A stretch of DNA of 64,000 nucleotides, taken from positions 4,366,501-4,430,500 of the forward strand of contig NZ_CP106869.1 in assembly GCF_025665335.1 (NCBI RefSeq). Direction: 5' to 3'. The position numbers were made by a program, and so were the translations under genes. Positions 1 to 64,000 of the stretch are shown in pieces. Position 1 is the first letter of the stretch; each line of letters opens with the position of its first letter. This stretch comes from Xanthomonas sp. AM6 (GTDB lineage: Bacteria > Pseudomonadota > Gammaproteobacteria > Xanthomonadales > Xanthomonadaceae). The notes below the pieces were generated by a model. It did no database searches and was not told the DNA's origin. It saw only the letters and a list, made by a program, of their open reading frames with translations.

Positions 1-77
1 CTGAGGAAGAAGAACGGCCCCAGCAGCGCCAGCCAGAGCAGCGCACGCCGCCACGGCCGCGGCGCCGGCACGCTCAC
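1..77 (-). CDS. N-terminus of probable PAP2/dual-specificity phosphatase (partial)
   Basis: Only the first 25 or so codons are present; the gene runs off the left edge. A GTG at 77 overlaps the TGA of the upstream hydrolase/methyltransferase gene (GTGA), so the two are probably translationally coupled. The visible protein starts with a short basic stretch (PRPWRR) followed by a hydrophobic segment ending in GPFFFL, as expected for a first membrane helix. In E. coli ynbABCD the gene after the ynbC-type hydrolase is ynbD, a PAP2/dual-specificity phosphatase, and the visible start fits that family. The assignment rests mostly on gene order. Confidence 0.5.
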   Translation of the reverse strand, partial: MSVPAPRPWRRALLWLALLGPFFFL

Positions 78-1828
78 GGCGCGATCCGCTGCGCCAGCGA
101 CACGGTGAAGATGCCCCACTCGTCGATGCGCTGTTCGAGCTTGCGGAAGCCGGCCGCGCGCACCAGCTCGTCCATCTCCTGCTGGGTGCGGCGGCGCATC
201 ACCCAGGCCGCGCCGCCACGGTGGCTGGTCAACGCGCGGGCGATGAATTCCAGCTGCGGATGCCAGGGTTGGCCGGTGTAGGCGAGATAACCGCCCGGTT
301 CGACCGCGGCGGCCACGCCCTGCAGCGAGCGCAGCACCTGGTCGTTGTCCGGGAACAGTTCGTACAGGCCCGACACCACCGCCAGCGTCGGCCGCGGCTG
401 CAAGGCCGCCAGCGCGTCGCGGTCGAAGGCGTCGCCCTGCTCGAAGCGGGCGATGTCGGCGGCGCCGAGTTCGGCGATCAGCGCGCGGCCGCGCTCCACG
501 TTCAAGTCGCTGAAATCGCGCAGGACGATCGCGTCGGCGCGCTGCTCGCCAGCGGCCAGCGCCTCCAGCACGTAGCGGCCGTGGCCGGCGGCGATGTCGA
601 GCACGCGCACCGGCGCGCCGGCCGCGCGCAGGCGCTGCATGGCCAGGCGCAGCAGCTCGTGCAGGTGGGTGCGGCGCACGCGGATGCCGCGCCAGCCGAT
701 CGCATCCAGGTAGTTGCGGTCGATGAAGCGGCCCAGCGGGCCCTTGCCGGCGGCACGGTCGCGGTACACGTAGTCCAGCGTGCTGCCCGAATCGAAGCCG
801 GTCTGCAGGCCCAGCGCCACGCCCTCGGACAGGGTGCCGCCGAAGCGCAGGTTGGCGCGCACGAAGCGCCAGCGCAGGTCCTGCAGGCTGTATTTCTCCG
901 GCGGCCAGGCCAGGCGTTCGGCTTCCTCGAAGGTCGGCCCGCGCCGGTGCGCCTGCAGCAGGCTGGGCCGCGCCGGCGCCTCGGCGAAGCGCTCGCGCAC
1001 GAAGCGGCGGATCTGCGCCAGCGCCGGCGCGCGGTCGCGCTCGCCCAGGGTGTCGTGGAAGAACCCGGGCAGCAGGTGGCGCTCCTTCACCGGCGAGGAC
1101 AGCCGCTCGTAGAAACGGTCCTGCGGGCCGCGATGCACGACGAAGTCGTCGCCGGACACCAGCAGCTGGACCGGCACGGTGATCGCCTGCGCGTCGCCGA
1201 CCACGCGGTCGGCGGCGGCGTACACGCCCAGCAGCACGCGCACCGAGATCGGCCGGGTGATCAGCGGATCGTCGCGGTAGCTGGCCACGCGCGCCGGGTC
1301 GTGGGTGAGCCACTGCGGCTTGACGTAGCTGTTGACGAAGAAGTTGCCGCGCAGCTTGTGCAGCAGGGCCAGCCCGGGCCGCGCGAACGGCACGTACAGC
1401 TTGACCTTGAACGCCGGCGAGGCCAGCACCAGCGCGCGCAGCGGCGGCGCGTAGTCGTGCACCCAGGTGCTGGCGATCACCGCGCCCACGCTCTGCGCGA
1501 TCACCACGATGTCCTGCACCGCGATGCCGTGGGCGTCGCCGATGTGGGCGATGAAGCGGTCCAGGTCGCGCACCAGCGCCGGGAAACCGGGCGCATCGCC
1601 GCGCGCCCCAGGCGAGCGGCCGTTGCCGCGCGCGTCCCAGGCGAACATCGCGCACTCGTCCAGGCCCAGCTCGTCGGCCAGGTGCAGCACCCGCCCGGAA
1701 TGCTCGTGGCCGCGGTGCAGCAGCACCACCGCGCGCGGCTGCGCCGCTGGCGCCGGGGCCGGCCAATGCCGGTAGAACAACCGTGTTCCGTCGAAACTGC
1801 CAAACTCGCTTTCGCTGACCTGCCGCAT
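74..1828 (-). CDS. bifunctional alpha/beta hydrolase / SAM-dependent methyltransferase (YnbC-like)
   Basis: 584 residues, close to the 585 of E. coli YnbC. The N-terminal half (about 1-290) is an alpha/beta hydrolase of the monoacylglycerol-lipase type: an LLHRG turn near the start, a nucleophile elbow AQSVG (serine near residue 114), and a late GFFHDTLGE segment carrying the catalytic His. The C-terminal half (about 340-584) is a class I methyltransferase with the SAM-binding loop VLDIAAGHGRY. Joining a lipid-type hydrolase to a methyltransferase suggests remodelling of a lipid made by the upstream CDP-alcohol transferase. That role is inferred from operon context; the reaction is unknown. 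It lies 82 bp downstream of the transferase gene. Confidence 0.85.
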   Translation of the reverse strand: MRQVSESEFGSFDGTRLFYRHWPAPAPAAQPRAVVLLHRGHEHSGRVLHLADELGLDECAMFAWDARGNGRSPGARGDAPGFPALVRDLDRFIAHIGDAHGIAVQDIVVIAQSVGAVIASTWVHDYAPPLRALVLASPAFKVKLYVPFARPGLALLHKLRGNFFVNSYVKPQWLTHDPARVASYRDDPLITRPISVRVLLGVYAAADRVVGDAQAITVPVQLLVSGDDFVVHRGPQDRFYERLSSPVKERHLLPGFFHDTLGERDRAPALAQIRRFVRERFAEAPARPSLLQAHRRGPTFEEAERLAWPPEKYSLQDLRWRFVRANLRFGGTLSEGVALGLQTGFDSGSTLDYVYRDRAAGKGPLGRFIDRNYLDAIGWRGIRVRRTHLHELLRLAMQRLRAAGAPVRVLDIAAGHGRYVLEALAAGEQRADAIVLRDFSDLNVERGRALIAELGAADIARFEQGDAFDRDALAALQPRPTLAVVSGLYELFPDNDQVLRSLQGVAAAVEPGGYLAYTGQPWHPQLEFIARALTSHRGGAAWVMRRRTQQEMDELVRAAGFRKLEQRIDEWGIFTVSLAQRIAP

Positions 1829-1910
1829 CCGTTGCCGATTCCCTGTCGTGATACCTGTTGCCGTGAGTGTCGCTGCCGCCGTCGTGTCGTGGCCGTGCCG
1901 CGCAGGCGGC

Positions 1911-2525
1911 TCAGCGCGCTGCGGCCTCGCGCAGGCCGGCGGCCACGCGCCGCAGCACCGTCGCCGCGCACAGCAGCGCCAGCGCGATCGCGAACCCGTC
2001 CACCGTCTTCGCCCCCACCCAGCCCGCGGCCAGCAGCAGCCCCAGCAGGCCGATGGCGAAGGCGCGATCGCTCTTGCCCATCGGTCCGTCGTAGCGCCGT
2101 CCGGCGCCGACCATCAGCCCCAACACCCCGGCATACTCGGTCAATGCCGCCGCCAGCGCCAGCGCCCACAGCCAGCCCGCGTTCGCGCCGGGCACGCTGG
2201 CCAGGCTCAGGTACAGCGCCGCGTCGGCGATCACGTCGCTCAGTTCGTTGAGGTAGGCGCCCAGCCTGGACTGCTGCCCGAACTCGCGCGCCAGCATGCC
2301 GTCGACCGCGTTCAAGGCCATGCGCAGCAGCATCCACGCCGGCAGCAGCGCATACCACAGCGGCTGCGCCGGCCCACGCCAGAACACCCAGGCGGCGACC
2401 AGCAGCGACACCGCGGCCGCGCCCACGGTGACCTGGTTGGCGGTCACGCCGAGCCGGTACAGGCCGCGCACCCCGGGGCGCAACAGGTCCTGGAAGCGTC
2501 CTTTCAATGCGTAGATCGAAACCAT
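1911..2525 (-). CDS. CDP-alcohol phosphatidyltransferase family protein (YnbA-like)
   Basis: 204 residues with several membrane helices. It would transfer a phospho-alcohol from a CDP-activated donor in the inner membrane. The family signature DG-x2-AR-x8-G-x3-D-x3-D is visible as [20 protein letters not shown] followed by a downstream Asp pair (ELSDVIADA). The start MVSIYALKG at 2525 was preferred over an upstream ATG at 2636 because the longer version begins with non-family sequence and runs into the purH promoter region. Length matches E. coli YnbA (about 201). Divergent from purH with 77 bp between starts. The acceptor alcohol cannot be read from sequence. Confidence 0.85.
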
Positions 2526-2602
2526 TGCGGGGTCCTGAGGGTCCATGCCGGGGCGGCGCAGCCTACAATATCGGCTCCCCGCTCCGATGTGTGCCCTGCC
2601 CC

Positions 2603-4189
2603 ATGCCCTCCGATTTCCTGCCCGTTCGCCGGGCATTGCTGTCCGTTTCCGACAAGACCGGCCTGATCGACCTGGCCCGCGCGCTGGCCGCGCGCAACGT
2701 GGAGCTGCTGTCCACCGGCGGCACCGCCAAGGCGATCCGCGAGGCGGGGCTGGCGGTCAAGGACGTGTCCGAGCTGACCGGCTTCCCGGAAATGATGGAC
2801 GGCCGGGTCAAGACCCTGCACCCGCTGGTGCACGGCGGCCTGCTCGGCCGCGCCGGCACCGACGATGCGGTGATGGCCGAGCACGGCATCGCGCCGATCG
2901 ACCTGCTGGTGCTGAACCTGTACCCGTTCGAGGCGGTCACCGCCAAGGCCGACTGCACGCTCGCCGAGGCGGTGGAGAACATCGACATCGGCGGCCCGGC
3001 GATGCTGCGCTCGGCGGCGAAGAACTTCGCGCGCGTGGCGGTGGCCACCGATCCGGCGCAGTACGCCGACCTGCTGGCCGAGTTGGAGGCGCACGACGGC
3101 CAGCTGTCGGCGGCCAAGCGCTTCGCGCTGTCGGTGGCCGCGTTCAACCGCGTGGCGCAGTACGACGCGGCGATCAGCAACTACCTGTCCACGGTGGCCG
3201 ACCCCGCGAGCGAGGTGCCGGTGCGCGCCGCGTTCCCGGCGCAGGCCAACGGCAGCTTCGTCAAGGTGATGGACCTGCGCTACGGCGAGAACCCGCACCA
3301 GCAGGCGGCGTTCTACCGCGACCTGTGCCCGGCCCCGGGTTCGCTGGCGACGTTCGAGCAGCTGCAGGGCAAGGAACTGAGCTACAACAACATCGCCGAC
3401 AGCGACGCGGCCTGGGAATGCGTGCGCCAGTTCGACGCGCCGGCCTGCGTCATCGTCAAGCACGCCAACCCGTGCGGCGTGGCGGTGGGCGCGGGCTGCG
3501 GCGATGCCTACGAACTGGCCTATGCGACCGATCCGACCAGCGCCTTCGGCGGCATCCTCGCCTTCAACCGCACGCTGGACGCGGCCACCGCCAAGGTCAT
3601 CCTCGACCGCCAGTTCGTCGAGGTGCTGATCGCGCCGGACTACGAAGACGGTGCGCTCGAGTACGCGAAGAAGAAGGCCAACGTGCGCGTGCTGCGCATC
3701 CCGCTGGCGCCGGCCTCCGTCGGCTTCATCGACACCAAGCGCATCGGCTCGGGCCTGCTGATGCAGACCGCCGACGACCGCGTGGTGACCCGCGACGAAC
3801 TCAAGGTGGTCACCCGCCTGGCGCCGACCGAGGCGCAGTTCGCCGACCTGCTGTTCGCGTGGAAGGTGGCCAAGTACGTCAAGTCCAACGCCATCGTCTA
3901 CGCCAAGGACCACCGCACCATCGGCGTCGGCGCCGGGCAGATGAGCCGGGTGTATTCGGCGCGCATCGCCGGCATCAAGGCCGCCGATGCGGACTTGGTG
4001 GTGGAAGGCTCGGTGATGGCCTCCGATGCGTTCTTCCCGTTCCGCGACGGCATCGACGCGGCCGCGGCGGCCGGCATCAAGGCGGTGATCCAGCCCGGCG
4101 GCTCGATGCGCGACGCCGAGGTGATCGCCGCCGCCGACGAGCACGGCATCGCCATGGTGTTCACCGGCGTGCGCCATTTCCGCCACTGA
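2603..4189 (+). CDS. purH: bifunctional AICAR formyltransferase / IMP cyclohydrolase PurH
   Basis: 528 residues (E. coli PurH 529). It catalyses the last two steps of de novo IMP synthesis: 10-formyl-THF-dependent formylation of AICAR, then ring closure. The N-terminal IMP cyclohydrolase domain shows [10 protein letters not shown] and the MGS-like fold with GRVKTLHP. The C-terminal transformylase domain shows KHANPCGVA and [11 protein letters not shown] with the catalytic Lys-His pair, ending in IQPGGSMRD and FTGVRHFRH. The ATG at 2603 gives the canonical start [18 protein letters not shown]; an in-frame upstream start at 2507 would add an unrelated leader. purD follows after one lipoprotein gene. 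Confidence 0.97.
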
Positions 4190-4208
4190 GCGGCCAGGAA
4201 CCCGGACG

Positions 4209-5066
4209 ATGACATCCACTTCGCTGCGCCACGGCCTGCCGTTGCTGCTCGCGCTCGGCATGGCCGCGTGCAAGCCGACCGCGGCGCCCGCCCCGGCCGC
4301 GGCGCCGGCCGCACCGGCCACCACCGCTGCGCCGGCGCAGGCCGCGCACGTGCCACGCACCGAGCGCCTGCAGGCCTTCCTGCAGACGCGCTACGGCAAG
4401 CAGGCGCGCCTGTCGGAAGGCTGGTCCGGCCAGGCCGATGGCCAGGCGGTGCAGAGCGAGGTCTGCGCCGAACAGCCGGTGGTGGTCGGCAGCCAGGTCC
4501 AGCAACTGCTGGCGGTGTGCCACCGGCTCGACGGCGGCGGCCATGCCAACCCGGGGCTGATCGACTTCCTGATCCTGCGCGACGACGGCCAGGGCCTGGC
4601 GGTGGTGGCCGAGAAGCTGGCCGACGGCTTCGGCAGCGACGGCGACCCGGGTGCGGTCGACATCCTGCGGCTGGGCAGCGATTTCTACGGCTTCGTGGTC
4701 TACAGCAGCTGGATCGGGCAAGGCCTGGTGCTGGAATCGCAGGACCTGGTGCTGCCTGGTCCCAACGGCCTGGTCAACGCCGGTTCGGTACGCCAGCACA
4801 TCGACAACCAGGGCGCGCTGGACTGCAGCGACGAAGGCCGCGACCCGCAGCAGACCGCCGCACAATGCCAGGCGCAGCTGTTCGACGTGGACTTCAGGCT
4901 CGCCGTGGACGACAGCGACCCGGCCGCGCGGGTGTGGCCGGTGACCATCGAGGAAACCGGCATCTCCTGCGGCAAGAAGCTCGGCACCACCCAGGTGTTC
5001 GCGTTCGACGCCAAACGCTGGGCCTATCCGTTCCCCGATGCGATGCAGCGCGAAAGCTGCGAATAG
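4209..5066 (+). CDS. putative lipoprotein of unknown function
   Basis: 285 residues. The N-terminus is a lipoprotein signal peptide with lipobox-like MAAC (Cys at about residue 21), followed by an Ala/Pro-rich linker (about 22-48) and a soluble domain containing several cysteines (for example [21 protein letters not shown]). I do not recognise the domain. It starts 19 bp after purH and ends 28 bp before purD on the same strand, so it is probably co-transcribed with the purine genes although nothing in it suggests a purine role. Expected location is the periplasmic face of a membrane. Confidence 0.75.
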
Positions 5067-5094
5067 CCCTTCCTTCGACATTACGAGACACGCC

Positions 5095-6384
5095 TTGAAA
5101 ATCCTCGTCATCGGTTCCGGCGGCCGCGAACACGCCCTGTCCTGGAAGCTCGCCCAATCCCCGCGCGTGGACGCAGTGCTGGTCGCCCCGGGCAACGCCG
5201 GCACCGCCACCGAGGCCAAGTGCCGCAACGTGGCGGTCAAGGTCGACGACCTGGACGGCCTGCTGCAACTGGCCCAGGACGAGGCGGTGGCGCTGACCGT
5301 GGTCGGCCCGGAAGTGCCGCTGGTGCTGGGCGTGGTCGACCGCTTCCGCGCCGCCGGCCTGCGCATCTTCGGGCCCAGCGCCAAGGCCGCGCAGCTGGAA
5401 GGCAGCAAGGCCTTCGCCAAGCAGTTCCTGCAGCGCCACGGCATCCCCACCGCGTTCTACGAAGTGCACACCGAGGTGGACGCGGCGCTGGCCTACGTGC
5501 GCGCCAAGGGCGCGCCGATCGTGATCAAGGCCGACGGCCTGGCCGCCGGCAAGGGCGTGATCGTGGCGACGACCCTGGACGAGGCCGAAGCGGCGGTGCG
5601 CGACATGCTCTCCGGCAACGCCTTCGGCGACGCCGGCGCGCGCGTGGTGATCGAGGAATTCCTCGACGGCGAGGAAGCCAGCTTCATCTCCATGGTCGAT
5701 GGCGCCACCGCGCTGCCGATGGCCACCAGCCAGGACCACAAGCGCGTCGGCGACGGCGACACCGGTCCCAACACCGGCGGCATGGGCGCGTATTCGCCGG
5801 CGCCGGTGGTCACCCCCGAGGTGCATGCGCGGGTGATGCGCGAAGTGGTGGAGCCGACCGTGCGGGGCATGATCGCCGACGGCGTGCCGTTCACCGGCTT
5901 CCTGTACGCCGGGCTGATGATCGACGCCAGCGGCGCGCCCAAGGTGATCGAGTTCAATGTGCGCTTCGGCGACCCGGAGACGCAGCCGGTGATGCTGCGC
6001 CTGCAGTCGGACCTGGTGGAGCTGGTCGAGGCGGCGATCGACGGGCAACTGCACGCGATCCAGGCACAGTGGGATCCGCGCCCGTCGCTGGGCGTGGTGC
6101 TGGCGGCGGCGCCGTATCCGGACAAGCCGGTGGTCGGCGAGGCGATTTCCGGCCTGGACCAGGTGCCGGCCAGCGCCAAGGTGTTCCATGCCGGCACCGC
6201 GCTGGACGCGCAGGGCCGCGTGCTCAGCGCCGGCGGGCGCGTGCTGTGCGTGGCCGCGCTGGGCGACAGCGTGTCCGACGCGCAGCGCAATGCGTATGCC
6301 GGCGTGGCGCAGATCCACTGGCCCAGCGAATTCCACCGCAGCGACATCGGCTGGCGCGCCATCGCGCGCGAACGCGGCGCATAG
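5095..6384 (+). CDS. purD: phosphoribosylamine-glycine ligase PurD
   Basis: 429 residues, the same as E. coli PurD. It is the ATP-grasp enzyme that joins phosphoribosylamine and glycine in purine synthesis. The start is a TTG at 5095 giving [19 protein letters not shown], with a GAGA-type ribosome site upstream; no ATG sits at the conserved N-terminus. Recognisable motifs are [12 protein letters not shown], the ATP-grasp segment [13 protein letters not shown], the acidic loop [24 protein letters not shown], and [11 protein letters not shown] carrying metal ligands. It follows purH and the lipoprotein gene, and the transcript probably ends at the REP pair at 6413-6480. Confidence 0.97.
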
Positions 6385-6412
6385 GCGCACAGCCACGTCA
6401 CTGTGCGCCTTC

Positions 6413-6480
6413 TGTAGGAGCGGCTTCAGCCGCGACAGGCACGACCGGTAAAGCCGGTCGCGGCTGAAGCCGCTCCTACA
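6413..6480. repeat. inverted pair of GTAG-type REP elements
   Basis: Two REP hairpins face each other: TGTAGGAGCGGCTTCAGCC at the left and its reverse complement GGCTGAAGCCGCTCCTACA at the right, around a smaller GACCGGT/GCCGGTC core. Together they form a palindrome of about 68 bp between purD and the glycosylase-like gene. Such GTAG-headed palindromes are known in Stenotrophomonas (SMAG elements) and Xanthomonas and are mobilised by RAYT transposases. There is no T-tract, so a terminator role is possible but unproven; an effect on mRNA stability of purD is also plausible. Confidence 0.9.
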
Positions 6481-6541
6481 GGACAGCATCCGCAGCGCGG
6501 ATGCTCTAGCCTGTATCGCCATCGGCCTCCGAGGAGATCCC

Positions 6542-7216
6542 ATGGCACTCGCTCCCGCCATCCGCAAGCAGTTCCGCGAACTGGCCGCGCACACCGACGG
6601 CATCGACAGCGCGGTCTACGCGAAATACGCCAAGGATCCGCTGGAGCCGATCATCGGGCTCGGCCGCAAGAATGCGCGGCTGTGCTTCTTCGGCCGCGAT
6701 CCGGGCCGCACCGAGGTCGAATACGGCGAGCCCTTCGTCGGCAGCGGCGGGCAGCTCGTGCGCGAGGCGCTGTACCGGCACCTGCACGACGGCCAGCCGC
6801 TGCCGGATTTCGACGCCTCGCTGAAAGTGGGCCGCGACTTCTTCTGGATCAACACCGTGCCGTACAAGCCGCTCGGCAACAAGGCCTGGTCGATGCAGGT
6901 GAAGCGGCGTTTCCATCCGCTGATGCGGCAGCTGCTGATCGAACAGTGGCGCGGCCGCGACATCGTCACCCTCGGCCGCGAAGCCTTCCTGTGGTTCGGC
7001 ATCGACCAGCCCAAGGACGTGCGCGCGCGGCTGGACGCGTTCTGGGCCGACGAGGCGCGCTTCACCGCGAGCACCGAGGTCGAACTACGGACCGAGCGCG
7101 GCACGTCGCGGCGCTTCGCCCTGCATCCGCTGCCGCATCCCTCGCCGCTCAACCAGACCTGGTTCAAGCGCTTTCCCGCATTGCTGGACGCGCGCCTGCG
7201 CCAGCTGGAGATCTGA
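6542..7216 (+). CDS. uracil-DNA glycosylase-superfamily protein
   Basis: 224 residues. Motif A is LCFFGRDPGRTEVEYGEPF (residues about 47-65), comparable to the GEAPG...G.PFVG motif of family 4 and 5 glycosylases, followed by VGSGGQLV. Motif B is HPLPHPSPLN near residue 193. WINTVPYKPLGNKAW is the usual middle segment. The four Fe-S cysteines of family 4 enzymes are absent (a single Cys at 48), and Arg-Asp replaces the usual Glu-Ala before PG, so it is a divergent member whose substrate is uncertain. The ATG at 6542 is preceded by GAGGAG. It is probably a monocistronic gene between the REP pair and the YccS-type gene. Confidence 0.8.
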   Translation: MALAPAIRKQFRELAAHTDGIDSAVYAKYAKDPLEPIIGLGRKNARLCFFGRDPGRTEVEYGEPFVGSGGQLVREALYRHLHDGQPLPDFDASLKVGRDFFWINTVPYKPLGNKAWSMQVKRRFHPLMRQLLIEQWRGRDIVTLGREAFLWFGIDQPKDVRARLDAFWADEARFTASTEVELRTERGTSRRFALHPLPHPSPLNQTWFKRFPALLDARLRQLEI

Positions 7217-7314
7217 GCGGCGCCCGCGCTCGGCCGCAAGGCCGTACCGGGCATGGCGCGCGTTCCGGCAGCCGGCGGCAATACGGCGCGCCACCGTTGC
7301 GTTATCGTGTTGCC

Positions 7315-9537
7315 GTGCCGAAACACTCGATCGAATCGCGCCTCAGCCGCCTGTGGGCCCACGAAAAGGCCAGCTATGGCCTGCGCGTGTTCATCGCCCT
7401 GGGCGCGGCGATGGGCGTGTGCTGGCAACAGCAGCAACTGACCGCGCTGCCGGCGATCTTCCTGGGCACCATCGCCAGCGCCATCGCCGAGACCGACGAC
7501 AACTGGCTGGGCCGGATCAAGTCGGTGCTGCTGTCGCTGCTGTGCTTCGCCGCCGCGGCGGCCGCGGTGGTGCTGCTGTTCCCGTATCCGCTGGCGTTCG
7601 TCGCCGGCATGGCGCTGTCCACCTTCGCCCTGACCCTGCTCGGCGCGCTCGGCGAGCGCTACGCCTCCATCGCCCAGGCCACCGTGGCGCTGGCGATCTA
7701 CGCGATGATCGGCATCGACCATGGCGCCCGCGCCGGCCACGTCGGCGGCAACGCCTGGCACGGCATCGCGCTGTTGCTGCTCGGCGCCGCCTGGTACGGG
7801 CTGCTGTCGATCCTGTGGACGCTGCTGTTCGCCAACCGCCCGGTGCGCGAGCGGCTGTCGCGGCTGTTCTTCGAACTGGGCCGCTACCTGCGGCTCAAGG
7901 CCGCGCTGTTCGAGCCGGTGCGGCAGAGCGACCTGCACGCGCGGCGGCTGGCGCTGGCCGAGCAGAACGCGCAGGTGGTGGCGGCGCTGAACGCGGCCAA
8001 GACCGCGATCATGAGCCGCTTCGGCCGCTCCGGCCGGCCCGGCGTGCAGTCCGGCCTGTACTTCCGGCTGTACTACATGGCGCAGGATTTCCACGAACGC
8101 GCCAGCTCCTCGCACTATCCGTACGAAGCGCTGACCGACGCGTTCTTCCACAGCGACGTGCTGTACCGCTGCCAGCGCCTGCTGGCGCTGCAGGGCAAGG
8201 CCTGCGCGGCGCTGGGCGAGGCGATCCGCTTGCGCCAGCCGTTCGAGTACGGCGAGCAGACCCAGCAGGCCACCACCGACCTGCGCCAGTCGCTGGACTT
8301 CCTGCATGCGCAGGCCGATCCGCGCCAGGCGCGGCTGCTCGGCTCGCTGGAACTGCTGGTCACCAACCTGCAGAGCATCGAGCGGCGGCTGTCAGAATCC
8401 GCGCAGTCGGACACCACCAGCGACAACCTCGACACGCGCCTGCGCGATTCCTCGCCGCACACGCTGCGCGAGATGCTGGTGCGCGTCGGCCAGCAGCTCA
8501 CCCCCGGCTCGGTGCTGTTCCGGCACGGGCTGCGCATGGCGATCGCGCTGGTGGCCGGCTACGCCGTCATGCAGTCGATGCACGCCAGCAACGGCTACTG
8601 GATCCTGCTCACCACCGCGTTCGTGTGCCGGCCCAACTACGGCGCCACCCGGCTGCGCCTGGCGCAGCGCATCGCCGGCACCCTGATCGGCCTGGGCGCG
8701 ACCTGGGCGCTGATGCAGCTGTTCCCCGGCACCGAGCTGCAGCTGCTGTTCGCGCTGTCCGGCGCGCTGCTGTTCTTCGTCACCCGCACCGACCGCTACA
8801 TGCTGGCCACCGCCGCGATCACGGTGATGGCGCTGTTCTGCTTCAACCTGCTCGGCGACGGCTTCGTGCTGATCTGGCCGCGCCTGCTCGACACCCTGAT
8901 CGGCTGCGCGATCGCCGCGGCGGCCTCGTTCCTGATCCTGCCCGACTGGCAGGGCCGGCGCCTCAACCAGGTGATGGCGACGGTGCTGGCCAGCTGCGCG
9001 CGCTACCTGGCGCAGGTGCTGGAGCAGTACCGCAGCGGCATGCGCGACGACCTGCCCTACCGCATCGCCCGGCGCGACATGCACAACGCCGACGCCGCGC
9101 TGTCGGTGGCGCTGTCCAACATGCTGCGCGAACCCGGCCGCTACCGCCGCAACCTGGATGCGGGCTTCCGCTTCCTGGCGCTGTCCAACACCTTGCTCGG
9201 CTACCTGTCGGCGCTGGGCGCGCACCGCGCGGCGCTGGCCGGGGAGGCCGACCCGGCCATCGACCGCGCCGGCGGCTACCTGCAGGACGCGCTGGGCGCG
9301 ATCGCCGAGGCGCTGGTGCAGCGCCGGGCGCTGCCGCCGGCCGACGAATCGGCCGAACTCGCGCTGGCCGATGCGCTGGAACAGGAAGAAGGCGTGGACG
9401 AGGCCAAGCGGCGGCTGGTGCGCAACCAGCTGGCGCTGACCCTGCGCCTGCTGCCCAAGCTGCGCGCCGCCGCGCATGCGGTCACCGCTCCGGCAGCGGC
9501 GCCAGCGCCGCCTTCCGCGCTGCCGGCCGCACGCTGA
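7315..9537 (+). CDS. yccS: YccS/FUSC family inner-membrane protein
   Basis: 740 residues (E. coli YccS about 717). Two membrane domains of about six helices each (residues about 20-150 and 395-540) are each followed by a cytoplasmic domain, the FUSC layout shared with aromatic-acid exporter AaeB. The second domain contains ATRLRLAQRIAGTLIG, the conserved FUSC segment. The start is GTG at 7315 (MPKHSIESRLSRLWAHEKA), chosen because upstream in-frame codons belong to the preceding gene's region. Its 3' end overlaps the convergent MFS gene by 56 bp. Function of YccS itself is not established; transport is an inference. Confidence 0.85.
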   Translation: MPKHSIESRLSRLWAHEKASYGLRVFIALGAAMGVCWQQQQLTALPAIFLGTIASAIAETDDNWLGRIKSVLLSLLCFAAAAAAVVLLFPYPLAFVAGMALSTFALTLLGALGERYASIAQATVALAIYAMIGIDHGARAGHVGGNAWHGIALLLLGAAWYGLLSILWTLLFANRPVRERLSRLFFELGRYLRLKAALFEPVRQSDLHARRLALAEQNAQVVAALNAAKTAIMSRFGRSGRPGVQSGLYFRLYYMAQDFHERASSSHYPYEALTDAFFHSDVLYRCQRLLALQGKACAALGEAIRLRQPFEYGEQTQQATTDLRQSLDFLHAQADPRQARLLGSLELLVTNLQSIERRLSESAQSDTTSDNLDTRLRDSSPHTLREMLVRVGQQLTPGSVLFRHGLRMAIALVAGYAVMQSMHASNGYWILLTTAFVCRPNYGATRLRLAQRIAGTLIGLGATWALMQLFPGTELQLLFALSGALLFFVTRTDRYMLATAAITVMALFCFNLLGDGFVLIWPRLLDTLIGCAIAAAASFLILPDWQGRRLNQVMATVLASCARYLAQVLEQYRSGMRDDLPYRIARRDMHNADAALSVALSNMLREPGRYRRNLDAGFRFLALSNTLLGYLSALGAHRAALAGEADPAIDRAGGYLQDALGAIAEALVQRRALPPADESAELALADALEQEEGVDEAKRRLVRNQLALTLRLLPKLRAAAHAVTAPAAAPAPPSALPAAR

Positions 9538-10693
9538 CGCCCATCCACAGCAGCGCCGCCACCGCCAGCGCCGCGCCGCCGACCACCACCCCGCGCCAGC
9601 CGGCGTAGGCGTAGGCCGCGCTGCCCAGGCTGGAGCCGATCGCCCCGCCGATGAAGTAGCAGGTGACGTAGGCCGAGGTGATGCGGTTGCGCGCCTTCGG
9701 ATCCAGCTGGTAGATCACGCTCTGGTTGCCGATGTGCACGCCCTGCACCGCCACGTCCAGCAGCAGCACGCCGGCGATCAGCAGCCACAGCGAGTGCGGC
9801 GCGGCGGCCAGCAGCAGCCACGACAGCAGCAGCATGGCCAGCCCGCCCCAGCCGACCCAGTGCCCGGCGCCGCGGTCGGCGAGCTTGCCCGACAGGTTGG
9901 CGGCGAACGCGCCGGCGGCGCCGATCAGGCCGAACAGGCCGATCGTCGCGGTGCCGTAGCCGTAGCCGGGGCCGGACAGCAGGAACGCCAGCGTGGTCCA
10001 GAACATGCTGAAGCCGGCGAAGATCAGCCCGCCCAGCACCGCGCGCGAGCGCAGCACCGGCTCGTCGCGCAGCAGCGCCAGCACCGACCCGATCAGGTGC
10101 GGATACGACAGCCGCGGGTTGCCCGGGTGCCGCGGCAGCGCGCGCCACAGCAGCGCCGCCACCAGCAGGATCAGCGCCGCCGCCACCCAGTACACGGTGT
10201 GCCAGCCGCCGGCACCGGCCAGCAGCCCGGACACAGTGCGCGCCAGCAGGATGCCCAGCAGCAGGCCGCTCATCACCGTGCCGATGACCCGGCCGCGCTC
10301 GTGCGGCGCGGCCAGCGTGGCGGCGAACGGCACCAGGGTCTGCGCGGCCACCGAGCTGAGGCCGGTGATGAGGGTGCCGAGCAGCAGCAGCGCGAAGCTG
10401 GTCGAGGCGGCGCTGATCAGCAGGCCCACCGCGCTGAGCGCGTACAGCCCCACGATCAGGCTGCGGCGCTCGAAGCGGTCGCCCAGCGGCACCAGCAACA
10501 GCAGGCCGGCGGCATAGGCCAGCTGCGCGGTGGTGACCACCGCGCCGGCGCTGCGCACGTCGATCGCGAAGGTCTGCGCCAGCACCTCCAGCAGCGGCTG
10601 CGCGTAGTAGTTGCTGGCCACCGCCAGGCCGGTGGCGGCGGCCATCAGCAGCACCAGGCCGCGGTGCATCGGGGGGTGCGGGGAGGTTTCCAT
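9482..10693 (-). CDS. MFS transporter, DHA1-like exporter
   Basis: 403 residues with twelve predicted helices. Loop 2-3 carries motif A (PLGDRFERR), and the C-terminal half carries a related loop (SGKLADRG). The family exports small molecules or drugs by proton antiport across the inner membrane. The start METSPHPPMHRG at 10693 lies just after a run suited to ribosome binding. The gene is divergent from a LysR regulator 102 bp away, the usual layout for a LysR-controlled exporter, so expression is probably inducible by an unknown ligand. Its last 56 bp overlap antisense with the end of the yccS-type gene. Confidence 0.85.
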   Translation of the reverse strand: METSPHPPMHRGLVLLMAAATGLAVASNYYAQPLLEVLAQTFAIDVRSAGAVVTTAQLAYAAGLLLLVPLGDRFERRSLIVGLYALSAVGLLISAASTSFALLLLGTLITGLSSVAAQTLVPFAATLAAPHERGRVIGTVMSGLLLGILLARTVSGLLAGAGGWHTVYWVAAALILLVAALLWRALPRHPGNPRLSYPHLIGSVLALLRDEPVLRSRAVLGGLIFAGFSMFWTTLAFLLSGPGYGYGTATIGLFGLIGAAGAFAANLSGKLADRGAGHWVGWGGLAMLLLSWLLLAAAPHSLWLLIAGVLLLDVAVQGVHIGNQSVIYQLDPKARNRITSAYVTCYFIGGAIGSSLGSAAYAYAGWRGVVVGGAALAVAALLWMGVSVRPAARKAALAPLPER

Positions 10694-10795
10694 GAGCCGG
10701 ATCCAGGGGAGCGAAGGAATGGCGCCAGTCTGGTCGGGCGCAATCGATCTTTCCAATGTATTGTTTTCACTCCATCCATCTTGTTTGCAGATGCC

Positions 10796-11686
10796 ATGCT
10801 GACCCTGCGCCAGCTCGAATTCGCGGTCGCGGTGGCCGAGGAAGGCAGCTTCACCGCCGCCGCGCGCCGCTGCCATACGGTGCAGTCGGCGCTGAGCCAC
10901 CAGATCGCCAAGATCGAGCAGGCGCTGGGCGCGCGGCTGTTCGAGCGCGGCGCGCGGCAGGTGCGCACCACCGCCGCCGGCGAGGTGTTCCTGCACAACG
11001 CCCGCGAGACCCTGCGCGCGGCCGAGCGCCTGCACGAGGAAATGGCGCAGACCCTGGGCACGGTGCGCGGACGCCTGCACATCGGCCAGATCTCCTCGCT
11101 GAGCACGGTGCAGGTGCCGGCCCTGCTGCGCCGTTTCCGCCAGGCGCACAGCGCGGTGGACGTGCATCTGCGCACCGGCATGAGCGATGCGCTGCTGCTC
11201 GAGCTGGCCGAGGGCCGGCTGGACGTGGCCCTGGTCGGGGTCGGCCCGCACATCGTGCTGCCCGAGCAGCGCCTGCTGCTGCACGAGGAACCGCTGGCGC
11301 TGATCGCCGCGCCCGGCAACCGCTTCGCCGCGCGCGCCGAGGTGGCGCTGCACGAACTGGAGGACGCGCCGATGGCCGGACTGATCGCCGGCGCCGGCGT
11401 GCGCGGCATCATCGACCGCGCCTTCGCCGAGGCCGGCCTGCGCCAGCGCCTGCAGTACGAGGTCACCCATGCCGATCTGCAGCGGCAGCTGGTGGCCGAG
11501 GACCTGGGCCTGGCGATCGTGCCGCAGACCATGGCCGCGGCGATGCACGGCGTGGCGATGATCGCGCTGCGCGAGCGCTTCCGCTTCCTGACCTATGCCA
11601 CCTGGCGCGCGGACCCGACCCCGGCCGCGCGCGCGCTGATCGCCCTGCTGCGGCAGGGCCGCGCGGGCAGCGACGACACCGGCTAG
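10796..11686 (+). CDS. LysR-family transcriptional regulator
   Basis: 296 residues. The N-terminal winged helix-turn-helix is classic LysR: MLTLRQLEFAVAVAEEGSF, then SALSHQIAKIEQALGARLFE (recognition helix around residues 30-50). The effector-binding domain follows from about residue 90. The ATG at 10796 gives the canonical first residues; the ATG five bases upstream is out of frame. It is divergent from the MFS exporter, with a shared 102-bp promoter region that is noticeably AT-rich near 10745-10785. Regulation of the exporter and of itself is the likely role; the inducer is not evident. Confidence 0.9.
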   Translation: MLTLRQLEFAVAVAEEGSFTAAARRCHTVQSALSHQIAKIEQALGARLFERGARQVRTTAAGEVFLHNARETLRAAERLHEEMAQTLGTVRGRLHIGQISSLSTVQVPALLRRFRQAHSAVDVHLRTGMSDALLLELAEGRLDVALVGVGPHIVLPEQRLLLHEEPLALIAAPGNRFAARAEVALHELEDAPMAGLIAGAGVRGIIDRAFAEAGLRQRLQYEVTHADLQRQLVAEDLGLAIVPQTMAAAMHGVAMIALRERFRFLTYATWRADPTPAARALIALLRQGRAGSDDTG

Positions 11687-11733
11687 CCGGAGCCGCATCA
11701 AATACACGGCTAGCCTTCCCCGCCCTGCGCCCC

Positions 11734-11757
11734 TGTAGGAGCGACTTCAGTCGCGAC
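11734..11757 (+). repeat. single GTAG-type REP element
   Basis: TGTAGGAGCGACTTCAGTCG followed by CGAC. Stem GCGACT/AGTCGC with a TC loop. It sits between the LysR regulator and the LplT-PlsC fusion gene and is the same subtype as one half of the units in the 54.4-55.0 kb array. Confidence 0.85.
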
Positions 11758-11923
11758 GAACGGAGCAAGACACCATGGTGCCTCTTCCAAAACGGCAACG
11801 CTCGCGCGCCCCCCGCAGACAGCACCGCCGACACAGGCCGCATCGCCGCACCGCCTGCCCCGCCGCCCCGCCTCCGCCGCGCAACGAACCTGCTAGGCTG
11901 CGCGCGTTCGCAAAGGAGCCTGC

Positions 11924-13846
11924 ATGTCCGGCCACAGCCAGTTCGCCCTGCTCAAACAGCGCCGCTTCCTGCCGTTCTTCGTGGTCCAGGGATTGGGCGC
12001 ATTCAACGACAACGTGTACCGGCAGGCGATCATCGGCCTGCTGTTCTACCTGGGCGTCACTCCCGAGCAGCGCACGCTGTACACCAACCTGGCGCCGGCG
12101 CTGTTCATCCTGCCGTACTTCCTGTTCTCCGCGCTGGCCGGGCAGATCGCCGAGAAGCTGGAGAAATCGCGGCTGGTGGTCATCACCACCACAATGGAGA
12201 TCGCGATCATGTCGCTGGCCGCGGTCGGCTTCCTGACCGAGAACATGGCGGTGCTGCTGGTCGCGCTGTTCTGCACCGGCCTGCAATCGACCCTGTTCGG
12301 CCCGGTGAAGTATTCGATCCTGCCCTCGGTGCTCAAGCCGGAGGAACTGACCGGCGGCAACGGCCTGGTCGAGATGGGCACCTCGATCTCGATCCTGTGC
12401 GGCATGATCCTGGGCGGGCTGATCTTCCAGATCGCCGGCAGCCACGGCCCGGTCGCCGCGGCCACCGCGGTGGTCGCGCTGGCGGTCACCGGCAACCTGG
12501 TCGCGCGGCTGATCCCGAAGGTCGACGCCGGCGCGCCGGCGCTGAAGATCAACTGGAACCCGCTGCCCGAGTCGCTGGCGATCATGCGCCTGACCCGGCG
12601 CCAGCTGGCGGTGCGCAACGCGGTGCTCGGCGTGTCCTGGTTCTGGTTCATCGGCACCGTGCTGACCGCGCAGCTGCCGACCTACGCCGAACTCAACCTC
12701 GGCGGCGCGCAGGACCTGTACATCTTCGCGCTGGCGCTGTTCTCGATCGGCACCGGCACCGGCTCGCTGCTGTGCGAGAAGCTGTCCGGGCGCACGGTGG
12801 AGATCGGCCTGGTGCCGCTGGGCGCGTTCGGCATCAGCGCGTTCATGCTCGACCTGTATTTCGCCCGCCCCGGCGGCGCGCTGCAGGCCGGGCTGGGCAT
12901 CGGCCAGTTCGTGCACCAGGCCGGCAGCTGGCGGATCATGCTCGACCTGGTCGGCATCGGCCTGTGCACCGGCCTGTTCGTGGTGCCGCTGTTCGCGCTG
13001 ATCCAGAGCCGCACGCCCAAGGCCGAGCTGTCGCGGGTCATCGCCGGGCTCAACATCCAGAACTCGATGTTCATCGTCATCGCCGCGATGGTCGGCATCG
13101 CGCTGCAGATGCAGCAGCTGACCCTGTTCGGCACCCGCATCCCGATGCCCGGGCTGAGCATCCCGCAGGTGTTCCTGGCGCTGGCCATCGCCAACGCGGT
13201 GGTGGCGATCTGGATCTTCAGCATCGTCCCCGAATTCCTGATGCGCTTCCTCAGCTGGGTGATGGTGCGCGCGCTGTACCGGCTGCGCCTGCACGGCATC
13301 GAGCGGCACGTGCCCGACGAGGGCGCGGCGCTGATCGTGTGCAACCACGTTAGCTACATGGACGCGCTGGTGCTGGCCGCCTCGATCCCGCGCCCGGTGC
13401 GCTTCGTCATGTACTACCGCATCTTCAACATCCCGGTGATGCGCTGGATCTTCCGCACCGCCAAGGCGATCCCGATCGCCGGCGCGCGCGAGGACCCGGC
13501 GCTGATGCAGCGCGCCTTCGACGAGATCGACGCGGCGCTGGCCGAGGGCGAACTGGTGTGCATCTTCCCCGAGGGCGCGTTGACCAAGGACGGAGAGATC
13601 GCCAAGTTCAAGTCCGGCATGGAGAAGATCGTCGAGCGCCGCGCGGTGCCGGTGCTGCCGATGGCCTTGCGCAACATGTGGACCAGCATGTGGAGCAAGC
13701 GCGATTCGCGGCTGCGGCGCATGCGCGTGCCGCGCCGCTTCCGCGCGCACGTGGAGGTGATCGCCGGGCCGCCGGTGCCCGCCGCCGAGGCCAGCGCCGA
13801 GCTGCTGGAAGCGCAGGTGCGGCAGCTGCGCGGGGATGCCGCGTGA
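11924..13846 (+). CDS. MFS lysophospholipid transporter - 1-acylglycerol-3-phosphate acyltransferase fusion (LplT-PlsC)
   Basis: 640 residues. Residues about 1-430 form a twelve-helix MFS domain like LplT, beginning with the hallmark FFVVQGLGAFNDNVYRQA and containing FGPVKYSILPSVL. Residues about 440-640 form a PlsC acyltransferase with the catalytic HX4D motif NHVSYMD (His475, Asp480) and the FPEG glycerol-phosphate motif. This would flip lysophospholipids inward and reacylate them. Unlike the three-domain Aas-type fusions found elsewhere, no acyl-ACP synthetase domain follows, so the acyl donor must come from other enzymes. Start ATG 11924 has a good ribosome site (AAAGGAG at 11912). Confidence 0.9.
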   Translation: MSGHSQFALLKQRRFLPFFVVQGLGAFNDNVYRQAIIGLLFYLGVTPEQRTLYTNLAPALFILPYFLFSALAGQIAEKLEKSRLVVITTTMEIAIMSLAAVGFLTENMAVLLVALFCTGLQSTLFGPVKYSILPSVLKPEELTGGNGLVEMGTSISILCGMILGGLIFQIAGSHGPVAAATAVVALAVTGNLVARLIPKVDAGAPALKINWNPLPESLAIMRLTRRQLAVRNAVLGVSWFWFIGTVLTAQLPTYAELNLGGAQDLYIFALALFSIGTGTGSLLCEKLSGRTVEIGLVPLGAFGISAFMLDLYFARPGGALQAGLGIGQFVHQAGSWRIMLDLVGIGLCTGLFVVPLFALIQSRTPKAELSRVIAGLNIQNSMFIVIAAMVGIALQMQQLTLFGTRIPMPGLSIPQVFLALAIANAVVAIWIFSIVPEFLMRFLSWVMVRALYRLRLHGIERHVPDEGAALIVCNHVSYMDALVLAASIPRPVRFVMYYRIFNIPVMRWIFRTAKAIPIAGAREDPALMQRAFDEIDAALAEGELVCIFPEGALTKDGEIAKFKSGMEKIVERRAVPVLPMALRNMWTSMWSKRDSRLRRMRVPRRFRAHVEVIAGPPVPAAEASAELLEAQVRQLRGDAA

Positions 13847-13939
13847 ACCTGCGGGGTGCCTGGAAACGCCGCTTCAGGTAGATTAGGCGCCGGGGAGACG
13901 CCTGCATGCTGCGGCGGCGTCCATTTCAGGGGTCGATCA

Positions 13940-14239
13940 GTGAGTCAGGTTTTGCCACCACCACCGCCCAACGGCGCGGGCATCTACGTCCCCAACAATC
14001 TGGTGTGGGCGATCCTGTCCACGCTGTTCTGCTGTCTGCCGCTGGGCGTGGTGTCGATCGTCTACGCCTCGCAGGTGGACGGCAAACGCGCCGCCGGCGA
14101 TGTCGCCGGCGCCCGCGAGGCCTCGCGCAAGGCCGGTCTGTGGGCGATGTGGTCCGCGCTCGCCGCGCCGATCCTGATCGCCCTGTGGTTCCTGCTGTTC
14201 GGCGGCATGGCCATCCTCGGCAGCCTGCTCGAGCAGTGA
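13940..14239 (+). CDS. CD225/dispanin family membrane protein 1
   Basis: 99 residues from a GTG at 13940 (MSQVLPPPPPNG). A Pro-rich N-terminus precedes NNLVWAILSTLFCCLPLGVV and YASQVDGKRAAGDVAGA, the re-entrant helix, Cys pair and loop typical of CD225/dispanin proteins, followed by one transmembrane helix. The bacterial family has no firmly established role; animal members (IFITM) alter membrane fusion and restrict viruses. It opens a run of five small same-strand membrane genes. It is 66% or so identical by eye to the next gene in the re-entrant region. An ATG at 13856 is in frame but would add a leader lacking family features. Confidence 0.85.
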   Translation: MSQVLPPPPPNGAGIYVPNNLVWAILSTLFCCLPLGVVSIVYASQVDGKRAAGDVAGAREASRKAGLWAMWSALAAPILIALWFLLFGGMAILGSLLEQ

Positions 14240-14294
14240 GCACGCCCGCCTTTTCGTTTTTTTCTCGTTCCACCACGCAACCGGAGTAACACGG

Positions 14295-14579
14295 ATGAAT
14301 ACCACCGCACCGCAAGTGTCCAACAACCTCGTCTGGGCGATCCTGAGCACGCTGTTCTGCTGCCTGCCGCTGGGCATCGTCTCGATCGTGTTCGCCTCGC
14401 AGGTCAACACCAAGCTCGCCGCCGGCGACATCACCGGCGCCCGCGAATCGTCGGAGAAGGCCAAGAAGTGGGCGATCTACTCGGTCATCGCCTGGGTCGT
14501 GCTGGTCGTGCTGTACCTGATCTTCATCTTCGCCCTGGGCGGCCTGGGCATGATGCAGCAGTCCACCACGTCGTACTGA
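14295..14579 (+). CDS. CD225/dispanin family membrane protein 2
   Basis: 94 residues (MNTTAPQVS). The segment NNLVWAILSTLFCCLPLGIV is almost the same as in dispanin 1, and FASQVNTKLAAGDITGA follows, so the two are recent tandem duplicates. One C-terminal transmembrane helix ends in a short tail (MMQQSTTSY). Ribosome site CCGGAG lies ahead of the ATG. It lies 55 bp after dispanin 1 and 70 bp before a DUF2752 gene. Confidence 0.88.
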   Translation: MNTTAPQVSNNLVWAILSTLFCCLPLGIVSIVFASQVNTKLAAGDITGARESSEKAKKWAIYSVIAWVVLVVLYLIFIFALGGLGMMQQSTTSY

Positions 14580-14649
14580 TCGCGCCGGGCCGCCGCTGCC
14601 GCGCGCAGCGGCGGTCCTTGCCGATCGCTTGCGTTCCTTTCCGAACACG

Positions 14650-15069
14650 ATGCTTCCGCGCGGCCGCCCCCTGCCCCGCTGGCTGCCGCTGGCCGCGCTG
14701 AGCGCCGCCGCCGCGGCGGCGACGCTGGTGCTGCGCCGGGTCGATCCCAACGTGCCGGGCAATCCGTTGCCGGCCTGTCCGTTCTACGCCCTCACCGGGC
14801 TGTACTGCCCCGGCTGCGGCAGCACCCGCTGCCTGCATGCGCTGGTGCACCTGGACCTGGCCCACGCGCTGGCCAGCAATCCGCTGCTGGTGGTGGCCCT
14901 GCCGCTGCTGGCGATCATGGCGCTCAATGCCGCCGGACTGCGCATGCGCCCGCTGGCGCCGCTGCTGAAGATCCTCGCCGATCCGCGCCTGTGGCTGTGG
15001 CTGCTGCTCGGCTACGCCGTGCTGCGCAACCTGCCATGGTTCCCGTTCGTGCTGCTCGCGCCGCATTGA
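14650..15069 (+). CDS. DUF2752 family membrane protein 1
   Basis: 139 residues with three predicted helices. The family signature is visible: RRVDPNVPGN, CPFYALTGLYCPGCGSTRCL (invariant CPGCG near residue 55), then HALVHLDLAHALASNP and NLPWFPF near the C-terminus. The ATG at 14650 was preferred to a TTG at 14629. The family is uncharacterised but often sits beside CD225 or TM2 small membrane proteins, as here. Its paralogue is at 15511. Confidence 0.85.
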   Translation: MLPRGRPLPRWLPLAALSAAAAAATLVLRRVDPNVPGNPLPACPFYALTGLYCPGCGSTRCLHALVHLDLAHALASNPLLVVALPLLAIMALNAAGLRMRPLAPLLKILADPRLWLWLLLGYAVLRNLPWFPFVLLAPH

Positions 15070-15163
15070 GCGCGACACCGCCATGCCCAACGATGGAGGC
15101 CAGGCGGCCACCTCGTCTAGACTCCCTCCCATGCCCAGCGCATAGCCACTCAAGGAGATCCAC

Positions 15164-15505
15164 ATGAGCACCGTCAGCCCCGTCACGCCCCCGCCCGCCC
15201 CCACGCCCGGCGCGATCCCCAATCACCTGGCCTGGGCGATCATCGCCACGGTGCTCGGCTTCTGCCTGTGCTGCCCGGCGATCATCCCCGGCATCGTCGC
15301 GATCGTGTACTCCAGCAAGGTCAACGGCCTGCTCAACCAGGGCGACCTGGAAGGCGCGCGGCGCGCTTCCAACAGCGCCAAGACCTGGTGCTGGGTGACC
15401 ACCGCGCTGGCCATCATCGGCCTGCTGATCAACATCGGCATGGTCGCCACCGGCGGCATGCAGAGCTACATGGAATACGTGAACCAGATGCAGCAGATGA
15501 GCTGA
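15164..15505 (+). CDS. CD225/dispanin family membrane protein 3
   Basis: 113 residues. A Pro-rich N-terminus (PVTPPPAPTPGAIP) leads into NHLAWAIIATVLGFCLCCPA and YSSKVNGLLNQGDLEGARRA, the dispanin core. It is more diverged from copies 1 and 2 and carries a longer tail ending MEYVNQMQQMS. A strong ribosome site (AAGGAGATC) precedes the ATG at 15164. The following DUF2752 gene starts 5 bp after its stop, so the two are surely co-transcribed. Confidence 0.88.
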   Translation: MSTVSPVTPPPAPTPGAIPNHLAWAIIATVLGFCLCCPAIIPGIVAIVYSSKVNGLLNQGDLEGARRASNSAKTWCWVTTALAIIGLLINIGMVATGGMQSYMEYVNQMQQMS

Positions 15506-15510
15506 CCGGC

Positions 15511-15918
15511 ATGCGCGCCTGGCAACAACGGGCGTGCCTGGGCGCCGGCGCCGCGCTTGCGGCGGCCGGCGCCACGCTGCTGTACCGGTTCGATCCCAAC
15601 GCCGCGGACAATCCGTTCGCGCCGTGCCTGTTCCACGCGCTGACCGGCTACTACTGCCCCGGCTGCGGCATGACCCGCGCCTTGCACGCCCTGGTGCACC
15701 TGGATCCGCTCGGCGCGTTCGCGATGAATCCCGGGGCGATGCTGGGCCTGGCCGTGCTGCCCGGCCTGATCGCATGGAAGGCCGGATGGCGCGCGGCGTG
15801 GTTCGCGCCGGTGGTGGCGCTGGTGGCGCGGCCGAACTTCTGGCTGCTGGCGCTGCCCGGCTACTGGATCGCGCGCAACCTGCCGTGGTTCCCGTTCACC
15901 CTGCTCGCGCCGGGCTAG
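15511..15918 (+). CDS. DUF2752 family membrane protein 2
   Basis: 135 residues. RFDPNAADNPFAPCLFHALT, then YYCPGCGMTRALHALVHLDP and RNLPWFPFTLLAPG match the paralogue at 14650 along the whole length. The ATG at 15511 is 5 bp after the dispanin 3 stop. Its TAG stop shares a CTAG palindrome with the TAG of the convergent ampE. The repeated pairing of dispanin and DUF2752 (two pairs in 2 kb) suggests partners in one membrane complex; that is inference. Confidence 0.85.
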   Translation: MRAWQQRACLGAGAALAAAGATLLYRFDPNAADNPFAPCLFHALTGYYCPGCGMTRALHALVHLDPLGAFAMNPGAMLGLAVLPGLIAWKAGWRAAWFAPVVALVARPNFWLLALPGYWIARNLPWFPFTLLAPG

Positions 15919-16811
15919 CTCACCCAGCCGGCGATCACCAGCAGCGCCAGCACCACCAGCCACAGCAGCAGCACCCGCCAGATCTGGCTCATCGCATCGC
16001 GCAGTTCCGGCAGCCGCCGCAGCAGCGGCACCGCCATGCCGGCATCGCTGTAGTCGTGCGCCTCGTCGTCGAGTTCGCCGCGCACGCTGGCGCAGGCCAC
16101 CGGGCCGAGGAAGCCGCTGTCCAGCTGCCAGCGCTTGCCGCCGGCCGCGCGCCAGGCGCCGAACACGCTCTCGAAATTGCCGACCAGCGCCAGCGAGAAG
16201 GTCATCAGCTGCGCCACCGGCCATTCCAGCGCCGCCAGCGCGGTGCGCGCGCCGAGCGCGGTGGCCAGCGGCAGCCGCGGCGCATACGGCCCGACCGCGG
16301 CCAGCGCCAGCAGGCGGTAGCCGAGCGCGCCGACCGGCCCCAGCAGCAGGAACCAGAACAGCACCGCGAACCAGCGCCGCAGCGCGCTGAACGCCACCGC
16401 CTCGACCAGCCCGGCCGGGTCCTCGCGCAACGGCCCGCCGTCGGCCTGCAGGTGCGCGACGGCGACGCGCCGCGCGGCCACGTCGTCGGCCTCGATCACC
16501 GCTTCCACATCGGTATCCAGATCGCGCGGCCCCCAGCTGAAGGCCAGTACCAGGACGCCGAACAGCAAGGCCAGCAGGCCCAGCTGCGGCGCGGCCAGCA
16601 ACCACTGCAGCAGGCCCATCAGCAGCAGCGCCGGCAGCAGCGCCAGCGCGATGCCGTAGCGGCCGCGCCAGGCGCTGCCCGCGCCGGTGTGCGCATCCAG
16701 CCACGACAGCCAGTCGCCGTACGCGTCGAAGCGACGCAGCGAGGCCACCATGCCGGGCGCGACGTGGCCCAGCACCAGCGCAACGATCACAGCGACGAGG
16801 GTAGTGAACAT
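15915..16811 (-). CDS. ampE: AmpE-like regulatory signalling membrane protein
   Basis: 298 residues, in the usual range for AmpE (284 in E. coli). It has a first helix MFTTLVAVIVALVLGH, a cytoplasmic region, and three or more further helices. Recognisable segments are FSWGPRDLDTDVEAVI and ARRWFAVLFWFLLLGPVGAL (as LRRWFAVLFWFLL here), the conserved core of AmpE/CobD-like membrane proteins. In enterobacteria AmpE accompanies AmpD, which recycles peptidoglycan anhydro-muropeptides that induce beta-lactamase; no ampD lies here. It is 69 bp downstream of nudC on the same strand. Confidence 0.85.
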   Translation of the reverse strand: MFTTLVAVIVALVLGHVAPGMVASLRRFDAYGDWLSWLDAHTGAGSAWRGRYGIALALLPALLLMGLLQWLLAAPQLGLLALLFGVLVLAFSWGPRDLDTDVEAVIEADDVAARRVAVAHLQADGGPLREDPAGLVEAVAFSALRRWFAVLFWFLLLGPVGALGYRLLALAAVGPYAPRLPLATALGARTALAALEWPVAQLMTFSLALVGNFESVFGAWRAAGGKRWQLDSGFLGPVACASVRGELDDEAHDYSDAGMAVPLLRRLPELRDAMSQIWRVLLLWLVVLALLVIAGWVS

Positions 16812-16880
16812 GCAGGTCCTCCGGGACCGGTTCTGAAGCGTGCGCGCAGCGGCCGCAGCGCCGGGACGGTGCGCGCCGGC

Positions 16881-17813
16881 CTAGCCGTGCTCGCCGGCGC
16901 GGCGATACCAGTCCGCCACCAGCGCGCGCGCGATGGAAATCCGCGGCGGCAGGCGCAGGCCGTGGCCGTCGTCGGCGCCATCGCCCAGCGTCGCCGCGCG
17001 CTCCAGGGCCGCGCCGATCTCGTCGCGCCCGAACCAGCGCGCATCCTCCAGTTCGCCATCCACCTGCGGCGCATCGGGCTCGGCCAGCGCGCGGAAACCG
17101 AGCATCAGCGCGCCGGGGAACGGCCACGGCTGCGCGCCGTAGTAGCGGCAGCTGCCGGGGCGGACCCGCACCTGGGTTTCCTCGGCCACTTCGCGCGCCA
17201 CGGTCTGCTCCAGCGACTCGCCCGGTTCGACGAACCCGGCGATCACCGAATAGCGCCGCGCCGGCCAACTCGCCTGGCGGCCCAGCAGCAGCCGCTGGCC
17301 GTCGCTGACCGCGACGATCACCGCCGGATCCACGCGCGGATAGTGCTCGCTGGCGCACTGCGTGCAGGTGCCGAGGAAGCCGCCGCGGCCGAACGCGACG
17401 ACGCCGCCGCACACGCCGCAGAAGCGGGTGCGCGACTGCCAGTGCAGCATGCCGCGCGCATAGGCGAACAGGCTCGAGGCGGCGGCCGGCCACTCGGCCG
17501 CGGCGCGGCGCAGGTCGATGCGCTGCGGCGGGTCGAGCTGGGCATCGAGCGTGGTCGCGGCCAGCGCGAACCAGGCGCTGCCGTCGCGCAGGCCGAGGAA
17601 GATCGCCTGCGCGGCGGCGTCGCCCAGCGCCGCGCCGGTCAGCGCCAGCGGCTGGCCCTGCGCGTCGGCGTAGGCGTTGCCGTCGGCATCGAGCAGCAGC
17701 AGGCGCGCCTCGGGCCAGGCGCGGCGCAGCGCGTCGGGATCGTTGCGCAACGCATCGGCGCGGTCGATGACCGCGTCGGCGAACACGAAGGAGGGGGAAG
17801 TCAGGTCGGACAT
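16881..17813 (-). CDS. nudC: NADH pyrophosphatase / NAD-cap hydrolase NudC
   Basis: 310 residues from the ATG at 17813 (MSDLTSPSFVFAD); an in-frame start 12 codons upstream is possible. A zinc ribbon is visible as CGVCGG and CTQC, followed by the Nudix box GFVEPGESLEQTVAREVAEE (complete GX5EX7REUXEEXGU pattern with Thr in place of the last Gly). The NudC signature QPWPFPxS appears as AQPWPFPGALMLGF. The enzyme hydrolyses NAD(H) and removes NAD caps from RNA. It lies 48 bp downstream of erpA's stop on the same strand. Confidence 0.93.
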   Translation of the reverse strand: MSDLTSPSFVFADAVIDRADALRNDPDALRRAWPEARLLLLDADGNAYADAQGQPLALTGAALGDAAAQAIFLGLRDGSAWFALAATTLDAQLDPPQRIDLRRAAAEWPAAASSLFAYARGMLHWQSRTRFCGVCGGVVAFGRGGFLGTCTQCASEHYPRVDPAVIVAVSDGQRLLLGRQASWPARRYSVIAGFVEPGESLEQTVAREVAEETQVRVRPGSCRYYGAQPWPFPGALMLGFRALAEPDAPQVDGELEDARWFGRDEIGAALERAATLGDGADDGHGLRLPPRISIARALVADWYRRAGEHG

Positions 17814-17861
17814 GCGGCGCAGGGTGCAGGCAAACCGCGCATCCGGCAAGCCGCAGCGTGT

Positions 17862-18248
17862 CTACACGCTGAAGCTGCTGCCGCAGCCGCAGGTGGTCTT
17901 GGCGTTGGGGTTGCGGATCACGAACTGCGCGCCGTGCAGGCCCTCGCTGTAATCCACTTCCGCGCCCATCAGGTACTGCAGGCTCAGCGGGTCGACCAGC
18001 AGGGTGACCTCGTCGGTGCGCACCGACAGGTCGTCCTCGGCCCGGTTCTCGTCGAACTCGAAGCCGTACTGGAAGCCGGAACAGCCGCCGCCCTGGATGT
18101 ACACGCGCAACGCCAGCGCGTCGTTGCCTTCCTCGCGGATCAGCTCGCGCACCTTGGCCGCGGCGGCGTGGGTGAAGTTCAGCGGCCGCTCCAGCGACTG
18201 GTAGTCGGGCGCGGGCGCGGCACTGGGCAGGGAAACGAGAGTGCTCAT
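17862..18248 (-). CDS. erpA: A-type iron-sulfur cluster carrier ErpA
   Basis: 128 residues with an N-terminal extension of about 20 residues before the HesB core. The three conserved cysteines are present in [11 protein letters not shown] and TTCGCGSSF (C-x(n)-C-x-C). Acts in late delivery of Fe-S clusters to apoproteins, for example the isoprenoid enzymes IspG/IspH. The start at 18248 ([13 protein letters not shown]) fits the family in Xanthomonadaceae. Co-oriented with the bactofilin gene 31 bp upstream. Confidence 0.93.
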
Positions 18249-18279
18249 GGCAGCAGGATGGGGGCGGCCGCGGGCCGAA

Positions 18280-18732
18280 TCAAGCGTCCGCCTTGGCCAG
18301 CACGCGCTGCGCCGGCTCGGCCTGCGGCTCCTCGTGCAACTGCTCCGGCGGGGCCAGCGCGGCCATGCTGCCGGCATGGATCAGCCGCCCGGTCAGCTGC
18401 GCGCCGGCGTTCATCTCCACCACCTGGTAGTGCACGTTGCCCTGCACCCGGGCCTTCGGCGCCAGTTCCACGCGCTCGGCGGCATGCACGTCGCCGATCA
18501 GCTGGCCGTTGATGACCACCACCGGCGCACGCACCTCGCCCTCGATGCTGCCGTGCTCGGACAGGGTCAGCGTCGCCGGCGCGCCGTCCTCGGCCAGCAC
18601 CTTGCCGAGGATGCGCCCTTCCACGTACAGGCCGCCGCTGAACACCAGATCGCCCCGGATCACCACCTGCGCGCCGATCAAGGTATCGACCACGGTCTGG
18701 CCGCTGCTGCGACCGTTCTTGTTCCCGAACAT
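18280..18732 (-). CDS. bactofilin (polymer-forming cytoskeletal protein)
   Basis: 150 residues. The central beta-helix repeat region (about 15-120) shows the bactofilin pattern [50 protein letters not shown] and [20 protein letters not shown]. Short charged ends flank it. Bactofilins self-assemble into filaments at membranes and position cell-wall or motility enzymes. The upstream neighbour is a coiled-coil single-pass membrane protein, a possible membrane partner; that pairing is inference. Confidence 0.93.
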
Positions 18733-18739
18733 AAGCTGC

Positions 18740-19474
18740 CTATTCCCCTTTGCCGTTGCCGGCCAGTGTCCAATCGAAACTCTGGGTGACCGACGCCCCT
18801 CCGCCGGACAGCGATACTCGCACCCGCTGCGGGGTGAAATCCTTGGGCAGGATCACGCTGCCGTCCAATTGCTGGAAATACCGGAACGAATAGTCCTGGC
18901 CGGGCACGCCGCTCTTCTGGTGCAGCTCGTCCCAGCCCACGCTGGTCAGCTTGCCGCCGCGCACGCCTTCCACCGCCAGGCGCATCTGGCCCTGGCTGAT
19001 CGCGCCGCGGTTGAGGTTCTGGGTCAGCACCACGTTGTAGTGCCAGGTGCCGCCGGCCTCGGCCGAGAACTCCGCCGAATGCACGGTCAGGCCCTTGCGC
19101 TGGCTGGTCGCGCCGACCAGGCGCTCGTAGAAGGCCACGTCGGCGCGCAGCCCGGCGATCTCCTCGTCGCGCTCGGCCAGCGAACTCTGCACCGCGTTGT
19201 TGGCGGCGCGGCTGATCTGGTCCGAACGCGCCAGCGTGGCCTGGCGCTGGTCGAGCGCCTGGATCTGCCGCTGCTGCGCCTGCAGCTTGCGTTCGGCCTC
19301 GCGCAACTGGTCCCGCACCTCGCCCAACGCGGGCGCGGCCTGGCGGCTGGCCAGCAGCCAGGTGCCGGCCAGCGACAGCAGCCAGGCCACGGCGACCAGC
19401 AGCCACAGGCCACGGCCGCGCGCCGGCGCGGCGCCGTTGGGCACGATCTGGAAACGGGGGACGGGTCGGTTCAT
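18740..19474 (-). CDS. single-pass membrane protein with coiled coil, unknown function
   Basis: 244 residues from the ATG at 19474 (MNRPVPRFQIVP). A cytoplasmic leader of about 24 residues is followed by one transmembrane helix (GLWLLVAVAWLLSLAGTWLL), a Gln/Arg/Leu-rich coiled coil (about 50-110; REAERKLQAQQRQIQALDQR) and a C-terminal beta-rich domain (WHYNVVLTQNLNRGAISQGQ). I think homologues are catalogued as a domain of unknown function next to bactofilins in this family of bacteria. It stops 7 bp before the bactofilin ATG, so both are co-transcribed and could act together at the envelope. Confidence 0.75.
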   Translation of the reverse strand: MNRPVPRFQIVPNGAAPARGRGLWLLVAVAWLLSLAGTWLLASRQAAPALGEVRDQLREAERKLQAQQRQIQALDQRQATLARSDQISRAANNAVQSSLAERDEEIAGLRADVAFYERLVGATSQRKGLTVHSAEFSAEAGGTWHYNVVLTQNLNRGAISQGQMRLAVEGVRGGKLTSVGWDELHQKSGVPGQDYSFRYFQQLDGSVILPKDFTPQRVRVSLSGGGASVTQSFDWTLAGNGKGE

Positions 19475-19667
19475 CGTCAGAGCGCGCCACCGGGACGGCG
19501 GCGGCGTCGATCCTCGCGGGGGTTCGGGCCGGCCAGCTAGTGTAAGCCACGCTCCTGACCGGCGCCGGAGCGTCCGCCGTCGGCGCGGACGGCGCCCTCC
19601 TGCTGGCCTTCGCCGCACGCTTGGCCGATAGTGGCCGCCACACGCGCATATGCGGGAGCGCCTCGCC

Positions 19668-20300
19668 ATGACCGACGCCCATCTGTTCGTAATCGGCATC
19701 CTGCTGGCCTGGCTGGCCGGCATCCGCGTCTACCTGACCGTGTTCGGGATCGGCATCGCCGGCCTGCTCGGCTGGCTGGAACTGCCGCAGGCGCTGCAGG
19801 CGACCGAGTCGTGGTGGGTGCTCGGCACCTCCGGCGCACTCGCGCTGGCCGAGTTCTTCGCCGACAAGATCCCCGGCGTGGATTCGGTGTGGGACCTGCT
19901 GCAGACCCTGACCCGGATCCCGGCCGGCGCGTTCCTGGCCGCGGCCACGCTGTCGCCGGACGGCCAGCTCGGCGCCGGCGCCCTGGCCACCGGTGCTGGC
20001 GTGGCCCTCACCAGCCATGTGCTGAAATCCGGTACGCGTGCATTGCTGAACACCTCGCCGGAACCGGCCAGCAACTGGATCGCCTCGCTGACCGAGGATT
20101 CGGTGGTGATCGCCGCACTGGCGCTGGCCCTGGCGCACCCGTGGCTGGCGTTGGCCGTGGTGCTGGGCGCCAGCGTGCTGGGAGCGCTGCTGGTGTGGTG
20201 GGTGTGGCGCACGCTGTGGCGTGGCGTGCGCCGCCTGCTGGCGGTGCCCGCCGATGCCGCCGTGGCCAGGCCGAACCGGGATGGTTCCCTGCCTTCGTGA
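19668..20300 (+). CDS. DUF4126 family membrane protein
   Basis: 210 residues with about five helices. The opening MTDAHLFVIGILLAWLAGIR and the segment FFADKIPGVDSVWDLLQTL are typical of the DUF4126 family, as is the Gly-rich ALATGAGVALTSHVLKSGTR. Function unknown. ATG 19668 was preferred to a start six codons upstream because it starts at the conserved Met. It lies 41 bp ahead of the FimX-like gene on the same strand. Confidence 0.8.
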   Translation: MTDAHLFVIGILLAWLAGIRVYLTVFGIGIAGLLGWLELPQALQATESWWVLGTSGALALAEFFADKIPGVDSVWDLLQTLTRIPAGAFLAAATLSPDGQLGAGALATGAGVALTSHVLKSGTRALLNTSPEPASNWIASLTEDSVVIAALALALAHPWLALAVVLGASVLGALLVWWVWRTLWRGVRRLLAVPADAAVARPNRDGSLPS

Positions 20301-20341
20301 ACTTCATCGCATAATCGAACGTGCACCAGGATAAAACCGCG

Positions 20342-22237
20342 ATGGCCGCCAGAGACACCGCACCGCTTTCCAGCCGCGACGAAGCGCGTTCGCGCAACGT
20401 CCGCGCCGAGACCCCGCCGCCGCACTACTGGCGGCGCTGGGCCGCCGACGCCGTGCCCGATGCGCCCGCGCCCGACCCGGCGCCGCATGCGCAGGACGAT
20501 GCAGCGCCGGCCGCCGACGACCGGCCCGCTGCCGACCCGGCGCCGAGCGCGCCGAGCGCGGCGCCCGACGGCGGCGCGCCGCCGCAGCCGCTGGACGCGC
20601 CGTACCGCGTGCTGATCGTCGAGGACGACCGCTCGCAGGCCCTGTTCGCGCAGAGCGTGCTGCACGGCGCCGGCATGCAGGCGCAGGTGGAGATGCAGGC
20701 CGAAGGCGTGCAACAGGCGATCGCCGAGTACCGGCCCGACCTGATCCTGATGGACCTGCACATGCCCGGCCTGGACGGCATGCGCCTGACCGCGCTGATC
20801 CGCCAGCACCCGCAGCACCAGCTGCTGCCGATCGTGTTCCTGACCGGCGACCCGGATCCGGAGCTGCAGTACGACGTGCTCGACAGCGGCGCCGACGATT
20901 TCCTGACCAAGCCGATCCGGCCGCGGCACCTGATCGCCGCGGTCTCCAACCGCATCCGCCGCGCGCGCCAGCAGGCGCAGCAGAGCGCCAGCGACGGCAC
21001 GCCGCTGAACAATCCCGAGACCGGCCTGCCGACCCGCAGCCATGTGCTGCAGCTGCTCGGCGAGTCGCTGCGCGCGCGCAGCGGCGGCGGCCTGTTCTTC
21101 ATCGAGATCGCCAGCGCGCTGGGCCTGCGCGAACGCTACGGCTACGCCTCGTTCGAGCGCCTGATGACCCAGGCCGGGCGCCGCCTGGCCAGCGTCACCG
21201 CGCCGCAGCCGCTGGCCCGGCTCAACGACAACAGCTTCCTGCTGCTGGCCCAGGACAGCGACCTGGACGCGCTGCGGCGGCGCGCCCAGGCACTGCGCAC
21301 GGCCCTGGCCGACCATGCCTTCCCGCTGCGCGAGGACGAAGCGGTGCACCTGCGCTGCGCGATCGGCTACGCCGACCTGGCGCAGGGCTTCGAGGACGCC
21401 GGCAGCGCGCTGGAGGCGGTCGAGCGCACCGCGCTGCAGGCGCGCCTGCATCCGCAGGGCGTGGCCGCGTACGCGCCGCCGCGCGAGGAAGAGGACCTGG
21501 GCCGCCTGGCGATGTTCGAAGGCCAGCTGGAACCGGCCTACCAGCCGATCGTCGCCGTCGCCGGCGGCGACACCGCGCAGTACCAGGTGCTGCTGCGCCT
21601 GCGCCAGCGCGACGGCACCCTGCTGTCGGCCGGGCAGGTACTGCCCGCGGCCGAGGCCGGCGGGCGCATCGCCGACCTCGACCAGCAGGTGCTGGACCAC
21701 GCGCTCGGCCTGCTGCACCTGTACCAGCACGCCACGCCGCCGCTGCGCCTGTTCGTGTCGCAGTCCTCGCGCACGCTGGCGCGCGGCGCCTTCGCCGACT
21801 GGCTGGTCGAGGCGATCGGCCGCCGCGGCGTCACCGGCACCTCGCTGGTGATCGACCTGCGCCTGGACGACGCGCTGATCCACACCGTCACGCTGCAACA
21901 GTTCTGCGCGCGGCTGATGCCGCTGGGCGTGCAGTTCTGCCTCAGCCAGTTCGAACCCGGCGCCGAGGCCGAGGCGCTGCTCAACCAGCTGCCGCTGGGC
22001 TACCTGCGCCTGTCGGCGCGCTTCGCCACCGCGCATGCCGATCCCGTGCTGCGCGACCAGCTGCGCGCCACCATCGACCTGGCGCACCGCGCCGGGCTGC
22101 TGATCATCGGCCAGCAGATCGAGGAAGCGCAGGCCGCCGCGGCGATGTGGATGGGCGGGGTCGATTTCATCCAGGGCAACCTGGTGCAATCGGTCGGCGA
22201 CGAACTGAACTTCGATTTCCAGAACGCGGTGCTGTAG
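20342..22237 (+). CDS. response regulator with degenerate GGDEF and EAL domains (FimX/Filp-like c-di-GMP effector candidate)
   Basis: 631 residues. A Pro/Ala-rich, probably disordered N-terminus (about 1-90) precedes a receiver domain with intact acidic pocket (VEDD), phospho-acceptor Asp138 in [11 protein letters not shown] and the FLTKPI lysine. A GGDEF-like domain (about 230-375) has lost its signature (LNDNS in its place). The C-terminal EAL-like domain (about 385-631) reads YQVLLRLRQ where EAL should be, and the catalytic Lys and Asp motifs are missing (CLSQFEPG). It is therefore unlikely to make or break c-di-GMP but could bind it, as FimX/Filp do in type IV pilus control. Start ATG 20342 follows AGGA; a GTG at 20321 is possible. 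Confidence 0.8.
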
Positions 22238-22239
22238 CG

Positions 22240-24741
<2,502 letters not shown>

Positions 24742-24797
24742 GCAGCGCGCGCCCTTGCGACGGCGCGATCCTGACGTCTACGTAGGTCCGCGATGCG

Positions 24798-24856
24798 TTT
24801 GTAGGAGCGGCTTTAGCCGCGACAGATCCTGTCGCGGCTAAAGCCGCTCCTACAAA
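24798..24856. repeat. perfect inverted pair of REP elements
   Basis: Arms of 28 bp that are perfect reverse complements around a 3-bp centre (ATC at 24826-24828). The left arm contains GTAGGAGCGGCTTTAGCC, a subtype with a TT loop instead of TC. It is followed by an A-run, giving the reverse strand a T-rich flank ahead of the hairpin only. It lies between the hybrid kinase and bfr, which are convergent, and could act as a transcription barrier; that role is inferred. Confidence 0.92.
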
Positions 24857-25001
24857 AAAGCTGACGAAATTCCGATCGACACCATCCTACGCGCCGGTCT
24901 CCCGTGCCCGAGCGCTCGCGCCTCGGCCGGCGCTGGCCGCGTGGGCGACGGCATGTCCCGCGCGCCTGCGCACAGCGGTGCTGAAGATGCGCCGCTGCCG
25001 C

Positions 25002-25472
25002 TCAATCCTCGAGCTTGGTCAACAGGTAGTTCGGTTCGCCGATGCGGCCGATCAGGTCGAGCTGGGTTTCCAGCCAATCGATGTGTTCTTCCTCCGACTC
25101 CAGGATGTCGGCCAGCAGCTGGCGGCTGACGTAGTCCTGGATCGACTCGGCGTAGGCGATGCCTTCGCGCAAGGTGGTGGTGCCGTCCTGCTCCAGGGCC
25201 AGGTCGCACTCGAGGATTTCCTTCGGGTTCTCGCCGATGCGCAGCTTGCCCAGCGCCTGGAAGTTGGGCAGCCCCTCGAGGAACAGGATGCGGTCCGCCA
25301 ACTTGTCGGCGTGCTTCATCTCGTCGATCGATTCCTTGTACTCGTGTTCGGCCAGCTCCTTCAGCCCCCAGTTCTTCAGCATCTTGGCGTGCAGGAAGTA
25401 CTGGTTGATCGCGGTCAGCTCGTTGTAGAGGACCTTGTTGAGGAACTCGATGACCTTGCTGTCGCCCTTCAT
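25002..25472 (-). CDS. bfr: bacterioferritin
   Basis: 156 residues, the standard length. A 24-subunit iron-storage shell with haem at subunit interfaces. The haem ligand Met52 is present ([11 protein letters not shown]), as are ferroxidase ligands Glu18, Glu51 and His54 and the second pair in [13 protein letters not shown]. The start [15 protein letters not shown] at 25472 is canonical. The bfd-type ferredoxin gene lies 113 bp upstream on the same strand; in this pathway Bfd reduces the stored ferric iron for release. Confidence 0.97.
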
Positions 25473-25585
25473 CGCACCGCTCGCTGAATGCTGGAAAGCG
25501 CAGACTTTAGCGAATCGGCCGCGGCCGTGAAGGAACGCGAATCGTGATCATCCCGCTGCGCATCCGCACGGCGGAAGCCGCGGCT

Positions 25586-25795
25586 TCAGGCGGCTTGGGC
25601 CAGGCCGCCCAGCATGGGCAGGGGCAGGTCGCGCAGCAGCGCGCGTTCCAGCAGGTCGCCGGCCATGTCCAGGCACGAGCCGCAGGTGGCCCCGCAACCG
25701 GTGCGCATGGTCAGTTCGGACACGGTGCGGCAGCCGGCGTCGGCGGCTTCGCGGATCTGGCGATCGGTGACCCCATTGCAGATGCAGACGTACAC
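25586..25795 (-). CDS. bfd: bacterioferritin-associated ferredoxin Bfd
   Basis: 69 residues. The [2Fe-2S] ligands of the Bfd fold are visible: Cys4 and Cys6 (MYVCICNG) with Cys38 and Cys41 (ATCGSC); an extra Cys34 lies nearby. Bfd docks on bacterioferritin and passes electrons that mobilise core iron when iron is scarce. Consistent with that, a promoter with an overlapping Fur-box-like palindrome lies 42-70 bp upstream. Confidence 0.93.
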   Translation of the reverse strand: MYVCICNGVTDRQIREAADAGCRTVSELTMRTGCGATCGSCLDMAGDLLERALLRDLPLPMLGGLAQAA

Positions 25796-25836
25796 AGTGG
25801 CGTTGGCGGCAGGCGGCGCGGACTGCGCCTGGCGCC

Positions 25837-25865
25837 ATTCAAACCAAAGTGAGAATGGTTGTCAA
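25837..25865 (-). promoter_or_regulatory. bfd promoter with overlapping Fur-box-like site
   Basis: Reading the minus strand, TTGACA (25865-25860) and TTGAAT (25842-25837) are spaced by 17 bp. The spacer and -35 overlap the palindrome TGAGAATGGTTGTCA (plus strand 25850-25864), which matches the 7-1-7 Fur consensus TGATAATnATTATCA at 11 of 14 positions. Iron-loaded Fur bound here would block the promoter, fitting iron-starvation induction of bfd. Confidence 0.65.
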
Positions 25866-25874
25866 TTCCGGGCG

Positions 25875-26486
25875 TTAATCGTTATTAATACGGGCGGCCC
25901 AGGGCCCGCCGCGCTTGCGGGGCCGCTTGCGCGGGCGCTCGTGGCCGGCGGTGTTGCCGGGCATCCACGCCTCCTGCGCCAGGGTCGGCATGGCGCGGAT
26001 CCCAGGCCCGGCGATGCGTTGCGCCAACGGCGCCAGGTGGCGCAGAGCGCGCGCGTAGACGCCGCGCTTGAACAGCACCACGTGCTCCACCGGGTACCAG
26101 AAGTCGACCCAGCGCCAATGGTCGAACTCCGGGGTCTCGGTCAGCTCCAGGTTCAGCTGGCTCTCGTCGCACTGCATCTGCAGCAGGAACCAGACCTGCT
26201 TCTGGCCGATGCACACCTGGCGTTCGTTGCGGCGGATGGCGCGGCTGGGCAGCCGATAGCGCAGCCAGCCAGGCGTGGCGCCGAGCACTTCGACGTGCTC
26301 GGGCAACAGCCCGGTCTCTTCACGCAACTCGCGGTACATGGCCTCGACCGGGGTCTCGTCGGTATTCATGCCGCCTTGCGGGAACTGCCAGCCATCCCGG
26401 CGCACGCGACGTGCCCAGAACACCTGACCGTCCGGCCGCATCAGCACGATGCCCACGTTCGGTCGATAACCGTCCGGATCGATCAC
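25875..26486 (-). CDS. rppH: RNA 5'-pyrophosphohydrolase RppH
   Basis: 203 residues. Starts at a GTG (26486) with AGGAG eight bases upstream, giving the conserved opening [16 protein letters not shown]; an in-frame ATG 14 codons earlier lacks this support. The Nudix box is complete: [20 protein letters not shown], preceded by WQFPQ. The enzyme converts triphosphorylated 5' ends of mRNA to monophosphates and so triggers RNase E decay. A basic C-terminal tail ([11 protein letters not shown]) extends beyond the catalytic domain, as in other members from this family of bacteria. Confidence 0.95.
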
Positions 26487-26563
26487 GATGCGGACTCCTG
26501 AAAAATCTACTGGCTCCGACTCTGCCATGGCTGCGCCCGGCCCACAAGCGCGGCAAAAACCCG

Positions 26564-26592
26564 TTGACAGCCGCCCGATTTGCTATAAGAAT
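26564..26592 (+). promoter_or_regulatory. probable promoter of the tRNA-Met / tRNA-Gln unit
   Basis: TTGACA at 26564-26569 is followed by an AT-rich TATAAGAAT (26584-26592); the best -10 within it gives 16-17 bp spacing. Transcription would begin about 26599, eight bases ahead of the tRNA-Met. No other sigma70-like element is as good nearby. Confidence 0.6.
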
Positions 26593-26606
26593 TGGCGGTT
26601 CACCAA

Positions 26607-26683
26607 GGCTATGTAGCTCAGCCGGTTAGAGCACAGCACTCATAATGCTGGGGTCGGTGGTTCGAGTCCACCCATAGCCACCA
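26607..26683 (+). tRNA. tRNA-Met (anticodon CAT, elongator)
   Basis: 77 nt including an encoded CCA. Acceptor stem GGCTATG/CATAGCC, anticodon stem CAGCA/TGCTG around loop CTCATAA (anticodon 26641-26643), and T-loop GGTTCGAGTCC. The sequence closely follows the E. coli elongator tRNA-Met and lacks the three G-C anticodon-stem pairs of initiators. Confidence 0.95.
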
Positions 26684-26727
26684 TGGTGTCCACGCAGCAG
26701 GCGTGCGATAATTGCGATCTGCGACAT

Positions 26728-26802
26728 TGCCCCGTCGCCAAGCGGTAAGGCACCTGACTCTGACTCAGGCATTCGGTGGTTCGAATCCATCCGGGGCAGC
26801 CA
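26728..26802 (+). tRNA. tRNA-Gln (anticodon CTG)
   Basis: 75 nt including CCA. Acceptor stem TGCCCCG/CGGGGCA, anticodon stem CCTGA/TCAGG with loop CTCTGAC, and T-loop TTCGAAT. Reads CAG codons. It lies 44 bp after tRNA-Met and is probably co-transcribed. Its last five bases form part of the large palindromic terminator downstream. Confidence 0.95.
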
Positions 26803-26853
26803 AACACAAAAAAAAGGCCGATCGAAAGATCGGCCTTTTTTTTGTGTTTGGCT
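26798..26853. terminator. bidirectional rho-independent terminator, 26-bp arms
   Basis: A perfect palindrome with a GAAA tetraloop (26824-26827). The stem core is GGCCGATC/GATCGGCC, flanked by eight A and eight T, then CACAAACCGA-type extension: the outer 10 bp read AGCCAAACAC and GTGTTTGGCT. The plus-strand T8 run terminates the tRNA unit and the minus strand is equally suited. The first five bases are the end of tRNA-Gln, so the 3' half of the palindrome copies the tRNA end in inverse orientation. Confidence 0.92.
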
Positions 26854-27168
26854 ACGGGTTCGCGCAGGCGCTTTGCGCCTGCGCCCCACACCTTGCTGCG
26901 CAAGGTGCGGGCCCCGGCCTTCCCTCTCCACATCCCCGCGCCTGTCGGCGCGCGCCCTTGGACTCCAAGGGGGCTTTTCACCAGACCCTTTGATGCAGGC
27001 TGAGGTAAAGCCCCGACCCTCGTGCGGGGCGTGCTCGACTGCCGATTTTGAAGACGCATTGCCCTGGACGCCACGCTCGGACGCGCGCGATCCGGGCGAC
27101 CGCCATCGCCCGACTCCATTCGACCGCGCGCCAACCACCAAGGCGCAGCACCCATTCCCCCAAACGAC
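26854..27168. other. non-coding, hairpin-rich intergenic region
   Basis: No credible gene. Four short hairpins can be drawn: GCGCAGGCGC/GCGCCTGCGC (26862-26884), CACCTTGC/GCAAGGTG (26889-26907), GCCCTTGG/CCAAGGGG followed by GCTTTT (about 26954-26978), and GCCCCG/CGGGGC (27015-27034). Open frames crossing it contain reverse-translated tRNA and are spurious. It could hold a structured RNA, but no promoter is obvious. Confidence 0.5.
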
Positions 27169-27194
27169 AAAAGCCCGGCCAGGGCCGGGCTTTT
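27169..27194. terminator. rho-independent terminator downstream of rpsI
   Basis: AAAAGCCCGGCC and GGCCGGGCTTTT form a 10-12 bp stem with A and T runs on both sides, so it can stop transcription either way. It lies 50 bp beyond the rpsI stop codon on the minus strand. Confidence 0.9.
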
Positions 27195-27243
27195 GCGTGC
27201 TTCCCAGGGGAATCCCGAAGGATTCCGCGCCAGGCGCGGTGGA

Positions 27244-27636
27244 TCAGCGCTTGGAGAACTGGGTGGCGCGGCGGGCCTTGTGCAGACCGACCTTCTTGCG
27301 TTCGACTTCGCGGGCGTCGCGGGTCATGAAGCCGGCCTTGCGCAGCTCGGACTTCAGGGTCTCGTCGTACTCGACCAGCGCGCGGGCGATGCCCAGGCGG
27401 ATCGCACCGGCCTGGCCGGTGGTGCCGCCGCCGGCGGCGGTGACGAAGATGTCGAAGCTTTCGGTGTTCTTGGTCAGCTCCAGCGGCTGGCGCACGATCA
27501 TGCGCGCGGTCTCACGGCCGAAGAACTCGTCCAGCGGACGGTTGTTGACGGTGATGTTGCCGGTGCCCTTGCGCAGGAACACGCGGGCGGTGGAGGACTT
27601 GCGGCGGCCGGTGCCGTAGTTTTGCGTGATCGCCAT
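27244..27636 (-). CDS. rpsI: 30S ribosomal protein S9
   Basis: 130 residues, the usual length. [20 protein letters not shown] at the start and the basic C-terminal tail ending in SKR, which reaches the P-site tRNA, are diagnostic. It starts 2 bp after the rplM stop, the standard rplM-rpsI operon. Confidence 0.98.
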
Positions 27637-27638
27637 GA

Positions 27639-28067
27639 TTAGATATCCAGAACTTGCGGCTGCTGGGCGGTATGCGGATGCTCGGAGCCCTTGTAGACCT
27701 TGAGCTTGCGGTACATGGCGCGACCCAGCGGTCCCTTCGGCAGCATGCCCTTGACCGCGATCTCGATGACGCGCTCGGGGTGACGCTCCAGCGCCTGCGC
27801 CAAGGTCTCGGTCTTCAGGTTGCCGATGTAGCCGGTGAAGCGGTGGTACTTCTTGTCGTTGAGCTTGTTGCCGGTGACCGTGATCTTCTCGGCGTTGATC
27901 ACCACCAGGTAATCGCCGGTATCGACGTGCGGGGTATAGACCGGCTTGTGCTTGCCGCGCAGACGGCGGGCCAGTTCGGTGGAAAGCCGGCCCAGCGTTT
28001 TGCCGGCGGCGTCGACGAGATACCAGTCGCGCTGGACGGTCTCGGACTTAGCGGTGAAGGTGCTCAT
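27639..28067 (-). CDS. rplM: 50S ribosomal protein L13
   Basis: 142 residues, identical in length to E. coli L13. [40 protein letters not shown] and [19 protein letters not shown] are signature segments. First gene of the rplM-rpsI operon; its promoter must lie in the 214 bp shared divergently with coq7. Confidence 0.98.
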
Positions 28068-28281
28068 TAGAAGACTCGGTTGGTCGGGCGGATTCCTGCA
28101 GTTGCCTGCCTGAACTTTGCCACGCGTTGTGAATTGCAAAAACGCAAGAGGCGAAATTCTACGCGCCGCCGCCGGCGCATGCAAGCCCACCCCTGCCCGG
28201 ACCGCCCCGGGCGGCGGCCGCGCTTGGCATCGCGGCGACCCGAGGGGAAAATCGGGTCCCCACCGCGTCCCAGGCCCTTCG

Positions 28282-28926
28282 ATGACGGCTCCCCGCCTGC
28301 ACACCCCGCTTGACCGCGCCCTGGTCGAAGCCCAGCGCGCCCTGGAAACGGTGTTCGGCGATCCGCCGGCGCAGCGTCCCTATCCGGCGGCGGCGACCGC
28401 CGACGTGGTGCTGGCGCCGGACGAGCGCCGCCATGCCGCCGGGCTGATGCGCATCAACCATGTCGGCGAGGTCTGCGCGCAGGGCCTGTACTTCGGCCAG
28501 GCCGCGGTCGCGCGCGACCCGGCGACCCGCGCGCACCTGCTGGAAGCGGCACAGGAGGAAACCGACCACCTGGCCTGGTGCGCGGCGCGGCTGCGCGAAC
28601 TGGACAGCCGCCCGAGCCTGTTCAACCCGGTCTGGTACGCCGGCAGCTACACCATCGGCACCCTGGCCGGGCTGCGCGGCGACGGCTGGAACCTGGGCTT
28701 CGTGGTGGAGACCGAACGCCAGGTCGAGGCGCACCTGGACGAGCACCTGCAGACGCTGCCGCCGGCCGACCTGCGCAGCCGCGACGTGCTGCGGGTGATG
28801 AAGGCCGACGAGGCCCGCCATGCCGAGCACGCCGAGCAGGCCGGCGCGCGGCGGCTGCCGGCGCCAATCCCGTCGCTGATGGCGGCGGCCTCGCGGCTGA
28901 TGAAGGCGGTCGCCTACCGGCTTTGA
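28282..28926 (+). CDS. coq7: ubiquinone biosynthesis hydroxylase Coq7
   Basis: 214 residues. Di-iron monooxygenase that hydroxylates 2-polyprenyl-3-methyl-6-methoxy-1,4-benzoquinone late in ubiquinone synthesis. The carboxylate ligands and ExxH motifs are visible: [37 protein letters not shown] and [15 protein letters not shown] 28282 gives [18 protein letters not shown]. Divergent from rplM. The family is used in place of UbiF in xanthomonads and pseudomonads. Confidence 0.95.
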
Positions 28927-29109
28927 GTATGCCGCGGCGCCCGGGCGACGGGCGCCGCGCTGGCATTGCGACGGCATTCGGGTTAAAGTGAACGAGCGCT
29001 GACTGGTTTCCACGTCTGCCTATCCTGTTCAGCGACCGGCGCTCCGCTCCCGGTGCCGTCCGATTCCGCTGCACCACTGCGCCGAGCCAGGCCGCTCGCG
29101 CCCGCCTTC

Positions 29110-29628
29110 ATGACCGACATGCCCGCACGCGCCACCCACCTGCCCTCGCCACGGACCCGCTGGCTTTCGCGCCTGCTGTTCGCGAGCCTGTTCGCGCTCG
29201 GCGGCGGCGGGCTGCTCTACCACCTGCTCGGCGACTACCGCCATGCCAGCGCGATCCTGCGCGACCACTCGGTGGCGACGGTGCCGGTGATCGCCGACGG
29301 CGCGTTCGGCGCGCATGCCGAGCCGCTGGTGCGCTACCGCTTCCACTATGTGTTCGAGAGCAAGGGCCGGCTGCACCGCGGGGCGTTCGAGGCCAGCGGC
29401 GCCGAGGCCGGGCCGCTGCTGCTGGACGGCGCGACCGTGGAGATCGCCTACGCCAACGCCGACCCGTCGCGGTTCGGCCGCCTCGACCAGTTGCAGCACG
29501 CCGGCAACCTGGGCGGCATGCTCACCCGCCTGGCGATCGCGCTGTCGATCGCCGCGCTGCTGGCCGCGGCCGCGCACCAGCTGCTGATCGGGCGCGTGCT
29601 CGGGCCGCGCCGCACCGCCACGGCCTGA
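29110..29628 (+). CDS. DUF3592-like membrane protein
   Basis: 172 residues from ATG 29110; an alternative Met lies three codons later and a longer frame opens at 29053. Two transmembrane helices (about 20-45 and 135-155) bracket an extracytoplasmic region with YRFHYVFESKGRLHRGAFEA and VEIAYANADPSRFGRLD, the pattern of DUF3592 proteins. Function unknown. It stands alone between coq7 and the convergent gdx gene. Confidence 0.65.
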   Translation: MTDMPARATHLPSPRTRWLSRLLFASLFALGGGGLLYHLLGDYRHASAILRDHSVATVPVIADGAFGAHAEPLVRYRFHYVFESKGRLHRGAFEASGAEAGPLLLDGATVEIAYANADPSRFGRLDQLQHAGNLGGMLTRLAIALSIAALLAAAAHQLLIGRVLGPRRTATA

Positions 29629-29716
29629 GCCGCAGGCAAGCCCCCACGCCGCTGCGGCCGGCGTGGCGCGTGCGCGTCACGGCGTTCCCGACGCCGGAAA
29701 GGCCGCCACTGCGTTC

Positions 29717-29740
29717 GTCGCGACTGAAGTCGCTCCCACA
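29717..29740 (-). repeat. single REP element
   Basis: GTCGCGACTGAAGTCGCTCC then CACA on the plus strand, the reverse complement of the GCGACTTCAGTCGC subtype with a one-base change in the GTAG head (GTGG). It lies between the convergent DUF3592-like and gdx genes. Confidence 0.8.
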
Positions 29741-29805
29741 GGGGCCTGCGGCAAGCGCGCCGGGTGCGCTGTGGGAAGTCGTTGCCCGCCCCGAACCGCC
29801 AGCGC

Positions 29806-30123
29806 TCAGGACTGGACCAGCTTCAGCCCGATCACCCCGGCCACGATCAGGCCGATGCAGGCCAGCCGCGCCGGCGAGGCGCTGTCGCCGAACAGCGCGA
29901 TGCCCAGCGCGGCCGTGCCCAACGCGCCGATCCCGGTCCAGATCGCATACGCCGTACCCAGCGGGATGTCCTTCAGCGCCTGGGTCAGCAGCCACAGGCT
30001 GATGCCGGCGCCGGCCAGGGTGCCCAGCGTCGGCCAGGGGCGGGTGAAGCCTTCGCTGTACTTGAGGCCGAGCGCGAAACCGATCTCGAACACGCCGGCA
30101 AGCAGCAGGTAGAGCCATGGCAT
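29806..30123 (-). CDS. gdx: guanidinium exporter Gdx (SugE), SMR family
   Basis: 105 residues, four helices. The essential membrane Glu13 is in place (LLAGVFEIGFALGLKYSEGF), and TAYAIWTGIGALGTAALGI is the strongly conserved third helix of the Gdx subgroup. Works as an antiparallel dimer exchanging guanidinium for protons. It lies downstream of speD on the same strand, separated by a guanidine-II-type riboswitch and terminator hairpin, which supports guanidine export rather than multidrug export. Confidence 0.93.
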   Translation of the reverse strand: MPWLYLLLAGVFEIGFALGLKYSEGFTRPWPTLGTLAGAGISLWLLTQALKDIPLGTAYAIWTGIGALGTAALGIALFGDSASPARLACIGLIVAGVIGLKLVQS

Positions 30124-30155
30124 TGTCTTTCTCCGTAGACAAATGAAAACAAAAA

Positions 30156-30230
30156 CGGCCCGATGTCTGCACATCGGGCCGCCGTCGGCAAGGGTCGCAG
30201 CGCAAACGCCGCGGGGCGGGCCGTCCCGCC
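30156..30230 (-). promoter_or_regulatory. guanidine-II (mini-ykkC) riboswitch with expression-platform terminator, upstream of gdx
   Basis: On the minus strand there are two hairpins with ACGG loops: P1 GGCGGG-ACGG-CCCGCC (30230-30215) and P2 GCCG-ACGG-CGGC (30189-30178), with a 25-nt linker. Paired hairpins with ACGR loops define the mini-ykkC class. The 3' strand of P2 (CGGC) is also the first four bases of a terminator stem CGGCCCGATG/CATCGGGCCG (30181-30172 and 30165-30156) followed by TTTTTGTTTT. Guanidine binding that stabilises P2 should weaken the terminator and let gdx be transcribed. The class and ligand are known; the switching mechanism here is inferred from overlap. Confidence 0.82.
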
Positions 30231-30242
30231 GAATGTGACGCG

Positions 30243-31037
30243 CTACTCGGCCAGGTTGCGACCGTGGAACAGTTCCTCGATCTCGCGCTTGAGCAGCGCC
30301 TCGATGCGCATGCGCTCCTTGAACGAGAGGTTCTTGGCCTTTTCCTCGAACAGGTATTGGTCCAGGTCGAAGTCCTTCAGGTGCATCTTGGTGTGGAAGA
30401 TGTTCTCCTGGTAGACATTGACGTCGAACATCTCGTAACGCGCCTTGATGTTCTTGGCCAGGAAGTTCTGGATCGAGTTGATCTTGTGGTCGATGTAGTG
30501 CTTCTTGCCCTTCACGTCGCGGGTGAAGCCGCGGACGCGGTAATCCATGATCACGATGTCCGATTCCAGCCGCTCGATCAGGTAGTTGAGCGCCTTCAGC
30601 GGCGAGATCACCCCGCAGGTGGCGACGTCGATGTCGGCGCGGAAGGTCGCGATGCCGTGCTGCGGATGGGTTTCCGGGTAGGTATGGACGGTGATGTGGC
30701 TCTTGTCCATGTGCGCGACCACCGCGTCGGAGATGATCTCCTTGCCCGCCAGCTTCTTGTCGATCACCGGCTCTTCGGAGATCAGGATGGTCACCGAAGC
30801 GCCCTGCGGATCGTAGTCCTGGCGGGCGATGTTGAGGATGTTGGCGCCGATGATCTCGGCCACGTCGGTGAGGATCTCGGTCAGGCGGTCGGCGTCGTAC
30901 TGCTCGTCGATGTACTCGATGTAGCGCTGGCGCTCCTCTTCGGACACCGCGTAGCAGACGTCGTAGATGTTGAAGCTCAACGCCTTGGTGAGGTTGTTGA
31001 AACCTTGCAGCCTCAGGCGAGGCAACGGCTTGACCAC
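30243..31037 (-). CDS. speD: adenosylmethionine decarboxylase proenzyme SpeD
   Basis: 264 residues, as in E. coli. Supplies decarboxylated SAM for spermidine synthesis. Self-cleavage before Ser113 ([12 protein letters not shown]) makes the pyruvoyl cofactor on the alpha chain. [38 protein letters not shown] and [15 protein letters not shown] match the enterobacterial group throughout. The start is GTG 31037 with AGAGGA upstream, giving [13 protein letters not shown]; the ATG farther up lacks support. Divergent from clp with 147 bp between. Confidence 0.95.
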
Positions 31038-31184
31038 GGCGTGATCCTCTAAAAGATGGATGGGGGAGAAAGGGCAGCAATTATGGGCCAAACGCGCCCA
31101 TAGCGAAACGTGGGGACTGGCGCTGGTTTGCCGCAGGCAACGCGTCCCGTTAAGCTTCGGGACTCACGCAGTAGCGAAGCCGCC

Positions 31185-31874
31185 ATGAGTCCCGGAAACA
31201 CCTCCACTGCAACACCTGTGCGCATCGCTCCAAGTCCCCTGACGTTGGACACGGCCACGATCGACCGTTTCCTGGCGCACAGCCACCGCCGCCGCTATCC
31301 GGCGCGTACCGACGTGTTCAGGCCGGGCGATCCGGCCGGCACCCTGTACTACGTGGTCAGCGGCTCGGTCAGCATCATCGCCGAGGAAGATGACGATCGC
31401 GAACTGGTGCTGGGCTATTTCGGCAGCGGCGAGTTCGTCGGCGAGATGGGGCTGTTCATCGAGTCGGACCAGCGCGAGGTGATCCTGCGCACGCGCACCC
31501 CGTGCGAGCTGGCCGAGATCAGCTACGAGCGGCTGCACCAGCTGTTCCTGGGCTCGCTGTCGGCCGACGCGCCGCGGGTGCTGTACGCGATCGGCGTGCA
31601 GCTGTCCAAGCGCCTGCTCGACACCTCGCGCAAGGCCAGCCGCCTGGCGTTCCTGGACGTCACCGACCGCATCGTGCGCACCCTGCACGACCTGGCGCAG
31701 GAGCCGGAAGCCATGAGCCACCCGCAGGGCATGCAGCTGCGCGTGTCGCGGCAGGAGCTGGCGCGGCTGGTCGGCTGCTCGCGCGAGATGGCCGGCCGGG
31801 TGCTGAAGAAGCTGCAGGTCGACGGCATCCTGCACGCCCGCGGCAAGACCGTGGTGCTGTACGGCGCGCGTTGA
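31185..31874 (+). CDS. clp: CRP-like global regulator Clp
   Basis: 229 residues, almost the same as Xanthomonas campestris Clp (230). Cyclic-nucleotide-binding domain (about 25-140) with FVGEMGLF, then dimer helix and HTH (about 170-220; SRQELARLVGCSREMAGRVL). Glu98 here corresponds to Glu99 of the campestris protein, reported to matter for c-di-GMP binding, so it should be a c-di-GMP-inhibited activator of virulence-type genes. Its presence is strong evidence for Xanthomonas-type DNA. Confidence 0.96.
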   Translation: MSPGNTSTATPVRIAPSPLTLDTATIDRFLAHSHRRRYPARTDVFRPGDPAGTLYYVVSGSVSIIAEEDDDRELVLGYFGSGEFVGEMGLFIESDQREVILRTRTPCELAEISYERLHQLFLGSLSADAPRVLYAIGVQLSKRLLDTSRKASRLAFLDVTDRIVRTLHDLAQEPEAMSHPQGMQLRVSRQELARLVGCSREMAGRVLKKLQVDGILHARGKTVVLYGAR

Positions 31875-31926
31875 GCGCAAGCCGCGCGCCTGCCCGCCGC
31901 GCTAGCGGCGGCCGCGTTCCCTTGCG

Positions 31927-32685
31927 ATGGTCCTGAGCGAGACGTTCTATTGGTTCGTGCTGGTCGGCCTGGCGGCGCAGCTGGTCGACGGGGCGCTGGG
32001 CATGGCCTTCGGCCTGGTGTCCTCTTCCGTCCTGCTGAGCATGGGCCTGCCGCCGGCGGCGGTCAGCGCCAGCGTGCACAGCGCCGAAGTGTTCACCACC
32101 GGCGCCTCGGGCCTGTCGCACCTGGCGCTGGGCAACGTCGACAGGCGGCTGTTCCTGCGCCTGGCGCTGCCGGGCATGGCCGGCGGCATCCTCGGCGCCT
32201 ACGTGCTGACCCAGTTGCCCGGCGACCTCATCCGCCCCTTCGTGCACCTGTACCTGCTGGGCCTGGGCGTGCTGATCCTGCTGCGCGCCGCCGGCCGCGC
32301 GCTGCCGCGGCAGCAGGTGCGGCGGGTGCCGCTGCTCGGCTTCGTCGCCGGCCTGCTCGACGCCAGCGGCGGCGGCGGCTGGGGTCCGGTGGCGACCTCG
32401 ACCCTGCTGGCCCACGGCGGCCAGGCGCGCACCACGATCGGCACGGTCAACGCCGCCGAGTTCCTGGTGACGCTGTCGATCTCGCTGACCTTCCTGCTGG
32501 GCATGGGCGTGCAGCACCTGGAGATCGTGCTCGGCCTGCTGGTCGGCGGCATGCTGGCCGCGCCGCTGGCGGCGGTGCTGGTGAAGCGGGTACGCGAACG
32601 CTGGGTGCTGGTGGCGGTGGGCCTGCTGGTGCTGGGGATCAGCCTGTACCAGATCGGCGGCGCGCTGTACCGCTGGCAGGCCTAG
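31927..32685 (+). CDS. sulfite exporter TauE/SafE family protein
   Basis: 252 residues with eight predicted helices in two related halves. The family-defining patterns appear as LVDGALGMAFGLVSSSVLLS near the start and LLDASGGGGWGPVATSTLLA at about 140-160. Probably an inner-membrane transporter for sulfonate, sulfite or a related anion; the substrate is not predictable. Starts 52 bp after clp and ends in a 4-bp overlap with the convergent HAD gene. Confidence 0.88.
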   Translation: MVLSETFYWFVLVGLAAQLVDGALGMAFGLVSSSVLLSMGLPPAAVSASVHSAEVFTTGASGLSHLALGNVDRRLFLRLALPGMAGGILGAYVLTQLPGDLIRPFVHLYLLGLGVLILLRAAGRALPRQQVRRVPLLGFVAGLLDASGGGGWGPVATSTLLAHGGQARTTIGTVNAAEFLVTLSISLTFLLGMGVQHLEIVLGLLVGGMLAAPLAAVLVKRVRERWVLVAVGLLVLGISLYQIGGALYRWQA

Positions 32686-33419
32686 CGCGGCGCGCCGGGT
32701 CCAGCCGCGGCGTCGCCGCCGCGATCGCGGCAGCCCCAGTTCAGGATCGGCGTGCCGGACGGCAGCTCGCGCTGGAAACGCGCCACCGCCGAGGTCTTGG
32801 GATTGACCACCACCGGCGCGGCGGCGGCCTGCAGCAGCGGCAGGTCGGCGGTGCTGTCGGAATAGGCGATGGCGATGTCGGCGTAGCCCAGCTCGCGCAG
32901 CATGCGCATCTTTTCCTGGTTGTGGCAGTGGCGGGTGGCGGTGACCGCGCCCAGCCGCGGGCCGATCAGGCTGCCGACCACGGGTACGTCCTGGTGCGCG
33001 ACGAAGCCGAGGATGGCGCGCGCCAGTTCCGGCGGCGCGCCGGTGGCGACCACCACCCGGTCGCCGGCGGCGCGGTGCCGGGCGAACACCTCCAGCGCCT
33101 GCGGCAGCAGCCGTTGGCGGATCTGCGCCTCGTGGCGCAGCACGTACTGGTCGATCACCCGGTTGAACTCGCGCGCGCGGTGCAGGCCGAAGCTGGCGAT
33201 CCACACGTAGCCGGAGATGCCGGTGCGCCGGGTCGGCAGCATCGCCACCAGCGGCCCCAGCAGCGGCGTGGCCAGCAGCGCGGCGGCCAGGCGCAGCGGG
33301 TTGCGCCGGATCAGCCAGGCGAACAGATGGCTGCCCGAATCGCCGTCGTACAGCGTGTGGTCGAAATCGAACACCACCAGCGGCGCGTCGGCGCGCGGGG
33401 CGGGATACGGGCCGCTCAT
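32682..33419 (-). CDS. HAD-IB family phosphatase
   Basis: 245 residues. HAD motif I is [19 protein letters not shown] (nucleophile Asp and acid Asp at about 18 and 20), motif [14 protein letters not shown], motif III lysine in HNQEKMRML, and motif [13 protein letters not shown]. The helical cap between motifs I and II and this motif set resemble phosphoserine-phosphatase-type or glycerol-phosphate phosphatases. Its ATG overlaps the trpC stop (ATGA), so it is translated with trpC; a direct role in tryptophan synthesis is not implied. Confidence 0.88.
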
Positions 33420-34210
33420 GGTTCGAAGAACAACTGGCGCAGCGCCTCGCCGGGCTCCTCGGCGCGCATGAAGGTCTCCCCGACCAGGAACGCGTGCACG
33501 CCCGCCGCGCGCATCGTCGCCACGTCGGCCGGGCCGAGGATGCCGCTCTCGGTGACCAGCAGGCGGTCGCGCGGCACCGCCTCGCGCATCGCCAGCGTGG
33601 TCTGCAGCGATACCTCGAAGGTGCGCAGGTTGCGGTTGTTGATCCCGATCAGCGGCACCGGCACCTGGAGCGCGCGCTCCAGCTCGTCGATGTCGTGGAC
33701 CTCGACCAGCACGTCCATGCCCAGCTCCAGCGCCAGCGCCGACAGCTCGGCCAGCTGCATGTCGTCCAGCGCGGCGACGATCAGCAGGATGCAGTCGGCG
33801 CCGAGCGCGCGCGCCTCGTACACCTGGTACGGATCGACCGTGAAGTCCTTGCGCAGCACCGGCAGCGTGCACGCCTCGCGCGCCTGCTGCAGGTAGGTGT
33901 CGTGGCCCTGGAAGAAGTCCTCGTCGGTCAGCACCGACAGGCAGGCGGCGCCGCCGAATTCGTAGCTGACCGCGATGTCGGCCGGGTGGAAGTCGGGGCG
34001 GATCACGCCCTTGGACGGGCTGGCCTTCTTGACCTCGGCGATCACCGCCGGCGCGCCGTCGGCGATCGCGGACTGCAGCGCGCGGGCGAATCCGCGCACC
34101 GGCGGCGCGGCGTGGGCGCGGGCGACCAGCTCGGCCAGCGGCACGCGCGCGCTGCGCGCGGCGATCTCTTCGGCCTTGCGGGCGAGAATGGTGCGGAGGA
34201 TGTCGCTCAT
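33416..34210 (-). CDS. trpC: indole-3-glycerol phosphate synthase TrpC
   Basis: 264 residues, monofunctional. The barrel shows [18 protein letters not shown] (catalytic Lys), [37 protein letters not shown] and VTESGI, covering all catalytic segments. Converts CdRP to indole-3-glycerol phosphate. trpD is upstream on the same strand but separated by an unrelated acidic-protein gene and about 1.3 kb. Confidence 0.97.
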
Positions 34211-34364
34211 GCGCTCGGGATCGTGGGGGACGCGGCATTATCGGCCATGTGGGGCTGAACGGGCCGGGATCGGGGATTGGGATTGGGGCTCGGGAACAGC
34301 GTAGGGTCTGGCGCGATCGGCAAGGGCAATGGGATGGACTCGCGCGCGCCTCGCGCCGGTCGGC

Positions 34365-35273
34365 TCAGTCCTTGGCCTCGCGCGCGTCGAATTCGGCCTG
34401 ATCGGACAATTCGAAGTACAGCACCTCGGACCAGTTCGTGAGCCCCAGCGGCCGCTCGGTGGCGCCGGTCCGGGTGCTGTCGCAGTCGTCGTCGAAGCGC
34501 AGGCCGTGGAAGGCGTCGAGCGGCGGCGCGCCCTCCTCGGCCGCCAGGCGACGCAGCAGGCGCGCGGCATCGTGGAGGTCGGCCGGCAAGGCCTCGAAGG
34601 TGGCGCCGACCGCGCGGCATCGCGCGATCTCCTCCTCCACGCAGTTGCGCAGATCCTGTTCTCCGACCGCCGACATCATGTCGAGCTCGATGGTCTCCAG
34701 CAGCAGGAACGCGTCGCGGTTGGCCTCCAGGAAGGCGACAGTTTCGTCCAGCCAGCCCGGCAGCTGTTCGACCGCCGCGGGTGCCTGGACCGGCGCTTCG
34801 ACCGGTGCGGGCGCCGGCAAGAACAGTTGCCTGAGGCGTCCCATCAGGGACACCGGCGGCGCCACGGCCGGCGCGGGCGGCAGCGGCACCGAAGGCGCGG
34901 CCGCGATGACCTTGACGATCTCGGCGAAGCGCTTGACCCGTTCCAGGCCCGGGGCGAACGGGCTGCTGATCGCATGCAGGCGCGCGGGCTGGTCGGCGTC
35001 GGCTTCTTCGCCGGCTTCTTCGTCCCCGTCTTCGTCTTCGTGCCCGTCCACGGCTTCGGCCCCACTCTCGGCTTCGTTTTCGCCCTCATCCTCGTCGTCG
35101 TCCAGGCCTTCGGCCACCAGCGACGCGCACAGCTGGGGATCGGCCGACAGCAGCAGCCGGTACACGAACGGCACGTCGTATGCCCACTCCGAGAGGCTGG
35201 AAATCGTGTCGGGCCGATCGCCATACGAGGCCGGCCGGTTGCTGAGGCTGTAGAGATAGGATCGGTTGGCCAT
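34365..35273 (-). CDS. acidic protein of unknown function
   Basis: 302 residues from the ATG at 35273 (MANRSYLYSLSNRPASYGDR). I believe proteins with this MANRSYLY opening form an uncharacterised family but could not check. Residues about 57-92 are extremely acidic (runs such as DDDEDEGENEAE and DGHEDEDGDEE), followed by a Pro/Ala-rich linker and a C-terminal domain ending NWSEVLYFELSDQAEFD. No signal peptide or membrane helix, so probably cytoplasmic. It sits between trpD and trpC on the same strand, an odd interruption of the pathway genes. Confidence 0.7.
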   Translation of the reverse strand: MANRSYLYSLSNRPASYGDRPDTISSLSEWAYDVPFVYRLLLSADPQLCASLVAEGLDDDEDEGENEAESGAEAVDGHEDEDGDEEAGEEADADQPARLHAISSPFAPGLERVKRFAEIVKVIAAAPSVPLPPAPAVAPPVSLMGRLRQLFLPAPAPVEAPVQAPAAVEQLPGWLDETVAFLEANRDAFLLLETIELDMMSAVGEQDLRNCVEEEIARCRAVGATFEALPADLHDAARLLRRLAAEEGAPPLDAFHGLRFDDDCDSTRTGATERPLGLTNWSEVLYFELSDQAEFDAREAKD

Positions 35274-35531
35274 GCAAACCCTTTGTAGTCGTGCGCCGCC
35301 GACGCGGCGCAGCAGGCAGCTTAGCGCGGCGGCCGACGGGCCGACCGACCGGGACGATCCTGGCATCGTCCCGCAATCAATGAACGGAGGCGTCCGCCCG
35401 GCACCACGACGCGAACGACGCGCCCATGCACGCCGCATGGCCGGTGGCGGCGATTGGATGACAGCGGCGAGGAAACCGGCACTGCGCACCGCGACGCCGG
35501 CGCCCTCAGGCGGGAAGGTTCCGTGCCGCCT

Positions 35532-36572
35532 TCAGTCGCGAACGCCCGCCAGCCGCCGCGTGCACGCCACATACGCCTCCAGCTTGGCGCGCGCGCGGCC
35601 GTCGGCGATCGCCGTGCGCGCCAGCGCGATGCCGGCGCCGATGTCGGCCGCCACGCCGGCCACGTACAGCGCCGCGCCGGCATTGAAGGCGACGATGTCC
35701 AGCGCCGGGCCGGGCACGTTGTCGAGCACGCCACGCAGCATCGCCATCGACTCGGCGGCGTCGGCCACCTTGAGGTTGCGGCTGGCCGACATGGCGATGC
35801 CGAAATCCTCCGGATGCACCTCGTACTCGCGCACCTGGCCGTCGCGCAGCTCGCCGACCATGGTGCCGGCGCCGAGCGAGAGCTCGTCCATGCCGTCGCG
35901 GCCCCACACCACCAGCGCGCGCTCGGCGCCCAGCTCGTGCAGCACGCGCGCCTGGATGCCGACCAGGTCCGGATGGAACACGCCCATCAGGATGTTGGGC
36001 GAGCCGGCCGGGTTGGTCAGCGGGCCGAGGATGTTGAAGATCGTGCGCACGCCCATCTCGCGCCGCACCGGCGCCACCACCTTCATCGCCGGATGGTGCA
36101 CCGGCGCGTACATGAAGCCGATGCCGGTGGCGGCCAGCGCCTGCGCCACCTGCTCGGGCTGCAGTTCGATCGCCGCGCCCAGCGCCTCCAGCGCATCGGC
36201 GCTGCCGGACTTGGAGGAGACGCTGCGGTTGCCGTGCTTGGCCACCTTGGCGCCGGCGGCGGCGGCCACGAACATCGCGCAGGTGGAGATGTTGAAGGTG
36301 TGCGAGCCGTCGCCGCCGGTGCCGACGATGTCGACCATGTGGGTGCGGTCGGCGACCTCGACGGTGCGCGAGAACTCGCGCATCACCGCGGCGGCGCCGG
36401 CGATCTCGCCGATGGTCTCCTTCTTCACCCGCAGCCCGGTGAGGATCGCCGCGGTCATCATCGGCGAGACTTCGCCGCGCATGATCTGCCGCATCAGCCC
36501 GACCATCTCGTCGTGGAAGATCTCGCGGTGCTCGATGGTGCGCTGCAGGGCTTGCTGGGGGGTCAACGTCAT
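35532..36572 (-). CDS. trpD: anthranilate phosphoribosyltransferase TrpD
   Basis: 346 residues. The PRPP-binding loop [17 protein letters not shown] and the anthranilate-site segments [20 protein letters not shown] and [11 protein letters not shown] are intact. Catalyses the second committed step of tryptophan synthesis. The start is ATG 36572 ([20 protein letters not shown]). A small secreted-protein gene lies 17 bp upstream, between it and trpG. Confidence 0.97.
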
Positions 36573-36589
36573 TGCGGTTCCTGGGACGA

Positions 36590-36940
36590 TCAGAGGCTGG
36601 CGTGCTCGAGGATTTCCTGGCCCATCAGCACGCAGTCGCCGTCCCGCATCCGGAAATAGAGCAGGCGCATGCGGTACTCGCCCTTGTAGACGTAGCCCAT
36701 CACTTCCAGGACGTCGAAGCGTTGCTTGGCATTGGCAGGATTGGCGATGGACGGCAGCGGCCGGGCCGGGCCGGGCACCTGCGCACGCTCGTCGCCACCG
36801 ACATGGAAATCCAGCAGGCGCTTGGCTTGCGCCACGGCCTGTTTGGCGCACTGCGTGGTCGAGGGCACCGGGGCGGCGCGGACCGGCGCCACGGCCAGGA
36901 TGGCGCTGGCGGCCAGCAGGAGCGACAGGCATCGGTTCAT
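36590..36940 (-). CDS. small secreted protein of unknown function
   Basis: 116 residues. A signal peptide [22 protein letters not shown] precedes a mature domain of about 93 residues with [20 protein letters not shown] and two cysteines. Its ATG overlaps the trpG stop (ATGA at 36940-36937), so it is co-translated with trpG although it must be exported. Not recognised beyond that. Confidence 0.75.
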
Positions 36941-37521
36941 CGCGGGCGCTCCAGGAAATTGCTCAGCAACGCGTGGCCGTGTTCGGTGAGGATGGATTCG
37001 GGATGGAACTGCACGCCCTCGACCGGGAACTGGCGATGGCGCAGGCCCATGATCTCCTCGACCGTGCCGTCCTCGTGCTCGGTCCAGGCGGTGACTTCCA
37101 GGCATTCCGGCAGCGTGGTCTTCTCCACCACCAGCGAGTGGTAGCGGGTGGCCTCGTAGCGGTCCGGCAGGCCGGCGAACACGCCGCGGCCTGCATGGCG
37201 GATGCGCGAGGTCTTGCCGTGCATGATGGTGCCGGCACGCACCACCTGCCCGCCGTAGGCCTGGCCGATGCTCTGGTGACCCAGGCACACGCCCAGGATC
37301 GGCGTGTGCGCGCCGAGCCGCTCGATCAGCTGCAGCGACACCCCGGCCTCGTTCGGCGTGCACGGGCCGGGCGAGATCACGATGCGTTCCGGCGCCAGGC
37401 GCTCGATCTCGTCCACGCTGAGCGCGTCGTTGCGCACCACCTTGACCTCGGCGCCGAGCGCCTGCAGGTACTGCACGAGGTTGTAGGTGAAGCTGTCGTA
37501 GTTGTCGAGCATCAGCAGCAT
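36937..37521 (-). CDS. trpG: anthranilate synthase component II (glutamine amidotransferase) TrpG
   Basis: 194 residues, typical class I amidotransferase. Catalytic Cys in [15 protein letters not shown] and His/Glu in [13 protein letters not shown], with the opening [16 protein letters not shown] and [12 protein letters not shown]. Supplies ammonia to TrpE, which is encoded 15 kb away at 52.6-54.1 kb. First gene of the local trpG-trpD segment. Confidence 0.97.
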
Positions 37522-37817
37522 GCGGTGTATCCAGTTGATTAGTAAGGCGCAGAACCCTGGAATCCGGATTCATCCCCGCCTGGATGCCCGCGATTTTAGT
37601 CGATACCCCGCGCCGCCAGTCGGGCGACTGCAGGGAGGCCATAGTGGCATGGGCACGAAAACCCGGCCAAGGCCCGTCCCGGCCGCGGAGGTCCGCCGGT
37701 ATTCGATGTCTGCCGGCGGCGCGCGGACGTGCGCGGCGCGAACGGCATGCGTCCCGCCAAGCGCAAGGCAAGCGGATGCGTGGCGGCTGCATGCCGCCTT
37801 GGGCTGCGGCGGCGCGG

Positions 37818-39428
37818 CTACGGCGCGGCCACCCGTCCGTCGCGCACCGGGACGAACAGCAGGTCCTGGTAGTCGTAGCTGAAATCGGCCAGCGGCGAGA
37901 CCGGCTTCATCGTGATGCGCGCGACCTTGCCGTCGGCGTCCAGCGCGAAGGTGACGTAGGCCGGCTCGAGGGAGCGGTCGTCCCATTCGGTGCGGAAGGT
38001 GTCGTACTGCCAATGGCGCAACGTCCCGGCCATGTTCGGGGTCTGCTTGAAGTCGATGCGCAGCTTGCCCGCGCGCTCGGCGATCTCGATCGGCCCGTAC
38101 CATGCATCGGCATAGCCGCCTGCGTAGCCGGCCGCGGGCAACGAGGGGCGCGACGCCTGGCGCGCGCCCTTGCCGGCGGCCTGCAATGCCGCCAGGCCGC
38201 CCTCCAGCCGCTGCCGGTTCCAGGTGTCGAACGCCGCCACCCAGTCGCGCGGCTGCAGGCCCAGATAGTGGTCGAGCAGTTCGTAGCCCAGGCCGCGCAT
38301 CACGCCGACGTCCTCGGCATTGATCTGCAGCGAAATGCCCAAGTTGCGCTCGGGCACCAGCACGATGAAGGTCAGCACGCCGAACACCGCGCCGCCGTGC
38401 TGCACGACCTTGACGCCGCGATAGTCCTGCACGTTCCAGCCCAGCGCGTAACTGGAGAACTGCGGCGTGATGTCGGCGATCGGCGCCGGATAGGCATTGA
38501 TCGGCACCGGCACCTGCGGGGTCCACATCGCCTGGGCGGACGCCTCGCTGTAGAGGCGCTTGCCGTCGCCGCCCGGCAACGCGCCGAGCGCCAGCTGGAT
38601 CTGCAGCCAGCGGGCCAGATCGTTGGCGCTGGAGGACAGGCCGCCGGCCGGCGCGCCCACCTGGCCCAGCCCTTCGCGCTCGGGCAGCGCCTGCTGCGGG
38701 CCCAGCCCGCGCATGCGCGGATCCAGGCGCGCGTGCGGCTGCGCCCGATTCGGGTTGGCGAAACGGTCGCGTTCGTCGCTGACCGAACTGGTCATGCCCG
38801 CCGGCTTGAACACGCGTTCGCGCATGAAGCTTTCCCAGTCCTGGCCGCTGGCCGCGGCGATCACTTCGCCGGCGACCACGTACAGGATGTTGTCGTAGGC
38901 GTAGGCGCTGCGGAAGCTGGTGGCCGGCTTGAGGTGGCGCAGCGCGCGCACGATGTCGCCGCGGCTGCGCGAACTGCGCGGCACGAACAGCAGGTCGCCC
39001 GCGCCCAGCCCCAGGCCGCTGCGATGGACCAGCAGGTCGCGCACGGTCATCTCGCGCGTCACCCAGGCGTCGTACATGCGGAACTCGGGCAGGTGGTCGA
39101 TGACCTTGTCGTCCCAGCCGAGCTTGCCCTCGTCCACCAGGATCGCCAGCGCCGCGGCGGTGAGGGCCTTGCCGGTGGAGCCGGTGGGGAAGAGGGTGTC
39201 GGCATCGACCGGCTCGCTGCCGCCCAGGCGGCGGACGCCATAGCCCTTGGCATGCACGATCCGGCCCTGCTCGACGATGGCGATCGCCATGCCGGGCACG
39301 TCGTGTTCGGCGAGCACGCGCTCCACGCGCGCGTCGAAGCCCGGCGGCGGCGCGGCGGCGGCGGTGGCGGCCAGGGCAAGGCCGGCCACGACGAACGCGG
39401 CCTGCAGGCATTTCGGAATGGTGGCCAT
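37818..39428 (-). CDS. periplasmic serine hydrolase, class C beta-lactamase/DD-peptidase fold
   Basis: 536 residues. Signal peptide (1-26, ending ATAAAA), then a beta-lactamase-family catalytic domain with SxxK at Ser84-Lys87 (GSTGKALT), the YxN element at Tyr178-Asn180 (AYDNIL) and HGG near the end of the domain (QHGGAVFG). A C-terminal beta-domain of about 130 residues follows (YAGGYADAWYGPIEI). Related enzymes include D-aminopeptidases, esterases and DD-peptidases. As the last gene of an operon with a TonB receptor and DgcN-like enzyme, release of D-amino acids from peptides is the most plausible role; substrate is unproven. Confidence 0.85.
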   Translation of the reverse strand: MATIPKCLQAAFVVAGLALAATAAAAPPPGFDARVERVLAEHDVPGMAIAIVEQGRIVHAKGYGVRRLGGSEPVDADTLFPTGSTGKALTAAALAILVDEGKLGWDDKVIDHLPEFRMYDAWVTREMTVRDLLVHRSGLGLGAGDLLFVPRSSRSRGDIVRALRHLKPATSFRSAYAYDNILYVVAGEVIAAASGQDWESFMRERVFKPAGMTSSVSDERDRFANPNRAQPHARLDPRMRGLGPQQALPEREGLGQVGAPAGGLSSSANDLARWLQIQLALGALPGGDGKRLYSEASAQAMWTPQVPVPINAYPAPIADITPQFSSYALGWNVQDYRGVKVVQHGGAVFGVLTFIVLVPERNLGISLQINAEDVGVMRGLGYELLDHYLGLQPRDWVAAFDTWNRQRLEGGLAALQAAGKGARQASRPSLPAAGYAGGYADAWYGPIEIAERAGKLRIDFKQTPNMAGTLRHWQYDTFRTEWDDRSLEPAYVTFALDADGKVARITMKPVSPLADFSYDYQDLLFVPVRDGRVAAP

Positions 39429-39450
39429 CGTGTGCTCCCGGAAAGGTGCG

Positions 39451-40596
39451 CTAGCGGGGATCGGCGCCGAGGCGCTGCGGACGACGCCACAGCAGCCACA
39501 CGCCCCAGGTCATCAGCGGCAGCGCGTACACCGCCAGGAACAGCCAGGTCAGCGTGCCGTAGCCCTTGGCGATCAGCCCGACCAGGCCGACCGCGCTGGC
39601 GGCGTACACCGCCAGCAGCATCGAGCCGACCGCGATCGCCGGGCGCAGCGCGCGCGGCATCGGCCGCTGCCGCTCCTCGAAGGTCTTGGCCACGCGTTCG
39701 TTGATGGCGTGCAGCAGCGCCACGCCGGTGTCCACCAGGGTCAGCAGCACCGCGATCTGGAACGCCCACTCGAACCACGGCGCATGCAGCTTGCCGAGCA
39801 GGAACGCCGACGGCAGCGCCTCGGCGCCGATCTCGTGGGAGTAGCCCATCATCGCGATGTAGAACACCACGCCGGGCAGCATGCCGAGCGGGCCGGCCAG
39901 CGCGCCGGCGGTCAGCGCCTCGCGCCGGCTGTGCAAGTGGCGGATGCAGAACAGGACCGCGGGAATGGTGGCGACGTTGTAGCCGGCGTAGCGCAGCCCG
40001 GCGCCGAACCAGCCGCCGGCCAGCGGCACGGTGGCGAAGTTGCCCTCGATGCGCTCGCCGAAGGCGACCACGCTCCAGACCAGAAACACCAAGTAGACCA
40101 GGTACAGATAGCCCACCGAGGCGGTGAGGAAGGTCTCGATCGCCGCGCTGCTGTAGACCAGCATCAGCCCGGTGGCGGCGATCATGCCCAGCGAACCGGC
40201 CAGCTTCGGCAGGCCGAACAGGCTGTGCGCGATTTCGCCGGCGGCCGCGCCCATCACCGCCAGGATCACGATCATCAGCGCGAAATAGCCGATCTCGAAC
40301 AGGAACCAGGCGCGGCCGAGCAGCACCTTGAAGAACGAGCGATAGTCGTAGGCGCGGGCGACCCGGGCCAGCTCGAAACTGACCATCAGCACCGCGCTCC
40401 ACACCAGCATGCTGACCGCCATGGCCAGCAGCCCGCCCCAGGGGCCGGCCGGCAGGAAGAACTCCACCAGTTCGCGCCCGGTGGCGTAGCCGCCGGCGAT
40501 CACCGCCGCCTGGAACACGAATCCCGGCAGCAGATAGCGCTGGAACCACGTGGATGCCCCGCTCACCGCACGCACCGTTGCGGGTGGACGCGACAC
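39451..40596 (-). CDS. YkvI-like LeuT-fold membrane transporter
   Basis: 381 residues, about ten helices. It starts STWFQRYLLPGFVFQAAVIA, then GGYATGRELVEFF, the conserved first-helix break of the YkvI family; AFGERIEGNFATVPLAGGWF and LLTLVDTGVALLHAINERV follow. The family is distantly related to amino-acid/cation symporters. Sitting between DgcN and a serine hydrolase, it may import or export a D-amino acid or its derivative. Starts 25 bp after the dgcN stop, so it is co-transcribed. Confidence 0.75.
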   Translation of the reverse strand: MSRPPATVRAVSGASTWFQRYLLPGFVFQAAVIAGGYATGRELVEFFLPAGPWGGLLAMAVSMLVWSAVLMVSFELARVARAYDYRSFFKVLLGRAWFLFEIGYFALMIVILAVMGAAAGEIAHSLFGLPKLAGSLGMIAATGLMLVYSSAAIETFLTASVGYLYLVYLVFLVWSVVAFGERIEGNFATVPLAGGWFGAGLRYAGYNVATIPAVLFCIRHLHSRREALTAGALAGPLGMLPGVVFYIAMMGYSHEIGAEALPSAFLLGKLHAPWFEWAFQIAVLLTLVDTGVALLHAINERVAKTFEERQRPMPRALRPAIAVGSMLLAVYAASAVGLVGLIAKGYGTLTWLFLAVYALPLMTWGVWLLWRRPQRLGADPR

Positions 40597-40621
40597 AGGG
40601 CGGGAGCATGGTCGATGGGGT

Positions 40622-41665
40622 TCATCTCAGGCATTCCTCCACCAAGGTGTCGAACGCCGCGCCGCCGCGCACCGGGTCGGCGACCGCGCAGCCCAGGCGC
40701 CGGCTCTCCGCCGCGCACAGCGCCTCCGCCGCGGCAGCGTCCAGGTGCGCGGTGTTGAGGCTCACGCCCGCGCACCGGATCGACGGGTTGGTGCGCCGCC
40801 CGAGCTGCAAGGCCAGCGCGATGGTGTCCTCGATGCTGGGCAGCGCGAACTGCGGATGGCCCAGCACGCGCGCGCGCCCGGGCTGGTGGCAGACCACCAC
40901 CACGTCGGGTTGGCTGCCGTGCAGCAGCGCCAGCGAGACGCCCGCATAGGCCGGATGGAACAAGGACCCCTGCCCTTCGATCACGTCCCAGTGGTCGTCG
41001 GCGGCCGCGGGCGACAGCAGCTCGGCCGCGCCGGCGGCGAAGTCCGCCACCACCGCGTCCATCGGGATGCCGCTGCCGGCGAGCATGATCCCGGTCTGGC
41101 CGGTGGCGCGGAAATCCGCTGCGACGCCGCGCCGCGCGAACGCCCTGGCCAGCGCCAGCGCGGTGTACTTCTTGCCCAGCGCGCAGTCGGTGCCGACCGT
41201 CAGCAGCCGCTTGCCGCTGCGCGGCGTGCCGCTGGCGACACGGAGGCCCGGCGGCGGCTGGCGCACGTCGATGAGCTGGCGCCCCAGCGCGGCGGCCGTC
41301 TCGCGCAGGCGCTCGATCTCGCCCATCCGCACGTGCATGCCGCTGACGATGTCCAGGCCGGCCTCCAGCGCCTGCACGATCGAGTCCACCCAGCCCTGCG
41401 GGATGACGCCGCCGGCATTGGCCACGCCGATGACCATCGAGCGCGCGCCGCGCGCCGCGGCCTCGGCCGGCGTCAGCCACGGCAATCCGGCGCTGACCGT
41501 CGCGCCCGCGCAGGCGAATTCGCCGACGCAACGCTCCGGCGCCCAGTCGCGCAATCCGAACGCGGTCTTGGCGTAGCCGGGTTCGGTGACGTCGCCGAGG
41601 AACAGCAGATGCGGCCCTGGCAGCGCCTTCACCGCCGGCGGGGATGACACGTGGGTCTGTGGCAT
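40622..41665 (-). CDS. dgcN: DUF1611 protein, probable D-glutamate N-acetyltransferase DgcN
   Basis: 347 residues. The C-terminal domain has a P-loop-like VGTDCALGKKYTALA (158-172) and GQTGIMLAGSGIPMDAVVAD, the DUF1611 signature; the N-terminal Rossmann-like domain is also present (IGVANAGGVIPQGW). In marine proteobacteria and haloarchaea DgcN acetylates D-glutamate, after which the enolase-superfamily partner DgcA racemises it. A DgcA-like gene lies in the sister operon (47375-48394), which supports the name. Activity on D-Glu here is inferred. Confidence 0.75.
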   Translation of the reverse strand: MPQTHVSSPPAVKALPGPHLLFLGDVTEPGYAKTAFGLRDWAPERCVGEFACAGATVSAGLPWLTPAEAAARGARSMVIGVANAGGVIPQGWVDSIVQALEAGLDIVSGMHVRMGEIERLRETAAALGRQLIDVRQPPPGLRVASGTPRSGKRLLTVGTDCALGKKYTALALARAFARRGVAADFRATGQTGIMLAGSGIPMDAVVADFAAGAAELLSPAAADDHWDVIEGQGSLFHPAYAGVSLALLHGSQPDVVVVCHQPGRARVLGHPQFALPSIEDTIALALQLGRRTNPSIRCAGVSLNTAHLDAAAAEALCAAESRRLGCAVADPVRGGAAFDTLVEECLR

Positions 41666-41754
41666 ACGCGGTCGTTCACCTGGAAGATCGTGGGCGCGGG
41701 CCGCCGCTGCATGGCGGCCGATGCGAAGGCTGCCGCCGGAACGCGGCCCTGCGA

Positions 41755-44100
41755 CTAGAACCGGTAGTCGAGTTCGACGCCGACGGTGCGCGGGCGGATC
41801 GGCACCGCCGTCACCTGCACGGGCGTACCGCTGACCTCGCTGTCCAGCGACGTCAACGAGGACCAGGCGTCTTCGTCGGTGACGTTGTTGGCGTACAGGC
41901 GCAGTTCCCAGTTGTTGCGGCCGATGCCGGCGTACAAGTCCAGGACCCGGTAGCTGTCCAGTTGCAGCGGCGCGGTGATCGTCTCGTCCAGCACGGTGGC
42001 CGGGTCGCCCGGGGCGGTGATGCGCTGGCGTTCGGTCGTCGCGTTGACCTGCGAGCCCACGCCGCGCAGCGAGGCGCCCACCTGGCCGTTGAAGCCGCCG
42101 GCGGTCGCGAACGCATATTCGGTGTTCAAGGCCCACGACAACCTGGGCGCGTACGGCATCCGGTCGCCGGCGAGGCCGCTGTTGAGGACCACGTCGAAGC
42201 CGTCCTGCGGGATCACCGTGGGCTCGAAGTCGTTCTTGATGCGGGCCTTGGTGTAGGCGACGTTGACGCCCACGCTCCAGCGGTCGGTGGCCAGGAACAG
42301 CGCGGACAGTTCCGCGCCTTCGCTGCTCGCCTCGCCGCCATTGACCAGCCCGCCGATGCCGTTGAAGGACGCGCCGACCTGGATGTCGTCCCACTCGATG
42401 CGGAACGCGGCCAGGTCCAGCTGCACGCGGCGGTCGGCGAGCTGCGACTTGAGCCCGAGCTCGTAGCTGGTGAGCATCGAGGAATCCACCTTGGGCGGGA
42501 TGCCGGGCAGCGCCACGTTCGGCCCGCCGGGCTGGTAGCCGGTCGCCACGCGCGCGTAGAGCATGCTGTCCTGGCCCAGCTTGAACTGCGGGCTCAGGCT
42601 CCAGGTGAACACGTCCTCCTCCGACTCGCCGGGCGTGTCGCCGAGCGGGACCAGGATGCCCTCGCTCACGTTCTGGCTGAACCATTGTTCGTTGCGCGCC
42701 TGGCGCACGCCGGCATCGAGCTTGAAGCGCTCGCCGATGCGCCAGGAGCCATTGGCGAACACCGCCAGCTCCTTGTAGGTGCTGGGCATGCCGAGCAAGG
42801 TCAGCGTCGAATACGATTGGTCGTAGGGCGCCGGCAGCGCCGCGCCATCGCGCTGCCGCAGCGTCGCCAGCTGGCTCTGCAACGCGTCCTCCTTGGTGTA
42901 GAAGGCGCCCAACAGCCACTCGAAGGCGCCGCCGCTCTTCGAACTCAGCCGCAGTTCCTGGGTGATCTTGTCCAGGTCGAAGGTGTAGCGCACGAACGAA
43001 CTGCCGGGCTCCGGCAGGCCGAGCAGCAGGTTGGCGACCTCGCCGAACTGGATGGTCGCATCGGTCTGGGTCATGGTGTCGGTCTGCGACCAGCCGGTGG
43101 CCGACACCAGGTCCGCCCAGCCCAGGTCCCAGTCCAGGCTCAGCGAGGTCAGCGTCAGTCGCTTGGAAAACGGCTGCGGCTGCCAGGTCCTGTCCACGCG
43201 GTCGCCGAACAGCGGCGCGAGCGTGTCCGGGTCCAGCGCGGTGCCGCCGCGGTCGTCGGCATCGATGCGCTGCTGCAGCACCGACAGGTTCAGGTCGACG
43301 GCGTCGCCATCCCAGAACAACGCCCCGCGCGCGCCAATTTGCTCGCCGCCGTTGATGTCCTTGCGGCCGTCGGTGGCGTTGTCGGTGTATCCCGGCAGCC
43401 CGTTGCGCGCGAAGCTCATGCGCAGCCCCAGCCGATCCTCCTGCAGCGGCACGCTGGCGCCGAAGCGGGTGTTCCAGGCGTGCTCGCCGCCGGCCACCGA
43501 GCGCAGGCCGACACCCAGGCGCAACTCGTCGCCGCTCAGGTCCGGCGCCCGCGCCACGTACTTGAGCAGGCCGCCGATGGCGCCTGCGCCGTACAGCGTG
43601 CCTTGCGGCCCGCGCAGCACTTCCACGCGGGTGATGTCGTAGGGCAGCACGTCCAGCATCAAGGTGTTGGCGCCCTGGTAGATGCCGCTCGATCCCACCG
43701 GCACCTCGTCGATGTAGGTCGCCACCGTGGCGCCGGAGGACAGCGCCGAGATGCCGCGCAACGACACCGAGGTCTGCCCGGGGCTGCCGTTGTCCTGCAC
43801 CTGCATTCCCGGGATCAGGCTCGCGTAATCGGCCAGCGAACTGGCGCCGAGGTTTTCCAGTTGCCGCTCGCCGAGCACGCTGATGGACGCGGCGACGTCG
43901 CGGACGTTCTCCACGCGCTTGTTGGCGGTGACCTCCACCTTGTCCAGCGTCGCCAGGCGTTCGGCCGTGGCCGCCTGGGGCTCTGGGCGCTGCTGCGCCG
44001 GGACGGGGGCCGCGACCGCCCACGCCAGGCTGCCGGCGATGGCGATGGCGAGGGACAACGGCGAGCGGTACCACGGGCGGGCGGACGGAAACGCGTTCAT
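41755..44100 (-). CDS. TonB-dependent outer-membrane receptor
   Basis: 781 residues. A signal peptide (1-35, ending PAQQ) precedes a short region with the TonB-box-like LDKVEVTANKRVENV, a plug domain (about 55-165; IRGISALSS-type segment SLRGISALSSGATVATYIDE, VEVLRGPQGTLYGAGAIGG) and a 22-strand barrel ending VGVELDYRF with terminal aromatic. Resembles FecA/CirA-type receptors used in xanthomonads for nutrient scavenging. No STN domain, so no sigma/anti-sigma signalling is expected. First gene of operon B, behind the promoter at 44182-44210, so it probably imports the operon's peptide or amino-acid substrate. Confidence 0.9.
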   Translation of the reverse strand: MNAFPSARPWYRSPLSLAIAIAGSLAWAVAAPVPAQQRPEPQAATAERLATLDKVEVTANKRVENVRDVAASISVLGERQLENLGASSLADYASLIPGMQVQDNGSPGQTSVSLRGISALSSGATVATYIDEVPVGSSGIYQGANTLMLDVLPYDITRVEVLRGPQGTLYGAGAIGGLLKYVARAPDLSGDELRLGVGLRSVAGGEHAWNTRFGASVPLQEDRLGLRMSFARNGLPGYTDNATDGRKDINGGEQIGARGALFWDGDAVDLNLSVLQQRIDADDRGGTALDPDTLAPLFGDRVDRTWQPQPFSKRLTLTSLSLDWDLGWADLVSATGWSQTDTMTQTDATIQFGEVANLLLGLPEPGSSFVRYTFDLDKITQELRLSSKSGGAFEWLLGAFYTKEDALQSQLATLRQRDGAALPAPYDQSYSTLTLLGMPSTYKELAVFANGSWRIGERFKLDAGVRQARNEQWFSQNVSEGILVPLGDTPGESEEDVFTWSLSPQFKLGQDSMLYARVATGYQPGGPNVALPGIPPKVDSSMLTSYELGLKSQLADRRVQLDLAAFRIEWDDIQVGASFNGIGGLVNGGEASSEGAELSALFLATDRWSVGVNVAYTKARIKNDFEPTVIPQDGFDVVLNSGLAGDRMPYAPRLSWALNTEYAFATAGGFNGQVGASLRGVGSQVNATTERQRITAPGDPATVLDETITAPLQLDSYRVLDLYAGIGRNNWELRLYANNVTDEDAWSSLTSLDSEVSGTPVQVTAVPIRPRTVGVELDYRF

Positions 44101-44181
44101 CTTGTTCTCCCCGGATGGCAATCCATGCGTTGCGAACGGCCCGCTGTGGGCGTCGCGGCGGTCGGCCATGCTCTGATCAGG

Positions 44182-44210
44182 GATAATGGTCCTAATCAGA
44201 GAATTGTCAA
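44182..44210 (-). promoter_or_regulatory. promoter and putative operator of the TonB-receptor operon
   Basis: Minus strand: TTGACA (44210-44205), 17-bp spacer, ATTATC (44187-44182). The 29-bp block matches the promoter at 50552-50580 in 25 positions, including most of the spacer. An 11-bp inverted repeat with one mismatch, CTCTGATCAGG (44171-44181) and CCTAATCAGAG (44191-44201), straddles the -10. A bound repressor would block RNA polymerase; the XRE-cupin protein at 50716 is the likely binder. Confidence 0.78.
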
Positions 44211-44266
44211 TACATCTGGAAAACACCTGCAGCCGCCGGTGCCGGCGCACGGCGCCGGCCACCGGC

Positions 44267-45976
44267 TCAGTTCCGCGCTGCGTCGCGCCAGCCCGGCCCG
44301 CGCACCACGCGTCCCGGTTTCGCGCCGGTGTGTTCGCCCTGGCGCAGCACCTGCACACCGTTGACGAACACGTCGCTGACGCCGGTCGCGTACTGCTGCG
44401 GCGCCTTGTAGCTGGCGCGATCGGCGATGCGGGCCGGATCGAACACCACGATGTCGGCAAAACACCCAGGCTGCAGGCAGCCGCGGTCGCGCAGTTTCCA
44501 GTTCGCCGCCGGCAGGCCGGTCAGGCGGTGGATGCCCTCCTCCAGCGGCATCAGCTTGCGGTCGCGCACGTAGTGGCCCAGGAACCGGGCGACGTTGCCG
44601 TAGGCGCGCGGATGCGTGCTGGACTTCAGGAAGACGCCTTCCGGCGCCGACGATTCGGCATCCGAGCCCAGGCTGGTCCACGGCTGCTTCAACCCCAGCT
44701 CGACGTTGTCCTCGCTCATCAGGAAATACGCCGCGGCCGCGCGCGGCGAGCCGTCCTCGACGATCAGGTCGAGCAAGGTCTCCTCCGCGGGTTTGCCGCG
44801 CGCCTTCGCCACTTCCGCCAGAGACTTGCCGAGCAAGGGCTTCAGCGCTTCGTTCTTGAACTCGGTCAACAGCACGCGCTCGTCCGAGCCGGTGAGCAGG
44901 CGGATATTCTCCCAATCGACATTGGGATCCTTCATCTCGGCGAGCACGCGCGCGCGGATGGCCGGATCCTTGAGCCGGGCGATCATCGCCGCGTTGCCGC
45001 CGGCCTGCACCCACGGCGGCAGGCCCGCGCTCAGCCCGGTGCCGCCGGCGGTGTAGGCGTACATGTTGGCGCTGACCGCCAGGCCCTGCCTGCGCGCCGC
45101 GTCGATCTTCGCGATCGCCTGGGCCATCTTCGGCCAGTTCTTCTCGCCCGCGGCCTTGAGGTGATAGACCTCGGCGCGCTGCCCGGTGGCGCGGGCGATG
45201 CCGATGGTCTCGTCCAGCGCTTCCAGGAACCGGTCCGCTTCGCTGCGCATGTGCGCCACGTAGCCGCCGCCGGATTCGGCCGCGGCCTGCGCGAGCGCGG
45301 TCAGTTCGCGCGTATCGGCGAAGGCGGCCGGCGGATAGATCAGCGAGCTGCCCACGCCCAGCGCGCCTTCGCCCATCGCCTGCCGCACCAGGTCCTGCAT
45401 GCGCACCAGCTGCGCCGCATCCGGCGCGACGTCGCCCTCGCCCAGCTCGTGGATGCGCACCGTGGTGGCGCCCACGAACGAGGCGACGTTCGGCGTGACG
45501 CCGCGCTCGTGCAGATGGTCCAGATACTGGCCCAGCGTGGTCCATTCGATCGGGTAGCGGATGTCGCCCTGCTGCTTCAGCGCGTCGGCCTTCATCGCCG
45601 CGTTGTACGGGCCCATCGACCAGCCCTCGCCGAAGATCTCCAGCGTCACGCCCTGCTTGGTGTCGCTCATGCCGCGGCCATCGGCGATCAGCGATTCGTT
45701 GGCCCAGCTCAGCACGTTGATGAAGCCCGGCGCCACCGCCTGGCCGCGCGCATCGACGGTGTGCGTGGCCGTCGCCGCGCTTCCCGCCGGCAGCAGCGCG
45801 GCGATGCGGTCCCCGCGCACGGCCACGTCGACGCTGCGGCCGGCCGCGCCGCTGCCGTCGTAGACCACGCCGTTGCGGATCAGCACGTCGTACGTTTCGC
45901 CGGCGGCCGCGGCGGCGGGTGCTGGCCCGCCGCCTGCGAGCGCCAGCATCAGAACGGAAAGTCGCAATCCGGACAT
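44267..45976 (-). CDS. amidohydrolase, D-aminoacylase/N-acyl-D-amino-acid deacylase family
   Basis: 569 residues with a signal peptide (1-24), so periplasmic. The amidohydrolase fold is clear: YDVLIRNGVVYDGSG, VDARGQAVAPGFINVL, SALIYPP-type segment GVGSSLIYPPAAFADT and the C-terminal GCLQPGCFADIVVFDP. The canonical HxH metal motif after PGFI is replaced by NVLSW, and the Cys that bridges metals in the Alcaligenes enzyme appears replaced (EIFGEGWSMGP). A group of xanthomonad homologues shares these changes, so it may use one metal or a different substrate. Last gene of operon A; it would release D-amino acids from N-acyl or peptide forms. Confidence 0.8.
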   Translation of the reverse strand: MSGLRLSVLMLALAGGGPAPAAAAAGETYDVLIRNGVVYDGSGAAGRSVDVAVRGDRIAALLPAGSAATATHTVDARGQAVAPGFINVLSWANESLIADGRGMSDTKQGVTLEIFGEGWSMGPYNAAMKADALKQQGDIRYPIEWTTLGQYLDHLHERGVTPNVASFVGATTVRIHELGEGDVAPDAAQLVRMQDLVRQAMGEGALGVGSSLIYPPAAFADTRELTALAQAAAESGGGYVAHMRSEADRFLEALDETIGIARATGQRAEVYHLKAAGEKNWPKMAQAIAKIDAARRQGLAVSANMYAYTAGGTGLSAGLPPWVQAGGNAAMIARLKDPAIRARVLAEMKDPNVDWENIRLLTGSDERVLLTEFKNEALKPLLGKSLAEVAKARGKPAEETLLDLIVEDGSPRAAAAYFLMSEDNVELGLKQPWTSLGSDAESSAPEGVFLKSSTHPRAYGNVARFLGHYVRDRKLMPLEEGIHRLTGLPAANWKLRDRGCLQPGCFADIVVFDPARIADRASYKAPQQYATGVSDVFVNGVQVLRQGEHTGAKPGRVVRGPGWRDAARN

Positions 45977-46040
45977 CGGTGTGCTCCTGTGGAAACCGCG
46001 ACGCCGACGGGCGGCGCCGCATGGTGGAAACCGGCAGACG

Positions 46041-47378
46041 TCAATGCGGGATGCCCTTCGGCAGTGGGTCCGCGGCGGCGGGCGGCGGCGATTCCGCCGA
46101 CGCGGGGCGGCGCGCCCGTTCCGCCTGGCGGATGGGCCGGTCCAGCATCCACAGCAGGCAGGCCGCCAGCGCGGCCAGGCCCGCCAGCAGCACGAAGAAC
46201 CCGGCGTGGCCGATCCGCGACCACAACGCGCCCACCGCGCCGGCCAGCAGGCTGCCGGTGAAGATCGCCAGGAACCATGCGGCCACCGTGGTCGCGCCCA
46301 GCCGCGGCGGCGCCAGGCGCGCGAACAGGCCCAGTCCGGTCGGCAGGATGTACAGCTCGCCCAGGGTGAGGATCGCGAAGAACGCCAGCAGCCATGGCCA
46401 GCCGACGCGCCCGCCGCCGGCCGCCCCGTCCAGCGCCGCCAGCAACAGGTAGGCCAGCGCGACGATCACCGCGCCGATCGCCATCCTGCGCGCCGGCGAC
46501 GTGTCGCGGCCGGCGTCGGCGCGGCGCCGCCAGTGCAGCAGCAGCAGCGGCGTCATGCCGATGACCAGCAGCGGATTGAGCGACTGGAACCAGGTCATGG
46601 GAATCACCGCATCGCCCCAGGCCCGGTCCACGCCGACGTCGATCCACAGCGACAGCGTGTTGCCGATCTGCTCGTAGGCGCCGCGGAAGATGGTCGCCGC
46701 AAGGCCCACGCCCAGCAGCAACAGCCACACCCGCCGGCCGTCGCCGGCAGGTTCGTCCGCAGCGGCCGGCACATGCGTGCGCGTGCGGCTGTCGGGCGGA
46801 AGGTAGCCGCGGCCCAGCACGTAGATGGCCAGGCCGACGAACATGCCGATGCCGGCGGCGCCGAAGCCGTAATGCCAGCCGTAGACCTCGCCCAGGGTGC
46901 CGCAGATCAGCGGCGCCATGAAGCCGCCGATGTTCAGGCCCACGTAGTAGACGTTGTAGGCCCTGCCGCGGCGCGGGTCGTCGGCGGCGTACAGGTCGTT
47001 GATCTGGCTGGGCAGGCTGGGCAGGAACAGCCCGTTGCCCAGCGCGATGGTCGCCAGCGCGACGTAGAACAGCGGTTCGAACGCCATCAGGAAATGGCCC
47101 AGCGCCATCACGCTGCCGCCGATGATCACCGCGTTGCGCTTGCCCAGCCAGCGATCGGCGATCGCCCCGCCCAGGATCGGCGTGAAATACGCCATCGCGG
47201 TGTAGCTGCCGTAGATGAAGGAGGACTTTTCCTGGCCGAACAGCAGCTGCTTGGTCATGTAGTAGACCAGCAGCGTGCGCATGCCGTAGTAGGAGAACAG
47301 CTCCCACATGTTGGTCAGGAACAGGATGGTCAGCCCGCGCGGCTGGCCGAACCATGTCTTGTCCGCCGCCTCGCTCAT
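46041..47378 (-). CDS. POT/PTR2 family proton-dependent oligopeptide transporter
   Basis: 445 residues, twelve or more helices. The PTR family opening appears as LFLTNMWELFSYYGMRTLL; the usual ExxERFxYYG motif is altered (N..EL in place of E..ER). GNGLFLPSLPSQINDLY, FYVGLNIG-type segment YYVGLNIGGFMAPLICG and FAILTLGELYILPTGL are as expected. Imports di- and tripeptides. Its ATG overlaps the dgcA stop (TGA/ATG, 4 bp), coupling import to the epimerase. Confidence 0.87.
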   Translation of the reverse strand: MSEAADKTWFGQPRGLTILFLTNMWELFSYYGMRTLLVYYMTKQLLFGQEKSSFIYGSYTAMAYFTPILGGAIADRWLGKRNAVIIGGSVMALGHFLMAFEPLFYVALATIALGNGLFLPSLPSQINDLYAADDPRRGRAYNVYYVGLNIGGFMAPLICGTLGEVYGWHYGFGAAGIGMFVGLAIYVLGRGYLPPDSRTRTHVPAAADEPAGDGRRVWLLLLGVGLAATIFRGAYEQIGNTLSLWIDVGVDRAWGDAVIPMTWFQSLNPLLVIGMTPLLLLHWRRRADAGRDTSPARRMAIGAVIVALAYLLLAALDGAAGGGRVGWPWLLAFFAILTLGELYILPTGLGLFARLAPPRLGATTVAAWFLAIFTGSLLAGAVGALWSRIGHAGFFVLLAGLAALAACLLWMLDRPIRQAERARRPASAESPPPAAADPLPKGIPH

Positions 47379-48394
47379 GCGCCGGCCCTGTGACCCCAGA
47401 CCTCGTCGCCGCAGGCGATGTGGCCGTCCTCGTAGCGCACCGACGGCACGCGGTCGCGGGCCAGGAAGATCGGCCCGTCCAGGTCGACCACATCGCAGAA
47501 CTGCCCCAGCACGAACGCCGGCGCCGCGGCCAGGCTGGTGCCGCACATGTTGCCGACCATCACCCGTTTGCCCAGCTCGCGCGCGCGCTTGGCCATCAGC
47601 AGGCCCTCGGTGAGCCCGCCGCACTTGTCCAGCTTGATGTTGATCACGTCGAAGCGGTGGTGGCGCGCCTCCAGTTCGGCCAGGTCGAGGATGCTCTCGT
47701 CCGCGGCGAAGGGCAGCGCGCGGTCGATGCCGTCCAGGTCGCTTTCCCGGCCGCGCGCGCACGGCTGCTCGAGCAGCGCGACCTGCGCGGCGACCAGCGC
47801 CGGCAGCAACCGCGGCAGGGACTCCGCATCGTAGCCCTGGTTGGCATCGACCCCGATCCAGGTCCCGGGGCAGCGTGCGCGCACCGCACGCACGCGTGCG
47901 CCGTCGAGCTCCGGGTCGCCGGTCAGCTTGAGCTTCAGCGCGCGCGCCTGCACGTAGGCGGCCGCGCGCTCGGCCATGACCGCCGGCGCGTCGGCACCCA
48001 CGGTGAAGGTGGTCAGCAATGGGCGCACCGCCTGCAGCCCGGCCAGCGCCCACACCGGCACGCCGCGGCGTTGCGATTCCAGCTCCCACAGGGCGCAGTC
48101 CAGCGCATTGCGCGCGCCGCCGGCGGGCAGCAGCGCGCGCAGCGTGTGCCGGTCGATGCCCGCTTCGATGCGCGGCCGCAACGCTTCGAGCGTGGCGATC
48201 ATCGTCTCGGGACGATCGTCCGTGTAGTACACGCCCGCCGCCTCCCCGCGCCCGCGGTGCGTGCCGTCGCGCAGCGTGACCACCGTCGCCGGCATCGCGT
48301 CGAACACGTGTCCGGCGATGCGGAACGGCGCCGACAGCGGCAGCGGTTCGTTGTGCAGATCGAGTTCGATGGGGCCGGCGATGGTCACGCGCAC
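47375..48394 (-). CDS. dgcA: enolase-superfamily dipeptide epimerase / N-acetyl-D-glutamate racemase (DgcA-like)
   Basis: 339 residues. All catalytic residues of the L-Ala-D/L-Glu epimerase group are present: Lys154 and Lys156 (KLKLTG), metal ligands Asp183 (GVDANQG), Glu209 (LLEQP) and Asp232 (AADES), catalytic Lys (NIKLDKCGG, 254/257), and the DxD motif Asp304-Asp306 that binds the dipeptide amino group. It could epimerise L-Ala-D-Glu from murein or racemise N-acetyl-D-glutamate made by DgcN. The presence of both dgcN and a peptide importer leaves both readings open. Confidence 0.85.
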   Translation of the reverse strand: MRVTIAGPIELDLHNEPLPLSAPFRIAGHVFDAMPATVVTLRDGTHRGRGEAAGVYYTDDRPETMIATLEALRPRIEAGIDRHTLRALLPAGGARNALDCALWELESQRRGVPVWALAGLQAVRPLLTTFTVGADAPAVMAERAAAYVQARALKLKLTGDPELDGARVRAVRARCPGTWIGVDANQGYDAESLPRLLPALVAAQVALLEQPCARGRESDLDGIDRALPFAADESILDLAELEARHHRFDVINIKLDKCGGLTEGLLMAKRARELGKRVMVGNMCGTSLAAAPAFVLGQFCDVVDLDGPIFLARDRVPSVRYEDGHIACGDEVWGHRAGA

Positions 48395-48446
48395 CTCGCG
48401 AAAGACATGCAGGGAAGTGGCGGGCAGCGGGTGCCGCCCGCCTCGC

Positions 48447-50471
48447 TCAGTAGTACGCGCCGTAGCCGATCAGGTGGTGGGCCAATCCCACCCACAGCAG
48501 GTACAGGCATGCCAGCGCCAGCAGCACCGCCCACAGCTTGGCCAGCCAGCGGCGCCTGCCGCGCAGCACCTGCCATGCGTTCCACAGCGACAGCGCCGCG
48601 CCGACCGGGAGCGCCACCAGGGCGAACAGCCGCAGCGCGTTGATCATCGCGTCCGAACCGGCCCCGGTCATTTCCAGGTCGCTGAGCATCGCCACCACGA
48701 AGCCGAGCGCACCGCCGATCGACAGCAGCACCGCCAGGGCCGCCAGCCGCACCACGCGATGGGCGCGCGCGTCCTGCCCCGACAGCGCGTAGGCGACGCC
48801 ATAGTGGCGGCGCACCAGCGCCGAGACCGGCCACGCCAGCACGGTCAGCAGCAGCACCGCCAGGCTCGCCGCCAGCAACGGCAGCGCGAGCGAGCGCCAC
48901 AGCGACAGGCGCTCGAACACCATGATCGCCGCGTAGGGCTCCATGCTGAAACGCACGACCTTGCCGTCGACCACGTCGGCGGCCAGGCGGTCGCCGCCGG
49001 CGACGTCCTGCCACAGGTACGGCGCGATCTCGCGCCACTTCTTCGGCGCGCCGCTGGCGTCCGTCGCCATCGACACGCTGATCGTGCCGTCCTCGTTGGC
49101 CGTCACCTTGACCTGGCCCAGCAGGTTCACCAGCGACAGCAGATTGCTTTGCGGACGGCGGCTGCTGTCGTAGTGCCCGACCATCTGCTGCGCATGCAGC
49201 CTGGCCTGCTCCGGCGCGACGCCGACGGCGGCGCGCGCCGCCGGTCCCGGCAGGTAGCGGTCGGCGAATCCGCGCACCAGCGCGCCGCGGATATGGCCGG
49301 TCGCCCCATCGCGGCCGCTGCTGTTCATGGACACGAAGATGCCGATGCCGTCGTCCAGGAACAGCTGCAGATCGCTGTGGAACCACATGGTGTCGCCGCC
49401 GTGCGCGATCGCGCGGTGGCCGTTCATGGTGGTTTCGTAGAAGCCGAGCATCATCCGGTTCAGCGGCCCCACCGACGCCTGCCCGGTGGAATGCATCTTG
49501 CGCGCGGTGTCCGCCCCCAGGATGCGCGCATCGCCGTAGGCGCCGTCCTGCAGGTGCGCGATCATGAAGCGGCCCATGTCCGCACCGGTGGCCGCCAGGC
49601 TGCCCGCCGGCGCCAGGCTGATGAACTCGTAGTCCTTGGGCTTGCCGTCGGAGGCCTTGTCGTAGCCCTTGGACACCTTGGCCAGCAGGGCCGGCGGCAG
49701 CGGTTGCGCGAAGCTCGAATGGGCCATGCCCAGGGGCTGGAAGATGTGGCGCGCGATGTAGGCGTCGAACGGCTCGCCCGACACGCGCTGCACGATGTAG
49801 CCGGCCAGCGCCGTCGCATAGTTGGAATACGCCGGCGTGGCACCGGGCACGTGGATGCGTTCGGGAACCCAACGCTTCAGCGCCGCCTCCAGCGGCACGA
49901 TCTGGTCGGCATGCGAGGTGATCAGGCCGCGGATCTGCTCTTCCAGGCCGGTGGTGTGGGTCATGATCTGGCGCAGCGTCATCGGCTTGCCGTCGCGCGG
50001 CGGAATCTTGAAGTCGATGTAGCGGTTGACGTCGGCGTCCAGGTCCAGCTTGCCTTGCTCGACCAGCTGCATGACCGCCGTCCAGGTGAACAGCTTGGAC
50101 ACCGAGCCGGGCCGGAACAGGGTGCCGTCCGGGTCGACCGGCGTGCGCTTGTCGATGTCCGAGTAGCCGTAGCCCTTCTGCAGCAGCACCTGGCCGTCCT
50201 TGACCACCACCACCACTGCGCCGGCGATGTCGCCGCTCTCCAGCGCGTAGGGCAGGTAGCCGTCCAGCCAGGCCTCCACGTCGGCGCGGGCCAGCACGGG
50301 CGCGCCGGTGGTCGCGCTGCCGGTGTCGGGCAGCGGCGAAGCGGCCGCGGTGGCCGGCGCCGGCGCCGGCGGAACGGCGGGCGGGATTGAAGGCGCCTGC
50401 CGCGCACTGACGGGCGCAAGCGATGCCACGAACAACAGACAGCCGCACAACGCGAACGGGATGACGCGCAT
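48447..50471 (-). CDS. membrane-anchored serine hydrolase, class C beta-lactamase/DD-peptidase fold
   Basis: 674 residues. Signal peptide (1-23), Pro/Ala linker (to about 60), catalytic domain with SxxK at Ser123-Lys126 (SVSK), YxN at Tyr215-Asn217 (YSN) and HGG (AHGGDTMWF), then a beta-domain and four membrane helices in the last 190 residues. This architecture places the active site in the periplasm next to the membrane. First gene of operon A. Probably a D-amino-acid-specific peptidase or esterase; a true beta-lactamase role is unlikely given the operon. Confidence 0.85.
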   Translation of the reverse strand: MRVIPFALCGCLLFVASLAPVSARQAPSIPPAVPPAPAPATAAASPLPDTGSATTGAPVLARADVEAWLDGYLPYALESGDIAGAVVVVVKDGQVLLQKGYGYSDIDKRTPVDPDGTLFRPGSVSKLFTWTAVMQLVEQGKLDLDADVNRYIDFKIPPRDGKPMTLRQIMTHTTGLEEQIRGLITSHADQIVPLEAALKRWVPERIHVPGATPAYSNYATALAGYIVQRVSGEPFDAYIARHIFQPLGMAHSSFAQPLPPALLAKVSKGYDKASDGKPKDYEFISLAPAGSLAATGADMGRFMIAHLQDGAYGDARILGADTARKMHSTGQASVGPLNRMMLGFYETTMNGHRAIAHGGDTMWFHSDLQLFLDDGIGIFVSMNSSGRDGATGHIRGALVRGFADRYLPGPAARAAVGVAPEQARLHAQQMVGHYDSSRRPQSNLLSLVNLLGQVKVTANEDGTISVSMATDASGAPKKWREIAPYLWQDVAGGDRLAADVVDGKVVRFSMEPYAAIMVFERLSLWRSLALPLLAASLAVLLLTVLAWPVSALVRRHYGVAYALSGQDARAHRVVRLAALAVLLSIGGALGFVVAMLSDLEMTGAGSDAMINALRLFALVALPVGAALSLWNAWQVLRGRRRWLAKLWAVLLALACLYLLWVGLAHHLIGYGAYY

Positions 50472-50551
50472 CGCTTCTCTCCGAGCTGGTGATGAGCAAT
50501 CCCGCGGCCTCGAACACCGGCGGATGCGGGCTGTCTTTGTCCTGATTTGGT

Positions 50552-50580
50552 AATAATGATCCCAATCGGAGAATTGTCAA
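50552..50580 (-). promoter_or_regulatory. promoter and putative operator of the serine hydrolase-dgcA operon
   Basis: Minus strand: TTGACA (50580-50575), 17-bp spacer, ATTATT (50557-50552). The spacer half-site CCCAATCGGAG (50561-50571) corresponds to CCTAATCAGAG at 44191-44201, and a weaker inverted partner TCCTGATTTGG lies at 50540-50550. Transcription would start about 50545, 74 bp ahead of the ATG. The divergent regulator gene begins 136 bp away on the other side. Confidence 0.75.
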
Positions 50581-50715
50581 CCATGTCAAAAGACCCGGCC
50601 CATCCCGCTGGGGCCCTTGGCCTTCGGCCTTTCCAACCTCATCCACTAAGGCGATGATGATCCTGCCCAGGACGCTTCCCCAGGCACGGGCATTCCCTCA
50701 GGAGAGCAGGTAAGG

Positions 50716-51447
50716 ATGAATTCGCACCACCCCACCATCGGCGGACTGCTGCGCTCGCTGCGGGCGCGCAAGGGCTGGACCCTGAAGCAGATGAGCCAGC
50801 ATTCCGGCATTCCGCTCTCCACCCTGTCCAAGGTCGAGCACGACCGCCTGACCCTCACCTACGACAAGCTGCTGCAGCTCAGCCAGCGCCTGCAGCTGCG
50901 CATGTCCGAATTGTTCGCCGAGCAGGACGACACCCCCGAACCCGCGGTGACCGCGCGCCGCAGCATCGGCCGGATCGAGGACGCGATCCGGGTCAACACG
51001 CCCAACTACGATTACTACTACCTGTGCCCCGAGCTGCGCCGCAAGCGCATGATCCCGGTGCTGACCAAGGTGCGCGCCAAGAGCATCGAGGAGTTCGGCG
51101 AACTGGTCCACCACTCGGGCGAGGAGTACATCCACGTGCTCGAGGGCCGCGTGGAAGTGCACACCGAGTTCTACGACCCGATCGTCCTGGATGCGGGCCA
51201 ATCGGTCTACATCGACTCCAACATGGGCCACGCCTACCTCGCCGCCAAGGGCTGCAAGGAAGCCCTGCTGCTGGGCGTGTGCTCCAGTTCCGACGAGCAG
51301 TTGCTGGAATCGCTGATGACGCTGCACGGCGACGAGACCGCCACCGGGCGCGTGCGCCAGAAGGCCGGGGCCATTGCGACGAAAACCGCTGCGGCCAAGC
51401 CGAAGGCAGTCCGTCGCAGTCCGGCCGCGGCCAGGAAAAAACCCTGA
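50716..51447 (+). CDS. XRE-family regulator with cupin sensor domain
   Basis: 243 residues. HTH domain at about 8-62 (LLRSLRARKGWTLKQMSQHS, then SGIPLSTLSKVEHDRL), cupin domain at about 115-195 (HHSGEEYIHVLEGRVEVHTE and LDAGQSVYIDSNMGHAYLA). The cupin probably binds the pathway effector. A Lys/Ala/Arg-rich tail of about 30 residues (TAAAKPKAVRRSPAAARKKP) resembles histone H1-like extensions and may add nonspecific DNA contacts. Divergent from operon A and the only regulator in the island, so it likely controls both matching promoters and perhaps itself. Confidence 0.87.
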   Translation: MNSHHPTIGGLLRSLRARKGWTLKQMSQHSGIPLSTLSKVEHDRLTLTYDKLLQLSQRLQLRMSELFAEQDDTPEPAVTARRSIGRIEDAIRVNTPNYDYYYLCPELRRKRMIPVLTKVRAKSIEEFGELVHHSGEEYIHVLEGRVEVHTEFYDPIVLDAGQSVYIDSNMGHAYLAAKGCKEALLLGVCSSSDEQLLESLMTLHGDETATGRVRQKAGAIATKTAAAKPKAVRRSPAAARKKP

Positions 51448-51567
51448 CGCAGGCAACGCCAGGCGCGCGTCGCGCGGATGCTGCCGAGTGCCGATGCTGG
51501 CGGTCAGCACCGGCAACATGGCGCGGGCTCATGAGCTCGCCTTCATCCTTCCTCTCCTTGGTGAATG

Positions 51568-52644
51568 TCAGCCGGTCGCGCGTTGCGTATCGGAGTGCAC
51601 GAGCGCGGCGAAATCGCGGCACAGCGTATCGACCGCGTCGGCCTGGGTGGCCCACGAGGTCACGAAGCGGATCACCCAGCGGCCGTCGCCCAGCCGTTGC
51701 CAGCGCTCGAAGTCGTAGCGCTGCGCCAGCGCCTCGACCGCGGAGGACGGCAGCGCCACGAACAGCTGGTTGGTCGGCGACTCCGAGGCGAACTGCGCGC
51801 CGGCCGCGGCCAGGCCGTCGCGCAGCCGCGCGGCCATGCGGTTGGCGTGCGCGGCCAGCTCGTAGTACAGGCCGTCCTCGAACAGCGCAGCGAACTGCGC
51901 CCCCAGCACCATGCCCTTGGCCAGCAGCGCGCCGCGCTGCTTGAGCAGGTAGCGGAAGTCGGCCTGCAGCGCCGGGTTCACGATCACCAGCGCCTCGCCG
52001 AGCAGCGCGCCGTTCTTGGTGCCGCCGATGTAGAACGCATCGGTCAGCGCGGCGACGTCGGCCAGGCCCAGGTCGTTGCCCTCGGCGGTCAGCGCGCTGC
52101 CGATGCGCGCCCCGTCCAGGAACAGCCACAGCCCGTGCGCGTCGCAGACCTCGCGCAAGGCCTGCAGTTCGCGCTTGCGATAGACGGTGCCGAGTTCGGT
52201 GGTGTTGGACACGTACACCAGCCGCGGCTGCACCATGTGCTCGTTGTCGTGCTCGGCCAGCAGCGGCGCGATCAACTCCGGGCTCAGCCGGCCATCGGCC
52301 GCTTCCACGGTCAGCACCTTGTGCCCGGTGGCCTCGATCGCGCCGGTCTCGTGGATGGCGATGTGTCCGCTGGCGGCGGCGATCACCGCCTGGTGCGGAC
52401 GCAGGAACGCGCCGATCGCGGCCAGGTTGGTCTGCGTGCCGCCGACCAGCAGGTGCACGTCGGCGTGCGCGCAGCCGATCTCGCGGCGGATCAGCTGCGC
52501 GGCGCGTTCGCTGTGCCGGTCCAGGCCGTAGCCGCCGTTCTGCTCGGCGCTGGCCGCGGCCAGCGCGGCGAGCAGGCGCGGATGCGCGCCTTCGCTGTAG
52601 TCGTTGCGGAAGCTGATCCGCGGGTTCGGCGCGGACACGCTCAC
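51568..52644 (-). CDS. low-specificity L-threonine aldolase (beta-eliminating lyase family)
   Basis: 358 residues. PLP enzyme of the aspartate aminotransferase fold: RNDYSEGAHPRLLAAL opening, HETGAIEATGHKV, FLDGARIGSAL and the PLP lysine in IGGTKNGALLGEAL. Cleaves threonine or allo-threonine to glycine and acetaldehyde. The GTG start at 52644 overlaps the trpE stop (GTGA), so it is translationally coupled to trpE; no metabolic reason is evident. Alternative Met starts farther in would truncate the fold. Confidence 0.9.
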   Translation of the reverse strand: MSVSAPNPRISFRNDYSEGAHPRLLAALAAASAEQNGGYGLDRHSERAAQLIRREIGCAHADVHLLVGGTQTNLAAIGAFLRPHQAVIAAASGHIAIHETGAIEATGHKVLTVEAADGRLSPELIAPLLAEHDNEHMVQPRLVYVSNTTELGTVYRKRELQALREVCDAHGLWLFLDGARIGSALTAEGNDLGLADVAALTDAFYIGGTKNGALLGEALVIVNPALQADFRYLLKQRGALLAKGMVLGAQFAALFEDGLYYELAAHANRMAARLRDGLAAAGAQFASESPTNQLFVALPSSAVEALAQRYDFERWQRLGDGRWVIRFVTSWATQADAVDTLCRDFAALVHSDTQRATG

Positions 52645-54116
52645 AGCCCCCTCGCCGCCTCGGCCACCGCGCGGAACAGCGCGCGGCCCTTGTTCATGGT
52701 TTCGTCCCATTCGGTCTGCGGATCGGAGTCGTAGACGATGCCGGCGCCGGCCTGCACGTGCAGGCGGCCGTGCTTGATCACCGCGGTGCGGATCGCGATG
52801 GCGGTGTCGGCGTCGCCGTGCCAGCCCAGATAGCCGATGCTGCCGGCGTAGACGTTGCGCTTGATCGGCTCCAGCTCGCGGATCACTTCCAGCGCGCGGA
52901 TCTTCGGCGCGCCGCTGACCGTGCCGGCCGGGAACGTGGCGCGCAGCACGTCGGCGTAGCTGAGCCCGGGCAGCAGCGTGCCGGTGACCTCGCTGACGAT
53001 GTGCATGACGTGGCTGTAGCGCTCGATCACGAAGCGCTCGCCGACTTCGACGCTGCCGGCCTGCGACACGCGGCCGGCGTCGTTGCGGCCCAGGTCGATC
53101 AGCATCAGGTGCTCGGCGCGCTCCTTCGGGTCGGCCAGCAGCTCCGCCTCCAGCGCCAGGTCCTCTTCCACGGTCTTGCCCCGCGGGCGGGTGCCGGCGA
53201 TCGGCCGCACGGTGACCTGGCCGGCTTCCAGCCGCACCAGGATCTCCGGCGAGGAGCCGACCACCTGGGTGTCGCCGACGTCGAGGAAGTACATGTACGG
53301 CGACGGGTTCAGCGCACGCAGCGCGCGGTACACGTCCACCGGGCGCGCGCTGAACGGCACGCTCAGGCGCTGGCTCAGCACCACCTGGAAGATGTCGCCG
53401 GCGCGGATGTATTCCTTGGATTTCTCCACCGCGGCGATGAAGCCATCGCGGGTGAAGCCGGACACGAAGTCGCTCTCGTCGAGCACGTCGCGCGCCAGCG
53501 GCGCCGGATAGCCGGCGCCTGGCTGGCGCAGCGTGGCGGTCAGCGCGTCCAGCCGCGCCTGCGCCTGCTCCCAGGCGCCGGCCTCGCGTGGATCGGCGTG
53601 CACGATCAGGTACAGGCGGCCCTTGAGGTTGTCGAACACGGCGACCTCCTCGGACAGCATCAGCAGGATGTCGGGGGTATCGAGTTCGTTGCGCTTGTCG
53701 CCGCTGGCCAGGCGCGGCTCGATGTAGCCGATGCATTCGAAGCCGAACCAGCCGACCAGGCCGCCGGTGAAGCCGGGCACGCCGTCGAGCTTGGGCACCG
53801 AATGCGCCGCGCGCAGCGCCTCGACCTCGGCGAACGGATCGGCGACGTCGCGGCGCTCGATCAGCGCGCCGTGGTCGCGCACCTCCAGCGTGTGCCCGCT
53901 GAAGGTGTACACGCGGCGCACCGGCAGGCCGATGATCGAATAGCGGCCGAAACGTTCGCCGCCTTCCACCGATTCGAACAGATAGGTGTGCGGGGCATCG
54001 GCGAGCTTGAGATAGACCGACAGCGGCGTGTCCAGGTCGGACAGCACTTCGCGGACGACGGGGATGCGGGTGTGGCCTTCAGCGGCGTAGCGCTGGAACT
54101 GCTCGCGGGTGATCAA
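52641..54116 (-). CDS. trpE: anthranilate synthase component I TrpE
   Basis: 491 residues. Starts at TTG 54116 (MITREQFQRY) with AAGGAAA upstream. N-terminal regulatory region carries the tryptophan-binding LSVYLKLADAPHTYLFESVE with the SVEGG loop; the catalytic domain shows VVLSQRLS, NPSPYMYFLD, SSPEILVRLE, IAGTRPRGKT, LIDLGRNDAGRV, FPAGTVSGAPK and AGAGIVYDSDP. Makes anthranilate from chorismate with TrpG ammonia. No attenuator-like leader peptide was seen upstream. Confidence 0.97.
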   Translation of the reverse strand: MITREQFQRYAAEGHTRIPVVREVLSDLDTPLSVYLKLADAPHTYLFESVEGGERFGRYSIIGLPVRRVYTFSGHTLEVRDHGALIERRDVADPFAEVEALRAAHSVPKLDGVPGFTGGLVGWFGFECIGYIEPRLASGDKRNELDTPDILLMLSEEVAVFDNLKGRLYLIVHADPREAGAWEQAQARLDALTATLRQPGAGYPAPLARDVLDESDFVSGFTRDGFIAAVEKSKEYIRAGDIFQVVLSQRLSVPFSARPVDVYRALRALNPSPYMYFLDVGDTQVVGSSPEILVRLEAGQVTVRPIAGTRPRGKTVEEDLALEAELLADPKERAEHLMLIDLGRNDAGRVSQAGSVEVGERFVIERYSHVMHIVSEVTGTLLPGLSYADVLRATFPAGTVSGAPKIRALEVIRELEPIKRNVYAGSIGYLGWHGDADTAIAIRTAVIKHGRLHVQAGAGIVYDSDPQTEWDETMNKGRALFRAVAEAARGL

Positions 54117-54360
54117 GACGGCTTTCCTTCCGGGACTCGGTGGCGGGGCGGACGACGGCTGCAGGCCACCATCGCCACGCACGGCGAGCGGAAGTGAGGG
54201 AAAGCGGAGTCGTCAGGCTGGACACGGCGGCTACTTTACCGCAACTGCGATGGCTGGCAACGGTTGCAGGCGGCACCATCGGCGTTGCGTTGCGTGGGGT
54301 GATGCGCGGCCTGGATGGAGGACCGGGGAAAAGGCGTCGGGATTGCCTGGACTGGAAGCA
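54117..54360. other. trpE upstream region
   Basis: No gene. The stretch holds the trpE ribosome site (AAGGAAA) and presumably its promoter. I could not find a leader peptide with consecutive Trp codons or a convincing attenuator. A REP-like remnant begins at its right edge. Confidence 0.45.
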
Positions 54361-55006
54361 GTCGGGACTGAAGTCCCTCCCACAGTGCACCCAGCATTCT
54401 CGCCCCGAGCCCCTTGTAGGAGCGACTTCAGTCGCGACGAACGAAGCGGCGGAGCAGGCGGCTTCGGAAGCAGTCGGGACTGAAGCCTCTCCTACAGTGC
54501 ACCCAGCATGCTCGCCGCAAGCCCCTTGCAGGAGCGACTTCAGTCGCGACGAACGAAGCGGCGGAGCCGACGGCTGCGGAAGCGTCGGGACTGAAGTCCC
54601 TCCTACAGTGCGCCCCAACATGCTCACCGCAAGCCCTTGTAGGAGCGACTTCAGTCGCGACGACAAAGCGGCGGAGCCGGCGGCTTCGGAAGCAGTCGGG
54701 ACTGAAGTCCCTCCTACAGTGCACCCAGCACGCTTGCCGCGAGCCCTTGTTAGGAGCGACTTCAGTCGCGACGAACGAAGCGGCGGAGCCGGCGGCTGCG
54801 GAAGCGGTCGGGACCGAAGTCCCTCCTACAGTGCACCCAGCACGCTTGCCGCGAGCCCTTGTTAGGAGCGACTTCAGTCGCGACGAACGAAGCGGCAGAG
54901 CCGGCGGCTTCGGAAGCGGTCGGGACTGAAGTCCCTCCTACAGTGCACCCAGAGTGCACCCAGATGCTCGCCGCGAGCCCCTTGTGGGAGCGACTTCAGT
55001 CGCGAG
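54361..55006. repeat. tandem array of REP pairs, five full and one partial 111-112 bp units
   Basis: Unit starts (GTCGGGACTGAAGTCC) fall at 54361, 54473, 54584, 54695, 54807 and 54919, giving lengths 112, 111, 111, 112, 112 and a partial sixth unit. Each unit holds two facing REP elements: GTCGGGACTGAAGTCCCTCC and TTGTAGGAGCGACTTCAGTC, with different but self-complementary stems, plus a conserved 34-bp joint containing GAACGAAGCGGCGGAGCC. The sixth unit has an internal duplication of AGTGCACCCAG. The array is a BIME-type amplification; it contains no gene. Confidence 0.93.
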
Positions 55007-55044
55007 GCGATAACCACGCGACAAGCTGCCCCGCCGCCGCGCCG

Positions 55045-55983
55045 CTACCCCGCGCGGCCGCGCAGCAACGCCGAATCCAGCGGCAGGTGCATGCGCAGGC
55101 GGCCGGGCACGCAGTCGATGCGGAAATGCCGCGAAGTCTCCGGCTCGCCATCCAGGTTCAAGGTCAGCGGGATGGCCGCCTCGATGCGCAGCCACGGCAG
55201 CCGCGCGCGCACCGCCACGCGCTCCAGCGCGGCCTGCTTGCCGGAGGTGACCAGCGTGCCCAGCGTGGCGGCGACTTCGCCAGTCATCTCCGGGACGATG
55301 GTCAGGTCGAGCAGGCCGTCGTCGAGCAGCGCGTCCGGGCACAGCGCCTGGCCGCCGCCGGCCTGGCGCCCGTTGCCCAGGCCCAGCGCGATGAATTCGC
55401 CTTCCCAGGAAAACTCCGGCCCCTCGAACCGCGCCTGGATCGGGTCGATCTGGCCCAGCTTGCCCATCCCGGTGATCAGGTAGGCCAGCCCGCCGAGCAT
55501 CTTCTTCAGGCCCTCGTCGGTCTCCACCGTGACCTGGGTGCCGAAGCCGCCGCTGGCGACGTTGGCGCACCAGTGCGGGCCGTGCTCGGCCTCGATGCGC
55601 AGCAGGTCGATGGCCACTGCCGGCGCCTGCGCGATCAGCTCCAGCGCGTCCAGCGGCGTGTCGGGGATGCCGGCGGCGCTGGCGAAATCGTTGGCGGTGC
55701 CCAGCGGCACCAGGCCCAGCGCCGGCAGCGCCGCGGCCGCGGCGTCGCGGTGGGCCAGCGCGCTGGCCACTTCGCTCAGGGTGCCGTCGCCGCCGGCGGC
55801 GACGATGCAGTCCGCGCCATCGGACACGGCCTCGGCCACGTAGCGTTCGGCGTCGCCCTCCTCCCAGGTCACCCGCACCTCCAACCGGATGCCGCGCGTG
55901 CGCAGGTCGGCGACGGCCTCGCGCAGGGCTTCGTCGCCCGCGGACTTGCCGTTGAGGATCAGACGCCAGTGCGGTGTTGCCAT
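55045..55983 (-). CDS. yegS: YegS-like lipid kinase (diacylglycerol kinase catalytic fold)
   Basis: 312 residues. The catalytic loop GGDGTLSEV (from residue 64) and [11 protein letters not shown] are diagnostic; the C-terminal beta domain shows [20 protein letters not shown]. Phosphorylates phosphatidylglycerol or a related lipid in vitro in E. coli. Start ATG 55983 gives [18 protein letters not shown]. The upstream 512 bp contain no gene on its strand, so it probably has its own promoter there. Confidence 0.93.
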
Positions 55984-56379
55984 ACGGACCTTCCCGGGAT
56001 CAGGCCCGCAGCCTAGCCGGCGGCGGATGCGGGGCTCGTGAATGCGCCGTGCACCGACCGCGACCGCGGCGGTACCTCAGCGACGCTGCCCGCGCCTTCG
56101 CACACCCCCGGCACGAACGCCGGCGCCGCTGCCGCACCGGCGAAAGGGCGAGGACCCGCCCCTGTTGGCCGAGCGCGGCGCCACTTCCGGGCCGCGCTCC
56201 GGTCGCGGTCGGCGATGCGTTCTGGCACGCGGGAGCGCCCAGCGGCGAGGACGTGGCGCATGCGGGCCGTGCGCCACGCGGCGCATGAGGCAGCGGCGGC
56301 GCCCATCGCATCGCCGCTCCAACCCCGGCGACGAGCCCCGCGCTGTCTGCCGCCGTGTCATACGCCCGTCACCGATCGC
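55984..56379. other. intergenic region without a recognisable gene
   Basis: About 400 bp, very GC-rich, crossed by long open frames on both strands whose translations are low-complexity Arg/Ala/Pro sequence with no family resemblance. The promoter of the lipid-kinase gene must lie in its left part. Confidence 0.5.
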
Positions 56380-56479
56380 CCGGACCATGGGAGTCCATAG
56401 CAAGGACGACGGATGGAGGCAGGATCAGCCTCCGATTTCTCCCAGGGGCCGCACTGGCGACAGTGCGGTTCTTTCTTTT
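56380..56479 (+). ncRNA. candidate small RNA ending in an orphan terminator
   Basis: On the plus strand ATGG-GAGT-CCAT (56387-56398), GGAGGC/GCCTCC (56415-56433, loop AGGATCA), an unpaired pyrimidine stretch GATTTCTCCC, and a terminator hairpin follow in order. No plus-strand coding gene lies upstream for more than 4 kb, so the terminator has no mRNA to end, which suggests a short transcript. The C-rich single-stranded part is typical of riboregulators in this group. No clear promoter was found, so the 5' end is a guess. Confidence 0.4.
56449..56479 (+). terminator. rho-independent terminator with no upstream gene
   Basis: CCGCACTG-GCGA-CAGTGCGG followed by TTCTTTCTTTT. Eight perfect GC-rich pairs with a tetraloop and T-rich tail on the plus strand. 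The minus strand lacks a T-tract, so it is not the terminator of the minus-strand GNAT gene that ends at 56496. Confidence 0.85.
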
Positions 56480-56495
56480 GCGTCGGCGCCGCCGC

Positions 56496-56978
56496 TCAGC
56501 CGGCCGCGAACCTGGCCAGCGCCTCGCCCTGCAGCCGGTACACGGTCCATTCGTCCTGCGCCCGCGCGCCGGCGGCTTCGTAGAAGTCGATCGCCGGCCG
56601 GTTCCAGTCCAGCACCGACCATTCGAACCGGCCGCAACCCTCGGCCACGGCCTGCCGGGCCAGGTGCCGCAGCAAGGCCTTGCCGGCGCCGCCGCCGCGG
56701 TGTTCGGGGGCCACGTACAGGTCTTCCAGGTACAGGCCGTTGCGGCCGAGCCAGGTCGAGTAGTTGTAGAAGTACACCGCGTAGCCGATCGGCTGCGCGT
56801 CGGCTTCGCAGATCAGCGCATGCGCGGTGGCGCCCGGGCCGAACAGGCTGGCGCGCAGCCCGGCCTCGTCGGTCTGCACCGCGTCCTCGGCGCGCTCGTA
56901 GCGGGCCAGGTCGCGGATCAGGCGCAGGATCAGCGCCGCGTCGTCGGCGGTGGCCGGGCGGATGTGCAGCGCGGCCAT
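56496..56978 (-). CDS. GNAT family N-acetyltransferase
   Basis: 160 residues. Acetyl-CoA loop EDLYVAPEHRGGGAGKALLR (Q/RxxGxG/A pattern) at about 95-110, preceded by the beta-strand region GLYLEDL and followed by WSVLDWNRPAIDFYEAAGAR. This layout, with IGYAVYFYNYSTWLGRNGLY, is close to spermidine/spermine-type acetyltransferases. Begins 1 bp after the rpe stop; coupling to rpe looks structural rather than functional. Confidence 0.9.
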   Translation of the reverse strand: MAALHIRPATADDAALILRLIRDLARYERAEDAVQTDEAGLRASLFGPGATAHALICEADAQPIGYAVYFYNYSTWLGRNGLYLEDLYVAPEHRGGGAGKALLRHLARQAVAEGCGRFEWSVLDWNRPAIDFYEAAGARAQDEWTVYRLQGEALARFAAG

Positions 56979-56979
56979 C

Positions 56980-57648
56980 TCAGCGCCCCGCCACCGCCGC
57001 GCGCATCTGCGCGATCACCGCGGCATAGTCCGGGGCGTTGAAGATCGCCGAGCCGGCGACGAAGGTGTCCGCGCCCGCCGCGGCGATCGCGGCGATGTTG
57101 TCCGGCTTGACCCCGCCGTCGATCTCCAGCCGGATCGGCTTGCCGCTGGCGTCGATCCTGCTGCGGACCGCGCGCAGCTTGTCCAGCGCCGCGGGGATGA
57201 AGGCCTGGCCGCCGAAGCCCGGGTTGACCGACATCACCAGCACCAGGTCCAGGTCGTCGAGCACCCAGTCGAGGATGTCCACCGGGGTGGCCGGATTGAG
57301 CACCAGCCCGGCCTTGCAGCCGTGCGACTTGATCAGCTGGATCGTGCGGTGCACGTGGCGGCTGGCCTCGGGATGGAAGCTGATGAGGCTGGCGCCTGCC
57401 TCGGCGAAATCCGGGATCAGCCGGTCCACCGGCTCGACCATCAGGTGCACGTCGATCGGCGCGGTGACGCCGTGCTTGCGCAGCGCCTGGCACACCATCG
57501 GGCCGATGGTCAGGTTCGGCACGTAGTGGTTGTCCATCACGTCGAAATGGATCCAGTCGGCGCCGGCCGCGAGCACGGCGTCCACTTCCTCGCCGAGGCG
57601 GGCGAAGTCGGCGGACAGGATGGACGGGGAGATGATGCAGTCGGACAT
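56980..57648 (-). CDS. rpe: ribulose-phosphate 3-epimerase
   Basis: 222 residues. [58 protein letters not shown] and [11 protein letters not shown] carry the metal and catalytic residues of the barrel. Interconverts ribulose 5-phosphate and xylulose 5-phosphate in the pentose phosphate pathway. It lies 10 bp downstream of the J-domain gene's stop on the same strand. Confidence 0.97.
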
Positions 57649-57658
57649 GGCGGAGGTC

Positions 57659-57991
57659 TCAGCGCTTGCGCAGGGTGCGGATACGGTCGTAGGCGGTGTT
57701 GAGCTGGCTGGCCTTCTTCTCGGCCCGCGCCCGCAGCTCCGGGCTGGCGCCGGCGACCTTGTCGGGGTGATACTGGGAGATCAGCCGGCGATAGGCCAGC
57801 TCGATCTCCGCATCGGTGGCGTCGCGGGTCACGCCCAACTCGCGGTAGGGGTCCTCGCGCTGGCCGAGCTTGAACCAGTCGGCGTCCAGCGCATGCCCGA
57901 CCAGCAGCCCCAGCGCCGCGCCGAACACCGGATTGGGCCGGAACAGCAGCGCCCCGACGATCGCGCCGAGCAGTTTTCCGTACCAGTGCAT
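57659..57991 (-). CDS. membrane-tethered J-domain protein (DjlA-like)
   Basis: 110 residues. One N-terminal membrane segment ([20 protein letters not shown], then [14 protein letters not shown]) and a C-terminal J domain with the HPD motif ([12 protein letters not shown]). It would stimulate DnaK at the inner membrane. It lacks the TerB-like middle domain of full-length DjlA (271 residues in E. coli), so it is a minimal version. First gene of the J-domain/rpe/GNAT operon and divergent from purC. Confidence 0.88.
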
Positions 57992-58134
57992 GGGCGAGGG
58001 CGGGCTCGGCGGACAAGGCCTCGTATTTTACGGCACAGCGGGCCTTTCCGGCCGTACACTACGCGGCCCGCTGTCGAGCCGCGGGCCCGCCGGGTCCCGG
58101 GACAGCCGCCATTGCGAAGTCCGTAGGAGTGCCT

Positions 58135-59061
58135 GTGTCCACCACGCTGTTGCAATCCGATCTGCCCGGCCTGCCGTTGCGTCACCGGGGCAAGGTCCGC
58201 GACGTATTCGATATCCCCCGCGACCGCCTGCCTGCCGACGCCCCGCCCGGGGACTACCTGCTGATGGTCGCCACCGACCGCCTGTCGGCGTTCGACGTGG
58301 TGCTGCCCGACCCGATTCCCGGCAAGGGCGAGATGCTGTGCCAGGTCTCCAACTTCTGGTTCAAGAAGACCGAGCACCTGATGCCCAACCACCTCACCGG
58401 CATCGACGTGGCCGCGGTGCTGCCGGCCGGCGTGGACGCGCAGTTGTACGCCCGGCGCGCGGTGGTGACCAAGAAGCTCAAGCCGGTGCCGGTGGAGGCG
58501 ATCGCCCGCGGCTACCTGATCGGCAGCGGCTGGAAGGACTACCAGCGCACCGGCAAGGTCAGCGGCATCGAACTGCCCGACGGCCTGCGCCAGGCCGAGA
58601 AACTGGCCGAGCCGATCTTCACCCCCTCGACCAAGGCCGCGGTCGGCGACCACGACGAGAACATCGACTTCGACGCGATGGTCAAGACCGTCGGCGCCGA
58701 ACTGGCCGAGCGCGTGCGCGACGCCACGCTGCGCATCTACCGCTTCGCCGCCGACTTCGCCGCCGAGCGCGGGATCCTGCTGGCCGACACCAAGTTCGAG
58801 TTCGGCACCGACGCCGACGGCCGCCTGTACATCATGGACGAGATGCTGACCCCGGACTCCTCGCGCTACTGGCCGGCCGACGAATACCAGGTGGGCACCA
58901 GCCCGCCGAGCTACGACAAGCAGTTCGTGCGCGACTACCTGGAGACGCTGGACTGGGGCAAGACCGCGCCCGGCCCGCGCCTGCCGCAGGACGTGATCGA
59001 CCGCACCCGCGCCAAGTACGCCGAGGCGCTGCAGCGGCTGGCGGGGATTTCGATCGACTGA
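58135..59061 (+). CDS. purC: phosphoribosylaminoimidazole-succinocarboxamide synthase PurC
   Basis: 308 residues, the long yeast-like form used by xanthomonads. Starts at the second of two in-frame GTG codons (58135, [20 protein letters not shown]), since the ribosome site TAGGAG sits at 58124-58129; a GTG at 58129 would overlap it. [47 protein letters not shown] and [13 protein letters not shown] are signature segments. Joins aspartate to CAIR in purine synthesis. Not clustered with purH/purD. Confidence 0.97.
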
Positions 59062-59153
59062 CCGCAGCGGCGCGCGGACGCGCGCTGCGGCGGCGCGCGC
59101 GCCGGCAACGTGCAGGCGCTCGGGTGGCGGGCATCGCGTCCGCCGCGCGCGCG

Positions 59154-60410
59154 TCAGCCCGCCGCGGCGCCCTGCAGGTCCGGCTCGCGCTGCATGCTCC
59201 GCTGCAGCCCGCGCAGCAGCGCCCAGGCCAGCAGCGATACCGCGACCACCACGTAGCCGACCACCGCGAAGTGCTGCAGCCGGCCGTCGGCCCCGATCGT
59301 GACGATATGCCCGGCGACCAGCGATGCCAGGCCGCCGGACAGTTGCTGCACGGAGGCGCTGATCGCGTTGAAGGCGCCGCGCTGCGGCAGTGCCGGCACC
59401 GACGCCGCCAATGCCTGGAACGGAATCATGCGCGAGAAGATCGCGGCGAACAGGAACACGTTGACCACGATCAGCACCGGCAGCGGGACCGGGCCGAGAT
59501 GGGTGTAGACCAGCACCATCACGCTGGACAGCAGCGTGCCGAAGGTGAACACAGGCAGGATGCCGAACCTGTCGGTGGCCCTGCCGATCAACGGGCCGAA
59601 CACGATCGCGCACAGCCCGGTGATCAGGTAGATGGTCGGCAGGCTGTGCAGAGCGATGCCGAGATTGCCGACGATGTAGGCGCTGCTGAACGGCATCAGC
59701 ATGAATCCGCCGGTGCTCAGCAGCGCGGTCGCGGCGAACGCCAGCAGATGGCGCGGCACGGTCAGCGTATGCAGCAGATGCCGCCACGCGCCGTGTTCGC
59801 GCGGCGCCTGCAGGTGTCCGGTGACCGGCTGCAGCCGCCACGCCACGACCAGCCCGGCGAGCAGGCCGAACGCGGCCATCGCCAGGAACGGCGCGTGCCA
59901 GTCCCAGCGGTTGGACAGGTACAGGCCGATCGGGATGCCCAGCACCTGGCTGGCGGCGAAAGCGGTCTGGATCAATCCCATCACCCGCCCGCGCAGTTGC
60001 GCGGGAAACAGGTCGGTGGCGATGGCCAGCACCACCGAGCCGATCACGCCGCCGAACAGCCCGGTGACGATGCGCGCCAGCAGCAGGCTCTCGAAGCTCC
60101 GCGCCAGCCCGCACCACGCGGTGCCGACGATGAAGCCGGCGTAGAAGAACAGCAGCAGCCGCTTGCGGTCGAACCTGTCGGCGAAGCCGGCGGTCAGCAG
60201 CCCGGAGAGGGCGGCGCTGAACGCATACGCCGACACGACCAGGCCGAACTGGGTCGGGCCGATGCGCAGCGCGGGCATGATCGTCGCGCCCAGCGGCGAC
60301 ATCAGCATGAAATCGAGGATGACGGCGAACTGCAGGAAGGCCAGCATGCCGGCCACCACTTTCTGGTAAGCGCTGAAGCCCGGGGGCGCGGCGGAGGTCT
60401 GCGCGCTCAT
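59154..60410 (-). CDS. MFS transporter
   Basis: 418 residues, twelve helices. Motif A is visible (AGFADRFDRKRLLLF) and the first helix carries LQFAVILDFMLMSPLGATIM. Resembles AraJ/NepI-type exporters. Its ATG overlaps the stop of the ferredoxin gene (ATGA), so it is the last gene of an ECF sigma operon. Substrate unknown. Confidence 0.87.
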   Translation of the reverse strand: MSAQTSAAPPGFSAYQKVVAGMLAFLQFAVILDFMLMSPLGATIMPALRIGPTQFGLVVSAYAFSAALSGLLTAGFADRFDRKRLLLFFYAGFIVGTAWCGLARSFESLLLARIVTGLFGGVIGSVVLAIATDLFPAQLRGRVMGLIQTAFAASQVLGIPIGLYLSNRWDWHAPFLAMAAFGLLAGLVVAWRLQPVTGHLQAPREHGAWRHLLHTLTVPRHLLAFAATALLSTGGFMLMPFSSAYIVGNLGIALHSLPTIYLITGLCAIVFGPLIGRATDRFGILPVFTFGTLLSSVMVLVYTHLGPVPLPVLIVVNVFLFAAIFSRMIPFQALAASVPALPQRGAFNAISASVQQLSGGLASLVAGHIVTIGADGRLQHFAVVGYVVVAVSLLAWALLRGLQRSMQREPDLQGAAAG

Positions 60411-60715
60411 GCCGGTTGCACCCGGCGCAGCACGATCGCGTGTTCCGGGCACGCTTCCACGCACAGGCCGCAACCGCGGCAGGCGTCGGCGTTGGGCGCG
60501 TATGCGACGCGCATGCCGTGCACGCGCAGCTTGAACCGCTGCAACAGGCCAAGGCGCAGATAGTCGTCGGCATCGATGCGGCGCAGTTCGAACACCTGCT
60601 CCGGGCACACCCGGACGCAATCGCCCTTGCCCTCGCAGCGTGCCAGTTCCACGCTCGGCGCCACGGCGCCGGGCGGCTGCTTGCACACGGTCTTGGCAGC
60701 GTGGATGGGCGTCAT
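60407..60715 (-). CDS. [4Fe-4S] ferredoxin-like protein
   Basis: 102 residues. Two cysteine clusters: CEGKGDCVRVCP (three Cys) and CRGCGLCVEACP (four Cys), separated by about 45 residues, the pattern of bacterial 2[4Fe-4S] or 7Fe ferredoxins. Overlaps by 4 bp with both neighbours (membrane protein upstream, MFS downstream), so all are translationally coupled. Partner reductase is not in the window. Confidence 0.88.
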   Translation of the reverse strand: MTPIHAAKTVCKQPPGAVAPSVELARCEGKGDCVRVCPEQVFELRRIDADDYLRLGLLQRFKLRVHGMRVAYAPNADACRGCGLCVEACPEHAIVLRRVQPA

Positions 60716-61023
60716 TGGCGCTCGCCCCGATGCCGGCGGCGATGCATGCCGTGGCGGAACTGCTCGCGCTCTTCCGGGGTCATCGCCTGCCACTTCTCCC
60801 AGTGGCGATGCCGGCGCCATCCTCCGTGGCCGCGGAATCCGCCGAACAGGATGCGGCTGAGCACCAGCAATCCCACCGCGTGCGGATAGTCGATCGGGCG
60901 TGCGCCGCTCAATGCCAGCGGCACCACCGCGTTCCACAGCAGCATGACCACCGCGCCGAGCACGGCGACCGCCGCGAGGGCGATCACCGGCTTGCCCACG
61001 TACCAGATTCTGGAAAATGCCAT
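60712..61023 (-). CDS. small membrane protein with His/Arg-rich tail, possible ECF partner
   Basis: 103 residues. Two membrane helices (about 12-32 and 42-60) and a soluble C-terminus rich in Gly, His and Arg (RGHGGWRRHRHWEKW, then MTPEEREQFRHGMHRRRHRG). Not recognised as an anti-sigma family, but it is the gene directly after the sigma factor (13 bp gap), where an anti-sigma usually sits. The His-rich tail could bind metal. Role is inference. Confidence 0.7.
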   Translation of the reverse strand: MAFSRIWYVGKPVIALAAVAVLGAVVMLLWNAVVPLALSGARPIDYPHAVGLLVLSRILFGGFRGHGGWRRHRHWEKWQAMTPEEREQFRHGMHRRRHRGERQ

Positions 61024-61036
61024 GTCGTTCACTCCT

Positions 61037-61615
61037 TCATGATTCGAGTTCGTCGTAAGCCGCCTGCAGCCGCGCGCGCAGGTACAGCACGGCGTAGCGC
61101 TTGCGCGCCAGCAGGGTGTTGATCGCGATGCCGCTGTCGTCCGCCATCTGCCTGAAGCTGCGGCCCTCGAATTCGTGGGCCACGAACACCTCGCGCTGGG
61201 TGTCCGGCAGTTCGTCCAACGCCTGTTGCAAGGCCGCCAGCAGGCTCGCCCGCGCATACGCGGCCTCCGGCCCGCCATCGGGCGCGGGCAGTTCCAGGTC
61301 CAGGCGCAGCGTGTCGTCGTCGCCGTCCTCGTCTGCGCCGCCGATGCGCGCGTCCGGCGGCTGCGCCCTGCGCTTGCGGAAGCGGTCGATGATGCGGTTG
61401 CGCGCGACCTGGAACAGCCACGCGCTGGCCTGCTCGATCGGCGCGGGCAGCCGGTAGGCCTGCACGAACTCGGAGAGCACGTCCTGCAGGATGTCCTCGG
61501 CGTCGGCCCGGTCGAGCACGCGGCGGCGGATGAAGTTGCCGAGCCTGGAACGCTCGCGCAGGACCGTCGCGGCGATGTCGCGGTCGGTCTCGGGCGCTGG
61601 GTGCGATGGGCTCAT
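61037..61615 (-). CDS. ECF-type RNA polymerase sigma factor
   Basis: 192 residues. Sigma region 2 is clear (RADAEDILQDVLSEFVQAYR, WLFQVARNRIIDRFRK) and region 4 is near the C-terminus (LDELPDTQREVFVAHEFEGR, then MADDSGIAINTLLARKRYA). A charged acidic linker (DEDGDDDTLRLD) joins them. Start ATG 61615. First gene of a four-gene operon with a small membrane protein, ferredoxin and MFS transporter; it probably drives its own operon in response to an unknown stress. Confidence 0.9.
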   Translation of the reverse strand: MSPSHPAPETDRDIAATVLRERSRLGNFIRRRVLDRADAEDILQDVLSEFVQAYRLPAPIEQASAWLFQVARNRIIDRFRKRRAQPPDARIGGADEDGDDDTLRLDLELPAPDGGPEAAYARASLLAALQQALDELPDTQREVFVAHEFEGRSFRQMADDSGIAINTLLARKRYAVLYLRARLQAAYDELES

Positions 61616-61786
61616 GCTGTTGCAGACGTGACAGCGCGGCCGATATTGTGGCCGGCCAAGATGTTTTTTGCGCTGCCCGGCGCGTCGCCCTGCGTGGCGG
61701 CGCTGGCGCAGGGACGCGCGAGGCCGCCGTTGTCTCCGCGCCGGTCCCGGGATGGCGCTATGCTGGCCCGGTTCCTGGGAGGGAAG

Positions 61787-62269
61787 ATGGATACCACCGC
61801 CTACGCGCGCCCGATCGACCGCTACTTCGCCAGCTATTCCGACGATCACCGCAATGCCGCCAACCAGCGCATCCACGTGGTCGCGGTGCCGGCGATCCTG
61901 TGGTCGGTGGTGGCGCTGCTGTGGTGCATCCCGGTCGGCGGCAGCTGGTTCCAGAGCGGGCTGTGGGCGGCGCTGGGGATGTTCGCGGCATGGATGTACT
62001 ACAACCGGCTGTCGCGGCCGCTGGGCTACGGCATGCTGGCGGCGTTCTTCTTCTGCGGCTGCCTGTGCCGGTTGCTGGAGGCGCGCATCGGCCTGCCCGG
62101 CCTGCTGTGGCTGGCAGTGGGCGTGTTCGTGGTGGCGTGGATCGCGCAGTTCGTCGGGCACAAGCTGGAAGGCCACAAGCCCAGCTTCCTCACCGACCTG
62201 GTGTACCTGCTGATCGGGCCGGCCTGGGTGCTGGCCAAGCTCTACCGGCGCATGGGCTGGCGCTACTGA
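61787..62269 (+). CDS. Mpo1-like/DUF962 membrane protein
   Basis: 160 residues, four helices. The yeast Mpo1 type shows HxxN and HxxHK-type histidines: NAANQRIHVVAVPAI near residue 27-40 and FVGHKLEGHKPSF near 128. Yeast Mpo1 is an iron dioxygenase for 2-hydroxy fatty acids; the bacterial role is not established. ATG 61787 has GGGAGGGAAG directly upstream. Divergent from the sigma factor gene. Confidence 0.85.
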   Translation: MDTTAYARPIDRYFASYSDDHRNAANQRIHVVAVPAILWSVVALLWCIPVGGSWFQSGLWAALGMFAAWMYYNRLSRPLGYGMLAAFFFCGCLCRLLEARIGLPGLLWLAVGVFVVAWIAQFVGHKLEGHKPSFLTDLVYLLIGPAWVLAKLYRRMGWRY

Positions 62270-62288
62270 ACCGGGCGCCGCCCGCGCT

Positions 62289-63215
62289 TCAGCGCGACAC
62301 GCCCAGCATCGCCGCATCCGGCGCGAACGCGCGCGGCGCATAGCCGAAATCGCGCTGCGCCGGCGCCAGGTCGAACACCAGGTCCTCGCCCATGCGCTGC
62401 AGCGCGGCGCGGTTCATCCCGCGCAGGCGGCCGCCGGCATGGGCGACGGACAGGGCCAGCGCGAACAGCGCATGCGGCAACGGCAGCAGCCGCGCCGGCG
62501 GCTGCAGCGCGGCCAGTACCCGCCGCACCATCTCGCGGTAGCTGAGCACCTCGCCGCCGCCCAGCGCATAGCTGCGGCCGTGCGTGGCCGGATGCGCCAG
62601 CACCGCCAGCGCCGCGTCGGCCAGGTCCTGCACGTGCACCGGCTGGCGCAGGCCGCGGGCGCTGCGCGGCAGCACGAACCAGCCGCTGCGCCGCGCCAGC
62701 GCCGCGATCGCGCTCAGCGTGCGGTCGCGGCCGGCGCCGTAGACCAGGGTCGGGCGCAGCACGGTGACCGCGGCGGCGCGCTCGGCGGCCACCGCGAACA
62801 GCGTGGCCTCGGCCTCGCGCAGGCGCCGCGCGACGTCGCGCTCGGCGGCATCCAGCGAATCGCGCTTGACCTCCAGGCTGGTGGAGCCGAACGCGACCAC
62901 GCGCGGCGCGCGCAGCGGCGTGCGCCGGTACCAGGCGGCGAACGCATCCAGCGGCCCGCAGCTGAAGATCGCATCGGCCTGCACCGGCGGCGCCTGCAGC
63001 GCGCCCAGTTCGCCCAGGTGCCAGTGCACGCCGGCGCGCGGCGGCTGCGCCGTGCGCGAGACCGCGTGCACCTGCCAGCCGGCGGCCAGCAGGCCTTGCA
63101 GCAGGCGCTCGCCGATCTGGCCGCTGCCGCCGAACAGCAGCGCGGTGCGCCCGCCCGCGGCGTCGGCAGGCGTGGCGGAAACGGCGGCGGCGGCGATGGC
63201 GGGCGTGTCGGTCAT
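62289..63215 (-). CDS. NAD-dependent epimerase/dehydratase family protein
   Basis: 308 residues. A Rossmann nucleotide loop LLFGGSGQIGERLL at about residue 25-40, then RPTLVYGAGRDRTL and QPVHVQDLADAALAVL, as in atypical extended SDR proteins. An alanine-rich leader of about 20 residues precedes the fold, so a slightly later start is possible. The canonical YxxxK pair is not clear (VFGSTSLEV region with K at LEVKRD), so catalytic activity is uncertain. Substrate unknown. Confidence 0.82.
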   Translation of the reverse strand: MTDTPAIAAAAVSATPADAAGGRTALLFGGSGQIGERLLQGLLAAGWQVHAVSRTAQPPRAGVHWHLGELGALQAPPVQADAIFSCGPLDAFAAWYRRTPLRAPRVVAFGSTSLEVKRDSLDAAERDVARRLREAEATLFAVAAERAAAVTVLRPTLVYGAGRDRTLSAIAALARRSGWFVLPRSARGLRQPVHVQDLADAALAVLAHPATHGRSYALGGGEVLSYREMVRRVLAALQPPARLLPLPHALFALALSVAHAGGRLRGMNRAALQRMGEDLVFDLAPAQRDFGYAPRAFAPDAAMLGVSR

Positions 63216-63402
63216 CGCGCAAGCATAGCGAGCGCACGCCGCCGCGCCCAAATCCCGGGCGCCGTTGCGCACTCGCAGGTGCGTCACCCGGCGTGCGCTA
63301 CGCTGCAAGAATGACCTTGCATGCGCCGACCACCATCGCAGGCCAGCGTCAGGACACGCCTGTTACACTCGGGCTCCTGCTCGCGAATCTCGCATTCCCT
63401 GC

Positions 63403-64000
63403 ATGATCCCCGTCCTGGACATCCTGCTGGCCTTGCCGTTCCTGATGGCGGCGGCCGTCGTCGCCCTGCGCCATCGTTCGCGCGCCACGCTGGCGTGGAT
63501 CGCTGCGGCGGCGCCGTTGGCCGGGCTGGCGCTGCTGGGCGCGCTGACCCCGACCGTGCTGGACGGCGGCATCGTCCGCGCCGACCACGCCTGGCTGCCG
63601 CAGATCGGATTGCTGTTCTCGCTGCGCCTGGACGGGCTGGCGTGGATGTTCGCCGGGCTGGTGCTGGCGATCGGCGCGCTGGTGGTGATGTACGCGCACT
63701 ACTACCTCGGCGCGCGCGAGAACGTGGCGCGCTTCTACGGCTATCTGCTGCTGTTCATGGGCGCGATGCTGGGCATGGTGATCGCCGGCAACCTGCTGCT
63801 GCTGATGGTGTTCTGGGAACTGACCAGCATCAGCTCGTTCCTGCTGATCGGCTTCTGGTCGCAGCGCAAGGACGCGCGCGACGGCGCGCGCATGGCGCTG
63901 GTGATCACCGGCGGCGGCGGCCTGGCGCTGCTCGGCGGAGTGTTGCTGCTCGGGCGCATCGTCGGCAGCTACCAGCTCGATGCGGTGCTGGCCGCTGGCG
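63403..64000 (+). CDS. monovalent cation/H+ antiporter subunit A (MrpA/MnhA/PhaA), N-terminus (partial)
   Basis: The ATG at 63403 opens a frame that runs off the window (199 codons visible). It encodes successive helices with YAHYYLGARENVARFYGYLL, LLLMVFWELTSISSFLLIGF and WSQRKDARDGARMALVITGG, the hallmark opening of the large NuoL-like subunit of Mrp-type Na+/H+ antiporters. The remaining mrp genes should follow beyond the right edge. No TonB or regulator lies nearby. Confidence 0.9.
   Translation, partial: MIPVLDILLALPFLMAAAVVALRHRSRATLAWIAAAAPLAGLALLGALTPTVLDGGIVRADHAWLPQIGLLFSLRLDGLAWMFAGLVLAIGALVVMYAHYYLGARENVARFYGYLLLFMGAMLGMVIAGNLLLLMVFWELTSISSFLLIGFWSQRKDARDGARMALVITGGGGLALLGGVLLLGRIVGSYQLDAVLAAG

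Follow-up and report, generated by a model that had tools for sequence, protein, structure and literature searches.

The window, the whole stretch of 64,000 nucleotides analysed here, contains a nine-gene, 14-kb block (37818-51447) that we consider a fairly probable XRE-cupin-controlled regulon for the catabolism of D-amino-acid peptides, in which the side chains are probably neutral or aromatic and not those of glutamate. The use of D-residue peptides is well supported by the context, but a specificity for D-glutamate or murein is unsupported. The direct basis comprises the gene content, the operator shared by both operons and its co-variation with the regulator, the conserved grouping of the genes, an enzyme subtype that is not that of DgcN/DgcA and a separate murein-type locus. 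The first-pass annotation had proposed eight genes with a dedicated regulator as one regulated system from the outer membrane to the cytoplasm. All eight genes and the divergent regulator are present, and their arrangement as two operons with a shared operator agrees with that proposal. The features are:

37523..51541, no strand: accessory island extent, judged on the aldolase-trpG interval in three genus mates
37818..39428, minus: S12 serine hydrolase 2, with N-terminal hydrophobic signal and DUF3471 C-terminal domain
39451..40596, minus: polytopic permease with seven hydrophobic segments
40622..41665, minus: DUF1611/DgcN-like protein, GTDCALGKKY subtype (profiles and alignment)
41755..44100, minus: TonB-dependent outer-membrane receptor (plug and barrel)
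44171..44210, minus: promoter/operator 2, 110 bp upstream of the TonB receptor ATG
44267..45976, minus: D-aminoacylase-superfamily amidohydrolase with replaced HxH metal ligands
46041..47378, minus: POT/PTR2 di-/tripeptide:H+ symporter (TIGR00924)
47375..48394, minus: enolase-superfamily dipeptide epimerase/N-acyl-amino-acid racemase, island (Gly) subtype (profiles and alignments)
48447..50471, minus: S12 serine hydrolase 1, 674 aa, with N-terminal hydrophobic signal and PF00144 domain
50541..50580, minus: promoter/operator 1, 109 bp upstream of the hydrolase 1 ATG
50716..51447, plus: XRE-cupin (PuuR-like) regulator, divergent (profile searches)

Gaps within the operons range from -4 to 89 bp, the ATG of the POT gene overlapping the epimerase stop, and the 166-bp gap 5' of the TonB receptor gene, which starts at ATG 44100, contains the second operator. 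The genome has 11 PF00144 and 69 PF00593 matches, the island's own counted, so that about 0.03 and 0.2 are expected per 14 kb; as 2 and 1 were seen, the grouping is not a matter of chance. The island lies between an aldolase gene and trpG and occurs in 3/20 genus genomes. We also weighed whether the trp flanks belong to the system and decided against it; genus mates without the island also have the aldolase or trpE near trpG.

Both operons are preceded by one near-identical 40-bp promoter/operator, with TTGACA ... CATTAT and two AATCAGGA-like half sites in promoter/operator 1. At up to three mismatches, exactly two sites exist in the 4.9-Mb genome. Three of the 20 genus genomes carry the operator, twice each, and the regulator is found in the same three. 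An exhaustive scan (46 sites upstream of island genes, consensus built from 60 sites) placed the operator at 29/34 loci with a close regulator versus 2/42 other loci; at one of these two exceptions, L042, the regulator lies just outside the stretch examined. We infer that the regulator binds the operator. Searching the genomes of 20 relatives also revealed unlinked operator sites before further epimerase, amidohydrolase, S12 and TonB genes.

Absence of co-occurrence in relatives had been named beforehand as a refutation, and co-occurrence was found. All eight genes stand in identical order at six loci (L033, L036, L039, L040, L183 and L184), although in L036 the POT and TonB genes are each in two pieces and the permease has an internal stop. 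Lysobacterales, sphingomonads and Burkholderiales carry rearranged versions. DgcN, an S12 hydrolase and a TonB receptor, some as partial matches, are found together in 20 of the 40 DgcN neighbourhoods examined, out of 80 non-self matches. Loci with an island-type epimerase contain S12 genes in 38/46 cases and TonB receptors in 34/46, versus 2/22 each for DgcA-type loci, whereas DgcN accompanies both types (38/46 and 18/22). The contrast is weaker in the same-order sample alone (S12 6/11 versus 1/7; TonB 5/11 versus 0/7). Among the 46 island-type loci, 27 showed no POT, 32 no amidohydrolase and 22 no permease (seen in the other 24), with some stretches ending early; the core is thus smaller than eight genes. 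Many bacteria of soil and water carry the cluster. Plasmids searched with POT as query, in order to find mlrD-like copies, yielded copies of the island instead, in Croceicoccus and Novosphingobium.

Some of these neighbourhoods bear on a role in defence, in which the hydrolases would break down the beta-lactams or D-residue peptide antibiotics that competitors make, and the remaining proteins would salvage the fragments. A class A beta-lactamase gene lies within the Stenotrophomonas-type clusters L042, L082, L089 and L095, an RND pump is found near the plasmid copy L189, and class C beta-lactamases and ClbP share the S12 fold. However, no efflux gene was detected by profile searches among the nine island proteins, and a TonB importer, a peptide importer, an epimerase and a transferase under one operator suit intake and use better, which makes defence an improbable function.

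The proposed kinship with DgcN and DgcA is supported, and these are the closest families by name. It suggested D-glutamate or murein-peptide use, in which muropeptides would be trimmed, L-Ala-D-Glu imported and epimerised, and D-Glu processed via DgcN-DgcA; DD-peptidases also exist among S12 enzymes. Both window proteins nevertheless score below the curated cut-offs: the DgcN-like protein reaches 447.1 bits against NCBIfam NF041892 (cut-off 480) and the epimerase 342 bits against NF042940 for DgcA (cut-off 400), compared with 523.7 and 422.3 for the comparison locus L067. Still, the Gly-type epimerase of L061, which belongs to a sister clade, attains the DgcA cut-off (400.2 versus 400), which favours the D-glutamate reading. 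Against PRK15129, the L-Ala-D/L-Glu epimerase model, the island epimerase scores 209.3 bits, below the cut-off of 343. At the I-[SA]-R position it has Gly in place of the DgcA-type Arg, a residue common to the DgcA-type clade and the E. coli L-Ala-D/L-Glu epimerase; in 114 aligned rows this position is Gly in 77, Arg in 29 and other or gap in 8. In Ruegeria and Enterobacter the NCBI-named DgcA has Arg there, and DgcA and DgcN of these genera differ from the island in loop set and neighbours. In the genomes G039 and G053, moreover, a canonical-type DgcN is present alongside an island-type cluster. The island homologues form a distinct, co-varying subtype.

The 20s-loop Arg of L-Ala-D/L-Glu epimerases, which has a role in Glu binding, is found at +5 in the E. 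coli enzyme (1jpd) and at +6 in that of B. subtilis (1jpm), counted from the P of PF. These are neighbours rather than one position, which weakens the side-chain claim. The island epimerase has Gly and His at the +5/+6 places and no Arg; 3/77 Gly rows have Arg at +6. Substrate specificity is hard to read from epimerase loops: 3rit has an Arg near the same loop place, although cationic dipeptides are its preferred substrates. The DLDGP motif is common to the Gly and DgcA-type subtypes and therefore cannot separate dipeptide from N-acetyl amino acid substrates.

A separate murein-peptide locus in the same genome (L195, G000:C1 about 568-578 kb) further argues against the murein assignment. It combines a B. 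subtilis-type L-Ala-D/L-Glu epimerase (355.7 bits to 1jpm, Arg-type loop) with NlpC/P60, YkuD and a MurR/RpiR regulator, and TonB and S12 genes lie nearby. Epimerase matches of this kind, counted alone and irrespective of neighbours, occur in 19/20 genus genomes at 33-35%. Because the genome keeps this separate system, the island is probably not one for cell-wall recycling. The D-glutamate/murein interpretation of the first-pass annotation, which the low family scores and the missing DgcA-type Arg also speak against, is therefore rather unlikely.

The least probable interpretation, to which we give little credence, is an operon for using L-dipeptides in general, or esters or lactones, whose apparent D-specificity would be an echo of family names. 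Both hydrolases belong to S12 by PF00144 scores of 219.8 and 210 bits and by their SxxK, YxN and HxG motifs (S123, YSN 215 and HGG 357 in hydrolase 1; S84, YDN and HGG in hydrolase 2). S12 enzymes include DD-peptidases but also esterases and beta-lactamases, a point against the D-residue reading; both this family and that of the amidohydrolase have wide catalytic ranges, and POT, assigned by TIGR00924 (283.1 bits, cut-off 130.2), carries L-peptides. The proposed D-aminoacylase-like enzyme belongs to that superfamily but lacks the HxH metal ligands, a loss in favour of the general-operon reading: LSWANES replaces the SHTHDD region, while H242, H272 and D439 are retained. It is probably exported, as judged by eye; the hydropathy scan gave no flag. 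On the other hand, K154, K156, D183, E209, D232 and K254 of the epimerase, its catalytic lysines and acidic metal ligands, are invariant in 15 aligned epimerase rows, and an enolase-type epimerase with these residues intact has no obvious use with L-peptides. M19 membrane dipeptidases, recurring in 17/46 island-type loci, likewise speak against a general operon.

For the preferred regulon for D-residue peptides, we infer the following catalytic and transport steps and the side-chain preference. The TonB receptor would take an oligopeptide across the outer membrane, both S12 hydrolases would cleave it at D-residues in the periplasm, and the amidohydrolase may strip an N-acyl or N-terminal group. 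POT would import di- and tripeptides, and the epimerase would convert L-X-D-Y dipeptides to L,L-dipeptides that ordinary peptidases can cleave. Free D-residues might enter via the second permease, which matched nothing in Pfam or NCBIfam and which we presume to be YkvI-like; the DgcN-like enzyme would N-acetylate them and the same epimerase racemise them. Our best guess for the substrate is a neutral or aromatic D-residue. Peptides with D-residues, some of them toxins and antibiotics, belong to the more persistent organic nitrogen. We tentatively propose, at slightly less than even confidence, a widespread, undescribed regulon for neutral or aromatic D-residue peptides, for example nonribosomal or cyanobacterial ones, in which a second DgcN-DgcA-like pair acetylates and racemises non-Glu D-amino acids and the route from receptor to cytoplasm is run by an XRE-cupin regulator and its conserved operator. 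If true, one operator sequence would be a genome-wide marker for bacteria living on such peptides, and two enzyme subfamilies labelled dipeptide epimerase and DUF1611 would gain a testable non-D-Glu function.

A description of this cluster was not seen among the literature matches listed, mostly without subscription papers, nor in the accessible text of the papers cited here and of PMC6167471 and PMC8142540. ClbP has membrane helices, and hydrolase 1 resembles ClbP-type membrane S12 peptidases in that its S12 domain is followed by four C-terminal hydrophobic segments (hydropathy scan) and its sequence matches 7mdc and 7ul6; however, several other S12 chains outscore these matches, and the island has no biosynthetic cluster. 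The murein-peptide locus shares an epimerase of the same superfamily and nearby TonB and S12 genes, but differs in its separate site, Arg-type loop and MurR/RpiR regulator. Dipeptide epimerases accepting hydrophobic C-terminal residues are known from the accessible part of PMC13338154. DgcN-DgcA D-glutamate catabolism (EC 2.3.1.312 and 5.1.1.25), as far as the accessible text of PMC10845958 and PMC11747546 describes it, likewise pairs a DUF1611 protein with an enolase-superfamily racemase, with full-length homology to the island pair. Apart from scores, the island differs by Gly for Arg in the 20s loop, GVYY for PYxRY in the 50s loop, VGNM for VGCM and GTDCAxGKKY for GTDCSxGKMY, and by its added receptor, hydrolases and operator. 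In the microcystin cluster mlr (mlrA-F) of sphingomonads, the accessible portions of PMC12474180, PMC4520899 and PMC6563193 place four kinds of gene together, namely a beta-lactamase-fold hydrolase, a PTR2 transporter, a dipeptidase and a D-aminoacylase (PMC12474180, PMC4520899); an epimerase, DgcN, a TonB receptor and a regulator are not named for mlr in these portions. The nine island proteins gave no Pfam match to the MlrA (CPBP/Abi) or MlrC (M81) domains; an M81 search of four sphingomonad genomes returned no match, nor any control match. Likened by gene descriptions rather than Mlr sequences, the mlr cluster, with its flow from outer membrane to cytoplasm, appears to be the nearest analogue of the island in layout.

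All eight genes and the one regulator that the first-pass annotation had claimed for the island were located in the window, with gene calls based on codon-position GC and family scans:

48447-50471, minus strand: hydrolase 1, an S12 (PF00144) serine hydrolase
47375-48394, minus strand: epimerase
46041-47378, minus strand: POT di-/tripeptide importer
44267-45976, minus strand: amidohydrolase
41755-44100, minus strand: TonB receptor
40622-41665, minus strand: DgcN-like protein
39451-40596, minus strand: permease
37818-39428, minus strand: hydrolase 2, also S12
50716-51447, plus strand: divergent XRE-cupin regulator

Within the operons, neighbouring genes are -4 to 89 bp apart. Hydropathy indicated an N-terminal signal in both hydrolases and the TonB receptor, none in the epimerase and the DgcN-like protein, and four hydrophobic segments at the C-terminal end of hydrolase 1. 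The amidohydrolase was not flagged for an N-terminal signal by hydropathy; the call as putatively exported was made only by eye, with support from relatives that begin like lipoproteins. It retains H242, H272 and D439 and carries LSWANES at the place of SHTHDD of D-aminoacylase. The three M19 membrane dipeptidases of the genome all lie outside the island.

Two of these proteins fall short of DgcN and DgcA: the DgcN-like protein scores 447 against an NCBIfam cut-off of 480, the epimerase 342 against the DgcA cut-off of 400, and the 20s-loop position of the epimerase holds Gly, not Arg. Judged from sequence, they are not DgcN and DgcA proper. The epimerase alignment of 114 rows, with the window and two duplicates among them, shows Gly at this loop position in 77 rows, Arg in 29 rows and another residue or a gap in 8. 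DgcA-type rows combine Arg with PYxRY and VGCM, mostly with GTDCSxGKM[YF] where DgcN is in view, and island-type rows combine Gly with GVYY, mostly VGNM and mostly GTDCAxGKKY. In-between forms exist: Arg and VGCM occur together with GKKY in L050, L051 and L058, and in Rhodoferax and its kin Arg goes with GVDY, VGNM and GKKY. In a tree of 115 rows, with two duplicates and short rows left out, a branch of 31 rows (support 98/90) holds 29 Arg-labelled rows, one truncated row and the Ruegeria DgcA, which itself carries Arg at the loop position. The island clade (67 rows, support 100/99) contains no Arg row; the other 17 rows are mostly Gly and include one long-branch Arg row, L150.

The subtypes also differ in their neighbours. 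After loci with less than 6 kb on either side of the epimerase had been dropped, 74 remained (46 Gly, 22 Arg, 6 other). S12 genes were found at 38/46 Gly vs 2/22 Arg loci, TonB at 34/46 vs 2/22, the regulator at 29/46 vs 0/22, POT at 19/46 vs 0/22 and M19 at 17/46 vs 0/22, in samples that lean towards the island because they were drawn with its own proteins; DgcN was a neighbour at 38/46 Gly and 18/22 Arg loci. The contrast was weaker in the order's own sample (S12 6/11 Gly vs 1/7 Arg; TonB 5/11 vs 0/7). The loci L050 and L051 are another D-amino-acid setting; their Arg-type epimerase and DgcN are accompanied by genes for an S58 peptidase and a member of the dicarboxylate symporter family, and they also hold a gene of the same group as the class A beta-lactamase of the Stenotrophomonas-type locus L042.

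The murein job of this genome seems to be done outside the island, at a second locus recognized by a PDB match and its neighbours:

L195 5391-14832 (G000:C1 about 568.4-577.8 kb): separate murein-type locus

Its epimerase (G000:C1:570580-571557) scores 355.7 bits to the B. subtilis L-Ala-D/L-Glu epimerase and keeps that enzyme's PFKTALRT loop. Around it are genes for an NlpC/P60 hydrolase and an S12 hydrolase, a YkuD protein, a TonB receptor and a regulator of the MurR/RpiR type; the PDB match and these neighbours give the enzyme its name, since in NCBIfam it too falls short of the cut-offs. A B. subtilis-type match (33-35% to the island epimerase) occurs in 19 of 20 genus genomes, with neighbours read in the window's genome. 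Known Glu-type epimerases have an Arg in the loop at +5 (E. coli) or +6 (B. subtilis), counted from the P of PF, with a role in Glu binding. The island epimerase lacks Arg at both positions, which suggests side chains other than Glu. The dipeptide epimerase 3jva, reportedly solved with dipeptides ending in Tyr, has Gly at +6; 3rit has Arg there.

Each of the two operons, which begin with hydrolase 1 and the TonB gene, is preceded by the same stretch, the putative operator TTGACAATTCTC(C/T)GATT(A/G)GGA; behind it come CATTAT, resembling a -10 box, and another half site similar to AATCAGGA. With no more than 3 mismatches allowed, the whole 4,917,337-base genome holds two sites, both the island's, and none of the reversed-control pattern. 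The consensus of 60 sites from relatives and the window is TTGACAATTcTCt.ATtAGGAtcATTAT..Cc..At.gGga.

Co-variation was counted exhaustively, with a pattern derived from the window itself, in 76 loci of L033-L152 that hold an epimerase or DgcN plus an S12 or TonB gene (duplicates L106 and L121 left out). At up to 4 mismatches and within 400 bp upstream of an island-type gene, the operator occurred in 29/34 loci whose regulator is at least 58% identical, 1/12 with a more distant regulator and 1/30 without a regulator in view; at up to 3 mismatches these counts were 22/34, 0/12 and 1/30. The reversed pattern gave none in this sample, and 46 of 47 sites in the 34 close-regulator loci lie upstream of island-type genes. 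In L042, which has the operator and no regulator in view, a 68% regulator lies just past the end of the fetched stretch. Under these settings, the motif was not found in L041, L095, L096, L101 and L110 despite a regulator. L041 has a 2-mismatch site 44 bases before the M19 dipeptidase ORF, uncounted because the aligned part of the dipeptidase begins too far away, and L095 has the operator at 5 mismatches. Within the genus, 3 of 20 genomes carry the regulator, and these three are also the ones with operators, two sites each at up to 2 mismatches. Common ancestry accounts for some of this co-variation. Still, it is hard to see why a non-coding word of 21 bases should persist in both Gammaproteobacteria and sphingomonads unless it is used.

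Searching by operator alone in 20 relatives' genomes, picked for holding the cluster, found 33 sites spread over 17 genomes; the reversed control had no match. Sites beyond the first cluster were examined in two genomes. In G195, two precede an unlinked gene set (L226 4509-12465, G195:C34) of an alpha/beta hydrolase, an amidohydrolase (35%), S12, an epimerase (60%) and a TonB receptor (36%); in G278, a hydrolase-1 homologue (50%) follows one such site. Two weak sites (G272:C20, G277:C2) may be chance.

The expected co-occurrence in relatives was borne out. DgcN homologues occur in 64/250 order genomes, the window's own included, and 20 of the 40 neighbourhoods fetched from 80 non-self matches hold DgcN, S12 and TonB together. 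Among the best 80 of 587 loci matched by the island epimerase in named genomes, 36 combine epimerase, S12 and TonB (32 of them within the 48 closest); these 80 include Luteimonas, Stenotrophomonas, Lysobacter, Sphingomonas, Sphingopyxis, Sphingobium, Novosphingobium, Roseateles, Duganella, Dyella, Rhodanobacter and others. On plasmids of Novosphingobium and Sphingobium, annotated copies each line up genes for an XRE regulator, a serine hydrolase, a dipeptide epimerase, a TonB receptor, a DUF1611 protein and a hypothetical protein; one adds a peptide transporter, the other a dipeptidase and one more serine hydrolase. In the otherwise complete locus L036, the POT and TonB genes are in two pieces each, with a stop codon in the permease. 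Within the cluster, a class A beta-lactamase gene directly adjoins the DgcN-like gene in L042 (8400-9401) and in L082, L089 and L095, all from Stenotrophomonas-type genomes.

The window block is an accessory island. Flanks of three genus mates align with the window as far as 37522 and again from 51542, so that about 14.0 kb stands there in the window, with a GC content similar to the surroundings. These mates have the order trpE-aldolase-trpG, with an aldolase-trpG gap of 0.06-0.8 kb. Within 1.5 kb, trpG has hydrolase 2 in 2/20 genus genomes (the window's and G261, where the island is at the same place), the aldolase in 11/20, trpE without the aldolase in 2/20 (L180, L181) and none of the three in 5/20. 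G260 carries the island at another place, and G253 has only a distant epimerase (56%), DgcN (54%), permease (37%) and TonB (25%), arranged differently. In the window, an aldolase-like gene (51568-52635, named by eye) lies between trpE and trpG. The trpG match of L175 (G190) has one in-frame TGA, from sequencing error or decay.

No description of this regulon was found in the literature searched, with most subscription papers outside its scope. In the microcystin-degradation mlr cluster, MlrB has a beta-lactamase/PBP-like domain and MlrD a PTR2 domain, and mlrE and mlrF code for a dipeptidase and a D-aminoacylase (PMC12474180, PMC4520899). Unlike the mlr cluster, the island has no MlrA- or MlrC-type domain, which rules it out as a member; in layout, the mlr cluster is the system nearest to the island.
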